A stretch of 64,000 nucleotides of DNA from Candidatus Phaeomarinobacter ectocarpi (lineage in GTDB: Bacteria > Pseudomonadota > Alphaproteobacteria > CGMCC-115125): contig NZ_HG966617.1 in the NCBI RefSeq assembly GCF_000689395.1, forward strand, positions 2,168,221 to 2,232,220. Reading direction: 5' to 3'. Both the position numbers and the translations under genes were made by a program. Below, in pieces: positions 1 through 64,000 of the stretch. The notes beneath the pieces are model-generated. The model did not search any database, had not been told where the DNA came from, and worked only from the letters and a program-made list of their open reading frames with translations. How positions within the stretch are numbered: position 1 is the first letter of the stretch; each line of letters opens with the position of its first letter.

Positions 1-137
1 TCCAAAGAAGGCGGTTTGCTTTCTGTGGCACTTTCCCTGGGGTCGCCCCCGCCGGACGTTATCCGGCACCGTGCTTCCGTGGAGCCCGGACTTTCCTCCA
101 GTCTGCAAGCAGACCAGCGACCATCCGGCCATCTGAC
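1..137 (-). ncRNA. rnpB: RNase P RNA, 5' part (cut by window start)
   Basis: This is the catalytic RNA of ribonuclease P, which matures tRNA 5' ends. Read on the minus strand it shows the universally conserved block around GGAAAGTCCGGGCTCC (positions 97-81) and the AGAAAGCAAACCGCC block (24-10), with a P3-like hairpin GTCTGC/GCAGAC between about 100 and 115. These are the class A bacterial signatures. The 3' half lies outside the window. The 5' end near 137 is an estimate, supported by a TATAAC element at 149-144 read on the minus strand; the upstream TTGACC at 175-170 sits 20 nt away, which is longer than ideal. Confidence 0.93.
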
Positions 138-255
138 GCGTTGGTTATAAGCCTTAAGGGCGCAGCACTGGTCAAGCTGATTGGCATCTTGCACCCTGAC
201 GTGAAGCCACCATGTGACCCAACGTCAGACATTCAAAACCAAGGAAACGCCCATC

Positions 256-1218
256 ATGAAAGCTGCGGTCTATTACGAAAACGGCCCCCCCTCCGTCCTC
301 AAATATGAAGACGTGCCGGACCCTGACATGTTCGATGACGGCATTCTTGTCGAGAACAAGGTCATTTCCATTGAAGGCGGCGACACGCTGAACCGCCTGC
401 GCGGAGATCTTGCCGCCAACCCGCATATTGTCGGCTACCAGTCCGCTGGCGTGGTGCTCGAAGTCGGCAAGAACGTCTCAGGCTTTGCCCCCGGCGACGA
501 AGTTGTGTGCATCAACTTCCACGGCAGCCATGCAGAAAAACGCCTCACCCTGCCGCAGACCGCCTGGAAAATTCCAAAGGGCATGGACATGAAGCAGGCA
601 TCGGCTGTGCCCATCCCGTTTGGCACGGCGGATGACTGCCTGTTTGAGTTCGGGCGTCTCAAGTCCGGAGAGACAGCGCTAATTCAGGCCGGTGCCAGTG
701 CCGTTGGCATTGCCGCCATCCAGCTGGCCAAGCGCGCGGGCGCAACGGTGATCGCCACAGCATCCTCTGAAGCCAAGCTCGAAAAGCTGAAGGCGCTCGG
801 ACTTGATCACGGCATCAACTATGTCGAGCAGGACCTCGTGGAAGAATCCAAGAAGCTGACCGGCGGCAAAGGTATTGATGTGGTGGTGGACCCTGTCGGT
901 GGCCCCACATTGCAGCAGAGCATTTATGCGCTGGGCTATCGCGGGCGCGTCTCAACCGTTGGTGACGCTGGTCGCGAGTTCATCAAGTTTGATCTATCGA
1001 CGCTGCGTGAAGGCAACCGCTCCATCACCGGCGTATTCCAGGGCGCTGAAATCTTCACCGACCGGATGCACAACCTTGTGGCAACGCATCTTGATGCTGT
1101 TGCCAAGGGCGAACTGAAAGTCGTGATCGATAGCGAATACGCGCTCAAGGATGCCGCAGGCGCCCACGAACACATCGAAAGCCGCAAGGCCTTCGGTCGC
1201 GTGCTTCTTATTCCGTAG
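256..1218 (+). CDS. Quinone oxidoreductase-like zinc-independent MDR dehydrogenase
   Basis: A 320-residue protein of the medium-chain dehydrogenase/reductase superfamily, quinone oxidoreductase branch. It probably reduces quinones or enones with NADPH in the cytoplasm. The N-terminal GroES-like domain is followed by a Rossmann domain whose nucleotide motif AGASAVG lies at residues 145-151. The cysteine cluster of the structural zinc site of alcohol dehydrogenases is absent, which favours the QOR branch. The ATG at 256 was chosen because AAGGAA lies 9 nt upstream; an earlier in-frame start at 214 lacks a site. Its last 11 bases overlap the convergent amidase gene. The substrate cannot be told from sequence. 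Confidence 0.85.
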   Translation: MKAAVYYENGPPSVLKYEDVPDPDMFDDGILVENKVISIEGGDTLNRLRGDLAANPHIVGYQSAGVVLEVGKNVSGFAPGDEVVCINFHGSHAEKRLTLPQTAWKIPKGMDMKQASAVPIPFGTADDCLFEFGRLKSGETALIQAGASAVGIAAIQLAKRAGATVIATASSEAKLEKLKALGLDHGINYVEQDLVEESKKLTGGKGIDVVVDPVGGPTLQQSIYALGYRGRVSTVGDAGREFIKFDLSTLREGNRSITGVFQGAEIFTDRMHNLVATHLDAVAKGELKVVIDSEYALKDAAGAHEHIESRKAFGRVLLIP

Positions 1219-1951
1219 ACGGACTTTTCAGGACAGCCAGAAAAGCAGCCAGCGTCTTGAGGGTGGATAGATCGGCAATGCCATCGACACTCTCGGGCCG
1301 CTGGCGGCGCTGGAAGGCTGTGACAGTCTCCAGCGTTGTTTCGCCGTAAATGCCATCCACCTCAATGCTATACCCGGCCAGTGCCAGCGCGGACTGCAGG
1401 TCGCGCACGCCATCGCCACTGTCCCCGGGCCCAAGTGTGGGACCGGCTGCGAGCGGTGCGGGCTCGACCCAAAGCGCAAAGCCTGCATCCGCTAGTGTTT
1501 TCCAGGGGAACTTTTCGCCTGGATCAGCCTTGCGGCCGGGCGCCACGTCGGAGTGTCCAACCACCCTGCCCGGCTCCATCGGCCACCGGCTGAATATCTC
1601 CGCCATCAGATCCACAAGCGTCGCGATCTGGGCGGCGGGAAAATCCGGATAGCCGAATTCGTGACCAGTGTTGGCCAGCTCAATGCCGATGGAGAGTGAG
1701 TTGACGTCCGTCTCCCCCTCCCATGACGACACGCCCGCATGCCAGGCCCTCTCGAACTCGGGCACAAGCGCGTAGGCTCGCCCTGCTTCGTCGATGAGAT
1801 AGTGCGCAGAGACTTTGGCTTCGGGATCTTGCAGACGCTCAAGTGCTGCTTCCGCCGTGTCCATGCCAGTGTAATGGATCACCACCATGTCCGGTGCCCG
1901 ATTATCAGCACGCGTATCAAAATTCGGCGACCAGTGTCCGGCGATATCCAT
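1208..1951 (-). CDS. N-acetylmuramoyl-L-alanine amidase with peptidoglycan-binding domain
   Basis: A 247-residue amidase_2 (AmpD-type) enzyme that cleaves the amide bond between N-acetylmuramic acid and the stem peptide. Zinc ligands are readable as H26 (VIHYTG), H133 (VGHSDVAPG) and D143 (KADPG). A peptidoglycan_binding_1 module follows at about 173-235. No signal peptide is evident, so it resembles cytoplasmic AmpD/AmiD-like recyclers more than secreted autolysins, although the extra wall-binding module is usual for envelope enzymes. AGAGGG precedes the ATG. It overlaps the stop of the convergent oxidoreductase gene. Confidence 0.88.
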   Translation of the reverse strand: MDIAGHWSPNFDTRADNRAPDMVVIHYTGMDTAEAALERLQDPEAKVSAHYLIDEAGRAYALVPEFERAWHAGVSSWEGETDVNSLSIGIELANTGHEFGYPDFPAAQIATLVDLMAEIFSRWPMEPGRVVGHSDVAPGRKADPGEKFPWKTLADAGFALWVEPAPLAAGPTLGPGDSGDGVRDLQSALALAGYSIEVDGIYGETTLETVTAFQRRQRPESVDGIADLSTLKTLAAFLAVLKSPSTE

Positions 1952-1975
1952 TGATCTTACCCTCTGAGCCCAACC

Positions 1976-2854
1976 CTAGGCTCCGCGCGTCACGCGCTCC
2001 GTGAACTTTTTCTCCCGCAGGGAGATAATGAGCACACCTGCGAGTGTGATCAAACCACCAAAGATCATACGCTCGGTTAACATGTCTCCCAGCAGCCAGA
2101 CACCGAAGGTCACTGTGAACAGCGGCGCAAGCAGGGTATAGGGCGCCGTTTGCGACACTTCATAGCGCTGCAACAGCCAATAGATGCCCGCATGCCCTAC
2201 AAGGCTGGAGGCAAAGGCGACATAGATGATGCCCCCCCACTCAATCCAGTCAGCACTTGCCATCAGGGCAACAGGGTCTGCGGTCTCAAACAGGAATGTG
2301 GCCGCAAGTGAAAACGGCAGTGCGACAGTCGCGACCCATGCCTGCAGCTCAAACGTGCCGACACCCTTGATCCGCCGCTGCAAAATTGTGCCGAACGAGC
2401 CGACAATGGCCGAGCACAGAACAAAAATCAGACCTTCGATGTAGCTGAACACCCGTGGGTCAAAGCTGATGACCATGACGCCCAGGAAGGCGAGCGTGAT
2501 GCCAAGCCACCGCCGCCACCGTATTCTCTCACCCAGAAACATGACCGAGAAGATAGTCGAAATCGGAACCGCCATTTGAGACGCAATGGCGACCACCGAG
2601 GCCTCAGCAATGGCGAGACCGGCAAAGAAGAACCCAAAGCCGATGGGTCCCGCGCACAGGGCAATCAGCATGACGTCGCGCATCCGCCCCCAGTGAATGG
2701 AGAGGAACGGCAGCAGCACGAGCGCCACCAGACCAAAGCGGATGGCCATGAACAAGAATGGTGGAAAATGCTCAAGCGAGCCCTTGCCCGCGACAAGCGC
2801 GAACCCCCAGATCAGATTGATCAGGACCATGAAGGCTAGATGCGGCGTCGTCAT
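1976..2854 (-). CDS. EamA (DMT) family transporter, second gene of pair
   Basis: A 292-residue drug/metabolite transporter with the ten-helix layout of two EamA repeats (a TPHLAFMVLINLIWG-type first helix and a second repeat beginning near residue 150). Such proteins export amino acids or metabolites across the inner membrane; the substrate is unknown. The ATG at 2854 is preceded by AGGAGG (2870-2865 on the minus strand) and lies 4 nt after the stop of the upstream EamA gene, so the two are co-transcribed. A longer frame reaching back to 2917 would overlap the upstream gene and has no site. The two proteins are homologous and probably arose by tandem duplication. Confidence 0.87.
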   Translation of the reverse strand: MTTPHLAFMVLINLIWGFALVAGKGSLEHFPPFLFMAIRFGLVALVLLPFLSIHWGRMRDVMLIALCAGPIGFGFFFAGLAIAEASVVAIASQMAVPISTIFSVMFLGERIRWRRWLGITLAFLGVMVISFDPRVFSYIEGLIFVLCSAIVGSFGTILQRRIKGVGTFELQAWVATVALPFSLAATFLFETADPVALMASADWIEWGGIIYVAFASSLVGHAGIYWLLQRYEVSQTAPYTLLAPLFTVTFGVWLLGDMLTERMIFGGLITLAGVLIISLREKKFTERVTRGA

Positions 2855-2858
2855 ACGC

Positions 2859-3734
2859 TCAGGCCTCCTGCGCTGACGCAGGATCCGGCGGTTTGCGCAG
2901 AGCAATCGCCAGCACACCGGCCAGCGTCATGATCCCGCCCACAACCATGCGCCACGACAACTCATCACCCCACAGGGTGACGCCGAAAAAGACACCAATG
3001 ACCGGCGCCAGCAACGTGATCGGTGAGATCAACGACACTTCATAGCGCTGCAGCAGGTAGAACATGGCCGCGTGGCCGAACAGGCTCGCGCCAACGGCGG
3101 TGTAGAGAATGGCACTCCACGCCAACCAGCTCGCATTCAGCGTAGCGGCAAACTCGTGCGGCTCGATCAGCGCCGTGAGCAGGAACATGGGCGGCCAAGA
3201 GAAAATGGCAATCCACGCCTGAAGGGTAAAGACACCCACGCCCGCAAGCTGCCGCATGGTGACCATGCCGACGGCTGCCATAAAGGCAGCCGTAATCACC
3301 AGCGCCATACCGCCAAGTGAATTGAAAACCGCCGGATCAAAGCTGATGAGGACAACGCCGGAAAACGCAATACCCATCCCCAGCCAGCGCCGCCACCCGA
3401 CGGCCTCGTGCAGAATGAAAACAGAGAGCAGTGTCGCAAAGGGCACATTGAGTTGCACGCCAATGGCAACCACAGAAACCGTGTCAGAGATATCAAGAGC
3501 CGCGAACATCAGCGCGAAGTGAATCCCGCCCATGGTCATCGCCACAACAAAGATGCGCCACATCTGGCCGGGCACGATCTTGAGGAACGGAATGAGCGCC
3601 AGCGACAGGAGCGCGAAGCGCGAGCCCGTCAGCATCATCGGCGATACCTCGACGACTCCGAACTTCGCGACAACGAAGTTGAAGCCCCAGGCAAGGCAGA
3701 TCGCCAGAATAAGGATGAGATGCGGCAGGGTCAT
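2859..3734 (-). CDS. EamA (DMT) family transporter, first gene of pair
   Basis: A 291-residue ten-helix DMT exporter. It shares the family landmarks with the downstream gene, including the LLQRYEVS segment near the end of the second repeat and the LAGVL closing helix. It leads a two-gene unit with the gene ending at 1976. Two adjacent diverged EamA genes could form a heterodimer or act separately on related metabolites; nothing here distinguishes these. The gap to the upstream gene (3735-3822) holds no ORF. Confidence 0.87.
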   Translation of the reverse strand: MTLPHLILILAICLAWGFNFVVAKFGVVEVSPMMLTGSRFALLSLALIPFLKIVPGQMWRIFVVAMTMGGIHFALMFAALDISDTVSVVAIGVQLNVPFATLLSVFILHEAVGWRRWLGMGIAFSGVVLISFDPAVFNSLGGMALVITAAFMAAVGMVTMRQLAGVGVFTLQAWIAIFSWPPMFLLTALIEPHEFAATLNASWLAWSAILYTAVGASLFGHAAMFYLLQRYEVSLISPITLLAPVIGVFFGVTLWGDELSWRMVVGGIMTLAGVLAIALRKPPDPASAQEA

Positions 3735-3822
3735 AATACCCAGCGCTCTAACACGTGGACCCGCAAACCGGCGAGCGACACTTTCGCAACGCAGCCGTGC
3801 TCCATGTCCCCTTGAAGCCCGG

Positions 3823-4497
3823 TCAGGTGATGTCGCGCTGCTTTTTCAGCTCCGCCCACGCCGTATTGATGGCGGCCAGTTTGTCGTTCGCAAGTGCAAC
3901 AAATTCTTCCGGCACGCCACGCGCCATCATCCTGTCAGGATGATTTTCCGACACCGCCCGGCGATAGGCTTTTTTGAGATCGGCGTTGCTTGCATCCGGC
4001 GTCACACCCAGTACCAGGAAGGGATCAGCCACAGCCTTGCCCGTATTGGAGGCCTGGATACGGGCAAACTCGAAATCTGAGAACCCGAAGATCGCCGAGA
4101 CCTTTTTCAGAAACGCCAGTTCATCGTCATGGACGACGCCGTCAGCCAGCGCGATGTGAAACAGGCCGTCGACCACATCTTCAAGCACGCCGGGGCGGTC
4201 CTTGAACATGCCGGCCACCTGCCGGGCATAGCTTTCAAATCCCGCCACGTCCTGTCGGGCCAGATTGAAGACGCGGGCTACATGCGCTTCGTCGCCGGGT
4301 TCTACGGTGAAAACCTGTGAGAAGGCCTCGACCTCATCCGGTGTCACGATGCCGTCCGCCTTGGCCATCTTGGCGGAGAGCGCAATTACCGCAATGGTGA
4401 AGGCAACACCAGACGCACCTTCGCCGCTACCGACGAGGCTCTTCAGTGTTTCAAGGACGGACTGCGCCGTCCCCGCGATGCGATCCCACAGACTCAT
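3823..4497 (-). CDS. DjlA-like TerB/DnaJ-domain co-chaperone
   Basis: A 224-residue protein with a TerB-like helical domain (about 25-145, with acidic metal-site-like motifs ADGIVTPDEVE and ADGVVHDDEL) and a C-terminal J domain (about 158-222) carrying the HPD tripeptide at 186-188 that stimulates DnaK ATPase. E. coli DjlA has the same TerB-J order but an N-terminal membrane anchor. Here the N terminus is only amphipathic, so it is probably cytoplasmic or peripheral. The ATG at 4497 was chosen because homology begins there; no strong Shine-Dalgarno is visible. It is divergent from the 5-oxoprolinase gene, with a 115 bp gap. Confidence 0.85.
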   Translation of the reverse strand: MSLWDRIAGTAQSVLETLKSLVGSGEGASGVAFTIAVIALSAKMAKADGIVTPDEVEAFSQVFTVEPGDEAHVARVFNLARQDVAGFESYARQVAGMFKDRPGVLEDVVDGLFHIALADGVVHDDELAFLKKVSAIFGFSDFEFARIQASNTGKAVADPFLVLGVTPDASNADLKKAYRRAVSENHPDRMMARGVPEEFVALANDKLAAINTAWAELKKQRDIT

Positions 4498-4612
4498 GGG
4501 GGCACTGTATAGAGGCATGGGCGGCGATGCGACATTGCACACGGCGCCGCATCCCCTAAATGCAGAGCACCCATCTCGCCCTGAGCCTCAAAACGCAGTA
4601 TCACCGTCTCCA

Positions 4613-7600
4613 ATGACACAGCACAGCAGTTCAAAATGGGATTTCTGGATCGACCGTGGGGGCACCTTCACGGATGTGGTTGCACGCGATCCACATGGCC
4701 AGCTGCAAACGGCCAAACTGCTGTCCGAAAATCCCGACAACTATGAAGATGCTGCGCTGGAGGCCATCCGGCGTTTTCTTGGCGTTGAGTCAGACGCAGC
4801 TCTGCCTGCTGGCGAAATCGGTGCAGTAAAGATGGGCACGACTGTCGCCACCAATGCCCTGCTCGAGCGCAAAGGCGAGCGCACCCTGTTTGTCACCACC
4901 AAAGGCTTCAAGGATGCGTTGCGCATTGGCTATCAGGCGCGCCCGGACATCTTCAAACTCGCCATTGAACTCCCGGAGCTTCTGTATGCCCATGTGGTGG
5001 AAGCAACAGAACGCTACTCCGCCAGCGGCGAAGTTCTCATTCCCCTGGATGAAGCCCGCGCCCGCTCGGACATGCAGGCTGTGTTCGACGAGGGTACACG
5101 CGTAGTCGCGATCTGCCTGATGCATGGCTACCGCTATCAGGCCCACGAGCAGCGGCTTGCCGACATCGCCCGGGAGATCGGCTTCACGCAGATATCCACC
5201 AGCCATGGCACCAGCCCGCTGATGAAGTTCGTCAGCCGTGGCGACACGACCGTGGTGGACGCCTATCTCTCTCCCATCCTGCGGCGTTACGTGGACCGGG
5301 TAGCAACAGCACTGGATCGCGAAGCCACCGGCACCAGGCTGATGTTCATGCAGTCATCTGGTGGCCTGACCGACGCTGATCTGTTTCACGGCAAGGACGC
5401 CATTTTGTCGGGGCCGGCAGGTGGCGTGGTTGGCGCAGTAGAGACAAGTCACCTCGCAGGTCATGACAAGATCATCGGCTTCGACATGGGCGGCACCTCA
5501 ACCGATGTGTGCCACTACGACGGCACATTTGAACGCGCCTTTGAGACCGAAGTGGCCGGCGTACGCATGCGGGCCCCCATGATGCGCATTCACACGGTCG
5601 CCGCCGGTGGTGGGTCACTGTTGCAGTTTGATGGCAGCCGCATGCGCGTTGGGCCTGACAGCGCCGGCGCAGACCCCGGCCCCACAGCCTATCGGCGCGG
5701 CGGCCCCCTGACGGTGACGGACGCCAACGTGATGACCGGCAAACTGATGCCGCATCACTTCCCCAAGATATTTGGTCCCAATGCGGATGAAGCACTGGAC
5801 CTTGATGCGGTGACGCAAAAATTCAAACACCTCGCGTCGGAGATTTCGTCTGCCACCGACACACAATCGACACCGGAGGAAATCGCTCAGGGCTTCTTGA
5901 TGATCGCCGTGGAGAACATGGCGCAGGCCATCAAGAAGATTTCTGTGCAGCGCGGGTATGACGTAACCCGTTATGCCCTCACAAGCTTCGGCGGCGCTGG
6001 CGGTCAACACGCATGCCTCGTTGCTGATGCGCTGGGCATGGAAACCTGCATCATCCACCCCATGTCCGGGCTGCTGTCAGCCTATGGCATGGGCCTGGCG
6101 GACATTCGCGCTACCCGGGCCGAAGCCTTGAACGAACGGCTCGACGAAGAAGGTCATGCAAAGCTATCCGCCCTGCTGGACCGCCTGGGCCAGACCTCTG
6201 CAGCTGAAGTTGAAGCGCAGGGCGTCTCCACCGATCACATCTCCCTGCAGCCAACCGTGCATGCACGCTACGAGGGCACCGACACAGCGCTTGAAATCCC
6301 CTTTGGCAGCATCAGCGCTATCACCACATCTTTGGAAGACGCCCACCGCGCTCGCTTCGGGTTCTTTTCACCGGACCATGCCATCACACTTGAAGCAGCG
6401 GCACAGGAAGCAATCGGCGCTGAGCCACGCCCGGCGGAAGAACAAGCCGCAGAAATGTCTTCGCAGGTCGCAGCGCCTGCGAGAGAGACCGCGCGCGTGT
6501 ACATGGAAAGTGCCTGGCACGATGCCCCCATCGTTGATCGCGCGGACGCAACGCCGGGTACATTTGTGTCGGGACCAGCCATCCTGATTGAGCCTCACCA
6601 GACAATCGTCATCGAACCCGGCTGGCGCGCGGATGTGACACCGCTCAATCATGTGATCCTCACGCGCACACAGAAAAAACAACGCGCGGAAGCATTGGGC
6701 ACAACAGCTGACCCGGTGATGCTGGAAGTGTTCAACAATCTCTACATGTCCGTTGCCGAACAGATGGGCTTCACCCTCGAAAAGACGGCCCATTCGGTGA
6801 ACATCAAGGAGCGGCTGGATTTCTCCTGCGCGATATTCGACCGAGATGGCCAGTTGGTTGCCAATGCTCCGCACATTCCCGTGCACTTAGGGTCCATGGG
6901 CGCGACGGTTGAAAGCGTCATCGAGCAACACCCTGACATGCAACCCGGCGACGTGTTTGTTTTGAACGCCCCCTACAATGGCGGCACCCACCTGCCAGAC
7001 ATTACGGTTGTGACGCCGGTCTTTGATGATACCGGGTCCAAACGCCTGTTCTTCACCGCCGCACGCGGCCACCACGCAGACATTGGCGGCCTGACCCCCG
7101 GCTCCATGCCGTCCAACTCCCGGACAGTAGAAGAAGAAGGCATCCTCATCGACGGCTTCAAACTGGTCGATGCCGATGTCTTCCAGGAGGACGCCATGCG
7201 CGCACTCCTGACATCAGGCCCCTACCCGGCCCGCAATCCGGATCAGAACATCGCCGACCTGCGCGCCCAAATTGCGGCCTGTGAAAAAGGCGCTCAGGAG
7301 CTGCGCAAAATGGTTGCCCAATTCGGCCTCGAAGCGGTGCGGGCCTATATGGGTCATGTGCAGGACAACGCGGAAGAGGCCGTGCGCCGGGTCATCACGA
7401 CACTCAAGCCGAGCACGTTTGAGCTGACGATGGACAACGGCGCCACCATCAAACTCGCAGTTGAGATTGACGTAGACGCACGCGCCGCCACGATTGATTT
7501 CACGGGCACCAGCGCGCAGGTAGCAAGCAATTTCAATGCACCCGACGCAGTTGCACGTGCAGCGGTGCTCTACGTTTTCCGGTGCCTCGTTGACGACGCC

Positions 7601-8242
7601 ATTCCGCTCAATGCCGGTTGCCTCAAACCGATTACGCTCATTATTCCCGATGGGTGTTTCCTCAAGCCGCAGCACCCAGCCGCCGTGGTCGCGGGCAATG
7701 TGGAAACCAGCCAGGCCATCACCGATGCGCTCTTCGGGGCATTGGGTGTCATGTCAGCAGCACAGGGCACCATGAACAACCTGACATTCGGCAATGATAC
7801 CTATCAGTACTACGAGACGATAGCGGGTGGCTCCGGGGCCGGGGCAACTTTCGATGGCGCAAGTGCCGTCCAGTCCCACATGACAAACTCCCGCCTGACC
7901 GACCCTGAAGTGCTGGAGGGGCGTTTCCCGGTTCTGCTGCGTCGCTTTGATATCCGCGAGGCGTCAGGCGGCGATGGTCAACACAAAGGCGGCAACGGCG
8001 TCATACGCGAAATCACCTTCCGGGAAAAAATGTCTGTCTCCATTCTGTCCGGCAGACGCAGCACGCGCCCCTTTGGACTAAAAGGCGGCAGCGCGGCTTT
8101 GCCGGGAAGCAATGCAGTCGAGCGCGCTGACGGGCATCGTGAGACATTGGCCGCATGCGACGCCGCAGACATGGACACAAATGACACCATCATCATCGAG
8201 ACGCCCGGCGGCGGCGGGTTCGGCCATCCATCAGGAGACTAG
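4613..8242 (+). CDS. 5-oxoprolinase / hydantoinase A-B fusion protein
   Basis: A 1209-residue ATP-dependent amidohydrolase. The order is HyuA N-terminal domain (DRGGTFTD near residue 14), HyuA actin-like domain (GFDMGGTSTD, near 290) and, from about residue 700, the HyuB half (LEVFNNLYMSVAEQMG onward). Full-length A-B fusions of this size hydrolyse 5-oxo-L-proline to glutamate, while split forms act on hydantoins. The fusion and length favour oxoprolinase, though substrate is inferred. The ATG at 4613 begins the homology; the open frame extends to 4265 but overlaps the divergent DjlA gene. The SDR gene follows after 3 nt. Confidence 0.87.
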   Translation: MTQHSSSKWDFWIDRGGTFTDVVARDPHGQLQTAKLLSENPDNYEDAALEAIRRFLGVESDAALPAGEIGAVKMGTTVATNALLERKGERTLFVTTKGFKDALRIGYQARPDIFKLAIELPELLYAHVVEATERYSASGEVLIPLDEARARSDMQAVFDEGTRVVAICLMHGYRYQAHEQRLADIAREIGFTQISTSHGTSPLMKFVSRGDTTVVDAYLSPILRRYVDRVATALDREATGTRLMFMQSSGGLTDADLFHGKDAILSGPAGGVVGAVETSHLAGHDKIIGFDMGGTSTDVCHYDGTFERAFETEVAGVRMRAPMMRIHTVAAGGGSLLQFDGSRMRVGPDSAGADPGPTAYRRGGPLTVTDANVMTGKLMPHHFPKIFGPNADEALDLDAVTQKFKHLASEISSATDTQSTPEEIAQGFLMIAVENMAQAIKKISVQRGYDVTRYALTSFGGAGGQHACLVADALGMETCIIHPMSGLLSAYGMGLADIRATRAEALNERLDEEGHAKLSALLDRLGQTSAAEVEAQGVSTDHISLQPTVHARYEGTDTALEIPFGSISAITTSLEDAHRARFGFFSPDHAITLEAAAQEAIGAEPRPAEEQAAEMSSQVAAPARETARVYMESAWHDAPIVDRADATPGTFVSGPAILIEPHQTIVIEPGWRADVTPLNHVILTRTQKKQRAEALGTTADPVMLEVFNNLYMSVAEQMGFTLEKTAHSVNIKERLDFSCAIFDRDGQLVANAPHIPVHLGSMGATVESVIEQHPDMQPGDVFVLNAPYNGGTHLPDITVVTPVFDDTGSKRLFFTAARGHHADIGGLTPGSMPSNSRTVEEEGILIDGFKLVDADVFQEDAMRALLTSGPYPARNPDQNIADLRAQIAACEKGAQELRKMVAQFGLEAVRAYMGHVQDNAEEAVRRVITTLKPSTFELTMDNGATIKLAVEIDVDARAATIDFTGTSAQVASNFNAPDAVARAAVLYVFRCLVDDAIPLNAGCLKPITLIIPDGCFLKPQHPAAVVAGNVETSQAITDALFGALGVMSAAQGTMNNLTFGNDTYQYYETIAGGSGAGATFDGASAVQSHMTNSRLTDPEVLEGRFPVLLRRFDIREASGGDGQHKGGNGVIREITFREKMSVSILSGRRSTRPFGLKGGSAALPGSNAVERADGHRETLAACDAADMDTNDTIIIETPGGGGFGHPSGD

Positions 8243-8245
8243 CGC

Positions 8246-8923
8246 ATGACGACCATCGTCATCACCGGAGCAAGCCGCGGCATTGGTCGCGAACTGGCGA
8301 GCCAGTATGCAGCGCAGGGCGCACGGGTCATCGGCACCTGCCGGACCCAGGACGCGGCGGATGCTCTCAAGGCGGAATTGGGATCAGATGCGGTTACCAC
8401 CCCGATCCTTGATGTGTCGGATGGTGCGTCTGTGTCCGCGTTTGCAAGTGCCTTGGGTGATACGCCCATAGATGTGCTCATCAACAATGCGGGCGTCCTG
8501 GGCGACCAGTTCTCGTTCGGCAACATGGATTATGACGCGTGGACCAATGCCTTTGCGATCAACACCCTTGGCCCCATGCGCGTGACGGAAGCACTTGCCG
8601 GCAATCTGGTGGAGGGCGCCAAGGTCATAACCATCTCCAGCCAGATGGGCTCTCTCCTTCGTGATACCCAGGGGTCCTACCCCTACCGAAGCACCAAGGC
8701 CGCCGTGAACAAGGTGGTCCAGCTGATGGCGCACGATCTCAAACCCCGCAGCATCACCTGCATCACCATGCATCCAGGCTGGGTGCAAACCGATATGGGT
8801 GGCCCCAGCGCATCCATCACGCCCGAAGAAAGCGCGAGCGGCATCCGGAACGTCATTGATGGGCTGACTTTGGCGCAGACCGGCAGTTTCATCCAATGGA
8901 ATGGCGAAACGCACCCCTGGTAG
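8246..8923 (+). CDS. Short-chain dehydrogenase/reductase (C-factor-like)
   Basis: A 225-residue classical SDR. The cofactor motif TGASRGIG lies at residues 7-14, NNAG is present, and the catalytic tyrosine and lysine are in YRSTK, with a preceding ISSQMGS. The short length and C-terminal QTGSFIQWNGE resemble the C-factor/CsgA-like oxidoreductases. It follows the oxoprolinase by 3 nt with GGAG embedded in the upstream coding end, so translation is probably coupled. Whether it works on a related metabolite is not known. Confidence 0.87.
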   Translation: MTTIVITGASRGIGRELASQYAAQGARVIGTCRTQDAADALKAELGSDAVTTPILDVSDGASVSAFASALGDTPIDVLINNAGVLGDQFSFGNMDYDAWTNAFAINTLGPMRVTEALAGNLVEGAKVITISSQMGSLLRDTQGSYPYRSTKAAVNKVVQLMAHDLKPRSITCITMHPGWVQTDMGGPSASITPEESASGIRNVIDGLTLAQTGSFIQWNGETHPW

Positions 8924-9000
8924 GTTTTTTGCCCCCTGCCGACGGAAACTCGGGGCCCCCGCGTTCAACTTGATTGCATCAGAGCTTTCTGGGGGAAAAC

Positions 9001-9585
9001 GTGACCTTTTTGAACCTGTCGAAGATTTCCATTGTTCTGCTCAGCGCGACTGTTCTCGCAGCCTGCGGCGGTCCCGGCGGAAAACGGGATGATCGCCGCA
9101 GTCAGGGCAACAGCGATCCAAGCCTCCAGCATGGCGCAATCGTGGTAAAGCCGACCGGGTTGCTGTTGGCGGATATGGATACCAATCGTGATCTGGAAAC
9201 AGACCGTGATGAGCTGACCCAGGCCACCTCAATTCTGTTTGCCCAGATCGATCGCGACAATGGCGGCATCGTCAGCGGCGTTGAGTTTGCGGACTGGGCC
9301 CAGACAGCCCTTGGCGCCCGCTACCCGGTGCAGGGCCTTGCCAGCTTCGATACAGACAACTCGCTGGCCATCGAGGCGGACGAGTTTTCAAACGGCCTGA
9401 ACATGCTGTTCGCAAGCTTTGACAAGGACAACAATGGCCGCGTCACGCGGGACGAACTGTTTACCCAGCTCAATATCGATGCTCGCACCAGCGGCCGCGG
9501 CAGACAGGGCGGCGGTTCGGGTGGCGGTCCCGGTGGCGGCCAAGGCGGCAAACCGGGTGGCGGAGGTGGCCGTCCGGCGGCATAG
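9001..9585 (+). CDS. EF-hand calcium-binding lipoprotein
   Basis: A 194-residue lipoprotein. From the GTG at 9001 the leader reaches the lipobox LAAC with Cys22 as the lipidation site. GGGGGA 5 nt upstream supports this start over a TTG at 8974. The body carries four EF-hand-type loops: one degenerate (DMDTNRDLETD) and three close to canonical (DRDNGGIVSGVE, DTDNSLAIEADE, DKDNNGRVTRDE). A Gly-rich tail of about 30 residues ends the protein. It is probably tethered to the envelope and binds Ca2+; a sensory or structural role is unknown. Confidence 0.85.
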   Translation: MTFLNLSKISIVLLSATVLAACGGPGGKRDDRRSQGNSDPSLQHGAIVVKPTGLLLADMDTNRDLETDRDELTQATSILFAQIDRDNGGIVSGVEFADWAQTALGARYPVQGLASFDTDNSLAIEADEFSNGLNMLFASFDKDNNGRVTRDELFTQLNIDARTSGRGRQGGGSGGGPGGGQGGKPGGGGGRPAA

Positions 9586-9700
9586 GCCTTCTTCGCACCT
9601 GCACTGTAAGGGTGCGCCGCAGCGACGAATCCTGCTTCCCAAGCTGCAATCGGACTGTCACGCTTTGAGTCCAAAGAGGCTAATGCGGGAGGCCCCTCAC

Positions 9701-9793
9701 ATGACTGCACGCGCTTCGAGACATGCGGCACTCTGGTTCTTCACAAGCGCAAGTTTTGCGTTTGTCGGTGCTGTCATCTTCGGCTTGATCTAA
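9701..9793 (+). CDS. Small single-helix membrane protein (30 aa)
   Basis: A 30-residue ORF preceded by GGGAGG (9687-9692) at 8 nt spacing. The first residues are basic (MTARASRHA) and are followed by one hydrophobic helix (ALWFFTSASFAFVGAVIFGL), so it would insert as a single-pass inner-membrane peptide. No family was recognised. The strong ribosome site and clean membrane-peptide design make it more credible than a chance frame. It lies 115 nt after the EF-hand gene and 58 nt before the convergent metF stop. Confidence 0.55.
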   Translation: MTARASRHAALWFFTSASFAFVGAVIFGLI

Positions 9794-9851
9794 GCCCGAT
9801 CCACACATTCAGCGACCCCGGACAGGTCTCCTGCTGCGACTGGGTTTCCAC

Positions 9852-10748
9852 CTAGGCAGCGAGAGATTTGTCCGGACGCACGCCGAGAATGTGGCACAGC
9901 GCGAACGCCGTCTCTGCCCGGTTGAGGGTATAGAGGTGGAATTGCTGAATGCCCTGATCCGCCAGCTTCTGAACCTGTTCAGCAGCCACCGACAACGCCA
10001 CCAGCTGGCGCGTTTCCGGGTCATCATCCAACCCGTCAAACCGTTCCTTGAACCAGTCCGGCACGCTTGTGCCTGTCGCAGCCGACATGCGCAGATATCC
10101 CGCAACATTCCCCACCGGCATGATGCCCGGCACGATAGGAATATCGATGCCCGCGCTACGGGCGCGATCAACAAAGCGCAGGAAATTGTCGGTCTCGACA
10201 AAGAACTGGCTGATGGCACGCGTCGCGCCCCCGTCAATCTTGGCTTTCAGCAGATCAATATCCGCATCAAACGAGGCGCTCTCGGGGTGCTTTTCAGGAT
10301 AGCAGCCGACTGAAATCTCAAAGGGCGCGATCTTGCTGATGCCCGCCGCAAGCTCCGCTGCATTCGCGTAGCCCCCTTCAAACGGGACGTATTTTTCCCC
10401 AATGCCGGAGGGCGGATCCCCGCGGAGGGCCACAATGTGCCGAATGCCCGCGTCCCAGTAGTCCTGAATGACACCGTCAATCTCTTCACGCGTCGCTTCA
10501 ACACAGGTGAGATGGGCCGCAGGCTTCAAGGAGGTCTCATCCACAATGCGCTTCACTGTGGAATGCGTACGCTCCCGCGTGGAGCCGCCTGCCCCATAGG
10601 TGACCGACACAAATCGGGGGTTCAGCGGTGCAAGCTTCTCAATCGAAGCCCACAGGGTCTGTTCCATCTTTTCCGTCTTTGGCGGAAAGAACTCGAAAGA
10701 GACCTCAATAGGATTTTCAGAAGACTGGTCGTCGGTACGCGTCGCCAT
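9852..10748 (-). CDS. metF: Methylenetetrahydrofolate reductase
   Basis: A 298-residue flavoprotein that reduces 5,10-methylene-THF to 5-methyl-THF, the methyl donor for methionine synthesis. The family start motif SFEFFPPKT is at about 17-25, and VSVTYGAGGS, HLTCV, ALRGDPP and the FFVETDNF segment are all present. The length matches bacterial MetF. Its ATG overlaps the stop of the upstream regulator gene as TGATG, so translation is coupled and the two form one transcription unit governed by that regulator. Confidence 0.97.
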   Translation of the reverse strand: MATRTDDQSSENPIEVSFEFFPPKTEKMEQTLWASIEKLAPLNPRFVSVTYGAGGSTRERTHSTVKRIVDETSLKPAAHLTCVEATREEIDGVIQDYWDAGIRHIVALRGDPPSGIGEKYVPFEGGYANAAELAAGISKIAPFEISVGCYPEKHPESASFDADIDLLKAKIDGGATRAISQFFVETDNFLRFVDRARSAGIDIPIVPGIMPVGNVAGYLRMSAATGTSVPDWFKERFDGLDDDPETRQLVALSVAAEQVQKLADQGIQQFHLYTLNRAETAFALCHILGVRPDKSLAA

Positions 10749-11755
10749 CAGGCGCTCTCCTTCACGGACTGTTTGGTCCCTGGCCGGGACGGAGTTGCAA
10801 GGGCATCTCCTGCCGCGCCTTTCGCGGCCAGCCAGATTGATACGGTAAGTTGTGCTGTGTCGTCTTCGCCTGGCGCCAGATCGCGCACCGCTGCCATTTC
10901 AAGGCCCGCCGCGCTGACAAAGTCAGCCATTTCGGACCGCGGAAAGCCAAGCCGGCGATGCGCATGCCGCTCACGCAGCGCTTCGATTTCGTGCGGAGCA
11001 AAATCCACAATCAAAAGTCGGCCCCCGGGCTTGAGCAGGCGGGCGGCTTCCTGGACGGCAGAGCGCGGATCATCAAGATAGTGCAGGACCTGGTGGATGA
11101 TCACGATATCGGCTGACCCGGCAGGCTCGGGCATGGACAGAATGTCGCCATAACGCACATGGCAATGGGACAGCCCCTTCTGCTCCAGATTGGCGCGGGC
11201 AATGTTGAGCATGTCGTGGTTGGTGTCGTAGCCGATCGCCGTATCGGCTACACCAGCGAGCAGCTCCAGCATCTGTGCTGTCCCGGTTCCAAGATCGACC
11301 AGGACGGATACCTTTTCATCACCCACCATGGCGGTAACCGCCGCTTCCACGTCCTTCTCAGACACATAAAGTGCACGGACCTGCCCCCACTCGGCTGCAT
11401 TGCGCTTGAAATACTCAGCAGCAAGCTCGGACCGTTCCGCGCGAACATCTGCAAGGCGCTCACGGTCGCGCATCACCACCGGGTCATCCGGTGGCAGGAA
11501 ATCCATCAAGGTATGGGCCAGTTGACCGAAAGGTCCGCGTGTCTCCAGCCGGTAGAACACCCAGCTGCCTTCGCGGAACCGGGTAATCAGTCCCGCATCT
11601 GACAACAGCTTGAGATGCCGGCTGACGCGCGGCTGGCTCTGACGCAGAACATGGGTGATTTCAGAGACTGAAAGTTCGCTCTCACTCAGGATGGCGAGCA
11701 GACGCAGGCGGGTCGTTTCCCCCGCCGCGCGCAGCACCTGCAACAATGTTTCCAT
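10748..11755 (-). CDS. ArsR-family regulator fused to SAM methyltransferase domain
   Basis: A 335-residue fusion. Residues 1-75 form an ArsR winged helix (VLRQSQPRVSRHLKLL recognition region) and 120-310 form a class I methyltransferase fold with motif I VDLGTGTA at 153-160. In alphaproteobacteria, ArsR proteins of this kind sit beside methionine-cycle genes and are thought to sense SAM or SAH. Coupling to metF fits that role. ArsR-type metal-binding cysteines are absent. The ATG at 11755 has AGGAGC upstream. An AT-rich quasi-palindrome lies 44-55 nt upstream and may be an autoregulatory operator. Confidence 0.87.
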   Translation of the reverse strand: METLLQVLRAAGETTRLRLLAILSESELSVSEITHVLRQSQPRVSRHLKLLSDAGLITRFREGSWVFYRLETRGPFGQLAHTLMDFLPPDDPVVMRDRERLADVRAERSELAAEYFKRNAAEWGQVRALYVSEKDVEAAVTAMVGDEKVSVLVDLGTGTAQMLELLAGVADTAIGYDTNHDMLNIARANLEQKGLSHCHVRYGDILSMPEPAGSADIVIIHQVLHYLDDPRSAVQEAARLLKPGGRLLIVDFAPHEIEALRERHAHRRLGFPRSEMADFVSAAGLEMAAVRDLAPGEDDTAQLTVSIWLAAKGAAGDALATPSRPGTKQSVKESA

Positions 11756-11798
11756 GGTTTGCTCCTGATCAGCCGACCGGTTCGGCTTACCGCAGACT

Positions 11799-11810
11799 AT
11801 ATAAAGATAT
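11799..11810. promoter_or_regulatory. Candidate ArsR/metF operator
   Basis: The element ATATAAAGATAT has ATAT at both ends around AAAG and is centred about 50 nt upstream of the ArsR-methyltransferase ATG (11755). It stands out as an AT-rich island in GC-rich DNA. Its position fits the promoter of the regulator-metF operon. Binding is inferred only. Confidence 0.4.
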
Positions 11811-12305
11811 GTGCATGTCCAATAGCAATGAATATGCCTTACGGCACGTAAATGCATCACCGGTGGGCAAGTGGCTGGAAATCAAGCTGTTTTGCAGGCA
11901 AAGACCACCCGGATGGGCTCAAGAACGCGACATTTCCGCCACATTTTGGAGGGTCTCTCAGAGCACACTATTTCGTTTATGGCGGGCTGCCCCCCCATAT
12001 GATAGCTAAGAATCGGCGATAATGATGAACACACTCAATGTTGCTCGGGTAAGGCAGGTCGCTAAGCCCATAGTCCAAACGGCCCATTGAAAACAGCACG
12101 TGATCCCCTTGCTATACCCACGTGCGCTTCGCAGGGTCCCAAGACGCAGCAACCTTAGGTGACGATGTACATAAATTGAGCCGCGGGCGGGAAAAATCCT
12201 GCAAGAAACCGCAGCCACGTACACCATTGCGTAAGCCAGGGTGGAACAGAATTGAGCCTAATGCGCGGATGAATTCATTACCGCGCAACTCGGAGGCGGA
12301 TCGGC
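11811..12305. other. Gene-free interval between metF operon and mlaA
   Basis: No credible ORF or known RNA was seen in this divergent gap. It should hold the mlaA promoter. Two CACGTG palindromes (12097-12102 and 12119-12124) lie 22 bp apart, roughly two helical turns, with TTGCTATACC between them. GGAGG at 12292-12296 is the mlaA ribosome site. Confidence 0.5.
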
Positions 12306-13211
12306 GTGACGAAGATGGCGGCAGACAAGATTTTTGGCGGAAGTGCATTCCATTCCGCAGGTGGCAAGTCCGGACGGACTTTGGCCATTGGCCTGATTGC
12401 GACCCTGGCATTGACGCTGGGCGCGTGCGCAACACGGCCTGACCCTGGCAACCAGGCCGCAGTAGCGGCCTATCAGGAAGCAAACGACCCTGTTGAGCCC
12501 CTGAACCGCTACTTTTTCGCCGTCAACGACCAGCTTCTTGATGGCCTCATCCTGAAGCCGGCAGCTCAGGGCTACGATGCCGTCCTGCCGGGCTTTGCAA
12601 AGGACTCGATCCGCCACTTCCTCGACAACCTGCGCACACCGGTCATTCTGGTGAATGACATGCTGCAGGGTGAATGGGATCGTGCGGGCACAACCATCAC
12701 CCGCTTCGGCATCAACTCTACGGTAGGTGTTGGCGGTCTGCTCGACCCGGCGACCGGCTGGGGCTATGAGCGCCATGGCGAAGACTTCGGCCAGACCCTT
12801 GCCGTTTGGGGCAGCGGTGAAGGCCCCTATGTCTTCCTGCCGTTGCTTGGTCCAGCACCACCCCGCGACCTTGCGGGTTTTGTCGTCGATCAGGCATTTG
12901 ATCCACTGACATATGTGTTCTGGAACCGCGACAGCATCATTCCGCCGACACGCTTCGTCGTGAACGGACTGGACCTGCGCGCGCGCAATCTGGACACGCT
13001 CGACGAGATCGAACGCACATCTGTTGACTACTACGCCGCCCTGCGCAGCCTCTATCGCCAGAGCCGCAACAACGAAATAGCCAATGGCGAGATTAACCCG
13101 GACAACCTCCCGGACATTTCCGACATTGATTACGAGTTCGACTACGAAGATGGCAGCGACGCAATCGAGACAGAACCCGCGCCTGCTTCCGGCAGTAACA
13201 CGGGCATATAG
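12306..13211 (+). CDS. mlaA: MlaA (VacJ) outer-membrane lipoprotein
   Basis: A 301-residue lipoprotein of the Mla system, which removes phospholipids from the outer leaflet of the outer membrane. Residues 1-40 form a lipoprotein leader ending LGAC (Cys41). The conserved family body follows: NDPVEPLNRYFFAVND, FLDNLRTPV, NDMLQG, RFGINSTVG, HGEDFGQTL and GPYVFLPLLGP. The GTG at 12306 is preferred because GGAGG sits 9 nt upstream; the ATG at 12315 is too far from it. The mlaC gene follows on the same strand. The permease genes mlaFED are not in this window. Confidence 0.93.
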   Translation: MTKMAADKIFGGSAFHSAGGKSGRTLAIGLIATLALTLGACATRPDPGNQAAVAAYQEANDPVEPLNRYFFAVNDQLLDGLILKPAAQGYDAVLPGFAKDSIRHFLDNLRTPVILVNDMLQGEWDRAGTTITRFGINSTVGVGGLLDPATGWGYERHGEDFGQTLAVWGSGEGPYVFLPLLGPAPPRDLAGFVVDQAFDPLTYVFWNRDSIIPPTRFVVNGLDLRARNLDTLDEIERTSVDYYAALRSLYRQSRNNEIANGEINPDNLPDISDIDYEFDYEDGSDAIETEPAPASGSNTGI

Positions 13212-13377
13212 CAACACGACGGAACTTGTCAGAGCCTTACGGGTTGCACTGTGCACCATCGGCGCACGCACAAGTGTGCGTTGCCACCTTCATGAACGGT
13301 TCATTTGGAGCATGATCTAAGCGATCCTGCATCTGAGTTGGATATCACGCGTTTCGACCCACCCGGGAAATGGCACC

Positions 13378-14103
13378 ATGTACGTGACACAGACACTTAC
13401 CCTTCCAAACTTGCGTATCTCCGCAGCCTTTGCAGCTGCGTTTGCTCTGGCCCTCATGGCCTTCTCCCCGTCTGCCAATGCGGATGAGGCTGCTGAGGCT
13501 TTTGTGGCAGAGCTGGGTGGCAAGGCCATCGAGATCCTGGGTGATGAGGACATGACACCGCAGGAAACGGAAGCGAATTTCCGCACCCTGCTGCTGGACG
13601 CTATGGACATCCGCCGGGTCGGCTTGTTTGCCCTTGGCCAGTACGCCAGGCTTCCGTCAAAGGAACAGCGCGAAGACTATTTCGACCTTCTCGGTGAGTT
13701 CATTGTGAAGGTCTATCTTGGCCGTCTGACAGGCTATTCCGATCAGGAATTCATCGTCACGTCATCCAAGGAAAAGGGCAAGAAGGGTCGCGAAGTCATC
13801 GTCGACAGCCGCATCGAGTTTGCTGACGGCCGCGAACCGCTGACCGTGGACTGGTGGCTGCTCCGCAACAAGGACGGCAGCTTCAAGGTCTTTGACGTGA
13901 ACGTCGCCGGCATCTGGATGGCACAGGAACAGCGCGGCGCGTTCTCCTCACACATCCGCAACAATGGTGGCAAGTTCGAAGCCCTGTTGACTCACCTTCG
14001 CGCGCAGGCGGGCGCGGCAGCCGACAACGTGTCGGCCGATGCCTCTGACAATGAAGTAGAAGAAACAGAGGCCGCAACCTCCGCAGAAGACACAGCCGGC
14101 TAG
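13378..14103 (+). CDS. mlaC: MlaC periplasmic phospholipid-binding protein
   Basis: A 241-residue secreted protein with a signal peptide to about residue 35 (ANA/DEA). The Ttg2/MlaC family pattern is clear: FRTLLLDAMDI, FALGQYARLPS, YFDLLGEFIVKVYLGRL, VDSRIEF, VDWWLLRNKDG and KVFDVNVAGIWMAQEQR. MlaC shuttles phospholipid between MlaA-OmpC in the outer membrane and the MlaFED transporter. The gap to mlaA is 166 bp, so it may have its own promoter. A Glu/Ala-rich tail of about 25 residues follows the domain. The stop lies 9 bp from the convergent ettA stop. Confidence 0.92.
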   Translation: MYVTQTLTLPNLRISAAFAAAFALALMAFSPSANADEAAEAFVAELGGKAIEILGDEDMTPQETEANFRTLLLDAMDIRRVGLFALGQYARLPSKEQREDYFDLLGEFIVKVYLGRLTGYSDQEFIVTSSKEKGKKGREVIVDSRIEFADGREPLTVDWWLLRNKDGSFKVFDVNVAGIWMAQEQRGAFSSHIRNNGGKFEALLTHLRAQAGAAADNVSADASDNEVEETEAATSAEDTAG

Positions 14104-14112
14104 CAAGCGCCC

Positions 14113-15771
<1,659 letters not shown>

Positions 15772-15979
15772 GGTGCGGAACCTTGTATTGGATACGCGGC
15801 AGGTCCGCGGATTTGCGGATCAAAGTGCCGGAATGAGTGCCTGAGTTGGCTGGTTTCTAGCCGAATGAGGCCGCCGCTTCAATGCGGGGTATCAAACACC
15901 CGGGAACCAATTCCGCCCTCAAGGGTTCTATGGCTCAGGAGTGCAATGAGAGCACGCTGAAACAAGAAGGGAACACCTC

Positions 15980-16147
15980 ATGGAATATGGAATTCTCGGC
16001 CTGCTCTGGACGATTGTCGTCATCTGGGCCGTCATCAAGATCGTTCAGTCCGGCGCCAGCCCCGTTGCAAAAATCATCTGGGCACTCGTCGTCATCGCCT
16101 TCCCGCTCATCGGTCTGATTGCCTGGCTCGTCGCCGGCCCCCGATAG
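15980..16147 (+). CDS. PLDc_N-type small membrane protein (copy 1)
   Basis: A 55-residue two-helix membrane protein preceded by GAAGGGA. The pattern of a first helix ending WAVIKIVQSG, a short loop, and a second helix ending GLIAWLVAGPR is that of the phospholipase-D-nuclease N-terminal (PLDc_N) domain, which normally begins cardiolipin synthases. Here it stands alone. A clear paralogue lies at 17156-17338, and an alpha/beta hydrolase sits between them on the other strand. Function unknown. Confidence 0.78.
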   Translation: MEYGILGLLWTIVVIWAVIKIVQSGASPVAKIIWALVVIAFPLIGLIAWLVAGPR

Positions 16148-16189
16148 ACGCACCAGACATCAAGTCCGGTTTTGTGACGCGGTGCCTGC

Positions 16190-17065
16190 TTACAGCAGGT
16201 GCCGCGTCAAAAACTGTGTCTGCTGGCCTACGACATCATCGAACAATGGCGGCAGGTAGACCTCAAAATGGCCCGCATCAAAGGATGAGACTTCTGCAGC
16301 CGGCATGGTTGCAGCAGCCGCGTGCGCCAGATCCGGTGGCGTGGTTTCATCCGTCTCACCAACGACAATCAGCGCAGGACAAGTGACCTGCGGCGCCACA
16401 TCGCGCGGCTGATAGCTGCCAAGCGTCAGCAATGCGCGTGCGGGCACGCGGTTGTTCCACGCCGAGCTGTCATCGACAATATCCAGAAACTGCATCGCCT
16501 CAGATGAGGCCATGCAGGCAAAGGCTCCCTCCGGCCCGACGATAGGTATGGTCACCGCACCCCCGAACATCGCAGCAATTTTGTCTGCCAGAATGCTGGC
16601 GCCTGCCTTCAGCGTGTTGCCGATAGACAAACTCACTTCCAGCCCCCCCACATAAGGCACCTGCGCCACGATTGCTTTTATGGCGTGGTCCTCTGCCGCG
16701 AGGGTGATGACATGTCCTCCGGAAAAAGAGGACCCCCACAAGGCAATCCGGTCATTGTCCACATCCGGCAGCGAGCGCGCATAGGCCAGGGCCTGACGCC
16801 AGTCTTCGACATGCCGGTCAGGATCGACCAGAAAACGCGGGCTGCCGTCGCTGTCACCAAAATTGCGATAGTCGAACAGCAACACCGCAATTCCTGCCGC
16901 TGCGAACTTCTCTGCATAGGCGGGCAGCCGGAACGTGCGCTCCGCCGAAAACCCGTGCGCCATGACGACAACCGGCGTCGGCGTTGTCCCATCCGGCTGG
17001 TAGAACCAGCCGCGACAAATGTCCCCATCGCTTGCAAAAGATATATCTCGCCGCTGGTGACCCAT
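16190..17065 (-). CDS. Alpha/beta hydrolase
   Basis: A 291-residue hydrolase of the dienelactone-hydrolase/S9-like group. The oxyanion segment VMAHGF is present, the nucleophile elbow is GSSFSGG, the acid is probably in GETDE and the histidine in DAGHFEVY. No signal peptide is evident. The ATG at 17065 has GGGGAG in front; a GTG at 17080 is possible but would overlap that site. The substrate is unknown. It is embedded between two homologous small membrane-protein genes on the opposite strand. Confidence 0.82.
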   Translation of the reverse strand: MGHQRRDISFASDGDICRGWFYQPDGTTPTPVVVMAHGFSAERTFRLPAYAEKFAAAGIAVLLFDYRNFGDSDGSPRFLVDPDRHVEDWRQALAYARSLPDVDNDRIALWGSSFSGGHVITLAAEDHAIKAIVAQVPYVGGLEVSLSIGNTLKAGASILADKIAAMFGGAVTIPIVGPEGAFACMASSEAMQFLDIVDDSSAWNNRVPARALLTLGSYQPRDVAPQVTCPALIVVGETDETTPPDLAHAAAATMPAAEVSSFDAGHFEVYLPPLFDDVVGQQTQFLTRHLL

Positions 17066-17155
17066 GCCCCCACTCCCCACATATGGTATTCACGAACGAC
17101 AGCCGTGATGCCCTCAAAGCATACCGGCACAGGGGAAAAACGAAAGGGACACCAC

Positions 17156-17338
17156 ATGCTCGGACTTGAAGTCACCGGCATCTTCACCCTCATCTGGTTC
17201 ATCGTTCTGCTATGGGCGATCATCAAGGTCTTTCAGTCCGGTGCCGGTGCGCTGGCAAAGGCCATCTGGGTTGCAGCCCTGTTGTTCCTGCCTATTCTTG
17301 GCCTCATCGCATGGCTGATATTCGGCCCTCGCGGATAA
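17156..17338 (+). CDS. PLDc_N-type small membrane protein (copy 2)
   Basis: A 60-residue two-helix membrane protein with GAAAGGGA upstream. Its second half (WAIIKVFQSGA, GLIAWLIFGPRG) matches copy 1 at 15980-16147 closely, so the two are paralogues. It lies divergent from the alpha/beta hydrolase and 124 nt before the TPR gene. It may modulate envelope lipids or membrane stress, but that rests only on the domain name. Confidence 0.78.
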   Translation: MLGLEVTGIFTLIWFIVLLWAIIKVFQSGAGALAKAIWVAALLFLPILGLIAWLIFGPRG

Positions 17339-17462
17339 GGCAGCGCGCCGGTTTGCATCGTCCGCCACGCTGTCATGCCAACCGCTACCCATGAGGTAAT
17401 TGGTCGAAGGCCCAGGCTTGCGGACATACGCCGCCCAAACCGGATACATGCAGGAGCATACA

Positions 17463-18782
17463 ATGCAGACCGATCGACAGGGTCTCTCCCTCAACACTGC
17501 CAACGCCAGCGCCGCGCAGTTTTTCATCGACGCGCTCGATGATTTCAACCGATATGCCGGTGACCCCATATCCAAGGTAGATGCTGCCATCGAGGCCGCG
17601 CCGGATTTTGCAATGGCGCATCTGTTCAAGGCGCACATGTATGCAACAGCAACAGAGCCCGGCGCGACCAGGGAGGCTGCGTCTATCCTCAATCATGTGT
17701 CGACGCTCTCACTGGATGAGCGCGAGGCAAGCCATGCCGCTGCCGCAACTCACGTGGTGGCTGGCGACTGGACCAAGGCTGCCCTTCAGCTTGATCGCCA
17801 TTCAATGGACTGGCCCCACGACATGGTGGCTGTGCAAACCGGCCATCTGATTGATTTCTTCAGGGCAAATGCCCGCGATCTGCGCGACCGCATTTCCCGT
17901 GTCTTGCCTCAGTGGCCCCAAGACATGCACGGACGCTCTTTCCTGCTCGGCATGCACGCCTTTGGCCTGGAAGAATCCGGTGACTATGAAGCTGCGGAAG
18001 CCTCGGGCCGCGAAGCCATTGCGCAGGATCCAGCGGACGCTTGGGCCCATCATGCCGTCGCCCATGTCATGGAAATGCAGGGCCGTGCCGAGGATGGCAT
18101 CGGCTGGATGATCGCCCGTGAGCCGCACTGGGCGGATGAGGGCAACTTCTTTCAGGTCCACAACTGGTGGCACCGGGCGTTATTTCATCTGGATCTCGAA
18201 CAGAATGCCGAGGCCCTGAAGCTCTATGACGACCACGTGCGCGGCGAGCCAAGCAGCATTGCCGTCGACCTCGTTGATGCCGCCGCCCTACTTTGGCGGT
18301 TTGACCTGCAGCGGATTGATACAGGCGCGCGATGGGCAGAAGTCGCCGACGCCTGGAAAGCACATGCCGATGGTGCGCTATATCCGTTCAACGATCTGCA
18401 TGCGGCCATGGCCTATCTGGGCGCAGACAGAATGACCGATGTTGAAGAACTGCTTGCGGACTACAGATCCAACGCCACAGATGTCAGCGAGGTCGGTCGC
18501 TGGTGGCTCGCCTATGGCGCACCTTTGATCGAAGGGTTCGTGGCCTTCAAGAAGGGCGACTACGCGTCTGCTGTCGAGTTGCTCCACCCTGCCCGCTACA
18601 TCGCAAACGCCTATGGCGGCAGCCATGCCCAGCGGGACGTCATCGACTGGACGTTGATGGAAGCCGCCTTGCGCGGCAACATGCAAAGCACGGCTGAGGC
18701 ATTGGCGAATGAGCGGTTGACGCAAAAGCCCCTGAGCCCGGTCAACCGGTCATTCATCACCCGTGCACAGTCAATTGGTTGA
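17463..18782 (+). CDS. TPR protein of the TTC38-like family
   Basis: A 439-residue soluble helical-repeat protein. Repeats are visible around FAMAHLFKAHMYATATE, DYEAAEASGREAIAQDPADAWAHHAVAHVME and QNAEALKLYDDHV. The family landmarks HVMEMQGRAEDG and HNWWHRALFHLDL are typical of tetratricopeptide repeat protein 38 homologues. The ATG at 17463 has AGGAG 6 nt upstream and is preferred over earlier starts. No signal or membrane segment is seen. The family's biochemical role is not established. Confidence 0.82.
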   Translation: MQTDRQGLSLNTANASAAQFFIDALDDFNRYAGDPISKVDAAIEAAPDFAMAHLFKAHMYATATEPGATREAASILNHVSTLSLDEREASHAAAATHVVAGDWTKAALQLDRHSMDWPHDMVAVQTGHLIDFFRANARDLRDRISRVLPQWPQDMHGRSFLLGMHAFGLEESGDYEAAEASGREAIAQDPADAWAHHAVAHVMEMQGRAEDGIGWMIAREPHWADEGNFFQVHNWWHRALFHLDLEQNAEALKLYDDHVRGEPSSIAVDLVDAAALLWRFDLQRIDTGARWAEVADAWKAHADGALYPFNDLHAAMAYLGADRMTDVEELLADYRSNATDVSEVGRWWLAYGAPLIEGFVAFKKGDYASAVELLHPARYIANAYGGSHAQRDVIDWTLMEAALRGNMQSTAEALANERLTQKPLSPVNRSFITRAQSIG

Positions 18783-18830
18783 GTGCCGGGCGGTTAAGTG
18801 ACCCGACGGTTAAGCGACCCGGATTGGTGT

Positions 18831-19901
18831 CTAGTTGCCTGTCAAGTTATCCGTACTCGGCGCTTCAAAGCCTTGGTTGGGGGCAACGCCCCCGCTTTGC
18901 TGGGCATACCAGATGCCGGTGATAAGCCCCATGAGCAGGACAAACCAGCTGATCGCGTTAATGTAACGGGCTGGCCGGGACGCCTGCTTTTGGGCCCAGG
19001 TGCGTGGACCAATGCCTTTCACGACAAACACCAGCTGCGCCACCAGATTGACACAGACGATGTTGACCGCGAGCAGCAAAGCCGCACTGCCGGCGGCAAA
19101 ATAGTTCCCCGCCCCCAGCATGATTCCCAAGGTCGCGGCGGGCGGCAGCAACGCCACAGCAACCATCACGCCCACAAGGGTGGACGACAGACCTGTGGTG
19201 AGCGACAGAACAGCCGCAGCGCCCGCAGCTAGAGCCAGAGCGATGCTTTCATAGCCAACCACTGTGCGGCTCACCAACTCAGGTGAATCCAGAGGTCCTG
19301 TCCACAAGGCGCCGATCGCATATGACAGCGCCAACGATATAGCTATGCCCAGCACATTCGTGCCGAACGCACGGACCATGAGGCCGCGGTCACCAAGGGC
19401 GGTACCAAAGGCAAAGGCCAGATTTGGGCCCAGCAATGGCGCGATCACCATGGCCCCGATGACCACCGCCACATTGTCCGTCAACAAACCAATGGCGGCC
19501 GTGATGGTGGACAACACACTGAGGATAATAAAATTGAGGTCCAGGCGCGCGCCCTTGTTGATCTCATTCCAGATCGCCTCGCGGCTGACGGTAATGGACG
19601 CGAACGAGAACTTGCGCGGCTCATCATCCGATACCGCTTTCACCGACGGTCCCGGCGACGGCACGCTGGCCTGAATGGGAAGAACCACCGCCCGCCAGTC
19701 CGCCTGCGCCCCGATGGCGGCCTGAATGCCGTCAAGCAGTTCCTGTACGCGCTTGGTTGAGATCACGATGCGAACGAGGCAGCGGTCCATATCGGAGCGC
19801 TCATCGGCATAGACATCAATCGCGCCCTTGTGTTCGCCCAAAGCGACCAGCGTATCTACGTGTCCATGATCAGCGGTCACTTCAACCAGCTGCAAAGCCA
19901 T
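18831..19901 (-). CDS. DUF389 (TIGR00341-type) membrane protein
   Basis: A 356-residue protein with a soluble N-terminal domain (about 1-110) followed by a DUF389 membrane domain of roughly six helices, with the family core NVAVVIGAMVIAPLLGPNLAFAFG and LLPPAATLGI. The biochemical function is unknown. The ATG at 19901 lies 1 nt after the stop of phaZ, so it is in the PHA operon. The frame continues upstream within phaZ, but the family N terminus begins at this ATG. Confidence 0.85.
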   Translation of the reverse strand: MALQLVEVTADHGHVDTLVALGEHKGAIDVYADERSDMDRCLVRIVISTKRVQELLDGIQAAIGAQADWRAVVLPIQASVPSPGPSVKAVSDDEPRKFSFASITVSREAIWNEINKGARLDLNFIILSVLSTITAAIGLLTDNVAVVIGAMVIAPLLGPNLAFAFGTALGDRGLMVRAFGTNVLGIAISLALSYAIGALWTGPLDSPELVSRTVVGYESIALALAAGAAAVLSLTTGLSSTLVGVMVAVALLPPAATLGIMLGAGNYFAAGSAALLLAVNIVCVNLVAQLVFVVKGIGPRTWAQKQASRPARYINAISWFVLLMGLITGIWYAQQSGGVAPNQGFEAPSTDNLTGN

Positions 19902-19902
19902 C

Positions 19903-20715
19903 TCAAACTGCCTGTTCCAGAAATTCCTGAACCTTAGGAATGGCAGCTTCGGGGTTGGACAGCAAGAACAAGTGCCCACCCTCGATGATTTCCATCTGGC
20001 TGTTGGGAATGAGCCTCGCCAGGAGCCGCCCGTTGACCGCAGGCACGATGCTGTCGCGATCACCAGACATCACGAGTGTCGGCTGCTTCAGGAAGGGCAG
20101 AAACGGCACACTCGTCCAGCCTGCACCTGCCGTCAGCTGATAGAGATAACTGCGCAGCGTCGGCGCTGTAAGACGGCTCGTGTGATCATCCGCAATGCGC
20201 ATGTCATCGCCATACAGCTTGGTGAAATTCTTGAGCATAAAGCTGGGGTCCACATAGCGACGCGGGTTGACCATCTTGGCGATGGACCCCAGACGTCCCG
20301 GCACCATTAGAACACCGGCACTGGTGGCGACCAGCACCAGCCGGCGCGCGCGCTTTGGGTACTGAAACGCAAATTGCTGCGCCATGGCTCCGCCCCACGA
20401 GATACCCATGGCATCCACCATCTCGATATCCAGGTCGTCCAGAATGTTGCGGACATGCCGGGCCAGCATCCAAGGACGGTACGGCAAAGACGAATCTTCC
20501 GAGCCACCAACACCCGGTGCATCAAACGCGATAATCGTCCGGCCAGGGAGGTGGTCTGCCAAAGGTGCCAGCAGCTCCAGGTTGGCGCCGATGCCATTGA
20601 AGACAAGCAGAGGCACACTCTCGCCAGCATCCTCGTCCGCGCCATGCCATATGGCCGTCTTGAAGCGGATGCGGCCGGACGTGACGTGGCGTATCTCTGG
20701 CACAGTGTCGGTCAA
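19903..20715 (-). CDS. phaZ: Intracellular polyhydroxyalkanoate depolymerase (PhaZ-like)
   Basis: A 270-residue alpha/beta hydrolase that matches medium-chain-length PHA depolymerases of Pseudomonas along its length: LLVFNGIGANLELL, AFDAPGVGGS, GISWGGAMAQQFA (nucleophile Ser106), VPGRLG, PRRYVDPS, GWTS, VMSGDRDSIVP and GGHLFLL. It would release hydroxyacids from stored polymer inside the cell. The start is TTG at 20715, with AGGG a few bases upstream; a GTG four codons later is the alternative. Its place directly after phaC supports the assignment. Confidence 0.85.
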   Translation of the reverse strand: MTDTVPEIRHVTSGRIRFKTAIWHGADEDAGESVPLLVFNGIGANLELLAPLADHLPGRTIIAFDAPGVGGSEDSSLPYRPWMLARHVRNILDDLDIEMVDAMGISWGGAMAQQFAFQYPKRARRLVLVATSAGVLMVPGRLGSIAKMVNPRRYVDPSFMLKNFTKLYGDDMRIADDHTSRLTAPTLRSYLYQLTAGAGWTSVPFLPFLKQPTLVMSGDRDSIVPAVNGRLLARLIPNSQMEIIEGGHLFLLSNPEAAIPKVQEFLEQAV

Positions 20716-20766
20716 TGGAACCCTGCCCTTCTGGGTTGGTCGTGTGTTTCCTGCATTGACGGGTAG

Positions 20767-22440
20767 CTAGTCAAACACATAACTGCCCGGCGCCGCTTCA
20801 ATCACACGGTATTTGCGGTCACCGGTCTTCTTGGGCGCGGGCACCTGTTCGCCTGACCGCTCATTCAGCCAGCCAAGCCAACGCACCCACCAGGACTCAT
20901 TCACCGCTTCTGCACCTTCCAGCCACTCATCCGCATCACCAGACAGGTCAGGGTTGGTGAAGTACTTCGCCTTGGGGTTTTCCGGTGGATTGAGGATCGA
21001 CTGAATGTGTCCGCTATTGGACAACACAAACTCAATGTTGCCGGGCAGCATTGTCGTTGTGCGGTAGCAGGCCTTCCACGGCGTGATGTGGTCCGTCGTG
21101 CCCGCCACAATGAAGGCATCCATGTCCACCTGGCTGATATCAAGCGGCTCATCGAGTAGATCCATGGACCCAGGGTTCACGAACGGACGCTTGATGTAGA
21201 GATCAAGATAATCCGAATGCAGCTGCGCGCTGAGATTGGTGGAATCCTGATTCCAGAACAGCACGTCAAACGCCGGTGGCTTGCGCCCCATGAGGTAATT
21301 GTTGACCACATAGTTCCAGATCAAGTCGTTGGGCCGAAGCCACGCAAAGATCGTCGACAGATCACGGCCCGTAAGCACGCCCTTCGATTTGGATCGATTG
21401 CGGGCGATCTCGATACTGGATGGCGAAATCAGCGACCCAAGATCACTGTCATCAGGTTGTGGATCCAGCACACACACCCAGAACGTGGCGGAGTTCACCC
21501 GCTTGTCATTCTTGGTGGCCAGATGGCTAAGGAATGCTGCCTGCGTGATACCGCCGGAACACCCGCCCGACACATTCAGGCTGTCGGACTTCGTGATCTT
21601 GAGAATGGCATCAACCGCCTGATCCAGTTCGGTGACATAATCACCAAGACCCCAGTCGCGATGTTCAGGCTGCGGGTTGCGCCAGCTCGCCACAAATATT
21701 TGATGCCCCTGCGACACCAGATATTTGACCAGGCTCTTTTCAGGCGAGAGATCCAGCACGTAGAACTTGTTGATCTGCGGTGGAATAAAAAGCAAGGGCC
21801 GCGCATATACCTTCGGCGTTTGCGGCGTGTACTGAATAAGCTCCAGCATGTCGGTGCGGTAAACAACAGATCCCGGAGTGCACGCGACATTCTCGCCGAC
21901 CTTGAAGGGTTCGGTATCGACCATGCGCGGCAGCATGCCATTGGTGCGAACATCCGACACCAGATTGCTCGCTCCATTGAGGAGCGACGCACCGCCGGTA
22001 TCAATCGCCTGTTTCAAGGCGGCCGGATTGAGAAGCGTGTTGGAGGGTGCCAGTGCATCCGTGAAGATGCGCGTGACGATCTGCGTGCGCGTCTTCTCAG
22101 ACCCTTCAAACCCGAAATCATCCACCAGCGCATCGGCCTGGTCCGCCAGCGTTTCCCATGCCTGAAAGAGACGCCGATGGAGAGGACTGCCGGTCCATGC
22201 AGGATCCGCAAAACGTCTGTCCTTGGGATTTGGTGTCTTTTTATCCAGACCAAGCAATACGTCAGCCATCCCCCGACCAAGAGCACCACCATGCTTCATG
22301 ACCGTAAAGGGATGTCGGATGGCACCACTCAGAATAGACCCGGCCGCAGCCATCAGATCCTGCTGGTTTATGCCCACAAGCGGGCTGAGGGCACTTGGAC
22401 TTTCTGAGGCAGTACTGGCGATTTCGCTCTTCTTGACCAT
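20767..22440 (-). CDS. phaC: Class II-like polyhydroxyalkanoate synthase
   Basis: A 557-residue synthase that polymerises hydroxyacyl-CoA into PHA granules. The lipase-like box is GGCSGG with catalytic Cys294; Asp450 (TTDHITPWKACY) and His478 (SNSGHIQSILNPP) complete the triad. Length and segments such as RRFADPAW, LIQYTP, PQINKFYVLDLSPEKSL, WRNP and NDLIWNYVVNNYLMG follow the Pseudomonas class II (mcl-PHA) synthases rather than class I. GGGGATA precedes the ATG. It heads phaC-phaZ-DUF389. No phasin gene was seen nearby. Confidence 0.92.
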   Translation of the reverse strand: MVKKSEIASTASESPSALSPLVGINQQDLMAAAGSILSGAIRHPFTVMKHGGALGRGMADVLLGLDKKTPNPKDRRFADPAWTGSPLHRRLFQAWETLADQADALVDDFGFEGSEKTRTQIVTRIFTDALAPSNTLLNPAALKQAIDTGGASLLNGASNLVSDVRTNGMLPRMVDTEPFKVGENVACTPGSVVYRTDMLELIQYTPQTPKVYARPLLFIPPQINKFYVLDLSPEKSLVKYLVSQGHQIFVASWRNPQPEHRDWGLGDYVTELDQAVDAILKITKSDSLNVSGGCSGGITQAAFLSHLATKNDKRVNSATFWVCVLDPQPDDSDLGSLISPSSIEIARNRSKSKGVLTGRDLSTIFAWLRPNDLIWNYVVNNYLMGRKPPAFDVLFWNQDSTNLSAQLHSDYLDLYIKRPFVNPGSMDLLDEPLDISQVDMDAFIVAGTTDHITPWKACYRTTTMLPGNIEFVLSNSGHIQSILNPPENPKAKYFTNPDLSGDADEWLEGAEAVNESWWVRWLGWLNERSGEQVPAPKKTGDRKYRVIEAAPGSYVFD

Positions 22441-22816
22441 TGGTATCCCCTGAGACTCCCTGATGTCCGGGCGCTTCTTTTATCTTGGCGTTTGAGCACT
22501 CCCGACACGGCCCGGAGGTCTGTTTTCCAAACTATACGGAAGCGCCGGAGCTTCTCCAAATGGCGGCGCAGCAAGGAAATTTGCCACTCTGACGAATTTA
22601 GCGACGACCCACCGAGCAGCACACGAATGGTTCGGATCAGATCAATCTCCTTTAACGCACATTAACCATCAACACACACCGCACTGTGCTCATTCAGCAG
22701 GCGTTCAGAAATCTGGACTCATCATTCACGCACACGCACATACCAAGCGTGAATCAGATCCGAACAGCGACGGGGCGTTCTGTTCATACACGTGATGCAG
22801 TCGAAGGGACGTGGTG
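22441..22816. other. Divergent phaC / unknown-gene promoter interval
   Basis: There is no gene in this gap. It must carry the phaC promoter on the minus strand and that of the Cys-rich gene on the plus strand. TTAA-N6-TTAACCAT at 22652-22669 contains the 8-mer TTAACCAT known as a half-site of the cell-cycle regulator CtrA. GTTCGGATC (about 22630) recurs inverted near 22755 (GATCCGAAC). Significance is untested. Confidence 0.4.
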
Positions 22817-23611
22817 ATGACCGAATTTGCAAACTGGATGAAGAACGCAGGCGCTGCTCTATCGCTGGCAACGTCGATATTTCTTGCTGGAACCGCCGGA
22901 GCGACAGCGCAGGAAGAAACACCCGAATTGCTGTCTGCCGATGTAAATCGGCTTGAGCAAATGATGAAGGACTGCACCGACAAGCGTAAGGCCGGCATGA
23001 GCATTGAACAGTGCTCCTGCTTCTTCGAAGAAGCGGTCGACCATGATATATCAAACGTGGATATCGGCTACTACGTTGGCGGACGCTCTGAATGGAGCAA
23101 CATCAGCGACAACAGCACCAAGATGGACATGGCTGGATTGCAGATCGAGTGCCTGGGCTCCGCCACGACAGCGTTCTACGACCGCACTGTCGCCGACTAC
23201 AAGGCACGGCTTGAAGTGCACGAGCGCGAGCGCGAAGCCGCCCGCGGCGGCTCCGGCGGCGGCAGCACACAAATTGAACCCCTTGACCCTCCGGTCGTGT
23301 ACAAGGCAAGCGCCATTCAGGGCTATCTATCCCAGTGCCCGATCATCTATTGGCGCGAACCGTCCTATTGCACCTGCATCATTGACGAGAGCCAGCGCTA
23401 CTTCCACCAGCCTGAGTTCGAGGTGATGTTCAACCGTCACGGCCTGGCTCTTGGCGAACTGAAGACCGGCCTTTGGGAGCATTTCGAAGGTATCCGCGGA
23501 CAGTGTGAAGCCGATTACACCGGCAAGAAGATCACGACGACAGAACGCGCGGCCGCAATCGATGCCTACACCGATGGGTATGTGCGCAAATACGAGCCGA
23601 TCGGCAATTAG
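22817..23611 (+). CDS. Unknown exported protein with duplicated Cys module
   Basis: A 264-residue protein with a signal peptide (cleavage near residue 31, GATAQEE). It contains two halves with the same cysteine spacing: Cys53, 66, 68, 112 and Cys174, 185, 187, 230. Each half is C-x(10-12)-C-x-C-x(42-43)-C, separated by a charged helix and a Gly/Ser-rich linker (about 142-151). This suggests an internal duplication with disulfides or metal binding in the periplasm. No known family was recognised. The ATG at 22817 follows GAAGGGAC. The next gene starts 11 nt downstream. Confidence 0.75.
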   Translation: MTEFANWMKNAGAALSLATSIFLAGTAGATAQEETPELLSADVNRLEQMMKDCTDKRKAGMSIEQCSCFFEEAVDHDISNVDIGYYVGGRSEWSNISDNSTKMDMAGLQIECLGSATTAFYDRTVADYKARLEVHEREREAARGGSGGGSTQIEPLDPPVVYKASAIQGYLSQCPIIYWREPSYCTCIIDESQRYFHQPEFEVMFNRHGLALGELKTGLWEHFEGIRGQCEADYTGKKITTTERAAAIDAYTDGYVRKYEPIGN

Positions 23612-23622
23612 GGAGCAGACTT

Positions 23623-24528
23623 ATGGTCGTGTTTAATCTTTACGATGCTGCAAAGCTCTTTGCCATTATTGGCGGACTAATCGTGGTGCTGGCGATTGTC
23701 ACAGCGCCGCTTCAAGCGCTGCTTTATGTGATCGCAAGTTTCGGGCATTTGACCGACAATGGCATGGGTTACCTCAAATACATCGCCTACGCGTCGATCG
23801 CCGTTGCCTTAGTCTTGCTGGTTACCCGCCAATGGGTTTTCATGAGTATGGCCATAGCTGTCTTGCTGGCTCTGAGCGGATACGTGGCATTCACAAGCTC
23901 CGCGATGCGTGGCGATGTGGTCGCTTACGGGTCAGAGCGCAATGAGCAATGGGCTGCGGCACTCGCCAACGAACCACGTTGGGTAGATGTTGCGTGGGTA
24001 GAACCGGAGCAGATCCGGCAACTGCGCGACGAAGTGGCTGTCAGCTGCTGCACCAGTGAACTGGTCTTGAGGGAAGAAGGCAGTTACCCAAGGGACACCA
24101 GTATCGGTATGCGTGTCGGCAAGTACCGCATCGCCAAAAGAGGTGAATTGGCAACGACCACATTCCTGACCAAATACATTGAAGTGGCGACGTCTGGCGC
24201 AGGCGACTGGCTTGCCTACTACAATTCCTGCCTCGCGCCTGCCCAATGGGATATGGAAGGTTTCGCCACACGCTATGGCGCCGGCGCTGCAGAACGCGTT
24301 GCCCATGAAAACACCATGAAGCTGGCCAATCGCCCGGCAGCCTGCAAGACGATGGAAGGTGTGGACGAGGCCTATGCCCTCAACCTCGCTGACACCATCA
24401 AGGCAGCGATCACCCGCGACGGTGGCGCACCCGCGGCCTTGCTTGAATCCAAAGGTCTTGATGCCGCCTGCGCTGCTCACCAGCAATGTCAGGCATTCGA
24501 GGCGGATTTCGCCATCGATGTGAAATGA
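23623..24528 (+). CDS. Unknown membrane protein, three N-terminal helices
   Basis: A 301-residue protein. Residues 1-95 hold about three hydrophobic helices (starting LFAIIGGLIVVLAIVTAPL) and are followed by a soluble region of about 200 residues containing several cysteines (VSCCTSE, NSCLAP, PAACKTM, DAACAAHQQC). The membrane topology cannot be fixed from sequence. GGGAGCAG precedes the ATG, and the gene is 11 nt behind the Cys-module gene, so the two probably act together at the envelope. No family recognised. Confidence 0.7.
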   Translation: MVVFNLYDAAKLFAIIGGLIVVLAIVTAPLQALLYVIASFGHLTDNGMGYLKYIAYASIAVALVLLVTRQWVFMSMAIAVLLALSGYVAFTSSAMRGDVVAYGSERNEQWAAALANEPRWVDVAWVEPEQIRQLRDEVAVSCCTSELVLREEGSYPRDTSIGMRVGKYRIAKRGELATTTFLTKYIEVATSGAGDWLAYYNSCLAPAQWDMEGFATRYGAGAAERVAHENTMKLANRPAACKTMEGVDEAYALNLADTIKAAITRDGGAPAALLESKGLDAACAAHQQCQAFEADFAIDVK

Positions 24529-24554
24529 ACACCTCAAGATGACAATGGCAAAAG

Positions 24555-24631
24555 TGGTGGGCCGGGCAGGACTTGAACCTGCGACCAATCCGTTATGAGC
24601 GGACCGCTCTAACCAACTGAGCTACCGGCCC
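24555..24631 (-). tRNA. tRNA with CAU anticodon (Met or Ile2)
   Basis: A complete cloverleaf on the minus strand: acceptor GGGCCGG/CCGGCCC with A73 and an encoded CCA (24557-24555), D arm GCTC...GAGC, anticodon loop CT-CAT-AA, and T arm GCAGG-TTCAAGT-CCTGC. CAU reads AUG as elongator Met, or AUA if C34 is lysidinylated (Ile2). The GGGCC-type acceptor resembles many Ile2 tRNAs, but sequence alone does not settle this. It is not an initiator tRNA: the anticodon stem lacks the three G-C pairs. Confidence 0.95.
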
Positions 24632-24839
24632 CACCGTCATATGGCGGGGCCTGCACACACCAGTGCGGGCTGCGCCATACCAAGGGGCCTATAGCAGATC
24701 ACAAGGGGGGCGCGAAACCGTCATGATGCGGGCATATTTTCATCCGCATTATTGACATGATCAGGCATGATAGTGACTGCCAGTTCGCCGGTGCCCGGCA
24801 CATGACAAGAAGCGTTCACGACTTAACAGGAGGCCGCCC

Positions 24840-25592
24840 ATGCGCGCCCGTATTTCCCCAAAATTCATTGCTCATCCAGCCTCTTTGGCCGCAGCCTTTG
24901 CCGCTGCCTTGATGCTCGCCGCTCCTGCTGCACTTGCGCAGACGGTGGAGCCAAAACGCACCATTACAGTGCAGGGCGAAGGCTCCGTCTCCGCCAAGCC
25001 GGATACCGCAAGCGTCAACGCAGGTGTGCTGGCAGAAGCCAAGACAGCCCGCGAAGCTCTGACAGCGAACACCGAGAAAATGACCAAGGTGTTTGAAGCG
25101 ATCAAGAATGCCGGCATCAAGGAAGAAGACATCCGCACATCAGGCTTCTCGATCAATGCCAAATACTCACACTCTCCGCGCAAGCCTGACGGCACGCACG
25201 AAGACCCCAAGATCGTCGGCTACCGTGCCTCCAACAATGTGACCGTCATCATCCGTGACCTCGACAATGTCGGCGGCGTACTGGATGAGCTGGTGACCGC
25301 AGGTGCCAACAACGTCAATGGCGTCAATTTCTTCATCGAGAATCCACAGTCCTTGATGGATGACGCCCGCCGCATCGCCGTTGAGGATGCCCTGCGCCGC
25401 GCGACCATTCTGGCCGGTACGGCTGGTGCCAATCTCGGCCCGGTCATGACCATCAGCGAGAATGGCGGCTACCGCCCGCAGCCGATGATGATGCGCTCCA
25501 TGGCCATGGAAGATGCAGGCGCCGCAGTACCGGTCGCTGCCGGAACGCAGGAAATCCGCTCCAACGTGAACATCGTCATCGAACTCGAGTAG
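24840..25592 (+). CDS. SIMPL (DUF541) domain periplasmic protein
   Basis: A 250-residue secreted protein with a signal peptide ending ALAQT near residue 35. The SIMPL/DUF541 domain follows: ITVQGEGSVSAKPDTASVNAGV, IKNAGIKEEDIRTSGFSI, YRASNNVTVIIRDLDNVG and AVEDALRRATILAG. Family members (e.g. E. coli YggE) are linked to oxidative-stress tolerance and form periplasmic oligomers. AGGAGG lies just upstream. A histidine phosphatase frame begins 4 nt after the stop. Confidence 0.9.
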   Translation: MRARISPKFIAHPASLAAAFAAALMLAAPAALAQTVEPKRTITVQGEGSVSAKPDTASVNAGVLAEAKTAREALTANTEKMTKVFEAIKNAGIKEEDIRTSGFSINAKYSHSPRKPDGTHEDPKIVGYRASNNVTVIIRDLDNVGGVLDELVTAGANNVNGVNFFIENPQSLMDDARRIAVEDALRRATILAGTAGANLGPVMTISENGGYRPQPMMMRSMAMEDAGAAVPVAAGTQEIRSNVNIVIELE

Positions 25593-25596
25593 GTCG

Positions 25597-26181
25597 CTGG
25601 CGAACCCCGTCACAACAAGGATCTGGCTGATCCGCCATGCAAAGGCGGGGCAGCCAACGGGCGTTCCAGAGCCTGACTGGCCCCTCACCGATGAGGGCGA
25701 ACGGCAGGCAGAAGCATTGGCTTCTTTTCTGGCAGCCCAGGGCATTGATCATATCTACGCCAGTCCGTTCCTAAGGGTGCAGCAAACCGTTGCGCCGACA
25801 GCAAACCGGACCGGCGATCACGTACACATTCTTGAAGACCTGAAAGAACGGAGGCTCGCCGAAACCCCCATCGACGACTTCGTTTCAGCATTACGGGACA
25901 GCTTCACCGATGACACCTTGCGTCTGCCCGGCGGTGAAACCCTGATTGAGTGCCGCACTCGTGTGAGACGTGTCATCGACCACATCAGCGCACGGCACGC
26001 GGGCCAGACCATTGCCGTGTGCTCCCACGGCGCAGCCATCGCCTCCCTCATCAGCGACCTAGACGATGTGGATGGTTTTGATCTCTGGCAAAGCCTCACG
26101 AACCCGCATGTGATCGAACTCACCGTCCATGACGGCACCTATGGGTGGCGCAACATTGGCGGAGAAGATGCCTACGTCTGA
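25597..26181 (+). CDS. Histidine phosphatase (phosphoglycerate mutase-like), CTG start
   Basis: A phosphatase of the RHG superfamily, about 194 residues. The catalytic Arg-His pair is in WLIRHAKAG (R13, H14 from a CTG at 25597), with the later LRxGE-like GGETLIECRTR and CSHGAAI segments. No in-frame ATG, GTG or TTG exists between an upstream stop (about 25567) and the TTG at 25717, and starting at 25717 would delete the catalytic RH motif. CTG at 25597, 4 nt after the SIMPL stop, gives a natural N terminus (MANPVTTRIWLIRHAK). Coupled initiation is inferred. The 3' end overlaps the convergent HxlR gene. Confidence 0.72.
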   Translation: MANPVTTRIWLIRHAKAGQPTGVPEPDWPLTDEGERQAEALASFLAAQGIDHIYASPFLRVQQTVAPTANRTGDHVHILEDLKERRLAETPIDDFVSALRDSFTDDTLRLPGGETLIECRTRVRRVIDHISARHAGQTIAVCSHGAAIASLISDLDDVDGFDLWQSLTNPHVIELTVHDGTYGWRNIGGEDAYV

Positions 26182-26558
26182 TCGGCGTCCTTGGCCCACT
26201 GCTCAGCCCATGCGTGCAACGGCAGAATGCTGTTGAGAAGATTGTCCCCCTCGCCTGTCAGGCTGTAGCCCTGATCACCAAGGGTCACGATGCGCGCGCC
26301 GCGTAAGTCCTTGAGGCGCGCATTCAGGGTGGATGGGTTCAGGTCCGCCGCCTCCTGCAACGCGCGGAATGTCAGGGCGTCCTGCCGCAATTCCCAGATC
26401 AGTCGCAACGCACCACGACGGCCCAGCAGATCCAGCAGGGCCATGATCGGCCTGCCGGTGTTGGACCCCCGCACGGGTATGCCGGGCTTTGGCGACAGTG
26501 TTTTCGACGGCGCCACGATTTTTTTCCTTGCAAAAAGACGCAGTGCTATTATTTTCAT
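26172..26558 (-). CDS. HxlR-like winged-helix regulator
   Basis: Up to 128 residues with an HxlR/MarR-like winged helix: LLDLLGRRGALRLIWELRQDALTFRALQEA, then recognition helix NPSTLNARLKDL, then wing and LTGEGDNLL. The redox cysteine near the N terminus of YodB/HypR-type members is absent. The ATG at 26558 has no ribosome site and lies inside a palindrome; a start at 26444 (MALLDLLG, with CAGG 6 nt upstream) is a serious alternative. It is divergent from a CMD-family gene that it probably controls. Confidence 0.75.
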   Translation of the reverse strand: MKIIALRLFARKKIVAPSKTLSPKPGIPVRGSNTGRPIMALLDLLGRRGALRLIWELRQDALTFRALQEAADLNPSTLNARLKDLRGARIVTLGDQGYSLTGEGDNLLNSILPLHAWAEQWAKDADQT

Positions 26559-26581
26559 AGCACGCTACAAAATACATAGCA
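26543..26581. promoter_or_regulatory. Candidate HxlR operator: palindrome plus third half-site
   Basis: GTGCTAT (26543-26549) and ATAGCAC (26557-26563) form a perfect 7-bp inverted repeat. A further ATAGCA at 26576-26581 is 19 bp away in the same orientation as the second arm. The cluster lies in the divergent gap between the regulator and the CMD-family gene. Confidence 0.5.
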
Positions 26582-26600
26582 TCCTACAGGGAGACACCCG

Positions 26601-27167
26601 ATGGCTCAACATACTCACGGTCCACGCATCGCAGCCGCGCAGCCACCCCATGACCCGGACATCCAAAAGAGACTGGATGCAGTCATGCCCGACGGCGTGC
26701 CCCCACTCACTCTTTTTACGACACTGGCCCGCAACCCGCGGGTGTTTGAGCGCATGATGTCCGGCGGTCTGCTCGACAAGGGCACCCTCTCCCTGCGGCA
26801 GCGCGAACTGATGATAGATCGCACGACAGCGCGCTGCGGTGCTGAATATGAGTGGGGCGTGCACATGACATTCTTCGGCGAACGCGTCGCGATCACCAAA
26901 GCGCAGTCCGCCTCCATCGTGCGTGGGACACCGCAGGATAGCTGCTGGGACACCGAAAACGATCGACTGATCCTGCGCATGGCGGACAGCCTGCATGACA
27001 CCAACACGATTGATGACGCGCTATGGGCAGAGCTTGCCGCGGAATTTTCAGAGGAGCAGCTCATCGAGCTGGTGGTGCTGGCGGGCTACTACCACACCAT
27101 TTCGTTCTGCTGCCGGGCGTTCAACCTGGACATGGAAGAGTTCGGCGCACGGTTTGAAGCCGCCTGA
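26601..27167 (+). CDS. Carboxymuconolactone decarboxylase (AhpD-like) family protein
   Basis: A 188-residue CMD-family protein. The conserved block RQRELMIDRTTARCGAEYEWGVHMTFFGERVAIT has one cysteine in RCGAEYEWGVH, rather than the CxxC of AhpD, so peroxidase activity is doubtful. VVLAGYYHTISFCCRAF closes the family fold. CAGGGAGA supports the ATG. The divergent HxlR-like regulator and shared palindrome suggest induction by a small aromatic or electrophilic compound, which is inferred from context. Confidence 0.85.
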   Translation: MAQHTHGPRIAAAQPPHDPDIQKRLDAVMPDGVPPLTLFTTLARNPRVFERMMSGGLLDKGTLSLRQRELMIDRTTARCGAEYEWGVHMTFFGERVAITKAQSASIVRGTPQDSCWDTENDRLILRMADSLHDTNTIDDALWAELAAEFSEEQLIELVVLAGYYHTISFCCRAFNLDMEEFGARFEAA

Positions 27168-27173
27168 TTGCCC

Positions 27174-27650
27174 TTAGGGTTGCAGCACGCTCTCAGCCGT
27201 CCAGCTGATCTCGACGGCTTCGGCCTTGGCCTCATGCAGCGGGATCAGCTCGGACACCCAGCACTCCTGCATGTAGGGCAGATGGCCTGCACACCGGGCC
27301 TTGAGTTCAGCCAGCACGGCCTCCCGGCTCGGTGCGCCGCAGGTCACGGTGGTGAAGTGGATTTCCGTCATCAATACGCCCATCACACCGACCCAGCCGC
27401 CGGCATCGCAGGCTGCAAGGATGTAGCAATCCTCAGGATACCCACTCGCCTTTGCACAGGCCTTGAGCGCGCAGTCCACTGCCTCGGACGCACGGGTACC
27501 GCGGCAGGATTCAAACGCCGATTCCGGCGCGTAGGCTGCCGCATAGGCTGGCTGAACCTGCGCTGCATCCTCTGCTGCCTGAGCTTGGGGCATCAAGGCA
27601 GCAATGCTGATTGAAATCGTAAGAGCAAACAGAGCGAGCAGCGGGCGCAT
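27174..27650 (-). CDS. Exported Cys-rich protein of unknown function
   Basis: A 158-residue protein with a signal peptide ending AQAAED near residue 26. Eight cysteines (about 49, 60, 65, 75, 81, 104, 120, 130) suggest a disulfide-rich periplasmic fold. The segment CYILAACDAGGWVGVMGV loosely resembles DUF4189-type proteins but not enough to assign. It follows panD by 27 nt on the same strand and may share its transcript. Confidence 0.68.
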   Translation of the reverse strand: MRPLLALFALTISISIAALMPQAQAAEDAAQVQPAYAAAYAPESAFESCRGTRASEAVDCALKACAKASGYPEDCYILAACDAGGWVGVMGVLMTEIHFTTVTCGAPSREAVLAELKARCAGHLPYMQECWVSELIPLHEAKAEAVEISWTAESVLQP

Positions 27651-27677
27651 GGGCGTTCTCCAGTAAAGGAAACGAAT

Positions 27678-28034
27678 CTACGCCGCAGTCTGAACCTCGT
27701 TACCGTCACCGAGCAACACCACCGCCGGGTTGTAATTGCGGGCTTCTTCCGCATCCACCTGGGCGTAGGAGGCAATAATCACCTTGTCGCCCACGCAGAC
27801 CTTGCGGGCGGCCGCACCATTGAGCGCAATCACCTTGCTGCCGCGCGCGCCTTCAATGATGTAGGTCGTGAACCGCTCGCCATTGTCGATGTTGTAGATA
27901 TCGACCTGCTCATTGGGCAGAAGGCCCGCGAGATCCATGAGATCGCGGTCAATGGCAATGGAGCCTTCATAGTGAAGGTCCGCACCCGTAACCGTGGCAC
28001 GGTGCAGCTTGGCCTTCAGCATGGTCAGCAGCAT
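27678..28034 (-). CDS. panD: Aspartate 1-decarboxylase
   Basis: A 118-residue pro-enzyme that makes beta-alanine for pantothenate and CoA. Self-cleavage between Gly24 and Ser25 (HYEGSIAID) would create the pyruvoyl group. Lys9 (MLKAKLHR), the RFTTYII segment and [20 protein letters not shown] are typical. The ATG at 28034 matches the family N terminus and has GGGAG upstream; the frame continues further but without homology. Confidence 0.96.
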
Positions 28035-28318
28035 GGGAAACTCCCGGATTTTCATCTCGCACCTGCGAGACAACCGCCCGGGTTTTACCCCTGTCGGGCT
28101 GCCAAGTCCACTCATCGCAGATGTGCGATTTTGGGCCCCAAAACCGCCATTCCTTGTGCAGTCCCGCCCGGTAACGCGCACCTCACGCCGACTTCACGGC
28201 CTGTTTCATCGCGTGTGATCCAGCCACCCCCTATCTCCTGACCACAGACAAGACACCAAGGGATGCCGCGCACCGCGCAGACCGGACACCACCAACCATC
28301 AACACGTCAGGACACATC

Positions 28319-28732
28319 ATGACCTTCAAGACTTTCTTCGCCGCTGCGGCCATTGCCGTCTCCAGCCTCTTCGCCGTTGTCCTGCCTGCGTCCGCAGACA
28401 CCCACAACGCCGCCCGCGCCTTCGACGTCGCCGAAAAGCCGCTCGACGGCTCCTGGTCCATCGAGACCCGTGAAGACGGTGCCTACATCGTGCTCAGCGA
28501 CGACTTCCGCACCAGCAACGCCCCCGACCTCAAGATCTTCCTGTCCCAGCAGGACGTGAACGACGTACGCGACAACACCGCCACCAACAACGCCGTCCTC
28601 GTCTCCAAGCTCGACAGCACATCAGGTGCCCAGGAATACAAGCTGCCTGCAGACTTCAGCACCGATGCCTACACCTCCGTGCTCATCCACTGCGAGCAGT
28701 TCTCTGTCTTCTGGGGCGGCGCCAACCTCTAA
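28319..28732 (+). CDS. DM13-domain exported protein
   Basis: A 137-residue protein with a signal peptide (to about 26, ASADT) and a DM13 domain: GSWSIETREDGAYIVLSDDF, APDLKIFLS, AQEYKLPADF and the conserved single cysteine in VLIHCEQFSVFWGGANL. DM13 domains are proposed redox modules with a near-invariant cysteine. It is monocistronic, with a strong terminator 22 nt after the stop and a divergent panD operon upstream. Confidence 0.85.
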   Translation: MTFKTFFAAAAIAVSSLFAVVLPASADTHNAARAFDVAEKPLDGSWSIETREDGAYIVLSDDFRTSNAPDLKIFLSQQDVNDVRDNTATNNAVLVSKLDSTSGAQEYKLPADFSTDAYTSVLIHCEQFSVFWGGANL

Positions 28733-28754
28733 GATCACAAAGCTCAACCCATTG

Positions 28755-28789
28755 AGCCCGGCAGTGGTTTGGCACTGTCGGGCTTTTTT
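28755..28789 (+). terminator. Rho-independent terminator after DM13 gene
   Basis: AGCCCGGCAGTG (28755-28766) pairs with CACTGTCGGGCT (28773-28784) around a six-base loop, with one G-U pair, and six T residues follow. Confidence 0.92.
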
Positions 28790-28889
28790 GTCCGCGTAAT
28801 TGTCTGATTGCGCTACGACATCAAACAAGCGACCATCTTTCCAATCGCCGATACACCATCGGCCCATGATTCCATTTGAAGGATGGTCG

Positions 28890-29756
28890 ATGCAGGACGG
28901 TATTTTCGCTTGGGCAAGCGCATTGCAGGACGCAACACGCGATGTGCTGACACAGGTCATCGCTTACATACCCCAGCTGGCAGGGGCTTTGTTGCTGTTG
29001 TTGCTGGGCTGGCTGGCGGCAAGATTCACACGCATGATTCTGGTGCGCGGCACAGGAGCTGTCACCGCCGGGATCAACCGACTGGTCCCCAAAAACTTCG
29101 CCCTTCGGCTGACACCTTCGGAGCAAGCGATGGGAGTCGTCGGACAGGTCGGATTCTGGGCAGTCCTGTTGCTCTTTGTAACCGCAGCGGCTGAAGCAGC
29201 GGCCCTGCCCATTCTCTCCGCCTGGCTAGACCAGATCGTCGCATTCATGCCTCGTGCCCTGGCCGCTGGCGTCGTGCTCCTTGTCGGGTACGTGCTCTCC
29301 AGCGTGGCCCGTGACGCTGTCACCGCCCCCCTGAGTGCTGCAGGTATTTCTCAGGCACGGTTTGTTGGGGTGGTAGTCCAGGCGACAGTTCTGGCCGCCA
29401 GCGTCATCATCGGCGTCGCGCAGATTGGCGTCGACGTTACTTTCCTCACCATTGTGACGGCCATTGCTCTTGGATCCGTCCTCGTCAGCTTCGCCATCGC
29501 CTTCGCCCTGGGAGCCCGCGATCTGGTGGCTAACCTCATTGGCATACAGCAGATGCGGGGGCGCTTCGTCATCGGGCAGGCCATTCGCCTGGATGGCACA
29601 GAAGGCGAAATTCTCGAGTTCTCCGCAGCTGCCGTCGTGCTTGATACCCCTGACGGGACCATGACCATACCCGGCCAGCGCTACAGTGCTGTCAGCACTC
29701 TCCTCCTGCCGCCAAGATCAGCAGGCGATGCGCCGACCACCGGAGAGAGCTCATGA
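28890..29756 (+). CDS. MscS-like mechanosensitive channel (CmpX/TM-helix type)
   Basis: A 288-residue membrane protein with about five helices. It includes a GALLLLLLGWLAARFTR first segment typical of conserved TM_helix (PF05552) proteins and a C-terminal segment GARDLVANLIGIQQMRGRFVIGQAIRLDGTEGEILE resembling the MscS pore helix and beta domain. It lacks the long C-terminal vestibule of MscS. GAAGGAT 6 nt before the ATG at 28890 fixes the start. It opens a four-gene unit with Mg2+ transport genes; its stop overlaps the next start (ATGA). Confidence 0.83.
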   Translation: MQDGIFAWASALQDATRDVLTQVIAYIPQLAGALLLLLLGWLAARFTRMILVRGTGAVTAGINRLVPKNFALRLTPSEQAMGVVGQVGFWAVLLLFVTAAAEAAALPILSAWLDQIVAFMPRALAAGVVLLVGYVLSSVARDAVTAPLSAAGISQARFVGVVVQATVLAASVIIGVAQIGVDVTFLTIVTAIALGSVLVSFAIAFALGARDLVANLIGIQQMRGRFVIGQAIRLDGTEGEILEFSAAAVVLDTPDGTMTIPGQRYSAVSTLLLPPRSAGDAPTTGESS

Positions 29757-30610
29757 GCATCAATCCATCTATCGCCATCAACTTTGCAGACCGCCACCCA
29801 ACAGATGCGGCCCGGGTTCTCGAAACACTTCAGATTGAAGACGTGACGGCATTCTTTGACGATGTGCCCGCAACCCGTGCAGCGCCTATTCTTGCTGAAA
29901 TGCCGGTGCAGGTTGCCGCCGCCGCAGTCGCCGGGTTCACCCGCGATCATGCAGCGGCCATTATCCGTGTGATCCCCTTTCAGAACGCCGTGCGCATTTT
30001 GCGGCTGGTCGCCTCTGCAGTGCGGACAGAGGTGATGGCAGAGCTTCCCGCCACCCGTGCACGGCAGATCAGCCACGCCTTGCAACTTCCACCCACATCC
30101 GTCGGGGCGTGGACCGATGGATCACAGCCCGCGTTTGCCAAGTCACGACGCGTAAGCGAGTGCTTGGACATTCTGAAATCCAGCCGCGCGAGGGCACCAC
30201 AAACGATCTATGTGGTGGATGACGCGCGGCGCGTGCTTGGGGAACTCCACCTGATGGACCTGGTCCGGGCGCCGCGCGACACCCATGTCGCCGACCTGAA
30301 ACTGGGCAGCGCCGCATCGATTCCCGCCACCATGCCCGTGGCAAGTGCCGCACTGGATGACCGATGGGTCCAAAAAGACGTACTGGCCGTCACCGCCCGG
30401 TCCGGCGAGCTGATCGGTGGGTTCAGCCACCGCGACATGCTGCGCGCCATGGCCAGCCTGAGCGGCGCCACCCAGACCTCCACCGGCGGCGAGCCCGTAT
30501 TGGCAGGTCTGGTCGGGGCCTATCTCACAACCGTGGAAGGCCTCACCGGGACGCTCTTTGCGGACACAGGATCACCCTCAGCCCCGACAAAAGGGGGGCC
30601 CCGCTCATGA
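29753..30610 (+). CDS. Soluble MgtE-like protein (MgtE_N plus CBS, no membrane domain)
   Basis: A 285-residue protein with an MgtE_N-like superhelix (about 1-115, repeats such as APILAEMPVQVAAAAVAGF) and a CBS-domain pair (about 135-245; TIYVVDDARRVLGELHLMDL, SGELIGGFSHRDML). No transmembrane helices follow, unlike real MgtE. It overlaps both neighbours by ATGA, so the three proteins are made together. A Mg2+ or nucleotide sensing role toward MgtE or the channel is likely but unproven. Confidence 0.8.
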   Translation: MSINPSIAINFADRHPTDAARVLETLQIEDVTAFFDDVPATRAAPILAEMPVQVAAAAVAGFTRDHAAAIIRVIPFQNAVRILRLVASAVRTEVMAELPATRARQISHALQLPPTSVGAWTDGSQPAFAKSRRVSECLDILKSSRARAPQTIYVVDDARRVLGELHLMDLVRAPRDTHVADLKLGSAASIPATMPVASAALDDRWVQKDVLAVTARSGELIGGFSHRDMLRAMASLSGATQTSTGGEPVLAGLVGAYLTTVEGLTGTLFADTGSPSAPTKGGPRS

Positions 30611-31932
30611 CCGATCAGGCCAAAAATGCCGCTGGCCGAAACCAGGCCATCAGCCAGCTCACCAAGCGCTACATGCTGGATTACCCCGTTGAAGCCGCGC
30701 GCGAATTTGAGGCCCTCCAGCCCCTTGAAGCTGCAGCAACCCTTGACGGCCAGACCGCAGAAACACTGGCACCGGTTTTCGGGTTTCTGACACCACATTA
30801 CGCGGCCGACCTTCTGCTGGAGCTGACGCCGTCCATCCAGCGCGGCTTGCTCAGTGAGCTGTCGCCCGGCGAAGCGTCCACCATTGCCGGACAGCTCGAT
30901 GACGAAGAGCGCACGCAGCTGTTCAGCAACCTCGATGACGGCATTCGCGAGGACCTGCAGCGCACAATGTCGTATCCCGCGGATTCAGCAGGCCGGATGA
31001 TGGACACCCACTTTGCCGTCTTCCGCCAGACAGACACGGTTGAGCAGGCCCTGGAAACCATTCGCCACAAACGCCTGCGGACAACCCGCAGCCTGTTTCT
31101 CGTGGATGACAATAACCGGCTTGTCTCCCGCGTGACCCTGCAGGACCTCGCCGTCGCCCGCCCCTCGGTCCCGCTTGAAGATCTGGCCGTCCCTACAATT
31201 GCAAGCGTGGACGTGCTGATGCCCCGCGAGCAGGTGGTGGACATTGTGGACACCACCCATGCCGCCGACCTGCCTGTGGTGGATTTTGATCGCCGCGTTA
31301 TCGGCATGATCTACCATGACAAGCTGGTGCAGAGCGTCGCCGAAGACGCCAGCGTGGACCTGCAGACCATGGTGGGTGCCAGCGCCGACGAGCGCGCCCT
31401 GTCGCCCCCCATGTTCGCCGTGCGCAAGCGCCTGCCCTGGCTGCAGATCAATCTGATCACAGCCTTCATGGCCGCAGCCGTTGTTGGCGTGTTTGAGGAA
31501 ACCATTGCGGCCTTTACAGCCCTTGCAGTGCTGCTGCCGGTGGTTGCCGGTCAGTCCGGCAATACCGGCGCCCAGGCCCTTGCCGTCACCATGCGCGGTC
31601 TGGCCCTGCGGGAGATCAGCCTGCGCCAATGGCAGCGCGTCATGACCAAGGAAGCCATCGCGGGCTTCATCAATGGTCTTGCGGTGGCTGTCACCTGCGG
31701 CATCGGCGTTTATCTGTGGAGCGGGTCGTTCGGTCTCGTCGCGGTCATCATGTCTTCCATGGTGATGGCCATGGTCATGGCGGGCCTTGCGGGGGCCGTC
31801 GTCCCCATTGTTCTGACACGCCTGGGACAGGACCCAGCCACCGCGTCGAGCATCATCCTCACCACCGTCACAGACATTGCCGGGTTCTTCTCGTTCCTGG
31901 GCATTGCGACGCTGTTGATGGCCTTTCTTTAG
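30607..31932 (+). CDS. mgtE: Magnesium transporter MgtE
   Basis: A 441-residue Mg2+ channel. An N-terminal superhelix (residues 20-140), a CBS pair (about 145-260) with the MMDTHFAVF linker, then a five-helix membrane domain with NTGAQALAVTMRGLALREI, the MgtE signature region, and the closing TTVTDIAGFFSFLGIATLL. The cytosolic half closes the pore when Mg2+ is high. Its ATG overlaps the upstream stop. The start was placed at 30607 by homology and coupling. Confidence 0.95.
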   Translation: MTDQAKNAAGRNQAISQLTKRYMLDYPVEAAREFEALQPLEAAATLDGQTAETLAPVFGFLTPHYAADLLLELTPSIQRGLLSELSPGEASTIAGQLDDEERTQLFSNLDDGIREDLQRTMSYPADSAGRMMDTHFAVFRQTDTVEQALETIRHKRLRTTRSLFLVDDNNRLVSRVTLQDLAVARPSVPLEDLAVPTIASVDVLMPREQVVDIVDTTHAADLPVVDFDRRVIGMIYHDKLVQSVAEDASVDLQTMVGASADERALSPPMFAVRKRLPWLQINLITAFMAAAVVGVFEETIAAFTALAVLLPVVAGQSGNTGAQALAVTMRGLALREISLRQWQRVMTKEAIAGFINGLAVAVTCGIGVYLWSGSFGLVAVIMSSMVMAMVMAGLAGAVVPIVLTRLGQDPATASSIILTTVTDIAGFFSFLGIATLLMAFL

Positions 31933-31952
31933 GACACATCGGGGGACTAGCG

Positions 31953-32432
31953 ATGGATATTTTTGAGATGAACTACGTGCCCATGTGGGAGGCTGTACTG
32001 CGCATCGTGCTGGCCACCGCGGCAGCTTTGTTGATCGGCCTTGAGCGCCAGTACAAACACAAGCCGCTGGATTTGCGGCCCTACGCCCTTGTGGCTCTGG
32101 GCAGCTGCCTTGCCGTCATCACCATCATGGAGCTGTCGTTCCACGTGGGCGAAGCTGACCTCAACATCGACCCCGCAAAAGTCATCGGCGGCATTCTGGG
32201 TGGCATCGGTTTTATCGGTGCCGGTGCCCTCTTCCGGTCCGATGGCGAAGTTCATGGCGGCGCAACCGCCGCATCGGTCTGGGTCATGGGCACCATCGGT
32301 GTCGCGTTTGGCCTGGGTGCCTACGCCCTGGCCACCCTCGCCACCGCCCTTGCCTTCGGCACCCTGATGCTGGGGAGCTTCATTTCCTACAGAGCGGGCG
32401 AAGGCGTTGAAGACAGTCCCGATACGGAGTGA
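31953..32432 (+). CDS. MgtC/SapB family membrane protein
   Basis: A 159-residue membrane protein with the MgtC/SapB core: RIVLATAAALLIGLERQYKHKPLDLRPYALVALGSCL, GGILGGIGFIGAGALFRSDG and GATAASVWVMGTIGVAFGLG. It corresponds to the conserved N-terminal membrane domain; the C-terminal ACT-like domain of long MgtC proteins is absent. MgtC proteins affect survival at low Mg2+ and inhibit F-type ATPase in some species. It follows mgtE by 20 nt and ends the operon before a bidirectional terminator. Confidence 0.9.
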   Translation: MDIFEMNYVPMWEAVLRIVLATAAALLIGLERQYKHKPLDLRPYALVALGSCLAVITIMELSFHVGEADLNIDPAKVIGGILGGIGFIGAGALFRSDGEVHGGATAASVWVMGTIGVAFGLGAYALATLATALAFGTLMLGSFISYRAGEGVEDSPDTE

Positions 32433-32454
32433 CACCCGCTCCGGTTAAAATACA

Positions 32455-32488
32455 AAAGCCCCGCGCAATGACTTGCGCGGGGCTTTTC
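32455..32488. terminator. Bidirectional terminator between mgtC and rpoD
   Basis: AAAAGCCCCGCGCAA (32455-32469) and TTGCGCGGGGCTTTT (32474-32488) form a perfect 15-bp stem with a four-base loop. A/T runs at both ends allow it to stop the mgt operon on the plus strand and rpoD on the minus strand. Confidence 0.93.
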
Positions 32489-32509
32489 ATTTTTAAAATC
32501 GGCAGCAGC

Positions 32510-34552
<2,043 letters not shown>

Positions 34553-34805
34553 GTGGTCGTGCCACTCCGTATATGCGTCCTAAAACGGGGCATCGCCATG
34601 CCGCCGCGTCAGGTAAATTGTGTTGCGTTCGACGCCTTGCGCCCTGCAATCGCCAAAGATTGCCGGGTAAAGCGCCTGATTTCACGGTGTCAGCGCGCAA
34701 AGCCAAGCGCCTGACAGACAAATCGCGAGCAATCCGCGTGCCGGTTGGAGCTATTCGCTTCCTGCAACCGGTACCTGCGCTGCCCGCGCTTGAATTTCGT
34801 GCCAG

Positions 34806-36698
34806 TTAACTGGCGGTATCCTTCAGGTCCTGCTCAAGCATCATCCGCTTGATCTGCTCAAGCCGGGACCAGTTTTCCTCGCTCGGATCCAACTCGAAAT
34901 CAGCCTGTGCGCGTTGCAGATCAGCTTCAAAACCGCCTGCCGCGCACTCTTTCAACGTAGCGTCAAAGCCCTCCTCGGCAACTGCCGGGTCCGCTTCACC
35001 GCTCGAAAAAGCGACTGTTTTCAAGGCTTGATCAGACAAAAGCCGATGCGCCACGTGGCTCAATCCATGAGATTCCAAGTGGGTGTGCAGCGCCGTCCTG
35101 TCAAGATGGTCCCCTTGCGTCGATACATCTATGATTTCATTAAGCAAACTGTCAAGCGACGGGTCTGAAATGCTGACCCCCGCCAGAGCCTCCGCATGGT
35201 CCGCCACAAGCCAGGGATGGTTGAGCACGGTCAGGACCAGCAACTCATGCGCGCGGCTGGTGACAGGGGCGCCACCGCGCCCCAGAGAACTGCGCATAAG
35301 TGACGGTGTGGCGCCAAGCGCCGCACGATTGAATCCACCACGGCTGCCCCCAAATCCGCCGCCCTGGCCCTGGCGTCGCCCGCCGGAAGAGCCGCTGCGC
35401 CCGTCACGGGACCGTAGGTTGCCCTGCTGGCCGCCAAAGAAGGTTTGCAACTGCTGCTCGAAGGTCTGCGCATAATGCTCGCGCACGGCCTCGTCGCGGA
35501 TGACACGCGGCATCGCCCGAATGGACTTTTGAAACTCGGCACGTTGCTCGGGCGTGTCGATGCGCCGGTCGGTGACTTCCTTTTCCCACAGCACTTTGTA
35601 AAGCGGCTGCGCCTGCGCAATTACATCGCGCATGGCATCCGGCCCTGCTGTCTTGATGAGATCGTCCGGGTCCTTGCCGTCAGGCAGAAACGCAAAGCGG
35701 ACCGAGTGCCCCGCCTTGAGCACCGGCAAGGCACGCTCGGCAGCGCGATAGGCTGCTGCCTGTCCTGCCCGGTCACCGTCGAAGCACAGCACGGGTTCAG
35801 GCGCCAACCGCCACAGCAGACCAATCTGGTCTTCCGTCAATGCAGTGCCGAGCGGCGCAACGGCATGCGCAAGCCCGGCCTGCGCCAGCGCGATGACATC
35901 CATGTACCCCTCCGCCACCAGCACGGCCTGCGCATCAAAGGCAGGCTTACGGGCGCGGGCGAAGTTGTAGACAATGCTGCCTTTGTGAAAAAGCGGCGTG
36001 TCCGGACTATTCAGATATTTTGCCGGCACATCAGCAGAGAGCGCCCGCCCGCCAAAGGCAATGGTGCGACCACGCGCATCGCCAATGGGAAACATGATGC
36101 GGTCACGGAAGCGATCATACGGCTCGCGAATGTCTTCCCCATGGATGATGAGGCCTGCTTCGGCCATCTGCGCATCCGTGATGTTGCGCGCAGACAGATG
36201 CCCTCGCAGAGCCTGCCGGTCACCGGGCGCATAGCCAATGCCAAACTCGGCAATGGTCTTGGGTGTGAGCCCGCGTCGCTCAATATAGGCGCGCGCTTCT
36301 TTTGCCCGTCCGCCTTTGAACTGATCGCGAAAAAACGCATCCGCCATTTCCATGACGTCAATGAGCCCGGCGCGCTTCTTTTCGCGCTCCATGTCCTGAG
36401 GTGTTGCCTTGGGAAGCTCGACCCCCGCCTCGTCCGCCAGCCGCTCAACGGCTTCGGGAAAGGACAGGCCTTCCATCTCCATCATCCATTTGAAGATGTC
36501 GCCATGTTTGCCGGAAGAAAAGCAGTGATAGAACTGCTTTTCATCGTTCACAAAGAAACTCGGCGTCTTCTCCTGATTGAACGGAGACAGACCGGCAAAC
36601 TCGCGCCCCTTGCGTTTCAGACCGACCTTGCGCCCAACCACCTCCGACACGCGAATGCGCGCGCGGATGTCGTCCAGCAACTGGTCAGAAAACTTCAT
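34806..36698 (-). CDS. dnaG: DNA primase
   Basis: A 630-residue primase that lays RNA primers at the replication fork. Order: N-terminal zinc-ribbon-like domain (30-75), TOPRIM core (VAEGYMDVIALAQAG, CFDGDRAGQAAA) and a C-terminal DnaB-binding domain after a Gly/Arg-rich linker near residues 440-465. In the zinc ribbon only one of the four usual ligands remains: residues 38, 41 and 62 are Ser, Asn and Ser (LSPFN, FSSG), while Cys59 is kept. The ATG at 36698 fits homology; a start at 36734 is possible. It is in an operon with yqeY and rpoD. Confidence 0.97.
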   Translation of the reverse strand: MKFSDQLLDDIRARIRVSEVVGRKVGLKRKGREFAGLSPFNQEKTPSFFVNDEKQFYHCFSSGKHGDIFKWMMEMEGLSFPEAVERLADEAGVELPKATPQDMEREKKRAGLIDVMEMADAFFRDQFKGGRAKEARAYIERRGLTPKTIAEFGIGYAPGDRQALRGHLSARNITDAQMAEAGLIIHGEDIREPYDRFRDRIMFPIGDARGRTIAFGGRALSADVPAKYLNSPDTPLFHKGSIVYNFARARKPAFDAQAVLVAEGYMDVIALAQAGLAHAVAPLGTALTEDQIGLLWRLAPEPVLCFDGDRAGQAAAYRAAERALPVLKAGHSVRFAFLPDGKDPDDLIKTAGPDAMRDVIAQAQPLYKVLWEKEVTDRRIDTPEQRAEFQKSIRAMPRVIRDEAVREHYAQTFEQQLQTFFGGQQGNLRSRDGRSGSSGGRRQGQGGGFGGSRGGFNRAALGATPSLMRSSLGRGGAPVTSRAHELLVLTVLNHPWLVADHAEALAGVSISDPSLDSLLNEIIDVSTQGDHLDRTALHTHLESHGLSHVAHRLLSDQALKTVAFSSGEADPAVAEEGFDATLKECAAGGFEADLQRAQADFELDPSEENWSRLEQIKRMMLEQDLKDTAS

Positions 36699-36752
36699 GG
36701 GGGAATGATGCGACCGAGGCGCGCATGAGTCCATAAGGACCCGATGCGGATG

Positions 36753-37202
36753 CTAGCTCAGCAGATCCTTCACGGACTTGCTGGCCTGAGCAAAGTCCAT
36801 TTGGCCGGCATATTTGTCTTTGAGCACGCCCATGCATTTGCCCATGTCCTTGAGGCCATCGGCACCAAGCTCGGCAATCACTTCCTTGCAGGCGGCTTCC
36901 ACTTCGTCCTCGCCCAGTTGCTGGGGCAGGAAGCCTTCAATAATTTCGATTTCTTCGCGTTCCTGAGTCGCAAGCTCGAGACGGCCCGCCTCCTCATAGG
37001 TGGTGGCTGATTCGCGGCGCTGCTTGATCATCTTGGCGAGGATCTGAAGGATTTCACCGTCGCTGACCGGGTCCTTGCCCTCTGACCGGGCATTGATGTC
37101 CCGATCCTTGATGGCAGCCGTGATCAGGCGCAGCGTCGCCAGACGTCGCTTGTCACCAGCCTTGAGCGCGTCCTTGAGGGCCGCTTTGAACGTGTCACGC
37201 AT
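36753..37202 (-). CDS. GatB/YqeY domain-containing protein
   Basis: A 149-residue YqeY-family protein (the C-terminal tRNA-binding domain of GatB found alone): DALKAGDKRRLATLRLITAAIKDRDI, MIKQRRESATTYEEAGR and EIEIIEGFLPQQL. It could bind tRNA, but its task is unknown. It precedes dnaG by 54 nt in an order conserved in many proteobacteria. GGAAG precedes the ATG. The 5' region holds a tandem TGAGACTCAC repeat. Confidence 0.92.
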   Translation of the reverse strand: MRDTFKAALKDALKAGDKRRLATLRLITAAIKDRDINARSEGKDPVSDGEILQILAKMIKQRRESATTYEEAGRLELATQEREEIEIIEGFLPQQLGEDEVEAACKEVIAELGADGLKDMGKCMGVLKDKYAGQMDFAQASKSVKDLLS

Positions 37203-37224
37203 ATCAGTGTCTTCCGGTTGAACC

Positions 37225-37247
37225 TGAGACTCACAGTTGAGACTCAC
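37225..37247. repeat. Tandem TGAGACTCAC in the yqeY leader/promoter
   Basis: TGAGACTCAC occurs at 37225-37234 and again at 37238-37247, a 13-bp period. Each copy contains the quasi-palindrome TGAG-A-CTCA. The pair lies 23-45 nt upstream of the yqeY ATG and could be a protein-binding site. Confidence 0.5.
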
Positions 37248-37358
37248 ATCATGTGTGCATGCAGAGGCAAGAAGGCAAATGACACTTCTTTCGCGGCACC
37301 ACGCCGCAACCCCCTGTAAGCCTTTGATTTTAAATAAAAAATCAGGGCAAATCACAGG

Positions 37359-37387
37359 TTGACGCGGGAGAGGCCTCCCGCTAATTT
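37359..37387 (+). promoter_or_regulatory. carA promoter with palindromic spacer
   Basis: TTGACG (37359-37364) and TAATTT (37382-37387) are separated by exactly 17 bp, close to the sigma-70 consensus. The spacer is a perfect inverted repeat, GCGGGAG (37364-37370) with CTCCCGC (37375-37381). Transcription would start near 37394, leaving a leader of about 110 nt that contains the hairpin GCGCATAC/GTGTGCGC (37455-37476). Confidence 0.7.
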
Positions 37388-37502
37388 CCGCGCCAATTTG
37401 CGCATGCTTGCCGCTTTTACAAGCCCCCACGCGCAAAACTCTGTTATCACCCTCGCGCATACCCCTTTGTGTGCGCCCAAAAGTCCCCAAGGGAGCCTTC
37501 AA

Positions 37503-38744
37503 ATGGCCGAGCCCAATTCTGACGCCCGCCCGCCCGTATCCGGGATGGGGGGAGTCGGATCAGGCTCCACTCCCTCTTGGGAAACCGAAGACAAACCCAC
37601 CACAGCCCGCCTTGTGCTCGCAGACGGCACCGTCTTTGAAGGCTACGGCGTCGGCGCCACCGGCGCTGCTGCGGGCGAAGTCTGCTTCAACACCGCAATG
37701 ACCGGCTATCAGGAAGTGCTGACGGACCCGTCCTATGCGGGCCAGATCATCACCTTCACGTTCCCGCACATCGGCAATGTGGGCACCAATGACGAGGACA
37801 TTGAAACCTCCAACCTGCAGGCCAAGGCCGGTGTCGTGGGCTGCATCCTCAAGGCGGACATCACCGACCCGTCCAACTACCGCTCCTCACAGCATCTGGA
37901 CGCATGGCTCAAGACCCAGGGCATCATCGGCATCTCCGGTCTTGATACCCGAGCGCTGACCAACCTCATCCGCGAAAACGGCATGCCCAACGGCGTCATC
38001 GCTTACGCGGAAGACGGTGTGTTCGACATTGAGGCGTTGACTACACAGGCCAAAGCCTTCCCCGGCCTTGAAGGCATGGAACTCGCCAGGGACGTTACAA
38101 CTGCCGAGCCTTATCAGTGGGACGAAACCAGCTGGAGCTGGGGCGACGGCTATGGCCGCCTCGCCAAGGCCAAATACAAAGTCGTGGCGCTGGACTTCGG
38201 CGCCAAGCGCAACATCCTTCGTCTGCTGGCGGATCAGGGCTGCGCCGTCACCGTCATGCCCTCAACGTCCACCGCAGAAGACGTGCTGGCGCAAAACCCC
38301 GACGGCATCTTCCTCGCTAACGGCCCCGGCGACCCCGCAGCCACCGGCGAATACGCCCTGCCGGAAATCAAGAAGCTCGTGGACTCAGGCAAGCCCATCT
38401 TCGGCATCTGCCTTGGTCACCAGCTGCTGGGTCGCGCTTTAGGCGCCACGACCAAGAAGATGCATCAGGGCCACCACGGCGCCAACCACCCGGTGAAGGA
38501 TTTTACGACCTCCAAGGTCGAGATCACCTCCATGAACCACGGCTTTGCGGTGGAAGCAGGCTCCCTGCCCGACGGCGTGACCGAAACCCACAAATCTCTG
38601 TTCGACAGCTCAAATGCAGGCCTTGAAGCCGACGGCGGCCGCATCTTCTCCGTGCAACACCACCCGGAAGCCTCCCCCGGTCCACAAGACAGCCACTACC
38701 TCTTCGCGCGCTTCGTCGAGCGCATGGCGGAGGCAAAAGGCTAG
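37503..38744 (+). CDS. carA: Carbamoyl-phosphate synthase small subunit
   Basis: A 413-residue glutaminase subunit supplying ammonia to CarB for carbamoyl phosphate (arginine and pyrimidines). The N-terminal CPSase small domain (ARLVLADGTVFEGYG, GEVCFNTAMTGYQEVLTDPSY) is followed by a class I amidotransferase domain with nucleophile Cys in GICLGHQ and His/Glu in HHPEASPGPQD. About 30 extra low-complexity residues precede the domain. AAGGGAG supports the ATG at 37503. carB follows, separated by a reversed small gene. Confidence 0.97.
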   Translation: MAEPNSDARPPVSGMGGVGSGSTPSWETEDKPTTARLVLADGTVFEGYGVGATGAAAGEVCFNTAMTGYQEVLTDPSYAGQIITFTFPHIGNVGTNDEDIETSNLQAKAGVVGCILKADITDPSNYRSSQHLDAWLKTQGIIGISGLDTRALTNLIRENGMPNGVIAYAEDGVFDIEALTTQAKAFPGLEGMELARDVTTAEPYQWDETSWSWGDGYGRLAKAKYKVVALDFGAKRNILRLLADQGCAVTVMPSTSTAEDVLAQNPDGIFLANGPGDPAATGEYALPEIKKLVDSGKPIFGICLGHQLLGRALGATTKKMHQGHHGANHPVKDFTTSKVEITSMNHGFAVEAGSLPDGVTETHKSLFDSSNAGLEADGGRIFSVQHHPEASPGPQDSHYLFARFVERMAEAKG

Positions 38745-38764
38745 TGACGTCTGCGGCTCACATA

Positions 38765-39055
38765 TCAGGCAAGGGCCTGTGCCGTATCCAGCAGGGTCTG
38801 GCGGATCGAGCCGGGGTCATCGCGGATCTGCGCGCCGGAGAGAGCGAGGACGCGCCAGCCGGTATCGATCAGCTCATCCGTACGCGGATCGTCCGGCGCA
38901 GCGTCGAGCACAATGGCGAGGCGCAGGGGCGCGCTCGCGAAGTCGGCCTTCGGGCAGCCCACACTGACGCCTTCCGCAAAACCGTGCGGACGAAGCCGGT
39001 AGTACAAAAACATGTCGGCCAGCAGTCGCCGCGCCAAGGCGTGATCGTTGGTCAT
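38765..39055 (-). CDS. Diverged DUF559-like small protein
   Basis: A 96-residue protein whose plan resembles the DUF559/very-short-patch-repair nuclease fold: LRPHGFAEG, then VGCPKADFASAPLRLAIVLD, then RTDELIDTGWRVLALSGAQI. The acidic and Gln/Glu catalytic positions expected in DUF559 are largely not recognisable, so nuclease activity is doubtful. It is on the minus strand inside the carA-carB gap, ending 20 nt from the carA stop and starting 33 nt before carB. TAGG is a weak ribosome site. Antisense effects on car mRNA are conceivable. Confidence 0.6.
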   Translation of the reverse strand: MTNDHALARRLLADMFLYYRLRPHGFAEGVSVGCPKADFASAPLRLAIVLDAAPDDPRTDELIDTGWRVLALSGAQIRDDPGSIRQTLLDTAQALA

Positions 39056-39088
39056 GAATCAAACCTAGTTCGCAAAGCCCGTTAAACC

Positions 39089-42343
<3,255 letters not shown>

Positions 42344-42363
42344 TCCTCAGGACAAGCCGTCGA

Positions 42364-42486
42364 CCTGACATAATGTCAGGACTCCAAAGGGGTTTTGCCG
42401 TCCCTCACAGAATATATTGACGCGGCGCAAAAATTATTCTGAAGTACGTGCCCTCGCCGGGGCCAAGCCCCGGCGTCCTTATTTTT
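42364..42486 (+). terminator. Hairpins downstream of carB
   Basis: Two stem-loops follow carB. CCTGACA/TGTCAGG (42364-42380) lies 21 nt after the stop and has no T run. CGCCGGGGC/GCCCCGGCG (42455-42475, loop CAA) is followed by TCCTTATTTTT and is the likelier terminator. The rest of the 350-nt gap to greA shows no gene and should contain the greA promoter. Confidence 0.55.
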
Positions 42487-42693
42487 CGGCCTCAGGGACC
42501 TCCCGGTCAGGCGCGCGCACCGGTTACAGCGCAGCGCGGGACAGGGTCCCAAAGGTCTAATTCGCCAGTTGATGCGAAGCGTTGCATGTCTCCAAGGGAT
42601 ACGGAGGCTGGCGCTGACCTTGACGCAAATGCCCCGGAATTCGCCGGTGCGCATCGGCGGCGGGGTCATATTCTTTTGTGAGTGGAATACGTG

Positions 42694-43167
42694 ATGGAAA
42701 AGATACCCATGACCAGCGAAGGACACGCGGCCATGGAGACGGAACTCAAGCAGCTCAAATCCGTTGAGCGCCCGCGCATCATCGCGGCGATTTCCGAAGC
42801 CCGTAAACACGGCGATCTCTCTGAAAATGCAGAATATCACGCCGCCAAAGAGCAGCAGGGCCTCAACGAAGCCCGCGTGGCCGAGCTGGAAGATGCCCTT
42901 GCCCGTGCTGACGTCATCGACGTCACCAAACTCTCCGGCAAGAACGTGACCTTTGGTGCCTTCGTCGAAATCGTCGACGAAGACACTGACGATGAAGTGA
43001 CCTATCAGATCGTTGGCGACAACGAAGCCAGCGTGAAGGACGGCAAGATTTCAATCTCATCCCCCATCGCCCGCGCCCTCATCGGCAAGACAGCCGGCGA
43101 CAGCGTCGAGGTGGCGACACCGGGCGGCGGCAAGAGCTACGAGATTCTGAAGGTGCGCTTCAAGTAG
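42694..43167 (+). CDS. greA: Transcription elongation factor GreA
   Basis: A 157-residue factor that rescues backtracked RNA polymerase by stimulating transcript cleavage. The N-terminal coiled coil ([22 protein letters not shown]...) carries the tip acidic motif [15 protein letters not shown], and the C-terminal FKBP-like domain follows ([33 protein letters not shown]). The length equals E. coli GreA within one residue. The ATG at 42694 fits the family N terminus; a GTG at 42682 is the alternative. Confidence 0.96.
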
Positions 43168-43190
43168 TTGGCGGCACAGCACCAAAAAAC

Positions 43191-43331
43191 CCGTATCCCT
43201 CCGGCTTGACCGGAGGGCCTACTCTCGAAGCCACTTGTGGCAGAGGGCATGTAAGCTCGGGACCCTAGGCCGCACACACCTTCCAACGATCCAATGCGAG
43301 TGGACCCTCCGGTCAAGCCGGAGGGATACGG
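43191..43331. repeat. Long inverted repeat made of two REP-like units
   Basis: A 27-bp sequence at 43191-43217 recurs as its perfect reverse complement at 43305-43331. Each arm is itself a hairpin, CCCTCCGG-N5-CCGGAGGG. It fills the gap between greA and the convergent lrp-like gene. The core matches the elements at 54136-54266. Confidence 0.85.
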
Positions 43332-43363
43332 AATTGGGTGGCGGAAGAGGAATAGCCCCGAAT

Positions 43364-43855
43364 CTAGGCCTCTAGCGGCTCCATCAGATCAACCGGCACA
43401 CCGGGGTCATATTTGGAGCGGCGGATGGTCAGCGATGTGCGCACATGCGCCACGTTGGGAGCCGGCGTCAGGCTTTCGGTTAGAAAGCTCTGAAAGCTGG
43501 CCAAGTCCGGCGCGACGCATTTGAGGATGAAGTCGATCTCGCCATTGAGCATGTGGCATTCGCGGACCAGCGGCCACGCATCGACACGCTCTTCGAAGGC
43601 CCGCAGATCAGCTTCCGCCTGGCTGTGTAGCCCCACCATGGCGAACACCGTGACGTCAAAACCCAGATCCCGCTCAGACAGCTGGGCGTGATAGCCCTCA
43701 ATCAGACCTGCTTCCTCGAGCGCCCGCACCCGGCGCAGACACGGCGGTGCTGAAATGCCGACCCGGTTGGACAGCTCCACATTTGTCATGCGGCCGTCAG
43801 CCTGAAGCTCAGCCAGTATCTTTCGGTCAATCGCGTCGAGTTTTACCCGCTGCAT
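43364..43855 (-). CDS. Lrp/AsnC family transcriptional regulator
   Basis: A 163-residue feast/famine regulator. N-terminal helix-turn-helix (LDAIDRKILAELQADGRMTNVELSNRVGISAPPCLRRVRALEEAGLIEGY) and C-terminal RAM/AsnC ligand domain (DVTVFAMVGLHSQAEADLRAFEERV, REC..NGEIDFILKCVAPDLASFQSFL). Effectors are probably amino acids. The ATG at 43855 is at the family N terminus, with AGGGA upstream. It is divergent from the ELM1-family gene. Confidence 0.93.
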   Translation of the reverse strand: MQRVKLDAIDRKILAELQADGRMTNVELSNRVGISAPPCLRRVRALEEAGLIEGYHAQLSERDLGFDVTVFAMVGLHSQAEADLRAFEERVDAWPLVRECHMLNGEIDFILKCVAPDLASFQSFLTESLTPAPNVAHVRTSLTIRRSKYDPGVPVDLMEPLEA

Positions 43856-43966
43856 GAAAGCGTGCGTCCCTGCTAGAAGAGTGGTGGTCGCGACTCGCAA
43901 GAGCCAGCGAACTAATAGCGCAGCCTCCCGGACCCGCGCAATAAAATTGCGCATACACGAACGATT

Positions 43967-45046
43967 ATGTCTCAAGACCCTACGGAATCAGGCGGCTCAA
44001 CCGCACCGGCCTCACAATCGGACCCGGCCACCATGGTCGACAAACCGGTCGCATGGGCGATCAGCGGCGGCGCGCGGGGCATGGAGAACCAATGCCTGGC
44101 GCTGGCAGAAGCGGCAGGCTTCGCGCCGGTCCCCCTGCGGGTTGCCGCCAAGGCACCCTGGCGCTGGCTTCCTGAAATGGCGTGGTCCCTATGGGGCAAG
44201 GTGCCGTCACGGCTCTCAGCTGAAAATCGGCAGATGCTGGATGGCCCCTGGCCTGATCTTGTCGTCGCCTGTGGCCGTCAGTCCGTGCCTCTTGCCATTC
44301 ATATCAAGCGGGTTTCCGAGGGACGGACATTTGTCGTCCAGTGTCAGGACCCCCGCGTGACACCGGCCTTGTTCGATCTCGTGGTGCCGCCGGACCACGA
44401 CAATGTCACCCCGGCGCAAAACGTCCTGTCGATCATCGGTTCCCCCAATCTTGCCCTGCCCTGGCGGTTGGCCGAGGCGTCGGGCAAATGGGCATCAAAG
44501 TTTGACGCCCTCGGGCGCCCGTTTGTGGCCGTTGCCATCGGCGGGTCCAGCAGTGCCTACCGCCTCAATCGCAGCAGCATCGACGAGCTGTTCCGGTGCC
44601 TTGAGAAGATGCAAACCGAGTCCGGTGCACGCCTTGCCATCACCACGTCCCGGCGGACGGGCCCCGACAACGAAGAGCTCATTCAGGCGCATGCCAAACG
44701 TCTTGGCGCGTGGGTGTGGGACGGGTCCGGCGACAGCCCAATTCTGGGTCTGTATGCGTGCGCCGATGCCATCGTCGTGACCGAGGACAGCGTGAACATG
44801 GCAGCCGAAGCTGCCGCCAGCGGCAAGCCGCTTTATGTGGCCGAGCTCGACGGCGGCTCCGAGAAGTTCGATCATTTCCATGACGTGCTGAAGGCCCGTG
44901 GCATTGCCCGCTCCCTGACCCATGCTCCCCTTGAAGCATGGAGCTACCCCCCGCTCACCGAAACACTTCGCGCCGCGCAGGAAATCAGGCAGCGCATGAG
45001 CGACAGGGGTTTTGCGCTTCCTGCAGAACCTCAGACCGGACACTAG
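43967..45046 (+). CDS. ELM1/GtrOC1-family protein (DUF1022)
   Basis: A 359-residue protein of the family whose plant member ELM1 helps mitochondrial fission and whose bacterial members have a glycosyltransferase-like fold. Landmarks are WAISGGARGMENQCLALAEAAG, PDLVVACGRQSVPLAIHIK, VVQCQDPR, LVVPPDHD and VTEDSVNMAAEAAASGKPLYV. A nucleotide-sugar role is inferred from the fold. The ATG at 43967 lacks a clear ribosome site; an ATG at 44033 is possible. The gene ends at a gene-free interval with DnaA-type boxes. Confidence 0.85.
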   Translation: MSQDPTESGGSTAPASQSDPATMVDKPVAWAISGGARGMENQCLALAEAAGFAPVPLRVAAKAPWRWLPEMAWSLWGKVPSRLSAENRQMLDGPWPDLVVACGRQSVPLAIHIKRVSEGRTFVVQCQDPRVTPALFDLVVPPDHDNVTPAQNVLSIIGSPNLALPWRLAEASGKWASKFDALGRPFVAVAIGGSSSAYRLNRSSIDELFRCLEKMQTESGARLAITTSRRTGPDNEELIQAHAKRLGAWVWDGSGDSPILGLYACADAIVVTEDSVNMAAEAAASGKPLYVAELDGGSEKFDHFHDVLKARGIARSLTHAPLEAWSYPPLTETLRAAQEIRQRMSDRGFALPAEPQTGH

Positions 45047-45083
45047 CCCCCAATCCATGGGCCCATGCATAGGCAGTGCAGGC

Positions 45084-45357
45084 GATTCAGTAGGCGGATC
45101 AATATCATCCGCTAACTGACTCTCCGGACTCTGATATTTCAACTTATCCACAGGTCAGTACACAGAAGATGCCGCGGACCCATTGTCCCAGCGGCGGGGC
45201 GCGATTCATCACCGCAATCGCACGGCATAAGCGACTCAAATGACTCGCAGTTTCGACTTATCCACAGCCCCACCATATTGCGCCATGAAGCGATTCAATT
45301 GGGTCAGGACCGCCACCCAACACCGTCTATGGAATCCGGGACTGCCGGTCATCCACA
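45084..45357. other. Gene-free interval with DnaA boxes and clustered GANTC sites
   Basis: This gap lies between two convergent genes, so it is not an ordinary promoter region. Perfect DnaA boxes TTATCCACA lie at 45144-45152 and 45258-45266, and a one-mismatch TCATCCACA at 45349-45357 falls partly in the loop of a 9-bp hairpin (GCCGGTCAT/ATGACCGGC, 45344-45368). GANTC occurs eight times, starting at 45084, 45118, 45127, 45203, 45233, 45242, 45292 and 45332. Five of these sit in the octamer GCGANTCA, in either orientation. It is a candidate DnaA-binding or origin-like locus. Confidence 0.5.
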
Positions 45358-45378
45358 GGATGACCGGCGGAGGACTTG

Positions 45379-45807
45379 TTATGGCACGGCTACCAGTGAT
45401 CCCAGGTTCATCACCACCCGCTCTGAAACCAGCTTGTCCGTCTCATCAAACTTGTAGAAGGCAACGAACGGCAGCTCCACGTTGCGACCGCTGGCCTCAA
45501 TGCCCTGAAACGCCAGCACGTGTTTGCCACACAGCCGCCCCTCCACAATGACCTCGTCATCTGTGAAGTGCTCATGGTCGATGTGGTTCTGTCCGCCTTC
45601 TATGGCGCCATCCGTGCCCCACAACCCAATCAGCCCATGGGCTGCCTTGATGCTGTCAGGGTCGGCAAATGTCTGGCGGTTGTAGTGCATCTCCCCGCGA
45701 GGCGAGAAGGTGGCCATGATCCCGTCAATGTCGTGGTTGTTTTCCACCTCGTAGTGATGCTTCAGCAGGGCGCTGCGGCGAGCTTTCTCAGTGTCACTAA
45801 CGGTCAT
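45379..45807 (-). CDS. SnoaL/NTF2-like domain protein
   Basis: A 142-residue protein with a cone-shaped NTF2-like fold predicted from KHHYEVENNHDIDGIMATFSPRGEMHYN, FADPDSIKAAHGLIG and a closing beta region VELPFVAFYKFDETDKLVSERV. Such proteins can be small isomerases, hydratases or non-catalytic binders. CAGGAG fixes the ATG at 45807. The TetR gene ends upstream with a 54-nt gap on the same strand, so the two may be co-transcribed. Confidence 0.8.
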   Translation of the reverse strand: MTVSDTEKARRSALLKHHYEVENNHDIDGIMATFSPRGEMHYNRQTFADPDSIKAAHGLIGLWGTDGAIEGGQNHIDHEHFTDDEVIVEGRLCGKHVLAFQGIEASGRNVELPFVAFYKFDETDKLVSERVVMNLGSLVAVP

Positions 45808-45861
45808 TGGTACGCTCCTGGAACGGGTTGAGTGAGACAAAAAGGTCGGCGGAAATGGGGG

Positions 45862-46446
45862 TCAGGAGCCGGGGTCAAAGGCCTGCCTGAGGGACGTCAC
45901 CGCACCGTCAGCAACCTGCTGCAGCAGTACGCGAGACTGACCTGCACGCCCCAGAACGCGGATGGAGACAGCGGACGCAAAAACCATGGCGACCAGCTCG
46001 TCCAGATCAGGCATTTGCGACGAGGCGGCCTGAGCTTCTGCCAGCCGCTTGCGAACGCGCCGGTGCATCTCCTGCAGACCGGCATTGACGGCCTCAGCGT
46101 TTGCCGCGCCGACAAAGCCTGTTTCAGGAATGGCATTGATGAGAAGGCAACCGCGACGATCAGGGTCATCAGCGGTGATCCGCACGACCGCATCAAGCAT
46201 CTCGCGGATGCCCTCAATGCCTTTGGCATCAGATGCAAGTTCAGCGCGCAGATGAGCGAGATAGCTGTCGATGGCGACAGCAAACATCCCCTCCTTGTCC
46301 CCATAGGCCGCATACAGGCTTCCGCGCAGCAGACCCGTCGCTGACACCAGGTCGGGAAGCGACGTGTGGCCATAGCCACGCAGCCAGAAGGCATTCATCA
46401 ATGCCTCTGCCACCTCGTCAGAATTGAACCCTCTTGGTCTTGCCAT
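45862..46446 (-). CDS. TetR family regulator
   Basis: A 194-residue repressor. The N-terminal DNA-binding domain (GFNSDEVAEALMNAFWLRGYGHTSLPDLVSATGLLRGSLYAAYGDKEGMF) is of the AcrR/TetR type close to YxaF/LmrA-like members. The C-terminal ligand domain contains RRGCLLINAIPE, typical of TetR_C_ proteins with that motif. A 16-bp palindrome 20 nt upstream of the ATG may be its operator. It is divergent from the peroxiredoxin gene and in line with an NTF2-like gene. Confidence 0.9.
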   Translation of the reverse strand: MARPRGFNSDEVAEALMNAFWLRGYGHTSLPDLVSATGLLRGSLYAAYGDKEGMFAVAIDSYLAHLRAELASDAKGIEGIREMLDAVVRITADDPDRRGCLLINAIPETGFVGAANAEAVNAGLQEMHRRVRKRLAEAQAASSQMPDLDELVAMVFASAVSIRVLGRAGQSRVLLQQVADGAVTSLRQAFDPGS

Positions 46447-46465
46447 GCCTTAGGATTGATGATTA

Positions 46466-46481
46466 TTGACTGAAGAGTCAA
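46466..46481. promoter_or_regulatory. Candidate TetR operator
   Basis: TTGACT-GAAG-AGTCAA is a perfect 6-bp inverted repeat with a 4-bp spacer, 20 nt upstream of the TetR ATG at 46446. One arm could double as a -35 element on the plus strand. Confidence 0.5.
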
Positions 46482-46701
46482 GAATGAATCTGACATTGCC
46501 TTGGTGCTTCAAAACCCAAGCGACTCTGCACAGCTGGTGCGACCAGATGCCCATCATCAATGCCTTGCAAATACTTAGAAGAATTCTAATTTGCAGCTCA
46601 CAGAAGATGTGGGATTCACCCCTATGGCCCGGCCGCCCTCTCCGGCTGCGGCACCTTCTGTGGTTTTTGATCTCCAAGTTGCTTTTAAGGAGCCACCCAT
46701 A

Positions 46702-47304
46702 ATGACTGTCCTCGTAGGCAAAACTGCCCCGGATTTCACAGCTGCTGCCGTCATGGAAGACGGCTTCATCAAGGAAGACTTCCATTTGATGGAGCACCTC
46801 AAGGGCTCTTACGGCGTGGTGTTCTTCTGGCCGCTGGACTTCACATTCGTCTGCCCCAGCGAAATCCTCGCTTACTCGAACCGCGTCGAAAAGCTGTCGG
46901 CCATGAACACCAAGGTCGTCGGCATCTCCATCGACAGCCAGTTCACCCACTACGCCTGGCGCAACACGGCGCCCAAGGATGGCGGCCTGGGACCGGTAAA
47001 GTTCCCCATGGTCGCGGACGTGTCCAAGCAGATCACCCGTGAATACGGCATTCTGCATCAGGATGAAGTGGCCCTGCGCGGGACCTTCGTGATCGACCGC
47101 GATGGCATCGTCCGCCACCAGCTGGTGAATGACCTGCCGTTGGGCCGCAATGCGGACGAGACCGTTCGCATGGTGGAAGCGCTTCAGTTCCATGAAGAAG
47201 TGGGCGAAGTCTGCCCTGCCGGCTGGCAGAAGGGCGATGAAGGCATGAAAGACACCGCGGCAGGCGTTGCTGACTATCTCGGCAAGCACGCAGACGCTCT
47301 TTAG
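46702..47304 (+). CDS. Typical 2-Cys peroxiredoxin (AhpC/Prx1)
   Basis: A 200-residue thiol peroxidase. Peroxidatic Cys51 is in DFTFVCPSE and resolving Cys171 in GEVCPAGW; the PLDFTFV and GTFVIDRDGIVRH segments are typical. It reduces H2O2 and organic peroxides, likely with thioredoxin, since trxB is the next gene. AAGGAG before the ATG at 46702 fixes the start; the frame is open to 46591 but without homology. Confidence 0.95.
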   Translation: MTVLVGKTAPDFTAAAVMEDGFIKEDFHLMEHLKGSYGVVFFWPLDFTFVCPSEILAYSNRVEKLSAMNTKVVGISIDSQFTHYAWRNTAPKDGGLGPVKFPMVADVSKQITREYGILHQDEVALRGTFVIDRDGIVRHQLVNDLPLGRNADETVRMVEALQFHEEVGEVCPAGWQKGDEGMKDTAAGVADYLGKHADAL

Positions 47305-47313
47305 GCCCTAAAA

Positions 47314-47408
47314 GCCCTCAATACGGGTCTTGTCATATCTACGTGATCTACCGCGTCTCTATGGGATGGGGTAATTGATCTAGGAGCGACAAGACCCATG
47401 TTGAGGGC
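47314..47408. repeat. Long inverted repeat between peroxiredoxin and trxB
   Basis: Arms of 21 bp (47314-47334 and 47388-47408) are complementary at 19 positions; they begin GCCCTCAAT and end ATTGAGGGC-like. A 53-nt loop separates them. The first arm starts 9 nt after the peroxiredoxin stop. No T run follows, so it may be a processing or regulatory stem-loop rather than a simple terminator. Confidence 0.7.
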
Positions 47409-47511
47409 ACTCATTCGGCTATTATGTCGGCAATCGGGGATTCGCCCCGGAACACCTAGCGACGCCGACACCACACGCACACCACGACTAAGATCGCGAA
47501 AGGCCCAGAAA

Positions 47512-48492
47512 ATGGCCAACGAACAGACAAAACACGCAAAAGTTCTCATCATTGGTGCCGGCCCCGCAGGCTACACAGCCGCGATCTATGCCGCCCGCGC
47601 CATGCTTGAGCCTGTCATGGTCCGCGGCCTTCAGCCCGGCGGCCAGCTAACAATCACCACCGAAGTGGAAAACTATCCAGGCTTTGCGGATGTGATCCAG
47701 GGCCCCTGGCTGATGGAACAGATGGAAGCTCAGGCCAAGCATGTGGGCACGGAAATGATCGACGACACGATCATGTCCGTTGACCTCAAGGCCCGGCCTT
47801 TCCGTGCGGTGGGCGACGGTGGCGTCGTCTACACGGCGGACTCGGTCATCATCGCAACCGGTGCCCAGGCCCAGTGGCTTGGCCTGCCCTCAGAAGACAA
47901 GTTCCAGGGTTTTGGCGTGTCCGCCTGCGCCACCTGCGACGGGTTCTTCTATCGCGGCAAGAAGGTGGTCGTGGTCGGCGGTGGCAACACCGCTGTGGAA
48001 GAAGCCCTGTTCCTCACCAACTTTGCGGAGCATGTCACGCTGGTGCATCGCCGTGATGAACTGCGCGCGGAGCGCATCCTTCAGGAGCGCCTCTTCAAGC
48101 ACGAGAAAATCTCCGTCGAGTGGAACCACGAGGTGGACGAAATTCTTGGCAAGGGTGAGATCCAGGGCGTGACGCATATTCGCCTCAAGGACACCAAGTC
48201 CGGTGAAACCAAGGAAGTGGAAGCGGACGGCATCTTCATCGCCATCGGCCACAAGCCCTCCACCGAAATCTTCCGCGATCAGGTGAACATGAAGGATTCC
48301 GGCTACATCATCACCGAGCCGGATTCGACGGCGACAAACATTCCCGGCGTCTATGCGGCCGGTGATGTGACGGATGAGACCTATCGGCAGGCCGTAACGG
48401 CTGCCGGCATGGGCTGCATGGCCGCCCTTGAGGCTGAGAAGTACATCGCTGAAAACGAAGCCAATAACACCAAGGCCGCGGCAGCAGAGTAA
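47512..48492 (+). CDS. trxB: Thioredoxin-disulfide reductase
   Basis: A 326-residue flavoprotein. FAD-binding GAGPAG (residues 15-20), redox-active CATC at 139-142, NADPH motif VVVGGGNTAVEEA, and C-terminal FAD segment GVYAAGDVTDETYRQAVTAAGMG. It regenerates thioredoxin with NADPH and probably supports the upstream peroxiredoxin. AAAGG precedes the ATG at 47512. A LysR gene of the type often found near trxB in alphaproteobacteria lies 2.5 kb downstream. Confidence 0.96.
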   Translation: MANEQTKHAKVLIIGAGPAGYTAAIYAARAMLEPVMVRGLQPGGQLTITTEVENYPGFADVIQGPWLMEQMEAQAKHVGTEMIDDTIMSVDLKARPFRAVGDGGVVYTADSVIIATGAQAQWLGLPSEDKFQGFGVSACATCDGFFYRGKKVVVVGGGNTAVEEALFLTNFAEHVTLVHRRDELRAERILQERLFKHEKISVEWNHEVDEILGKGEIQGVTHIRLKDTKSGETKEVEADGIFIAIGHKPSTEIFRDQVNMKDSGYIITEPDSTATNIPGVYAAGDVTDETYRQAVTAAGMGCMAALEAEKYIAENEANNTKAAAAE

Positions 48493-48525
48493 GAAGCTCC
48501 CAAACCGCCCCTTAACAGCGTCACA

Positions 48526-48574
48526 AAACCCCATTGTTGCCCGTCTGGTTCGCGTCGGTGCAACAATGGGGTTT
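48526..48574 (+). terminator. Strong stem-loop after trxB
   Basis: AAACCCCATTGTTGC (48526-48540) pairs perfectly with GCAACAATGGGGTTT (48560-48574) around a 19-base loop, 33 nt after the trxB stop. The T run is short (TTT), so termination is likely but not certain. Confidence 0.6.
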
Positions 48575-48618
48575 GTCGTCTCCGGTGACAGAGATGAAAA
48601 ACAGAATGTGGGGAAGAC

Positions 48619-49590
48619 ATGGGCAAGACAGGCATCAGGATTTTCATCGGCCTTTGGGCCCTGGCGATGCTGCTGGGCGTTGCCTATCTCTTCCGCACAC
48701 CGCTCATGCTGCAACTGGTCAGCCTCGAAGGCGAGCCTCCCCTGCTGGACCGGGCAGATGTCGTGCTTGGCGACAGGGAACTATGGGCAGACGCATTTTA
48801 CACCGTCGAAGAGATCGGCCCCGACACCTTCGTCATTGCTGAGCCGCTGTATCATCAGGACGTCCATTCCTACCTGCTGGTGGGCAGCGAACGCGCCCTG
48901 CTCATTGATACCGGGTCACCCGCAGGCAAGATTGCGCCGGTCGTTGCCTCCCTGACCGACAAGCCGGTAAGCGTGATCTCCAGCCACCTTCACTATGACC
49001 ATGTTGGCAATCACGACGCCTTCGACACGATCCTGATGCCGGACCTCCCACATCTACGTGCGCGCGTGCCCGACGGTGTTTTCACCCCCACCAGTGATGA
49101 ACATCTGGGGTTTGTGGAAGGGTATGACGTCCCCAGCTGGCAGGTTGCGGGCTGGTGGGAACCGGACACGGATATGGACCTTGGCAACCGGCAGGTGACG
49201 CTGCTCTCCATCCCCGGCCATACGCCTGACTCCGTTGCCATATGGGACAAGCAGGCAAAGCAGTTCTTTATGGGCGACTATTCTGGCGACGGGGCCATCT
49301 ATGCCTTCATGCCCAATTCCAGCCTCAGGACCTATCTGGACACCACACGGCGGCTGGTCGCGGACCTGCCGGAGACCATCAACATCTATGCTGCCCATGG
49401 CGATGCCAAGTCCGGTGTGCCTGTGACAGGCCTCCAGTCCCTGCGCGATCTGGAGACAGCGCTGGCAGCCTTTGAAGATGGAACAGCTCAGGGAACAGGT
49501 GTCTGGCCGCGGGCTTTTACCGTCAACGACACCACAAGCATCCTGACGGACCTGCCCGGCCCGTTGTCTGCATCCAGAGACCTGCCCTAA
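48619..49590 (+). CDS. Membrane-anchored metallo-beta-lactamase-fold hydrolase
   Basis: A 323-residue MBL-fold protein with an N-terminal hydrophobic anchor or signal (residues 6-27). The metal motif is SSHLHYDHVGNH (HxHxDH), with further ligands in IPGHTPDS, GDYSGDG and AAHGD. It probably acts in the periplasm or at the membrane; the substrate is unknown. GGGAAGAC precedes the ATG. Its stop overlaps the convergent epoxide-hydrolase-like gene by a few bases. Confidence 0.86.
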   Translation: MGKTGIRIFIGLWALAMLLGVAYLFRTPLMLQLVSLEGEPPLLDRADVVLGDRELWADAFYTVEEIGPDTFVIAEPLYHQDVHSYLLVGSERALLIDTGSPAGKIAPVVASLTDKPVSVISSHLHYDHVGNHDAFDTILMPDLPHLRARVPDGVFTPTSDEHLGFVEGYDVPSWQVAGWWEPDTDMDLGNRQVTLLSIPGHTPDSVAIWDKQAKQFFMGDYSGDGAIYAFMPNSSLRTYLDTTRRLVADLPETINIYAAHGDAKSGVPVTGLQSLRDLETALAAFEDGTAQGTGVWPRAFTVNDTTSILTDLPGPLSASRDLP

Positions 49591-49985
49591 TCGACCAGTT
49601 CGGGCCAGGCAGCGAGGATGGTGGGCAGATCGAAATAGTCGCGCCAGATCTTGATTTTCCCGTCCTCGATTTCGAAAACGCCGGTTACCGGAAGCTCTAC
49701 CCAACGGTCTTCTGCAAGTTTGTGTCGATCAACGCGCTCAATAAAAACTGTTGAACCGGAGGCGGCTTCGCGCAGAAACACGAATTCATTCTTCAGCGTA
49801 GGTCCAAAGAACGGTTCGAGCACTGCACGCACCCCGGCAGGACCGGTTACGGCGTCCATGCCAAGAGGCATGTTTTCGTAAACGCAATCTCCTGAGAGAT
49901 ACCCAAGGCCTTCCTCGAACTTCTTGTCGCCCATTGCCATCAGGAATTTGCGAGCCAAGTCGATTGTTTGCTGTGCGTCAGCCAT
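49587..49985 (-). CDS. Limonene-1,2-epoxide hydrolase-like protein
   Basis: A 132-residue protein of the limonene-1,2-epoxide hydrolase family, which opens epoxides with an Asp-Arg-Asp triad. The Arg/Asp pair is in FIERVDRH and the second Asp is in the conserved WRDYFD near the C terminus. Asn and Tyr residues in CVYENMPLGMD fit the water-positioning site. AGGGAGA supports the ATG at 49985. The natural substrate is not implied by neighbours. Confidence 0.85.
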   Translation of the reverse strand: MADAQQTIDLARKFLMAMGDKKFEEGLGYLSGDCVYENMPLGMDAVTGPAGVRAVLEPFFGPTLKNEFVFLREAASGSTVFIERVDRHKLAEDRWVELPVTGVFEIEDGKIKIWRDYFDLPTILAAWPELVD

Positions 49986-50078
49986 GTCTGTCGTCTCCCT
50001 AGGATGTCTAAGTGCTTTCAGCATCAAAGACCGGCCTGCGACCACATACAATTACCTCTAAAGTCATGATTTACAGGA

Positions 50079-50756
50079 TCAGCCAAGACCCAGCAAAGAC
50101 GGCACTTCGGCCATGTCACGCACCACTACCGCGCCAGCATCCGCAAGGGCATTGCCATCCGTATGCGGATCACCGGCATAGCCGATGACGCGCATGCCAG
50201 CTGCCATCCCTGCCTGCACGCCAGGCACTGTGTCCTCAATCACAACTGCCCGGTGCGGCGCATGGCCCATCTGAGACGCTGCAAACAGGAACAGGTCCGG
50301 CGCCGGCTTGCCCTTGGCCACCATCGTTGCGCTGAAGACGGCCTCTCCAAAGTGATGGTCAAGCCCCGCACGCCCCAGCACATGTGCCAGATAATCCGGT
50401 TGGCTGGAGGAGCCGACGCATCGCGGAATATTTTCGGCCTCGACACGCGCAACCACATCCGCGACACCGGGAATGGCGGTCACCGTCTCATAAATGGATG
50501 TGTGCATTCTCTCGCGGGACCGCTGCACCCATTCTTCGGGAACACGTGTTCCGATTTCACTTTCAATGATGGCGATCGTTGACGGCCACGACAGACCACG
50601 AAACCGGCGATGGCTGTCTGCGGTCGTTGTCGGCCAGCCAAGCTCGCTCACCGCGATGGCAAGCACTTCATTGGCAATCGTCTCGCTGTCCACCAGAACG
50701 CCGTCGCAATCGAATATGACGAGGTCCGGTCGCGTGGATATAGGGTCATGTGTCAT
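50079..50756 (-). CDS. HAD-family phosphatase (beta-phosphoglucomutase-like)
   Basis: A 225-residue HAD hydrolase with a helical cap. Motif I is FDCDGVLVDSE (Asp16, Asp18), motif II VGSSSQPDY, the motif III lysine is in GKPAPDLFL, and motif IV is VIEDTVPGVQAGMAAGM. It is likely a small-phosphate phosphatase or sugar phosphomutase. The ATG at 50756 matches the family N terminus; the open frame to 50843 is not supported. Confidence 0.9.
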   Translation of the reverse strand: MTHDPISTRPDLVIFDCDGVLVDSETIANEVLAIAVSELGWPTTTADSHRRFRGLSWPSTIAIIESEIGTRVPEEWVQRSRERMHTSIYETVTAIPGVADVVARVEAENIPRCVGSSSQPDYLAHVLGRAGLDHHFGEAVFSATMVAKGKPAPDLFLFAASQMGHAPHRAVVIEDTVPGVQAGMAAGMRVIGYAGDPHTDGNALADAGAVVVRDMAEVPSLLGLG

Positions 50757-50970
50757 GCCCTGCGATGTAGGCGGGTCACCTGCAAAGAGCCAGTCACATC
50801 GGTTTTCCAACCATTGCAGCATGCGTCGCAATTCGGCCCGCAAGTGGGATATGCAAAATGACTGTTACATTTGGCAGGCATTGCCCTTGCGCCGAATCGC
50901 TTCCCGTCGGATATAGGGCCGAACCAAAAGCGAATAACGCTGCGGCAAGCAGGCGGGAGCTAGGGGCGTC

Positions 50971-51864
50971 ATGGACTGGGACAAGCTGCGCATATTTCAT
51001 GCGGCCGCAGAGGCTGGCAGCTTTACCCATGCAAGTGAGCAGCTGAACCTCAGCCAGTCAGCCGTCAGCCGTCAGATCTCCGCTCTGGAAGAATCGCTGG
51101 GTCTTACCCTGTTCCATCGCCATGCTCGCGGCCTGCTGCTGACGGAAACCGGCGAAGTGCTCTATGGCACCACCCGCGAAGTCTTTACCCGCCTGGCGGA
51201 TACCGAAAGCCGGCTGCGCGAGACCAAAGGCGAACCCTCAGGCGACCTTAAGCTCACAACCACTGTGGGCTTTGGTGCCAACTGGCTGGTGCCGCGCCTC
51301 AAGGAATTCACCGACCGCTACCCCAAGATCAACCTGCATCTCATCGTGGATGACCGTGAGCTTGATCTGGCGATGCGTGAGGCGGACGTCGCCGTGCGCT
51401 TCCACCCGCCCGTGCAGCAGGACCTGGTGCAGCGCAAGCTGTTCCGTGTCCACTATCACCTTTACGCCACCAAGGATTATCTGGCGCGCAAGGGCGGCGA
51501 GCCCAAGACGCTGGCCGACATCGATAACCACGACATCGTGGTTTATGGCGATGCAGCACCGGCAGCCCTGCAGGAAGTGAACTGGCTGCAGACAGCAGGC
51601 CTTGAAGATGGCCGGGCCCGCGAGCCGTTTTTCCGGGTAAACAATATCTACGGGGTGCTCAAGGCCGTTGAATCAGGCTTTGGCATCGGTGCCCTGCCCG
51701 ACTACATCATCCGCCACCACCCGGACGTTGTACGGGTGCTGCCGGACGTGGAAGTCCCCCATTTCGACACGTTTTTTGTGTATCCGGCGGAGCTTCGGGA
51801 CACAAAACGGATCACCGTCATGCGTGATTTCCTGCTCGAAAAAGCCCGGGAATGGACCTACTAA
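50971..51864 (+). CDS. LysR family transcriptional regulator
   Basis: A 297-residue LysR regulator. The N-terminal winged helix (LRIFHAAAEAGSFTHASEQLNLSQSAVSRQISALEESLGLTLFHR) is followed by a periplasmic-binding-protein-like effector domain (about 90-295; LKLTTTVGFGANWLVPRLKEF, VESGFGIGALPDYI). Homologues starting MDWDKLRIFHAAAEAGSF are commonly located near trxB in alphaproteobacteria, which suggests a redox or housekeeping role. The effector is unknown. Confidence 0.92.
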   Translation: MDWDKLRIFHAAAEAGSFTHASEQLNLSQSAVSRQISALEESLGLTLFHRHARGLLLTETGEVLYGTTREVFTRLADTESRLRETKGEPSGDLKLTTTVGFGANWLVPRLKEFTDRYPKINLHLIVDDRELDLAMREADVAVRFHPPVQQDLVQRKLFRVHYHLYATKDYLARKGGEPKTLADIDNHDIVVYGDAAPAALQEVNWLQTAGLEDGRAREPFFRVNNIYGVLKAVESGFGIGALPDYIIRHHPDVVRVLPDVEVPHFDTFFVYPAELRDTKRITVMRDFLLEKAREWTY

Positions 51865-51874
51865 GGTCGTTCGA

Positions 51875-52200
51875 TCTCGCTCTACCGAGAATTTGTCCGC
51901 AAAATCAGTGATTTGCATTGGCGTGAGGACTGAACGATTAGCTATGCGTTCAGCGCATGGTTGCTTTGAAGGCAGTTTGCTTGAATGCAGTGCAGCAAAA
52001 GCCTAAATCTTCGCCATCAGCAGTTCACGTAACTGCACTCCTTCGAAGCGTCCTCTCCCCAAGACGTTGCTTCGAGGCAGCATGTAGCCACTCCTCCCCT
52101 TGAGGCTGCATCCGCCGGTAGCCAGGCACCCCCCCATTAGCCTGCTACCCAAGGACTAGGGCCGGGCCAGCATGAGTAACGCTGGTCCGGCCTTTTTCTT
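51875..52200 (+). ncRNA. Candidate structured RNA ending in a canonical terminator
   Basis: This 424-nt gap has no ORF but a run of stem-loops, all consistent with plus-strand transcription: TCTCG/CGAGA (51875-51890), CTGAACG/CGTTCAG (51930-51953), TTTGCT/AGCAAA (51976-51999), GCAGTT/AACTGC (52020-52036), CGAAGC/GCTTCG (52044-52074), GCAGC/GCTGC with inner CCTC/GAGG (52077-52109), and GGTAGC-AGGC/GCCT-GCTACC (52117-52149). It ends in the terminator at 52160-52197. It could be an independent RNA, a long lysR 3' UTR, or an attenuator leader for the next gene. No known RNA family was recognised. Confidence 0.5.
52160..52197 (+). terminator. Rho-independent terminator
   Basis: GGCCGGGCCAGC (52160-52171) pairs with GCTGGTCCGGCC (52181-52192) with one G-U pair, followed by five T, C, then more T. 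It stands about 300 nt beyond the lysR stop and 92 nt before the GFA gene. Confidence 0.92.
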
Positions 52201-52288
52201 TTCCCAGCCAGATATTTCTCGATGTCTCCACACTTTGTTGCCGCATTTTGCCGTGCTGATGCGCCCTGCAACGTGATTGGAGGCCCCC

Positions 52289-52714
52289 ATGCCCACAGCT
52301 GAGTTCAATGTCCCCATTGAAGGCGGGTGCACCTGCGGCGCCGTGCGCTATGTCAGCACAGCCGCCCCTGTGTGGAGTGCCAACTGCCATTGCCATGCCT
52401 GTCAGGCAGGCAGCGGTGCGCCCTTTGTGTCGGCCATCTCGGTCCCGGCGAACGCCATCACCGTCACGGGAGAACGGGTGGAGTTCCAGCGCATGTCAGA
52501 GAGTGGCAATGGCGTCACAACCGCCCTGTGCGCCCGTTGCGGCACACGCATCCACGCCCAGTCCCAGGGCAACACGGCGCTGCTGAACCTGTTTGCGTCG
52601 ACGCTGGACCAGCCGGAGGCCTTCACGCCGATTTCAAACGTGTATGTGAGTGAAAAAGCCCATTGGGTGACCCTGGACCCGGATATCCCGGCCTTTGAAA
52701 AAATGCCGGGCTAG
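52289..52714 (+). CDS. GFA (glutathione-dependent formaldehyde-activating) family protein
   Basis: A 141-residue Mss4-like zinc protein. Ligand clusters are GGCTCGAVRY, NCHCHACQ and CARCGTRI, with the family segment SGAPF. GFA-type enzymes join glutathione and formaldehyde, but most members have no demonstrated activity. GGAGG upstream of the ATG at 52289 fixes the start. It ends 5 nt from the convergent exporter gene. Confidence 0.88.
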   Translation: MPTAEFNVPIEGGCTCGAVRYVSTAAPVWSANCHCHACQAGSGAPFVSAISVPANAITVTGERVEFQRMSESGNGVTTALCARCGTRIHAQSQGNTALLNLFASTLDQPEAFTPISNVYVSEKAHWVTLDPDIPAFEKMPG

Positions 52715-52719
52715 AGGAC

Positions 52720-54003
52720 CTAGTCCGCGTCCTGCGGTGCGGCCGGCGGCATGGCCAGATCATCGTCTGCGCCAAAGAGCCTGCCGCCTTCCGCCATGGC
52801 GACGCAGGCAATGGCCCCAAGGGCGAGCATCAGATAACCCGCAAACAAAGGCACCGCCGTGCCGTCATACATGTAGCCGATGGTGGCCCCCAGCACGCCG
52901 CCCACAAAGGTCTGCAAAAACCCAAGGACGGACGATGCCGTGCCCGCCACATGGCCCAGCGGGTCCATCGCCAGCGCGTTGAAGTTGGTGCCGATAAACC
53001 CAAAGCACGCAAAGATCGACGCAATCATCAAGCTGAACAGCCAGAACGGGAACGCGTCGCCCAGGCCAAGAGCGAAGACGAGTGCCAGGGCGATAAGACC
53101 GGCAAAGCACATGAGCGCTGTATGCGACAGCCGCCGCATGCCCATGCGCTCAACCAGCCGGGAGTTGGTGAAGCTGGCCGCTGCCATGAACACCACCGTG
53201 CCGCTGAAGGCGAGCGTGAAATAGTCCCCAAGGCCGAATGTCTGGGTAAACAGCTGCTCCGCCTGACTGATGAAGGCAAAGAGCACGGCAAATGTGAGCG
53301 CCGTGGCGAGCGCGTAGCCAAATGAGGCCCGCGTCGTGACAACCACCCTGAAGGCTGACGACACACGTGTGAATGTCAGCGGCAAGCGATACTCAGGATG
53401 CAGCGTTTCCGGCAGACGGATGTAACTCCACACCGCCATGACAGCCCCCAGAATACCGGTCACCCAGAAGACCGACTGCCAGTCGCCGAACAGTATGATG
53501 AGCTGACCAATGTTAGGGGCGATCAGCGGCACTGCCATGAACACCATCATCACCAGCGACATGACAGACGCCATGCGCGCACCACCGAACGTGTCTCGCA
53601 CAATCGACACAGCAATCACCCGCGTTGCCGCCGTGCCGATGCCCTGAATGAAACGGATCGCCAGCAGGGATTCAAAATTCGGGACGTAGGACGCCAGCGC
53701 CGACGCGCCCACATAGACCGCCAACCCGAACATCAGGACCGGGCGTCGGCCAAACCTGTCCGAGATGGTGCCGTAGAACAGCTGCGCGATGCCGAAACCC
53801 ATGATGTAGGCTGTGATGACAAATTGGCGGCGGTTCTCGTCTTCGACACTCAGCGCTTCGCCAATGTCCTGCAGCGCCGGGATAAACACGTCGATCGCCA
53901 GCGCATTGAGCGCCATCAGCGCAGCCACCATGGCCACGAGCTCCCAGCGCGGAAGCGCCAGGGCCGGGCTCGATGCGGGTTCGGGTGCGGAGGGGGACGA
54001 CAT
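52720..54003 (-). CDS. Bcr/CflA-type MFS exporter
   Basis: A 427-residue 12-helix major facilitator. The loop 2-3 motif GTISDRFGRRPVLMFG, motif C-like LIAPNIGQ region and IRFIQGIGTAATRVIAVSIVRDTF place it in the Bcr/CflA drug-resistance group (DHA1). It probably exports small hydrophobic or sulfonamide-like compounds by proton antiport; the substrate is unproven. Cytosolic N- and C-terminal tails are Pro/Ala-rich. Confidence 0.9.
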   Translation of the reverse strand: MSSPSAPEPASSPALALPRWELVAMVAALMALNALAIDVFIPALQDIGEALSVEDENRRQFVITAYIMGFGIAQLFYGTISDRFGRRPVLMFGLAVYVGASALASYVPNFESLLAIRFIQGIGTAATRVIAVSIVRDTFGGARMASVMSLVMMVFMAVPLIAPNIGQLIILFGDWQSVFWVTGILGAVMAVWSYIRLPETLHPEYRLPLTFTRVSSAFRVVVTTRASFGYALATALTFAVLFAFISQAEQLFTQTFGLGDYFTLAFSGTVVFMAAASFTNSRLVERMGMRRLSHTALMCFAGLIALALVFALGLGDAFPFWLFSLMIASIFACFGFIGTNFNALAMDPLGHVAGTASSVLGFLQTFVGGVLGATIGYMYDGTAVPLFAGYLMLALGAIACVAMAEGGRLFGADDDLAMPPAAPQDAD

Positions 54004-54130
54004 AAATGGCAGCCTTGAGACGTGGCCGGAATAGGCAGGGCCCGACTTTTAAGCCTTCAGCACCGCGCGGCAAACCGAAAATGCTGCATGGCAGACGTGT
54101 GGCGCATGACAATAAGGATGTCCGCTTACA

Positions 54131-54283
54131 CTGGATCCCCCGGTCAAGCCGGAGGATGGCGGAGGGTCTAAGCTAGCCCTGCCCAACCAGTCACGCCATT
54201 GTCCGGTTCAACCGGACAATCCATGCAGCGTTGCAGGGGCGAGTGGACTCCGGATCAAGTCCGGAGAGACGGGAGGGTGTGAC
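54131..54283. repeat. Cluster of three REP-like palindromes
   Basis: Three hairpin elements lie in the 318-nt gap between the exporter and msrP: an imperfect TCCCCCGG-TCAAG-CCGGAGGA (54136-54156 including loop), a perfect 10-bp ATTGTCCGGT/ACCGGACAAT (54198-54220), and CTCCGGA/TCCGGAG (54248-54266, loop TCAAG). The first and third share loop and flanks (GTGGA before, GGAGGGT after) with the copy at 43300-43331. Nothing else was seen in the gap. Confidence 0.82.
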
Positions 54284-54321
54284 TGGCCCGGATTACCCAA
54301 CCAGCGCGGAACACAGAGGGG

Positions 54322-55323
54322 TCACCGATACAGGTTCTGTCCCTCAAGGCCCTTGTAGAGGCCGGCCACCTGTTCTTCGTAGCCATTGAACATCAAGGTT
54401 GGTACGCGGCGGCCTGTGCCCAGCACTTCTTCAGTGGCCTGGCTCCAGCGCGGATGGGGAACCTCCGGGTTCACATTGGCCCAGAAGCCATATTCCTTGG
54501 GCGCAATCTCTTCCCAGAAACTTGTTGGCTTCTTGCCGGTGAACTCAAACGTCACAATCGACTTGATGGACTTGAAGCCATACTTCCAGGGCACCGCCAG
54601 ACGAATGGGAGCCCCGAACTGCTCACCCAGGGGCTTGCCGTAAATGCCTGTCGCCATGAAGGCCAGCTCATTGCGCGCTTCAGCCATGGTGAGACCTTCG
54701 GTATAGGGCCACGGATACCAGGATTGCTTCTGACCGCTGGCAACGCTGGGCTGCATGAAGGTCTGCATCTTCAAATAGCGCGCCGATGACTTGGGCCTGG
54801 CAAAATCGACAAGGGCTGCGAGCGGGAAGCCCGACCACGGCACGGTCATGGACCACGCTTCAACGCAACGGTGGCGATAGATGCGCTCTTCAAGCGGCAT
54901 CTGCGCAATCAGCTGATCCACATCCAGCGTAATGGGCGTCTCCACCTCGCCTGTGATTTCAATTTTCCACGGGCGCGAGACGAGTGCCTCAGCGGCCCGT
55001 GAGATGCGCTTGTGGGACCCGAACTCATAAAAGTTGTTGTAGGTGGATGACACCTCTTCATCCGTCACCGGCCGGTCAATGGGGATGGAGGTGTTGGCGG
55101 GATAGGGAAACAGCTCCGCTGCCTTTGCCGTCAGATCCGCTTCACCGCCTGCCAGTGCCTCCGTTTTTTCAGCCGCTTCACCGCAGCCGGCGACGGCAAG
55201 TGTGGCCGCGCCGGCAATGCTGGCCGTGGTGCCACGCAGAAACGCCCGCCGGTTGAGAAACACGTTTTCCGGCGTCACCAGATTTTCGGACAGTTCCCAT
55301 TTACGGGGACGTTTTATGAGCAT
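54322..55323 (-). CDS. msrP: Protein-methionine-sulfoxide reductase catalytic subunit (YedY-like)
   Basis: A 333-residue molybdopterin enzyme that repairs methionine sulfoxide in periplasmic proteins. The Tat signal is NRRAFLRG (residues 24-31), and the Mo-ligating cysteine is Cys153 in RHRCVEAWSM. YGFKSIKSIVTFEFTGKKPTSFWEE and YGFWANVNPEVPHPRWSQATEE are signature segments. AVAGC at 43-47 looks like a lipobox, so a lipid-anchored form is possible. The usual haem partner MsrQ is not adjacent. Confidence 0.94.
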   Translation of the reverse strand: MLIKRPRKWELSENLVTPENVFLNRRAFLRGTTASIAGAATLAVAGCGEAAEKTEALAGGEADLTAKAAELFPYPANTSIPIDRPVTDEEVSSTYNNFYEFGSHKRISRAAEALVSRPWKIEITGEVETPITLDVDQLIAQMPLEERIYRHRCVEAWSMTVPWSGFPLAALVDFARPKSSARYLKMQTFMQPSVASGQKQSWYPWPYTEGLTMAEARNELAFMATGIYGKPLGEQFGAPIRLAVPWKYGFKSIKSIVTFEFTGKKPTSFWEEIAPKEYGFWANVNPEVPHPRWSQATEEVLGTGRRVPTLMFNGYEEQVAGLYKGLEGQNLYR

Positions 55324-55577
55324 TGGTGCGGAACCCTTTTCACAGCGGCACGTTATTGATGGGGGTAATGATGGCCCACAGCACCAAAAGGGCAAATCAC
55401 ACCTGCGAGAGAGCTTTGCTATCTCGCGTGATGAGATCACGCGCCAAACACCCCCAAAAACCCGCGGTTTATTGGGCATTCACGCAAAGGCCGCATTGCC
55501 GCTATAGTAAAGGCCAGTAATGGTTTCAGCCCGCGTGCCGCTTGCCCACTGTTGGACTACTCGAAGGGGACACCGCC

Positions 55578-56408
55578 ATGTCATGTCAGCATCCAAAAGT
55601 AGACGAAAACTCTGTTGTTACGCTTGATACGTCCATCAAGCCGATCCGCATGGACCGCCGTCAGATCATGATGGGCATTGCCGCAGGCTCGATCGTGGCC
55701 TTCACCGGCTGCGCCTATAACGAGCAGCTGGGCCGCAATCAGCTGATGCTCGTAAGCGATGGCCAGATGGCATCGCTGTCTTCACGCGCCTGGAGCGACA
55801 TGAAGAAGAAGCAGAAGATCTCGCGCAATCCCAAATACAACAATCGTCTGCGCTCGGTCGGCAGGAAGATCACTACCGCCGCCAACATGCAGAACATGAA
55901 CTGGGAATATGTGGCGTTTGAATCCAAGCAGAAGAATGCGTTCGTGCTGCCCGGCGGCAAGGTCGGCTTTTACACCGGCATGATGGACTTCCTCGACAAT
56001 GACGCGCAGCTAGCCGCCATCATGGGTCACGAAGTGGGCCACGTGCGCGCCCGCCACGGTGCTGAGCGCTACAGCCAGGGGCTGGCCAGCCAGGTCGGCA
56101 TGACCGCTGCACAGGTTGCCGTGGCCGCATCAGACGTGAGCTATGGCGCGCCTCTTGTTCAGGCGCTGGGCCTGGGTCTCCAGTTCGGTGTCCTGCTGCC
56201 CTACTCCCGCAGCCACGAACTGGAAGCGGATTCCATCGGCCTCAACTACATGACCAAGGCCGGGTACAACCCGCACCAGTCTGTTGCCCTGTGGCAGAAG
56301 ATGGCCAGCGAAGGCGGCTCCCGTCCGCCGGAGTTCATGTCCACGCACCCGGACCCCAACACCCGCATCGCCGCGCTACGTCAGCAGATCGCGCGGATGG
56401 GGTATTAA
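55578..56408 (+). CDS. M48 family metalloprotease, lipoprotein
   Basis: A 276-residue LoiP/BepA-like peptidase. HEVGH (151-155) binds zinc, with the third ligand in HELEADSIG. The leader has paired arginines (MDRRQIMMG) and a lipobox FTGC (Cys45), suggesting a Tat- or Sec-exported lipoprotein that probably acts in periplasmic quality control. AAGGGGA upstream fixes the ATG at 55578. The STHPDPNTRIAAL motif is typical of the family. A strong terminator follows. Confidence 0.9.
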   Translation: MSCQHPKVDENSVVTLDTSIKPIRMDRRQIMMGIAAGSIVAFTGCAYNEQLGRNQLMLVSDGQMASLSSRAWSDMKKKQKISRNPKYNNRLRSVGRKITTAANMQNMNWEYVAFESKQKNAFVLPGGKVGFYTGMMDFLDNDAQLAAIMGHEVGHVRARHGAERYSQGLASQVGMTAAQVAVAASDVSYGAPLVQALGLGLQFGVLLPYSRSHELEADSIGLNYMTKAGYNPHQSVALWQKMASEGGSRPPEFMSTHPDPNTRIAALRQQIARMGY

Positions 56409-56436
56409 GGCGTTCTCCAGGCATTTTGAAAAAGCA

Positions 56437-56468
56437 AAAGGCGCTCCCGGATGTGGGAGCGCCTTTTT
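56437..56468 (+). terminator. Rho-independent terminator after M48 gene
   Basis: AAAGGCGCTCCC (56437-56448) pairs perfectly with GGGAGCGCCTTT (56455-56466), loop GGATGT, followed by T residues. The A run on the other side also lets it serve the convergent aminotransferase gene. Confidence 0.93.
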
Positions 56469-56491
56469 CGTTTTCTGTCAAACGTGCGCTT

Positions 56492-57787
<1,296 letters not shown>

Positions 57788-57833
57788 TCAAACCGGCCTC
57801 ATTGAAGCAGGTCAAATATGCATCTGTTCGGGG

Positions 57834-58487
57834 TCAGACGGCCCCTGCAGGCTGAACGCCCTGCTTGAGGGAATCCGCAAAGCCATGGTTGCGATCCCGG
57901 TGGCCTGCTTCGTCCGCACGCACGGCGATTACAACGTCGCGCAGCCGGGCATCCGGCGCCAGGTTCCAGTACTCAATGGCAATCGCAGGCGCGGCCACAT
58001 TGTCCTGATGACCCGCATCAATCTCCTCGAGATAGCGCGTGTAGCTGATCACCGCTTCTTCCTCGAAATAGCCGACCACGCGATGGGCCGTCTTTGCGGA
58101 GAAGAGATACAGGAAGAAGTAGACATTATAGAACACCGCCTGCACGAGCATGATCACCACTCGCTCGAACATGCTGGGCTGCGCGATCTTGACGAAGGTC
58201 ATGAGATGCATGCGCTCATTGTCTGCTTCATCCAGCAGTTCTCGGATCCAGCCTTCGTCATCTTCCATCCGCCGCAGGGAGCGCAGATGCTGCAGCAGTC
58301 CGCCCACCATGCCGGGGACGGCAGCAACCGTCTCCAGAACGATGGCCCGGTGCCCGTATCGCTTGGCAAAGAATGTGTCGGCAATGAAGCGCAGGACCTT
58401 GACGAACCACAGCGCTACCCGGTCGCTCATATCCGCCGGGGCATAGTGGTCTGTTTCATCCAAAATACGCGTGGTGTGGCCGGTCAT
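57834..58487 (-). CDS. Alternative oxidase (cyanide-insensitive ubiquinol oxidase)
   Basis: A 217-residue di-iron quinol oxidase. Ligand motifs are LETVA (Glu52), NERMH (Glu91, His94), the FEEEA segment (Glu142-144) and RADEAGHRD (Glu193, His196). The usual RADEAHHRD has a Gly in place of its first His, but the iron-binding His is retained. It would sit on one leaflet of the inner membrane and reduce oxygen without proton pumping. GGAGGATCAGGA lies just before the ATG at 58487. Confidence 0.93.
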   Translation of the reverse strand: MTGHTTRILDETDHYAPADMSDRVALWFVKVLRFIADTFFAKRYGHRAIVLETVAAVPGMVGGLLQHLRSLRRMEDDEGWIRELLDEADNERMHLMTFVKIAQPSMFERVVIMLVQAVFYNVYFFLYLFSAKTAHRVVGYFEEEAVISYTRYLEEIDAGHQDNVAAPAIAIEYWNLAPDARLRDVVIAVRADEAGHRDRNHGFADSLKQGVQPAGAV

Positions 58488-58627
58488 GTCCTGATCCTCC
58501 AAGATATCAAGCACTCGCAATCTGCCTGAAAGATCGTATGCGGACGGCTTTGAATCACCCCGGCACAAGGCCGCAGCGCGCCTTTGTCACAAGCGACAAC
58601 CTGTCCTGAAACGACAGTCTCGGTGAC

Positions 58628-59329
58628 CTATTTGCCGCCAGTTTCTTTACCGACAGCCTCCAATGCCTGGATGGCGTCGGGCACATCCACATCCACCTGC
58701 ATGCTGCGTGCGGTAAGCGGCGGCAGGTGACGTGTCTCTATGGGGACGCAGCCTGCCCAGTACGGCAGCTCCATGTCTTCCTCATCGTCATTGGGCCCGC
58801 CGCGCCGGACTTTCGCCACCGCCTCATCCAGCGGAATGCGCAGGATCATCGTGGCTTTCATTTCCTGCTTGTTGGGCGCACGAGAGCCGTCAGCCCGCCC
58901 CTCGGCAATGCCTTCCATGACCTTCCACATGGCATCCATCCGCGCGTCCTCGCCGGTCACTTCCTCAGCCACCCCATGCACCATGACGGAACGATAATTC
59001 ATCGAGTGGTGAAACCAGGAACGCGCCAGCACCAGCCCATCAAGATGGGTGACCGTGGCGCACAGGGGCACGCCGGACGCCAGCGTCTTGAACATCCGCG
59101 TCTTGCGGCTGCCGTGGATCAGGATGCTCTCGCCATCGCGCACATAGAAGGTGGGGATCACCACCGGCGCGTCCTCATGGACGAAGGCCACATGCGCCAC
59201 ATAGCCCGCGTCCAGAATGCCGCGGACTGTCTCGCGCCCATAGTCCGCGCGCTGGTGGACCCGCACCTTTGTGCGCTTGGTCTTCTTATAGGTCTCAACT
59301 GTCGCCGGACGTGTGTGATCTTTTGGCAT
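58628..59329 (-). CDS. Pyridoxamine 5'-phosphate oxidase-like flavin-binding protein
   Basis: A 233-residue FMN-binding split-barrel protein: YGRETVRGILDAGYVAHVAFVHEDAPVVIPTFYVRDGESILIHGS, then LARSWFHHSMNYRSVMVHGVAEEV. This is the Nim/PNPOx-related subfamily, whose members can be reductases of unknown substrate. GGAGAG precedes the ATG at 59329. It is divergent from a MocR-type regulator that carries a PLP domain, a pairing typical of regulator and target. Confidence 0.85.
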   Translation of the reverse strand: MPKDHTRPATVETYKKTKRTKVRVHQRADYGRETVRGILDAGYVAHVAFVHEDAPVVIPTFYVRDGESILIHGSRKTRMFKTLASGVPLCATVTHLDGLVLARSWFHHSMNYRSVMVHGVAEEVTGEDARMDAMWKVMEGIAEGRADGSRAPNKQEMKATMILRIPLDEAVAKVRRGGPNDDEEDMELPYWAGCVPIETRHLPPLTARSMQVDVDVPDAIQALEAVGKETGGK

Positions 59330-59363
59330 AGCACTCTCCGTCAATATGACGCAGGAGATAGAG

Positions 59364-59396
59364 CCAATTTGGTTTGCCAAATAGCACCAATTATGG
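59364..59396. promoter_or_regulatory. Candidate MocR operator: two CCAATT sites
   Basis: CCAATTTGG (59364-59372) and CCAATTATGG (59387-59396) lie 23 bp apart, and TTTGG-TTT-GCCAAA overlaps the first. They occupy the 97-bp divergent gap. MocR-type regulators are known to use paired direct-repeat sites. Confidence 0.5.
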
Positions 59397-59426
59397 ACAA
59401 TTAGGGGTGCCAATCAGGAGACACCC

Positions 59427-60911
59427 ATGGCTGACACCCTTGCCGCCGCCCTTCCCGGCCTGACACTGGACCGCACAAGCGACGTACCGCTGCATGCACA
59501 ACTGGCGCAGGCCCTGCGCACGGCGATCCTCACCGGGCAGGCGTCTCCCGGCACCCGACTGCCGGCAACCCGCAACCTGGCGGCTGAACTCGGCCTTGGC
59601 CGCAACACTGTCGCCGATGCCTATGACCAGCTGACTGCCGAAGGATATCTTGAGGCCCGCGTCGGCTCCGGCACCCGTGTTGCCTCAATTGCCCCGGACG
59701 CTTTTCTGGCAACCGGCGCATCATCTGATGAAGCAGACACCGCGCCGCCGCCACCGCTCTCCAAACGTGGTGATGCTCTGGCAGCTGCCATTCGTCCGGT
59801 CCCGCCGCCACCGGGCCGGTTCGGCTATGCCTTTCAACCCGGCATCCCCGCCTTTGACGCCTTTCCCTATGCAAGCTGGACACGGCTGGCGGCCCGCGCT
59901 GCCAAAAACATGAAGGCCGTTGGCGACTACTCCCATCCTGAAGGTCAGCCGGAGCTGCGGGCAGCCATTGCCGCGCATGTGAAGCTGGCCCGCGGCGTAG
60001 TGTGCGAGCCGGACCAGATCATCATTACCGCGGGTGCACAGGCGGGCCTCGACCTGGCCGCCCGGCTGCTGGTAGACCCCGGCGACAATGCGTGGATTGA
60101 AGACCCCGGTTATGCCGGCGCCCGCGGTGCCCTGATCGGCGCCGGGGCAACCCTTGTGCCTGTGCCCGTTGATGAAGAAGGCATGGACATTACCGCCGCG
60201 CGCAAGTTGCGCAAGCGGCCACGCCTCATCTACGTCACGCCGTCACACCAGTTTCCGCTGGGCGTCACCATGTCACTGCCACGGCGGCTGGACCTGCTGG
60301 AGCTGGCCGATGACGCAGACGCGTGGGTCATCGAGGACGATTATGACAGCGAGTACCGCTATCAGGGCCGGCCGCTGTCATCCCTGCAGGGCCTCGATGG
60401 CGGCAGGCGGGTGCTCTATGTGGGCACATTCTCAAAAACGTTTTTTCCAAGTCTGCGCATCGGCTATCTGATCGTGCCGGCAGCACACGCGGAAGCCTTC
60501 CGCAATGCCATCCGCAATACCGGGCACACAGCCCCGGGTCTGCCGCAGCTGGCACTCGCTGCCTTTCTGGAAGGCGGCCATTACGAAGCCCACGCACGTC
60601 GGATGCGCAAACTGTATGACGCCCGCCGCCTTGCTGTCCTCGCCGCATTGGAGGAGTTGGCACCCAGAACCCTTACGCCACAGGTACGAGAAGCAGGTAT
60701 GCAGATGCCCGCCCTGCTGCGCTCCAACCGCAACGACCAGGCCATTGCCGCAGACCTGGCAAAAGACGGAATCGCAGCGGGCTCCCTGAGCCGCTACACG
60801 CTCGACGAAAAAAACCTGCGCCAGGGCCTGCTGCTGGGCTTTGCGGCAGTGGAAGAGAAGCATATCAGCCCTGCAATGCATCAGCTTGTGAGCCACCTCA
60901 ACGGTTCATAG
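59427..60911 (+). CDS. MocR/PdxR-type GntR regulator with aminotransferase domain
   Basis: A 494-residue fusion. Residues 15-85 form a GntR winged helix (PLHAQLAQALRTAILTGQASPGTRLPATRNLAAELGLGRNTVADAYDQL), and 140-490 form a fold-type I aminotransferase-like domain with the PLP lysine in GTFSKTFFPSLRIGY. Such proteins sense PLP or amino compounds and regulate the neighbouring gene. Here the neighbour is a divergent PNPOx-like protein, which fits vitamin B6 or flavin metabolism. CAGGAG precedes the ATG. Confidence 0.92.
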   Translation: MADTLAAALPGLTLDRTSDVPLHAQLAQALRTAILTGQASPGTRLPATRNLAAELGLGRNTVADAYDQLTAEGYLEARVGSGTRVASIAPDAFLATGASSDEADTAPPPPLSKRGDALAAAIRPVPPPPGRFGYAFQPGIPAFDAFPYASWTRLAARAAKNMKAVGDYSHPEGQPELRAAIAAHVKLARGVVCEPDQIIITAGAQAGLDLAARLLVDPGDNAWIEDPGYAGARGALIGAGATLVPVPVDEEGMDITAARKLRKRPRLIYVTPSHQFPLGVTMSLPRRLDLLELADDADAWVIEDDYDSEYRYQGRPLSSLQGLDGGRRVLYVGTFSKTFFPSLRIGYLIVPAAHAEAFRNAIRNTGHTAPGLPQLALAAFLEGGHYEAHARRMRKLYDARRLAVLAALEELAPRTLTPQVREAGMQMPALLRSNRNDQAIAADLAKDGIAAGSLSRYTLDEKNLRQGLLLGFAAVEEKHISPAMHQLVSHLNGS

Positions 60912-60947
60912 CCTTCGCGCTCCTGTTTCGGCTAGGGAGGCTCGGCC

Positions 60948-61556
60948 ATGACCTATCGGCTCTATCACATGCAATCATCCGGCAATTGCTGGAAGCCCCG
61001 CGTGGCCCTGCATCAGCTCGGCCATGCGTTTGAGCTGATCGACATCGACATCATGACCGGCCAGTCGCGCACGGACGAATACATCGCCATGAACCCCAAT
61101 GGCCGCGTGCCGTTGTTGCAGCTGCCTGATGGACGATACCTGGCTGAATCAAATGCCATGCTGGCCTATCTGGCCGACGGCACGGACCTCATGCCGTCAG
61201 ACCGCTACGACCGCGGCGTTGTGTTTCAATGGATGTTCTTCGAACAATATAGCCACGAGCCATACATTGCCGTGGCGCGCTACTGGCGGCACCTGGAAGG
61301 CAAGGAACCGCCCGAAGCCGTGCCCGGCCAGATTGAGGAACGCGGCTACGCAGCCCTTGGCGTGATGGAGCAACGCCTCAATGAAGCAACCTTTTTTGCA
61401 GGCGACACCTATTCCATCGCCGACATAGCGCTTTATGCCTACACCCATGTGGCCCACGAGGGTGGCTTCTCTCTTGAGGCCTATCCCAACATCCGCGCGT
61501 GGCTGCAGCGCGTCGCAGCGACACCACGCTTTGTGGACATGGACTGGCGACCCTGA
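60948..61556 (+). CDS. Glutathione S-transferase family protein
   Basis: A 202-residue GST. The thioredoxin-like N domain carries SSGNCWKPRVALHQLG, NPNGRVPLLQLPDG and the glutathione-contact LAESNAML; the helical C domain has FAGDTYSIADIALYAY. The substrate is unknown. GGGAGG 7-8 nt before the ATG supports the start. It lies 36 nt after the MocR gene on the same strand and may be co-transcribed. Confidence 0.9.
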   Translation: MTYRLYHMQSSGNCWKPRVALHQLGHAFELIDIDIMTGQSRTDEYIAMNPNGRVPLLQLPDGRYLAESNAMLAYLADGTDLMPSDRYDRGVVFQWMFFEQYSHEPYIAVARYWRHLEGKEPPEAVPGQIEERGYAALGVMEQRLNEATFFAGDTYSIADIALYAYTHVAHEGGFSLEAYPNIRAWLQRVAATPRFVDMDWRP

Positions 61557-61674
61557 CGTGGCTGCGGGCAGACCGTAGCGACTCGCCTCGCCACAAACTT
61601 GCCCTAAAATTCCCTCGGGGCCGCCCCATTGGCCGCGCGATGTCGCCCCATTGCGAGCGCTAACTCTCCATCAC

Positions 61675-61711
61675 GCGGATGTGACCTGCCATCAGGTGCC
61701 CTGACATCCGC
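61675..61711 (+). promoter_or_regulatory. Nested hairpin in leader of sortase-target gene
   Basis: GCGGATGT (61675-61682) pairs with ACATCCGC (61704-61711). Inside it, ACCTG (61684-61688) and CAGGT (61693-61697) form a second stem. The structure ends 8 nt before the GGAGGGG ribosome site of the VIT/VWA gene. Confidence 0.45.
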
Positions 61712-61733
61712 AGTCGATGGAGGGGAACACCAG

Positions 61734-64000
61734 ATGACGACACTCGCCGGACCACAACGGGTTGCACACTATCATGAGGGAGTGAGCCTCGCGCTGCGGG
61801 CCCTTCTCATCATCACCAGCTTCATTCTCGCCGCTGTCGTCCTGTCGGGCGGCTTTTCCATGTCTGCCTATGCGCAAGGCGCGACGGCGACACCTCCAGC
61901 ACATGCGGCCAAGCTCACAACAGCCAAGCTCGCAACGGTACGTCCCGGCGACATGAACTCCGGCGCCCTGCTGTTTGAGACACAGACCCCCGGCGAATAT
62001 GTGCAGGCACCGCTTGTTGCCACGGACGTCACCCTTGATGTCACTGGCATCATCGCGCGCGGCACTGTCACCCAGCGCTTCCTCAATCCCAGCGATGGCT
62101 GGGTTGAAGGTATCTATGTTTTCCCCCTGCCCGATGACGCCGCCGTCGACAGCCTGCGCATGCAGATCGGTGATCGCTTCATCGAAGGTCAGGTGAAGGA
62201 AAAGCGCGAAGCCCGCGAAATCTACGAAGAAGCCAAGGAACAGGGCTTCAAGGCCTCCCTCGTTGAACAGGAACGCCCCAACATCTTTACAAACTCTGTC
62301 GCCAATATCGGCCCGGGTGAATTGATCGTCGTGCAGATTGCCTATCAGCAAACGGTGACGGTCGACGCCGGCGACTACTCGATCCGCTTCCCCATGGTGG
62401 TTGCGCCGCGCTACATGCCCGCACCGACAGTTCACATGGTGGACTTCCAGACTGGCCCTGATGGCGAGACCACAGGCTTTGCAGCCATCTCCGATCCGGT
62501 CCCTGATCGCGAGCGCATTTCACCGCCGGTTCTGAACCCCGAGACCGAAGGCAAGACAAATCCTGTAACGCTGACCGTCAATCTGGATGCGGGCTTTGAG
62601 CTTGGTGAGGTGACAAGCCACCACCACGCAGTGAAGCTTGATCAGGACGACATGAAAGCGACGCTGACACTGGATGCCCCCAAGGGTCAGGTGCCAGCCG
62701 ACAGGGATTTTGAACTGACATGGACGGCGCAGGACGGCACCGGCCCGAACGCAGCCCTGTTCATTGAGACCACCACCGATGAGGACGGCAACGAGACGCC
62801 ATACCTGCTGATGATGCTGACGCCGCCAACAGGTGCGTCCCTTCCGGATGCCGGCCCCCGCGAAGTGGTGTTCGTCATCGACAACTCAGGCTCCATGTCC
62901 GGTCCATCCATGGATCAGGCCAAGGCCAGTCTGCTCCTGGCGCTTGATCGTCTGGACAATGACGACACGTTCAATGTCATCCGCTTTGACCACGAGTTTG
63001 ATCAGGTCTTCCCCACCGCCGTCCGCGCGGACAAGGAGAACCTCGACATTGCCCGTGCGTTCGTCGGCAGTCTGTCTGCCGATGGCGGCACAGAAATGCT
63101 GGCCCCGTTGCAGGCCTCGCTTCGGGACGCCAACCCGACCGATACAGACCGCCTGCGTCAGGTCATCTTCCTGACTGACGGTGCCATCGGCAACGAAGTG
63201 GAGCTGTTTGAAACGATCTCGCAGGGCCTTGGACGCTCGCGTCTGTTCACCGTGGGCATCGGCTCGGCCCCCAACTCATTCTTCATGACGCGGGCCGCTG
63301 AAGTTGGCCGTGGTGCTTTCACCCATATCGGGTCTGCGGACCAGATTGTTCCGCGCATGGCGCAGCTCTTTGAAAAGCTGGAGACACCGGTCATCACCGG
63401 TCTTGAAATGGACTGGCCAGCACAGGTGCTCAACGAAGTGTGGCCCAATCCGCTGCCTGACCTCTACAAGGGCGAGCTCATTGTGCTGACCGCACGGCTG
63501 GCCCGCGCGCCCAAAGCCGGCGAGCTGCTGGAAGTCGGTGGCACCTTTGCCGGTGATCCGTGGCTTGTGCAACTGCCGCTGGCCAAGGCACAGGATGGCG
63601 AAGGCATTGCCAAGCTGTGGGCCCGCCGCAAGATCGCGTCACTCGAAGGCTTCCGCTATTCCGGCGGTGACTGGGAGAAGATCGACGCGGACATTCTTGC
63701 CGTTGCTCTCGACCACCATCTGGTGAGCCGTCTGACGAGCCTTGTTGCTGTGGACGTGACGCCCTCACGGCCCGACGATGAAAACCTCGGCACGGCACAG
63801 ATGCCGGTCAACCTGCCCGACGGCTGGGACTTTGAAAAAGTCTTCGGTGGTGATCCCTCGCCCATGCAGACCAACGCGTCAGTGGCTCCAGACCCCGCGT
63901 GGCAGGTGTTGAAAGTGGCCGCAGCACCTCCCGCTCCCGTAGCCGGTGCCAAGAGCGTGCCCCTGCCGCAGGGATCAACACCGGCACCCCTGTTGATGCT
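61734..64000 (+). CDS. VIT/VWA-domain protein, marine proteobacterial sortase target type (3' end outside window)
   Basis: At least 755 residues, open to the window end. A signal or anchor segment (about 20-48) is followed by a VIT domain (about 60-190; VTQRFLNPSDGWVEGIYVFPLPDDAAVDSL, KEKREAREIYEEAKEQG) and a VWA domain with MIDAS DNSGSMS near residue 383 and FLTDGAIGNEVE. This architecture is that of TIGR03788-like proteins paired with a GN-type sortase, whose gene usually follows directly. The sorting signal and sortase gene would lie beyond the edge. GGAGGGG fixes the ATG. Confidence 0.9.
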   Translation, partial: MTTLAGPQRVAHYHEGVSLALRALLIITSFILAAVVLSGGFSMSAYAQGATATPPAHAAKLTTAKLATVRPGDMNSGALLFETQTPGEYVQAPLVATDVTLDVTGIIARGTVTQRFLNPSDGWVEGIYVFPLPDDAAVDSLRMQIGDRFIEGQVKEKREAREIYEEAKEQGFKASLVEQERPNIFTNSVANIGPGELIVVQIAYQQTVTVDAGDYSIRFPMVVAPRYMPAPTVHMVDFQTGPDGETTGFAAISDPVPDRERISPPVLNPETEGKTNPVTLTVNLDAGFELGEVTSHHHAVKLDQDDMKATLTLDAPKGQVPADRDFELTWTAQDGTGPNAALFIETTTDEDGNETPYLLMMLTPPTGASLPDAGPREVVFVIDNSGSMSGPSMDQAKASLLLALDRLDNDDTFNVIRFDHEFDQVFPTAVRADKENLDIARAFVGSLSADGGTEMLAPLQASLRDANPTDTDRLRQVIFLTDGAIGNEVELFETISQGLGRSRLFTVGIGSAPNSFFMTRAAEVGRGAFTHIGSADQIVPRMAQLFEKLETPVITGLEMDWPAQVLNEVWPNPLPDLYKGELIVLTARLARAPKAGELLEVGGTFAGDPWLVQLPLAKAQDGEGIAKLWARRKIASLEGFRYSGGDWEKIDADILAVALDHHLVSRLTSLVAVDVTPSRPDDENLGTAQMPVNLPDGWDFEKVFGGDPSPMQTNASVAPDPAWQVLKVAAAPPAPVAGAKSVPLPQGSTPAPLLM

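Follow-up and report, generated by a model that had tools for sequence, protein, structure and literature searches.

Introduction

Non-coding loci that control DnaA are best known from E. coli, where datA, DARS1 and DARS2 are built on a tight cluster of three or more DnaA boxes together with IHF/Fis sites. E. coli also has SeqA-bound GATC pairs, adenine-methylation sites that sit at a fixed short spacing and are linked with DnaA boxes. In alphaproteobacteria, oriC is usually found in the neighbourhood of hemE and parS, and in Caulobacter DnaA controls gcrA. In E. coli, datA, DARS1 and DARS2 are reported to keep conserved relative distances from oriC (PMC5010248); in the portion of PMC12371093 cited here, a region near the E. 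coli oriC with a high density of DnaA boxes serves as a DnaA titration region. Excerpted text of PMC3973325 describes GANTC methylation and DnaA as acting on Caulobacter promoters. The link from CcrM methylation to DnaA activity in alphaproteobacteria is only partly understood. An element outside oriC that is compact, rigid and conserved and ties a DnaA box to CcrM sites allows a direct test of this link.

Here we describe such an element in an intergenic gap of Candidatus Phaeomarinobacter ectocarpi, at 45047-45378 of the window, the whole 64,000-nucleotide stretch of DNA that was analysed (bases 2168221-2232220 of the genome); the gap itself is at genome positions 2213267-2213598. A preliminary description had noted clustered DnaA boxes and GANTC sites in this gap and proposed the chromosomal origin, a DnaA titration site, or a cell-cycle-controlled RNA promoter. 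The real unit, which that description missed, is a longer composite with fixed spacing that occurs twice in the gap: GAYTC, 25-29 bases, GAYTC-N4-GAYTC, 11-12 bases, TTATCCACAG.

Like datA, DARS1 and DARS2, the gap is non-coding, lies outside the presumed oriC and carries DnaA boxes. Its relative distance from hemE is similar in two complete genomes (0.317 in both; 0.3166 of the genome here and 0.3171 in the relative G001), which general synteny alone could explain. Unlike those loci, it has no tight cluster of at least three boxes: the two perfect boxes are 114 bp apart with a near-match 91 bp on, and the copies in a second family have one box per site. The element has three rigidly spaced GANTC sites, whereas the E. 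coli loci have IHF/Fis sites. With chromosomal DnaA titration regions the gap shares boxes of the high-affinity type outside the origin; it differs from the E. coli titration region in having only two perfect boxes, in lying one third of the chromosome from hemE, and in the fixed link between its boxes and GANTC. The combination of GANTC and DnaA boxes in intergenic DNA, in a genome that encodes GcrA and a CcrM-like methylase, recalls the GcrA/CcrM- and DnaA-dependent promoters of Caulobacter; in contrast to these, the element shows no promoter-like site in an E. coli-type scan, lies past gene 3' ends and has no constant downstream gene. DnaA boxes and GANTC also mark the alphaproteobacterial oriC in the hemE gap, but our gap has neither a CtrA-type site nor a skew switch, and an origin-like gap lies elsewhere in the genome. 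Finally, like SeqA-bound pairs, the element places adenine-methylation sites at a fixed short spacing next to a DnaA box, although its sites are GANTC and those of SeqA GATC.

Results

DnaA boxes and GANTC sites in the gap

The motifs listed in the preliminary description are present. Two perfect TTATCCACA boxes start at 45144 and 45258 on the plus strand, 114 bp apart, and the near-match TCATCCACA lies at 45349, 91 bp beyond the second. The 64-kb window contains no perfect box besides these two, and the gap thus holds 2 of the 19 in the 3.416-Mb genome (3,415,905 bases, one contig, 100% complete). Eight GANTC sites start at 45084, 45118, 45127, 45203, 45233, 45242, 45292 and 45332, and the octamer GCGANTCA occurs in either orientation at five gap positions (45082, 45201, 45231, 45241 and 45290), with three further copies in the rest of the window. 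We rejected this octamer as the conserved unit because the GANTC pair of copy 1 lacks it.

The clustering of GANTC was said to exceed chance, and it does: eight sites fall within 260 bp, a number not reached in 100 first-order Markov resamples or in 20,000 random placements of the window's 84 sites (maximum 7 in both). GANTC is otherwise depleted in the window (84 observed vs a mean of 254 in first-order Markov resamples), as expected in a genome with CcrM. The densest cluster elsewhere in the window has 4 sites per 260 bp, and the densest in the other sampled stretches of the genome has 6; the sampled sequence totals 579,905 bases including the window.

A composite element with fixed spacing

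The features of the gap and its flanks are given below. R1 is a profile of the eight copies found in the genus, run on 59 relatives and on 289 genomes of the class; both window copies are among its training sequences.

43967..45046, plus strand: gene of the Mito_fiss_Elm1 family (PF06258); in 4/4 genus genomes its 3' end is closely followed by the element
45082..45122, plus strand: imperfect inverted repeat whose arms carry the outer and first GANTC of copy 1; from folds and the alignment fold
45084..45088, plus strand: outer GANTC (GATTC) of copy 1, 34 bp upstream of the pair; offset -34 in 4/4 genus copy-1 sequences
45112..45153, plus strand: core of copy 1, TAAC-T-GACTC-N4-GACTC-N12-TTATCCACAG, with GACTC at 45118 and 45127 and the DnaA box at 45144-45152; from alignments; R1 E 2.6e-9 in the whole genome, not independent
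45203..45207, plus strand: outer GANTC (GATTC) of copy 2, 30 bp upstream of the pair
45227..45267, plus strand: core of copy 2, TAAGC-GACTC-N4-GACTC-N11-TTATCCACAG, with GACTC at 45233 and 45242 and the DnaA box at 45258-45266; from alignments; R1 E 1.8e-9 in the whole genome, not independent
45292..45357, plus strand: degenerate third unit, GATTC at 45292, GAATC at 45332, N12, TCATCCACA at 45349
45344..45368, no strand assigned: perfect 11-bp palindrome with an ACA loop, GCCGGTCATCC-ACA-GGATGACCGGC; read directly; overlaps the near-match box
45379..45840, minus strand: SnoaL-like gene, convergent here; absent between element and peroxiredoxin gene in three relatives

Our count of 13 copies covers seven genomes in two families; the third unit (three sequences, aligned) is omitted from this count and, like the matches in genomes G110 and G017, from both models; the G110 match is outside the count as well. 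The starts of the inner GANTC sites are 9 bp apart in 13/13 copies, one of which (G119a) has a degenerate first site, GGCTC. The box starts 16 bp past the second GANTC in nine copies and 17 bp past it in the four copy-1 sequences, and the spacing of copy 2 is identical in all five second-family copies. The position of the outer GANTC goes with this difference: it is at -34 in all four copies of the 17-bp type and at -30 in seven of the nine of the 16-bp type, across two families. The two misses are copy 2 of G003, with a site at -25, and G291a, with GATTT at -30. The binomial p of 5.9e-16 for this outer-site spacing ignores shared ancestry, several copies being orthologous, and is not to be taken literally. 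By inspection, the free base is C or T in all 36 GANTC sites at the three element positions of the 13 copies; since the sites thus read GAYTC on one strand, the element has a direction. Letters outside both motifs are conserved as well, namely TAAG ahead of the pair and TTTCGAC ahead of the box.

Within the sampled 579,905 bp, GANTC triples with (26-38)+9 spacing are found only in the two gap copies; the reversed letters have no such triple, nor do 387,049 bp of viral loci. In the same sample, the two copies score about 59 bits with a simple matrix that had them among its training sequences, and the next place scores 11. The best score is 11 bits when the sequence is reversed and does not exceed 22 in any of three Markov sets.

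The remaining features are less regular. Among the four genus sequences the inverted repeat at 45082..45122 has some both-sided changes, and several pairs are broken in one sequence; folding weakly suggests a possible hairpin or cruciform. The GANTC-N11/12-YATCCACA part of the third unit is alignable in G002 and G003 and not in G001, and the whole unit scores at noise level with the profile. The palindrome at 45344..45368 resembles a terminator hairpin without a T run; a terminator scan was negative there, and the palindrome is not seen in G002.

The element is conserved within the genus

We compared this genome (G000) with three others of the genus (G001, G002 and G003). Conservation of the gap in relatives had been proposed as a check, and the gap is found in 3/3 of them after the same gene; both element copies are kept in all four genomes, following the Elm1-family gene. 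R1 finds two places per genome within the genus, both in this gap. The gap has eight GANTC sites in G000, G002 and G003 and seven in G001.

In the four-genome alignment, 55/90 element columns are invariant vs 38/166 ungapped gap columns outside it (p 1.7e-9). Across the four paired GANTC sites no defined letter varies (16/16), and the N differs at three of the four, which is the outcome expected of selection on the GANTC sites themselves. The DnaA-box letters are nearly invariant (17/18), with TTATCCACA or TTTTCCACA in all eight copies. Outside the elements, identity is 39-56% in five pairwise comparisons and 75% between G000 and G002. We read this column pattern as purifying selection on the element.

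The neighbouring genes have changed around the element. Both flanking genes were reported to end toward the gap; this is true of this species and fails in G001-G003, where the next gene encodes a peroxiredoxin, 95-97% identical to the window's, that reads away from the gap. The convergent arrangement therefore belongs to this species. The closest relative found for the gene adjoining the gap is at a Candidatus Phaeomarinobacter sp. locus, with 72% identity in the best segment.

Two further observations concern this neighbourhood. At 45379-46446 of the window, a pair of SnoaL-like and TetR-like genes separates the element from the peroxiredoxin gene and is absent in the three relatives; it looks as if it had been either inserted here or lost from the relatives. 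The same three relatives carry a near-palindrome, ATTAGAA-TTCTAAT, ahead of their peroxiredoxin gene (L004 ~1905-1930, L005 ~1240-1265, L006 ~1350-1375), which we take to resemble an iron-response operator of the Irr/ICE type.

The element recurs in a second family

At E <= 0.003, R1 matches 6/289 class genomes: three of the genus (G003 is absent from this match list) and G222, G119 and G110. The single matches outside the genus, three observed vs about one expected by chance, are not decisive alone. A second profile, R2, adds the G222 and G119 copies to those of R1 and was run on four genomes of G222's order. In the family of G222, f117, R2 finds one copy in G222, two in G119 and two in G291, and no match in G290, a genome that is 80% complete. 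G291 was in no training set, and its copies have R2 E-values of 1.2e-8 and 1.9e-8. With R1, which was built from genus copies only, each of the five f117 copies also scores, at E 9.4e-8 to 0.0029 in 437 kb. All these profile E-values are rough.

In f117 the box is TTACCCACA in 3/5 copies and TTATCCACA in both G119 copies, with one box per site. Given that TTACCCACA deviates from the DnaA consensus and that the boxes stand singly, DnaA binding is less sure in f117 than in the genus.

Placement differs between the families, the f117 copies lying at other loci than those of the genus. Three of them are about 0.5 kb past a DUF1499 gene (Pfam assignments for L080 and L081; the DUF1499 proteins of L071 and L080 are identical at 215/257 positions). 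In G222 and G291, a GNAT gene lies between the DUF1499 gene and the element (Pfam for L071; 118/155 identical). The gene after the element at the DUF1499 sites encodes a metallo-beta-lactamase fold in G222, DUF4143/AAA in G291 and a nitroreductase in G119; of the other two copies, one lies between PemK-like and convergent radical-SAM genes and one before an MFS transporter gene. The following gene thus differs from site to site, so that the element tracks no single downstream gene. The element lies between convergent genes in G000, G222, G291a and G119b, and in G222 its core fits within a 60-bp gap between two convergent genes, with the outer GANTC in the last codons of the GNAT gene.

With 6/289 class genomes matched by R1, the element is not a universal alphaproteobacterial device. 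Near the Elm1-family genes of two more distant genomes (L009, L010) we found no box-like site close after the gene. A G017 match between an enolase-like gene and a small ORF (L007; 14.6 bits, E 0.016) has no box and was treated as chance, and eight weak R1 matches in other families (E 0.0155-0.082) are about the chance number for 55 genomes. The G110 match, in another family (L073), scores E 9.3e-4 with R1, as one of 289 genomes, and 26.7 bits with R2. It comprises, at L073 1473-1530, a GANTC triple of 31+9 spacing, TAAG and the T-rich stretch TTTTTCGA, with no DnaA box; judging by these parts, it is possibly a related element that lost the box or never had it.

The genome encodes DnaA, GcrA and a CcrM-like methylase

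The relevance of CcrM to these GANTC sites, which the preliminary description had assumed, is supported by the gene content. The genome encodes DnaA, GcrA and a CcrM-like methylase, the last as a 390-aa ORF whose C-terminal part matches the RAMA domain above cut-off; among 14 control genomes, only Caulobacter matches this domain. A RAMA methylase gene and GANTC depletion in the window are both what a CcrM site calls for.

Two perfect DnaA boxes, in opposite orientation and 35 bp apart, lie upstream of gcrA (G000:C1:314497-314549; L013, L075). They stand about 130-185 bp from the gcrA match, which spans 313901-314365 on the minus strand. This placement fits what DnaA control of gcrA would lead one to expect, and it makes TTATCCACA plausibly a working DnaA box in this genome.

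Discussion

The element as a proposed DnaA control site

Our favoured reading of the gap, to which we give a probability of roughly 0.4, is a non-coding locus outside oriC that would bind and control DnaA, with a state read through CcrM methylation, in the manner of datA/DARS or of a titration region. A titration site was one of the options first proposed, and a titration or control site still fits best: the boxes are conserved, and their binding by DnaA is predicted. This reading is favoured by conservation, independent recurrence and rigid spacing, in a genome that encodes DnaA, GcrA and a CcrM-like methylase. Against it count the TTACCCACA boxes of f117, the placement that differs by family, the lack of a match in G290 and the presence in only 6/289 genomes.

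In the mechanism that we propose, CcrM would methylate the three GAYTC sites, whose spacing is fixed at 30 or 34 bp and then 9 bp, and DnaA would bind the box 16 or 17 bp further. The element and the presumed oriC are separated by about a third of the chromosome length, and the replication fork would leave the GANTC sites hemimethylated as it passes. Their methylation state may then alter how DnaA binds, or how a partner protein that spans them does. In this way the element would retain or modify DnaA once initiation has taken place. Its state would change with the passing fork and again on late re-methylation, so that CcrM methylation would serve as the timer.

That the GAYTC sites all lie on one strand suggests a directional, sequence-reading protein beyond CcrM. 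One specific version is a methylation clock for DnaA, in which a putative dimeric SeqA-like protein would read the hemimethylated GANTC triple, with sites about three helical turns and then one turn apart, and would load or release DnaA at the adjoining box. We regard this version as doubtful; if it were true, initiation capacity would be reset as the fork passes the element, a third of the way along the chromosome, and as CcrM re-methylates it late in the cycle. In the open-access papers searched we found no description of the composite element, which looks like an undescribed cell-cycle control site.

Alternative explanations

The main rival, which we hold to be rather unlikely, is that the whole element is the site of a different directional protein, a regulator or nucleoid protein that would serve to insulate gene ends or to organise the chromosome, with no part played by DnaA. 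In that case the box, though DnaA-like, would belong to that protein's own recognition sequence, and the protein could, for example, compete with CcrM as MucR does in Caulobacter; occlusion of GANTC by MucR is reported in the excerpt of PMC5172544 on which we draw. Several findings suit this idea: conservation extends beyond the motifs to TAAG and TTTCGAC, the GANTC sites are GAYTC in one orientation, three of five f117 boxes are TTACCCACA, and four sites lie between convergent genes. Against it stand TTATCCACA or TTTTCCACA in 8/8 genus copies and TTATCCACA in both G119 copies, and our analysis offers no candidate protein for the role.

The gap could also be a promoter under GcrA, CcrM and DnaA, either of a small RNA or, in the relatives, of the downstream peroxiredoxin-trxB genes. 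Caulobacter provides the precedent (PMC3973325, in excerpt), and the next gene does read away from the gap in the three relatives and in G119a. Yet no promoter-like site was found in 44900-45500 by a scan that covers the E. coli-type consensus, other promoter types being outside its scope. In this species two genes part the gap from the peroxiredoxin gene and the element is still kept, and the 60-bp gap between gene ends in G222 also counts against a promoter. As for an RNA, both strands fold better than shuffled sequences (z -4.7 and -3.5), and 8/33 pairs of the RNAalifold consensus fold are changed on both sides in one or more of the four sequences. The z-scores are, however, probably due in part to the palindrome at 45344-45368, and the covariation term of the same fold is unfavourable (+0.38). 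Rfam had nothing in the gap at E-values up to 1; its five sub-threshold matches within 34000-56000 all lie elsewhere. The sequence outside the elements is poorly conserved. We therefore disfavour the cell-cycle RNA promoter of the preliminary description and consider a promoter of either kind unlikely.

It is very improbable that the element is what remains of a phage, a plasmid or some repeated mobile element. Mobility would be compatible with its copy number, one or two per genome, and with the change of locus between families. The upstream gene is nevertheless the same in 4/4 genus genomes, the gap has no phage match and copy 2 no plasmid match, and none of 44 places in viral contigs with the 17-base box region carries the element. 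A loose regular expression gave one viral match, elsewhere in L083 (GAGTC, GACTC, TAATCCACA), which R2 did not report.

The preliminary description's option of the chromosomal origin is contradicted by our data, and we consider it extremely improbable that the gap is the origin or a second, cryptic one. DnaA boxes, GANTC sites and an inverted repeat do occur together here, as an origin would have them. GC skew, which had been named as a check, has no switch at 2.213 Mb: the window is negative in 30/31 steps, and across 28 sampled stretches and the window the skew runs from -0.03 to +0.04 between 0 and 1.55 Mb and is negative throughout, from -0.02 to -0.10, from 1.57 Mb to the record end. The gap also lies away from the hemE and parS neighbourhood. 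hemE is at 3293878, and the gap beside it at ~3.295 Mb, 1.08 Mb from ours, is origin-like: it holds TTAA-N7-TTAA of the CtrA type, three GANTC sites at 3295208-3295273, and the box-like CCATCCACA and CTATCCACA. Two parS-like TGTTTCACGTGAAACA sites, at 3280548 and 3282633, lie 12-15 kb from it. Our gap contains no TTAA and so no CtrA-type site. In G001 and G002, too, hemE and the element are separated by about a third of the genome. It can be said for an origin in our gap that the presumed one has no sharp skew switch either; the skew near 3.29 Mb fades toward zero, so that the presumed origin there rests on landmarks. dnaA is at base 118 of the genome.

A chance cluster of unrelated motifs is just as improbable, short as the motifs are and enriched as GANTC generally is between genes of CcrM-bearing species (PMC3973325, in excerpt), being contradicted by conservation and by independent recurrence at fixed spacing. 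The promoter, phage and chance explanations are thus all weaker than that of a DnaA control site.

Several other sites came to light in the course of the analysis. Skew along the whole chromosome is asymmetric: it stays near zero for the first 1.55 Mb and is negative from there on, so that the arms are not mirror images. Each of the two parS-like TGTTTCACGTGAAACA sites (L030) has a perfect DnaA box within ~65 bp. The second densest GANTC cluster sampled, six sites in 260 bp at G000:C1:1198416-1198675, lies next to a terminator-like hairpin. At G000:C1:1924574 (L040), an intergenic perfect DnaA box has four GANTC sites within 150 bp, including GCGATTCA, with neither the 9-bp GANTC pair nor an R2 profile match. 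A viral contig (L103) was rejected as a copy of the element for lack of the 9-bp pair; at 2800-2895 it carries three perfect DnaA boxes in ~80 bp and two GANTC sites 5 bp apart, a cluster that may be the replication origin of that viral element.
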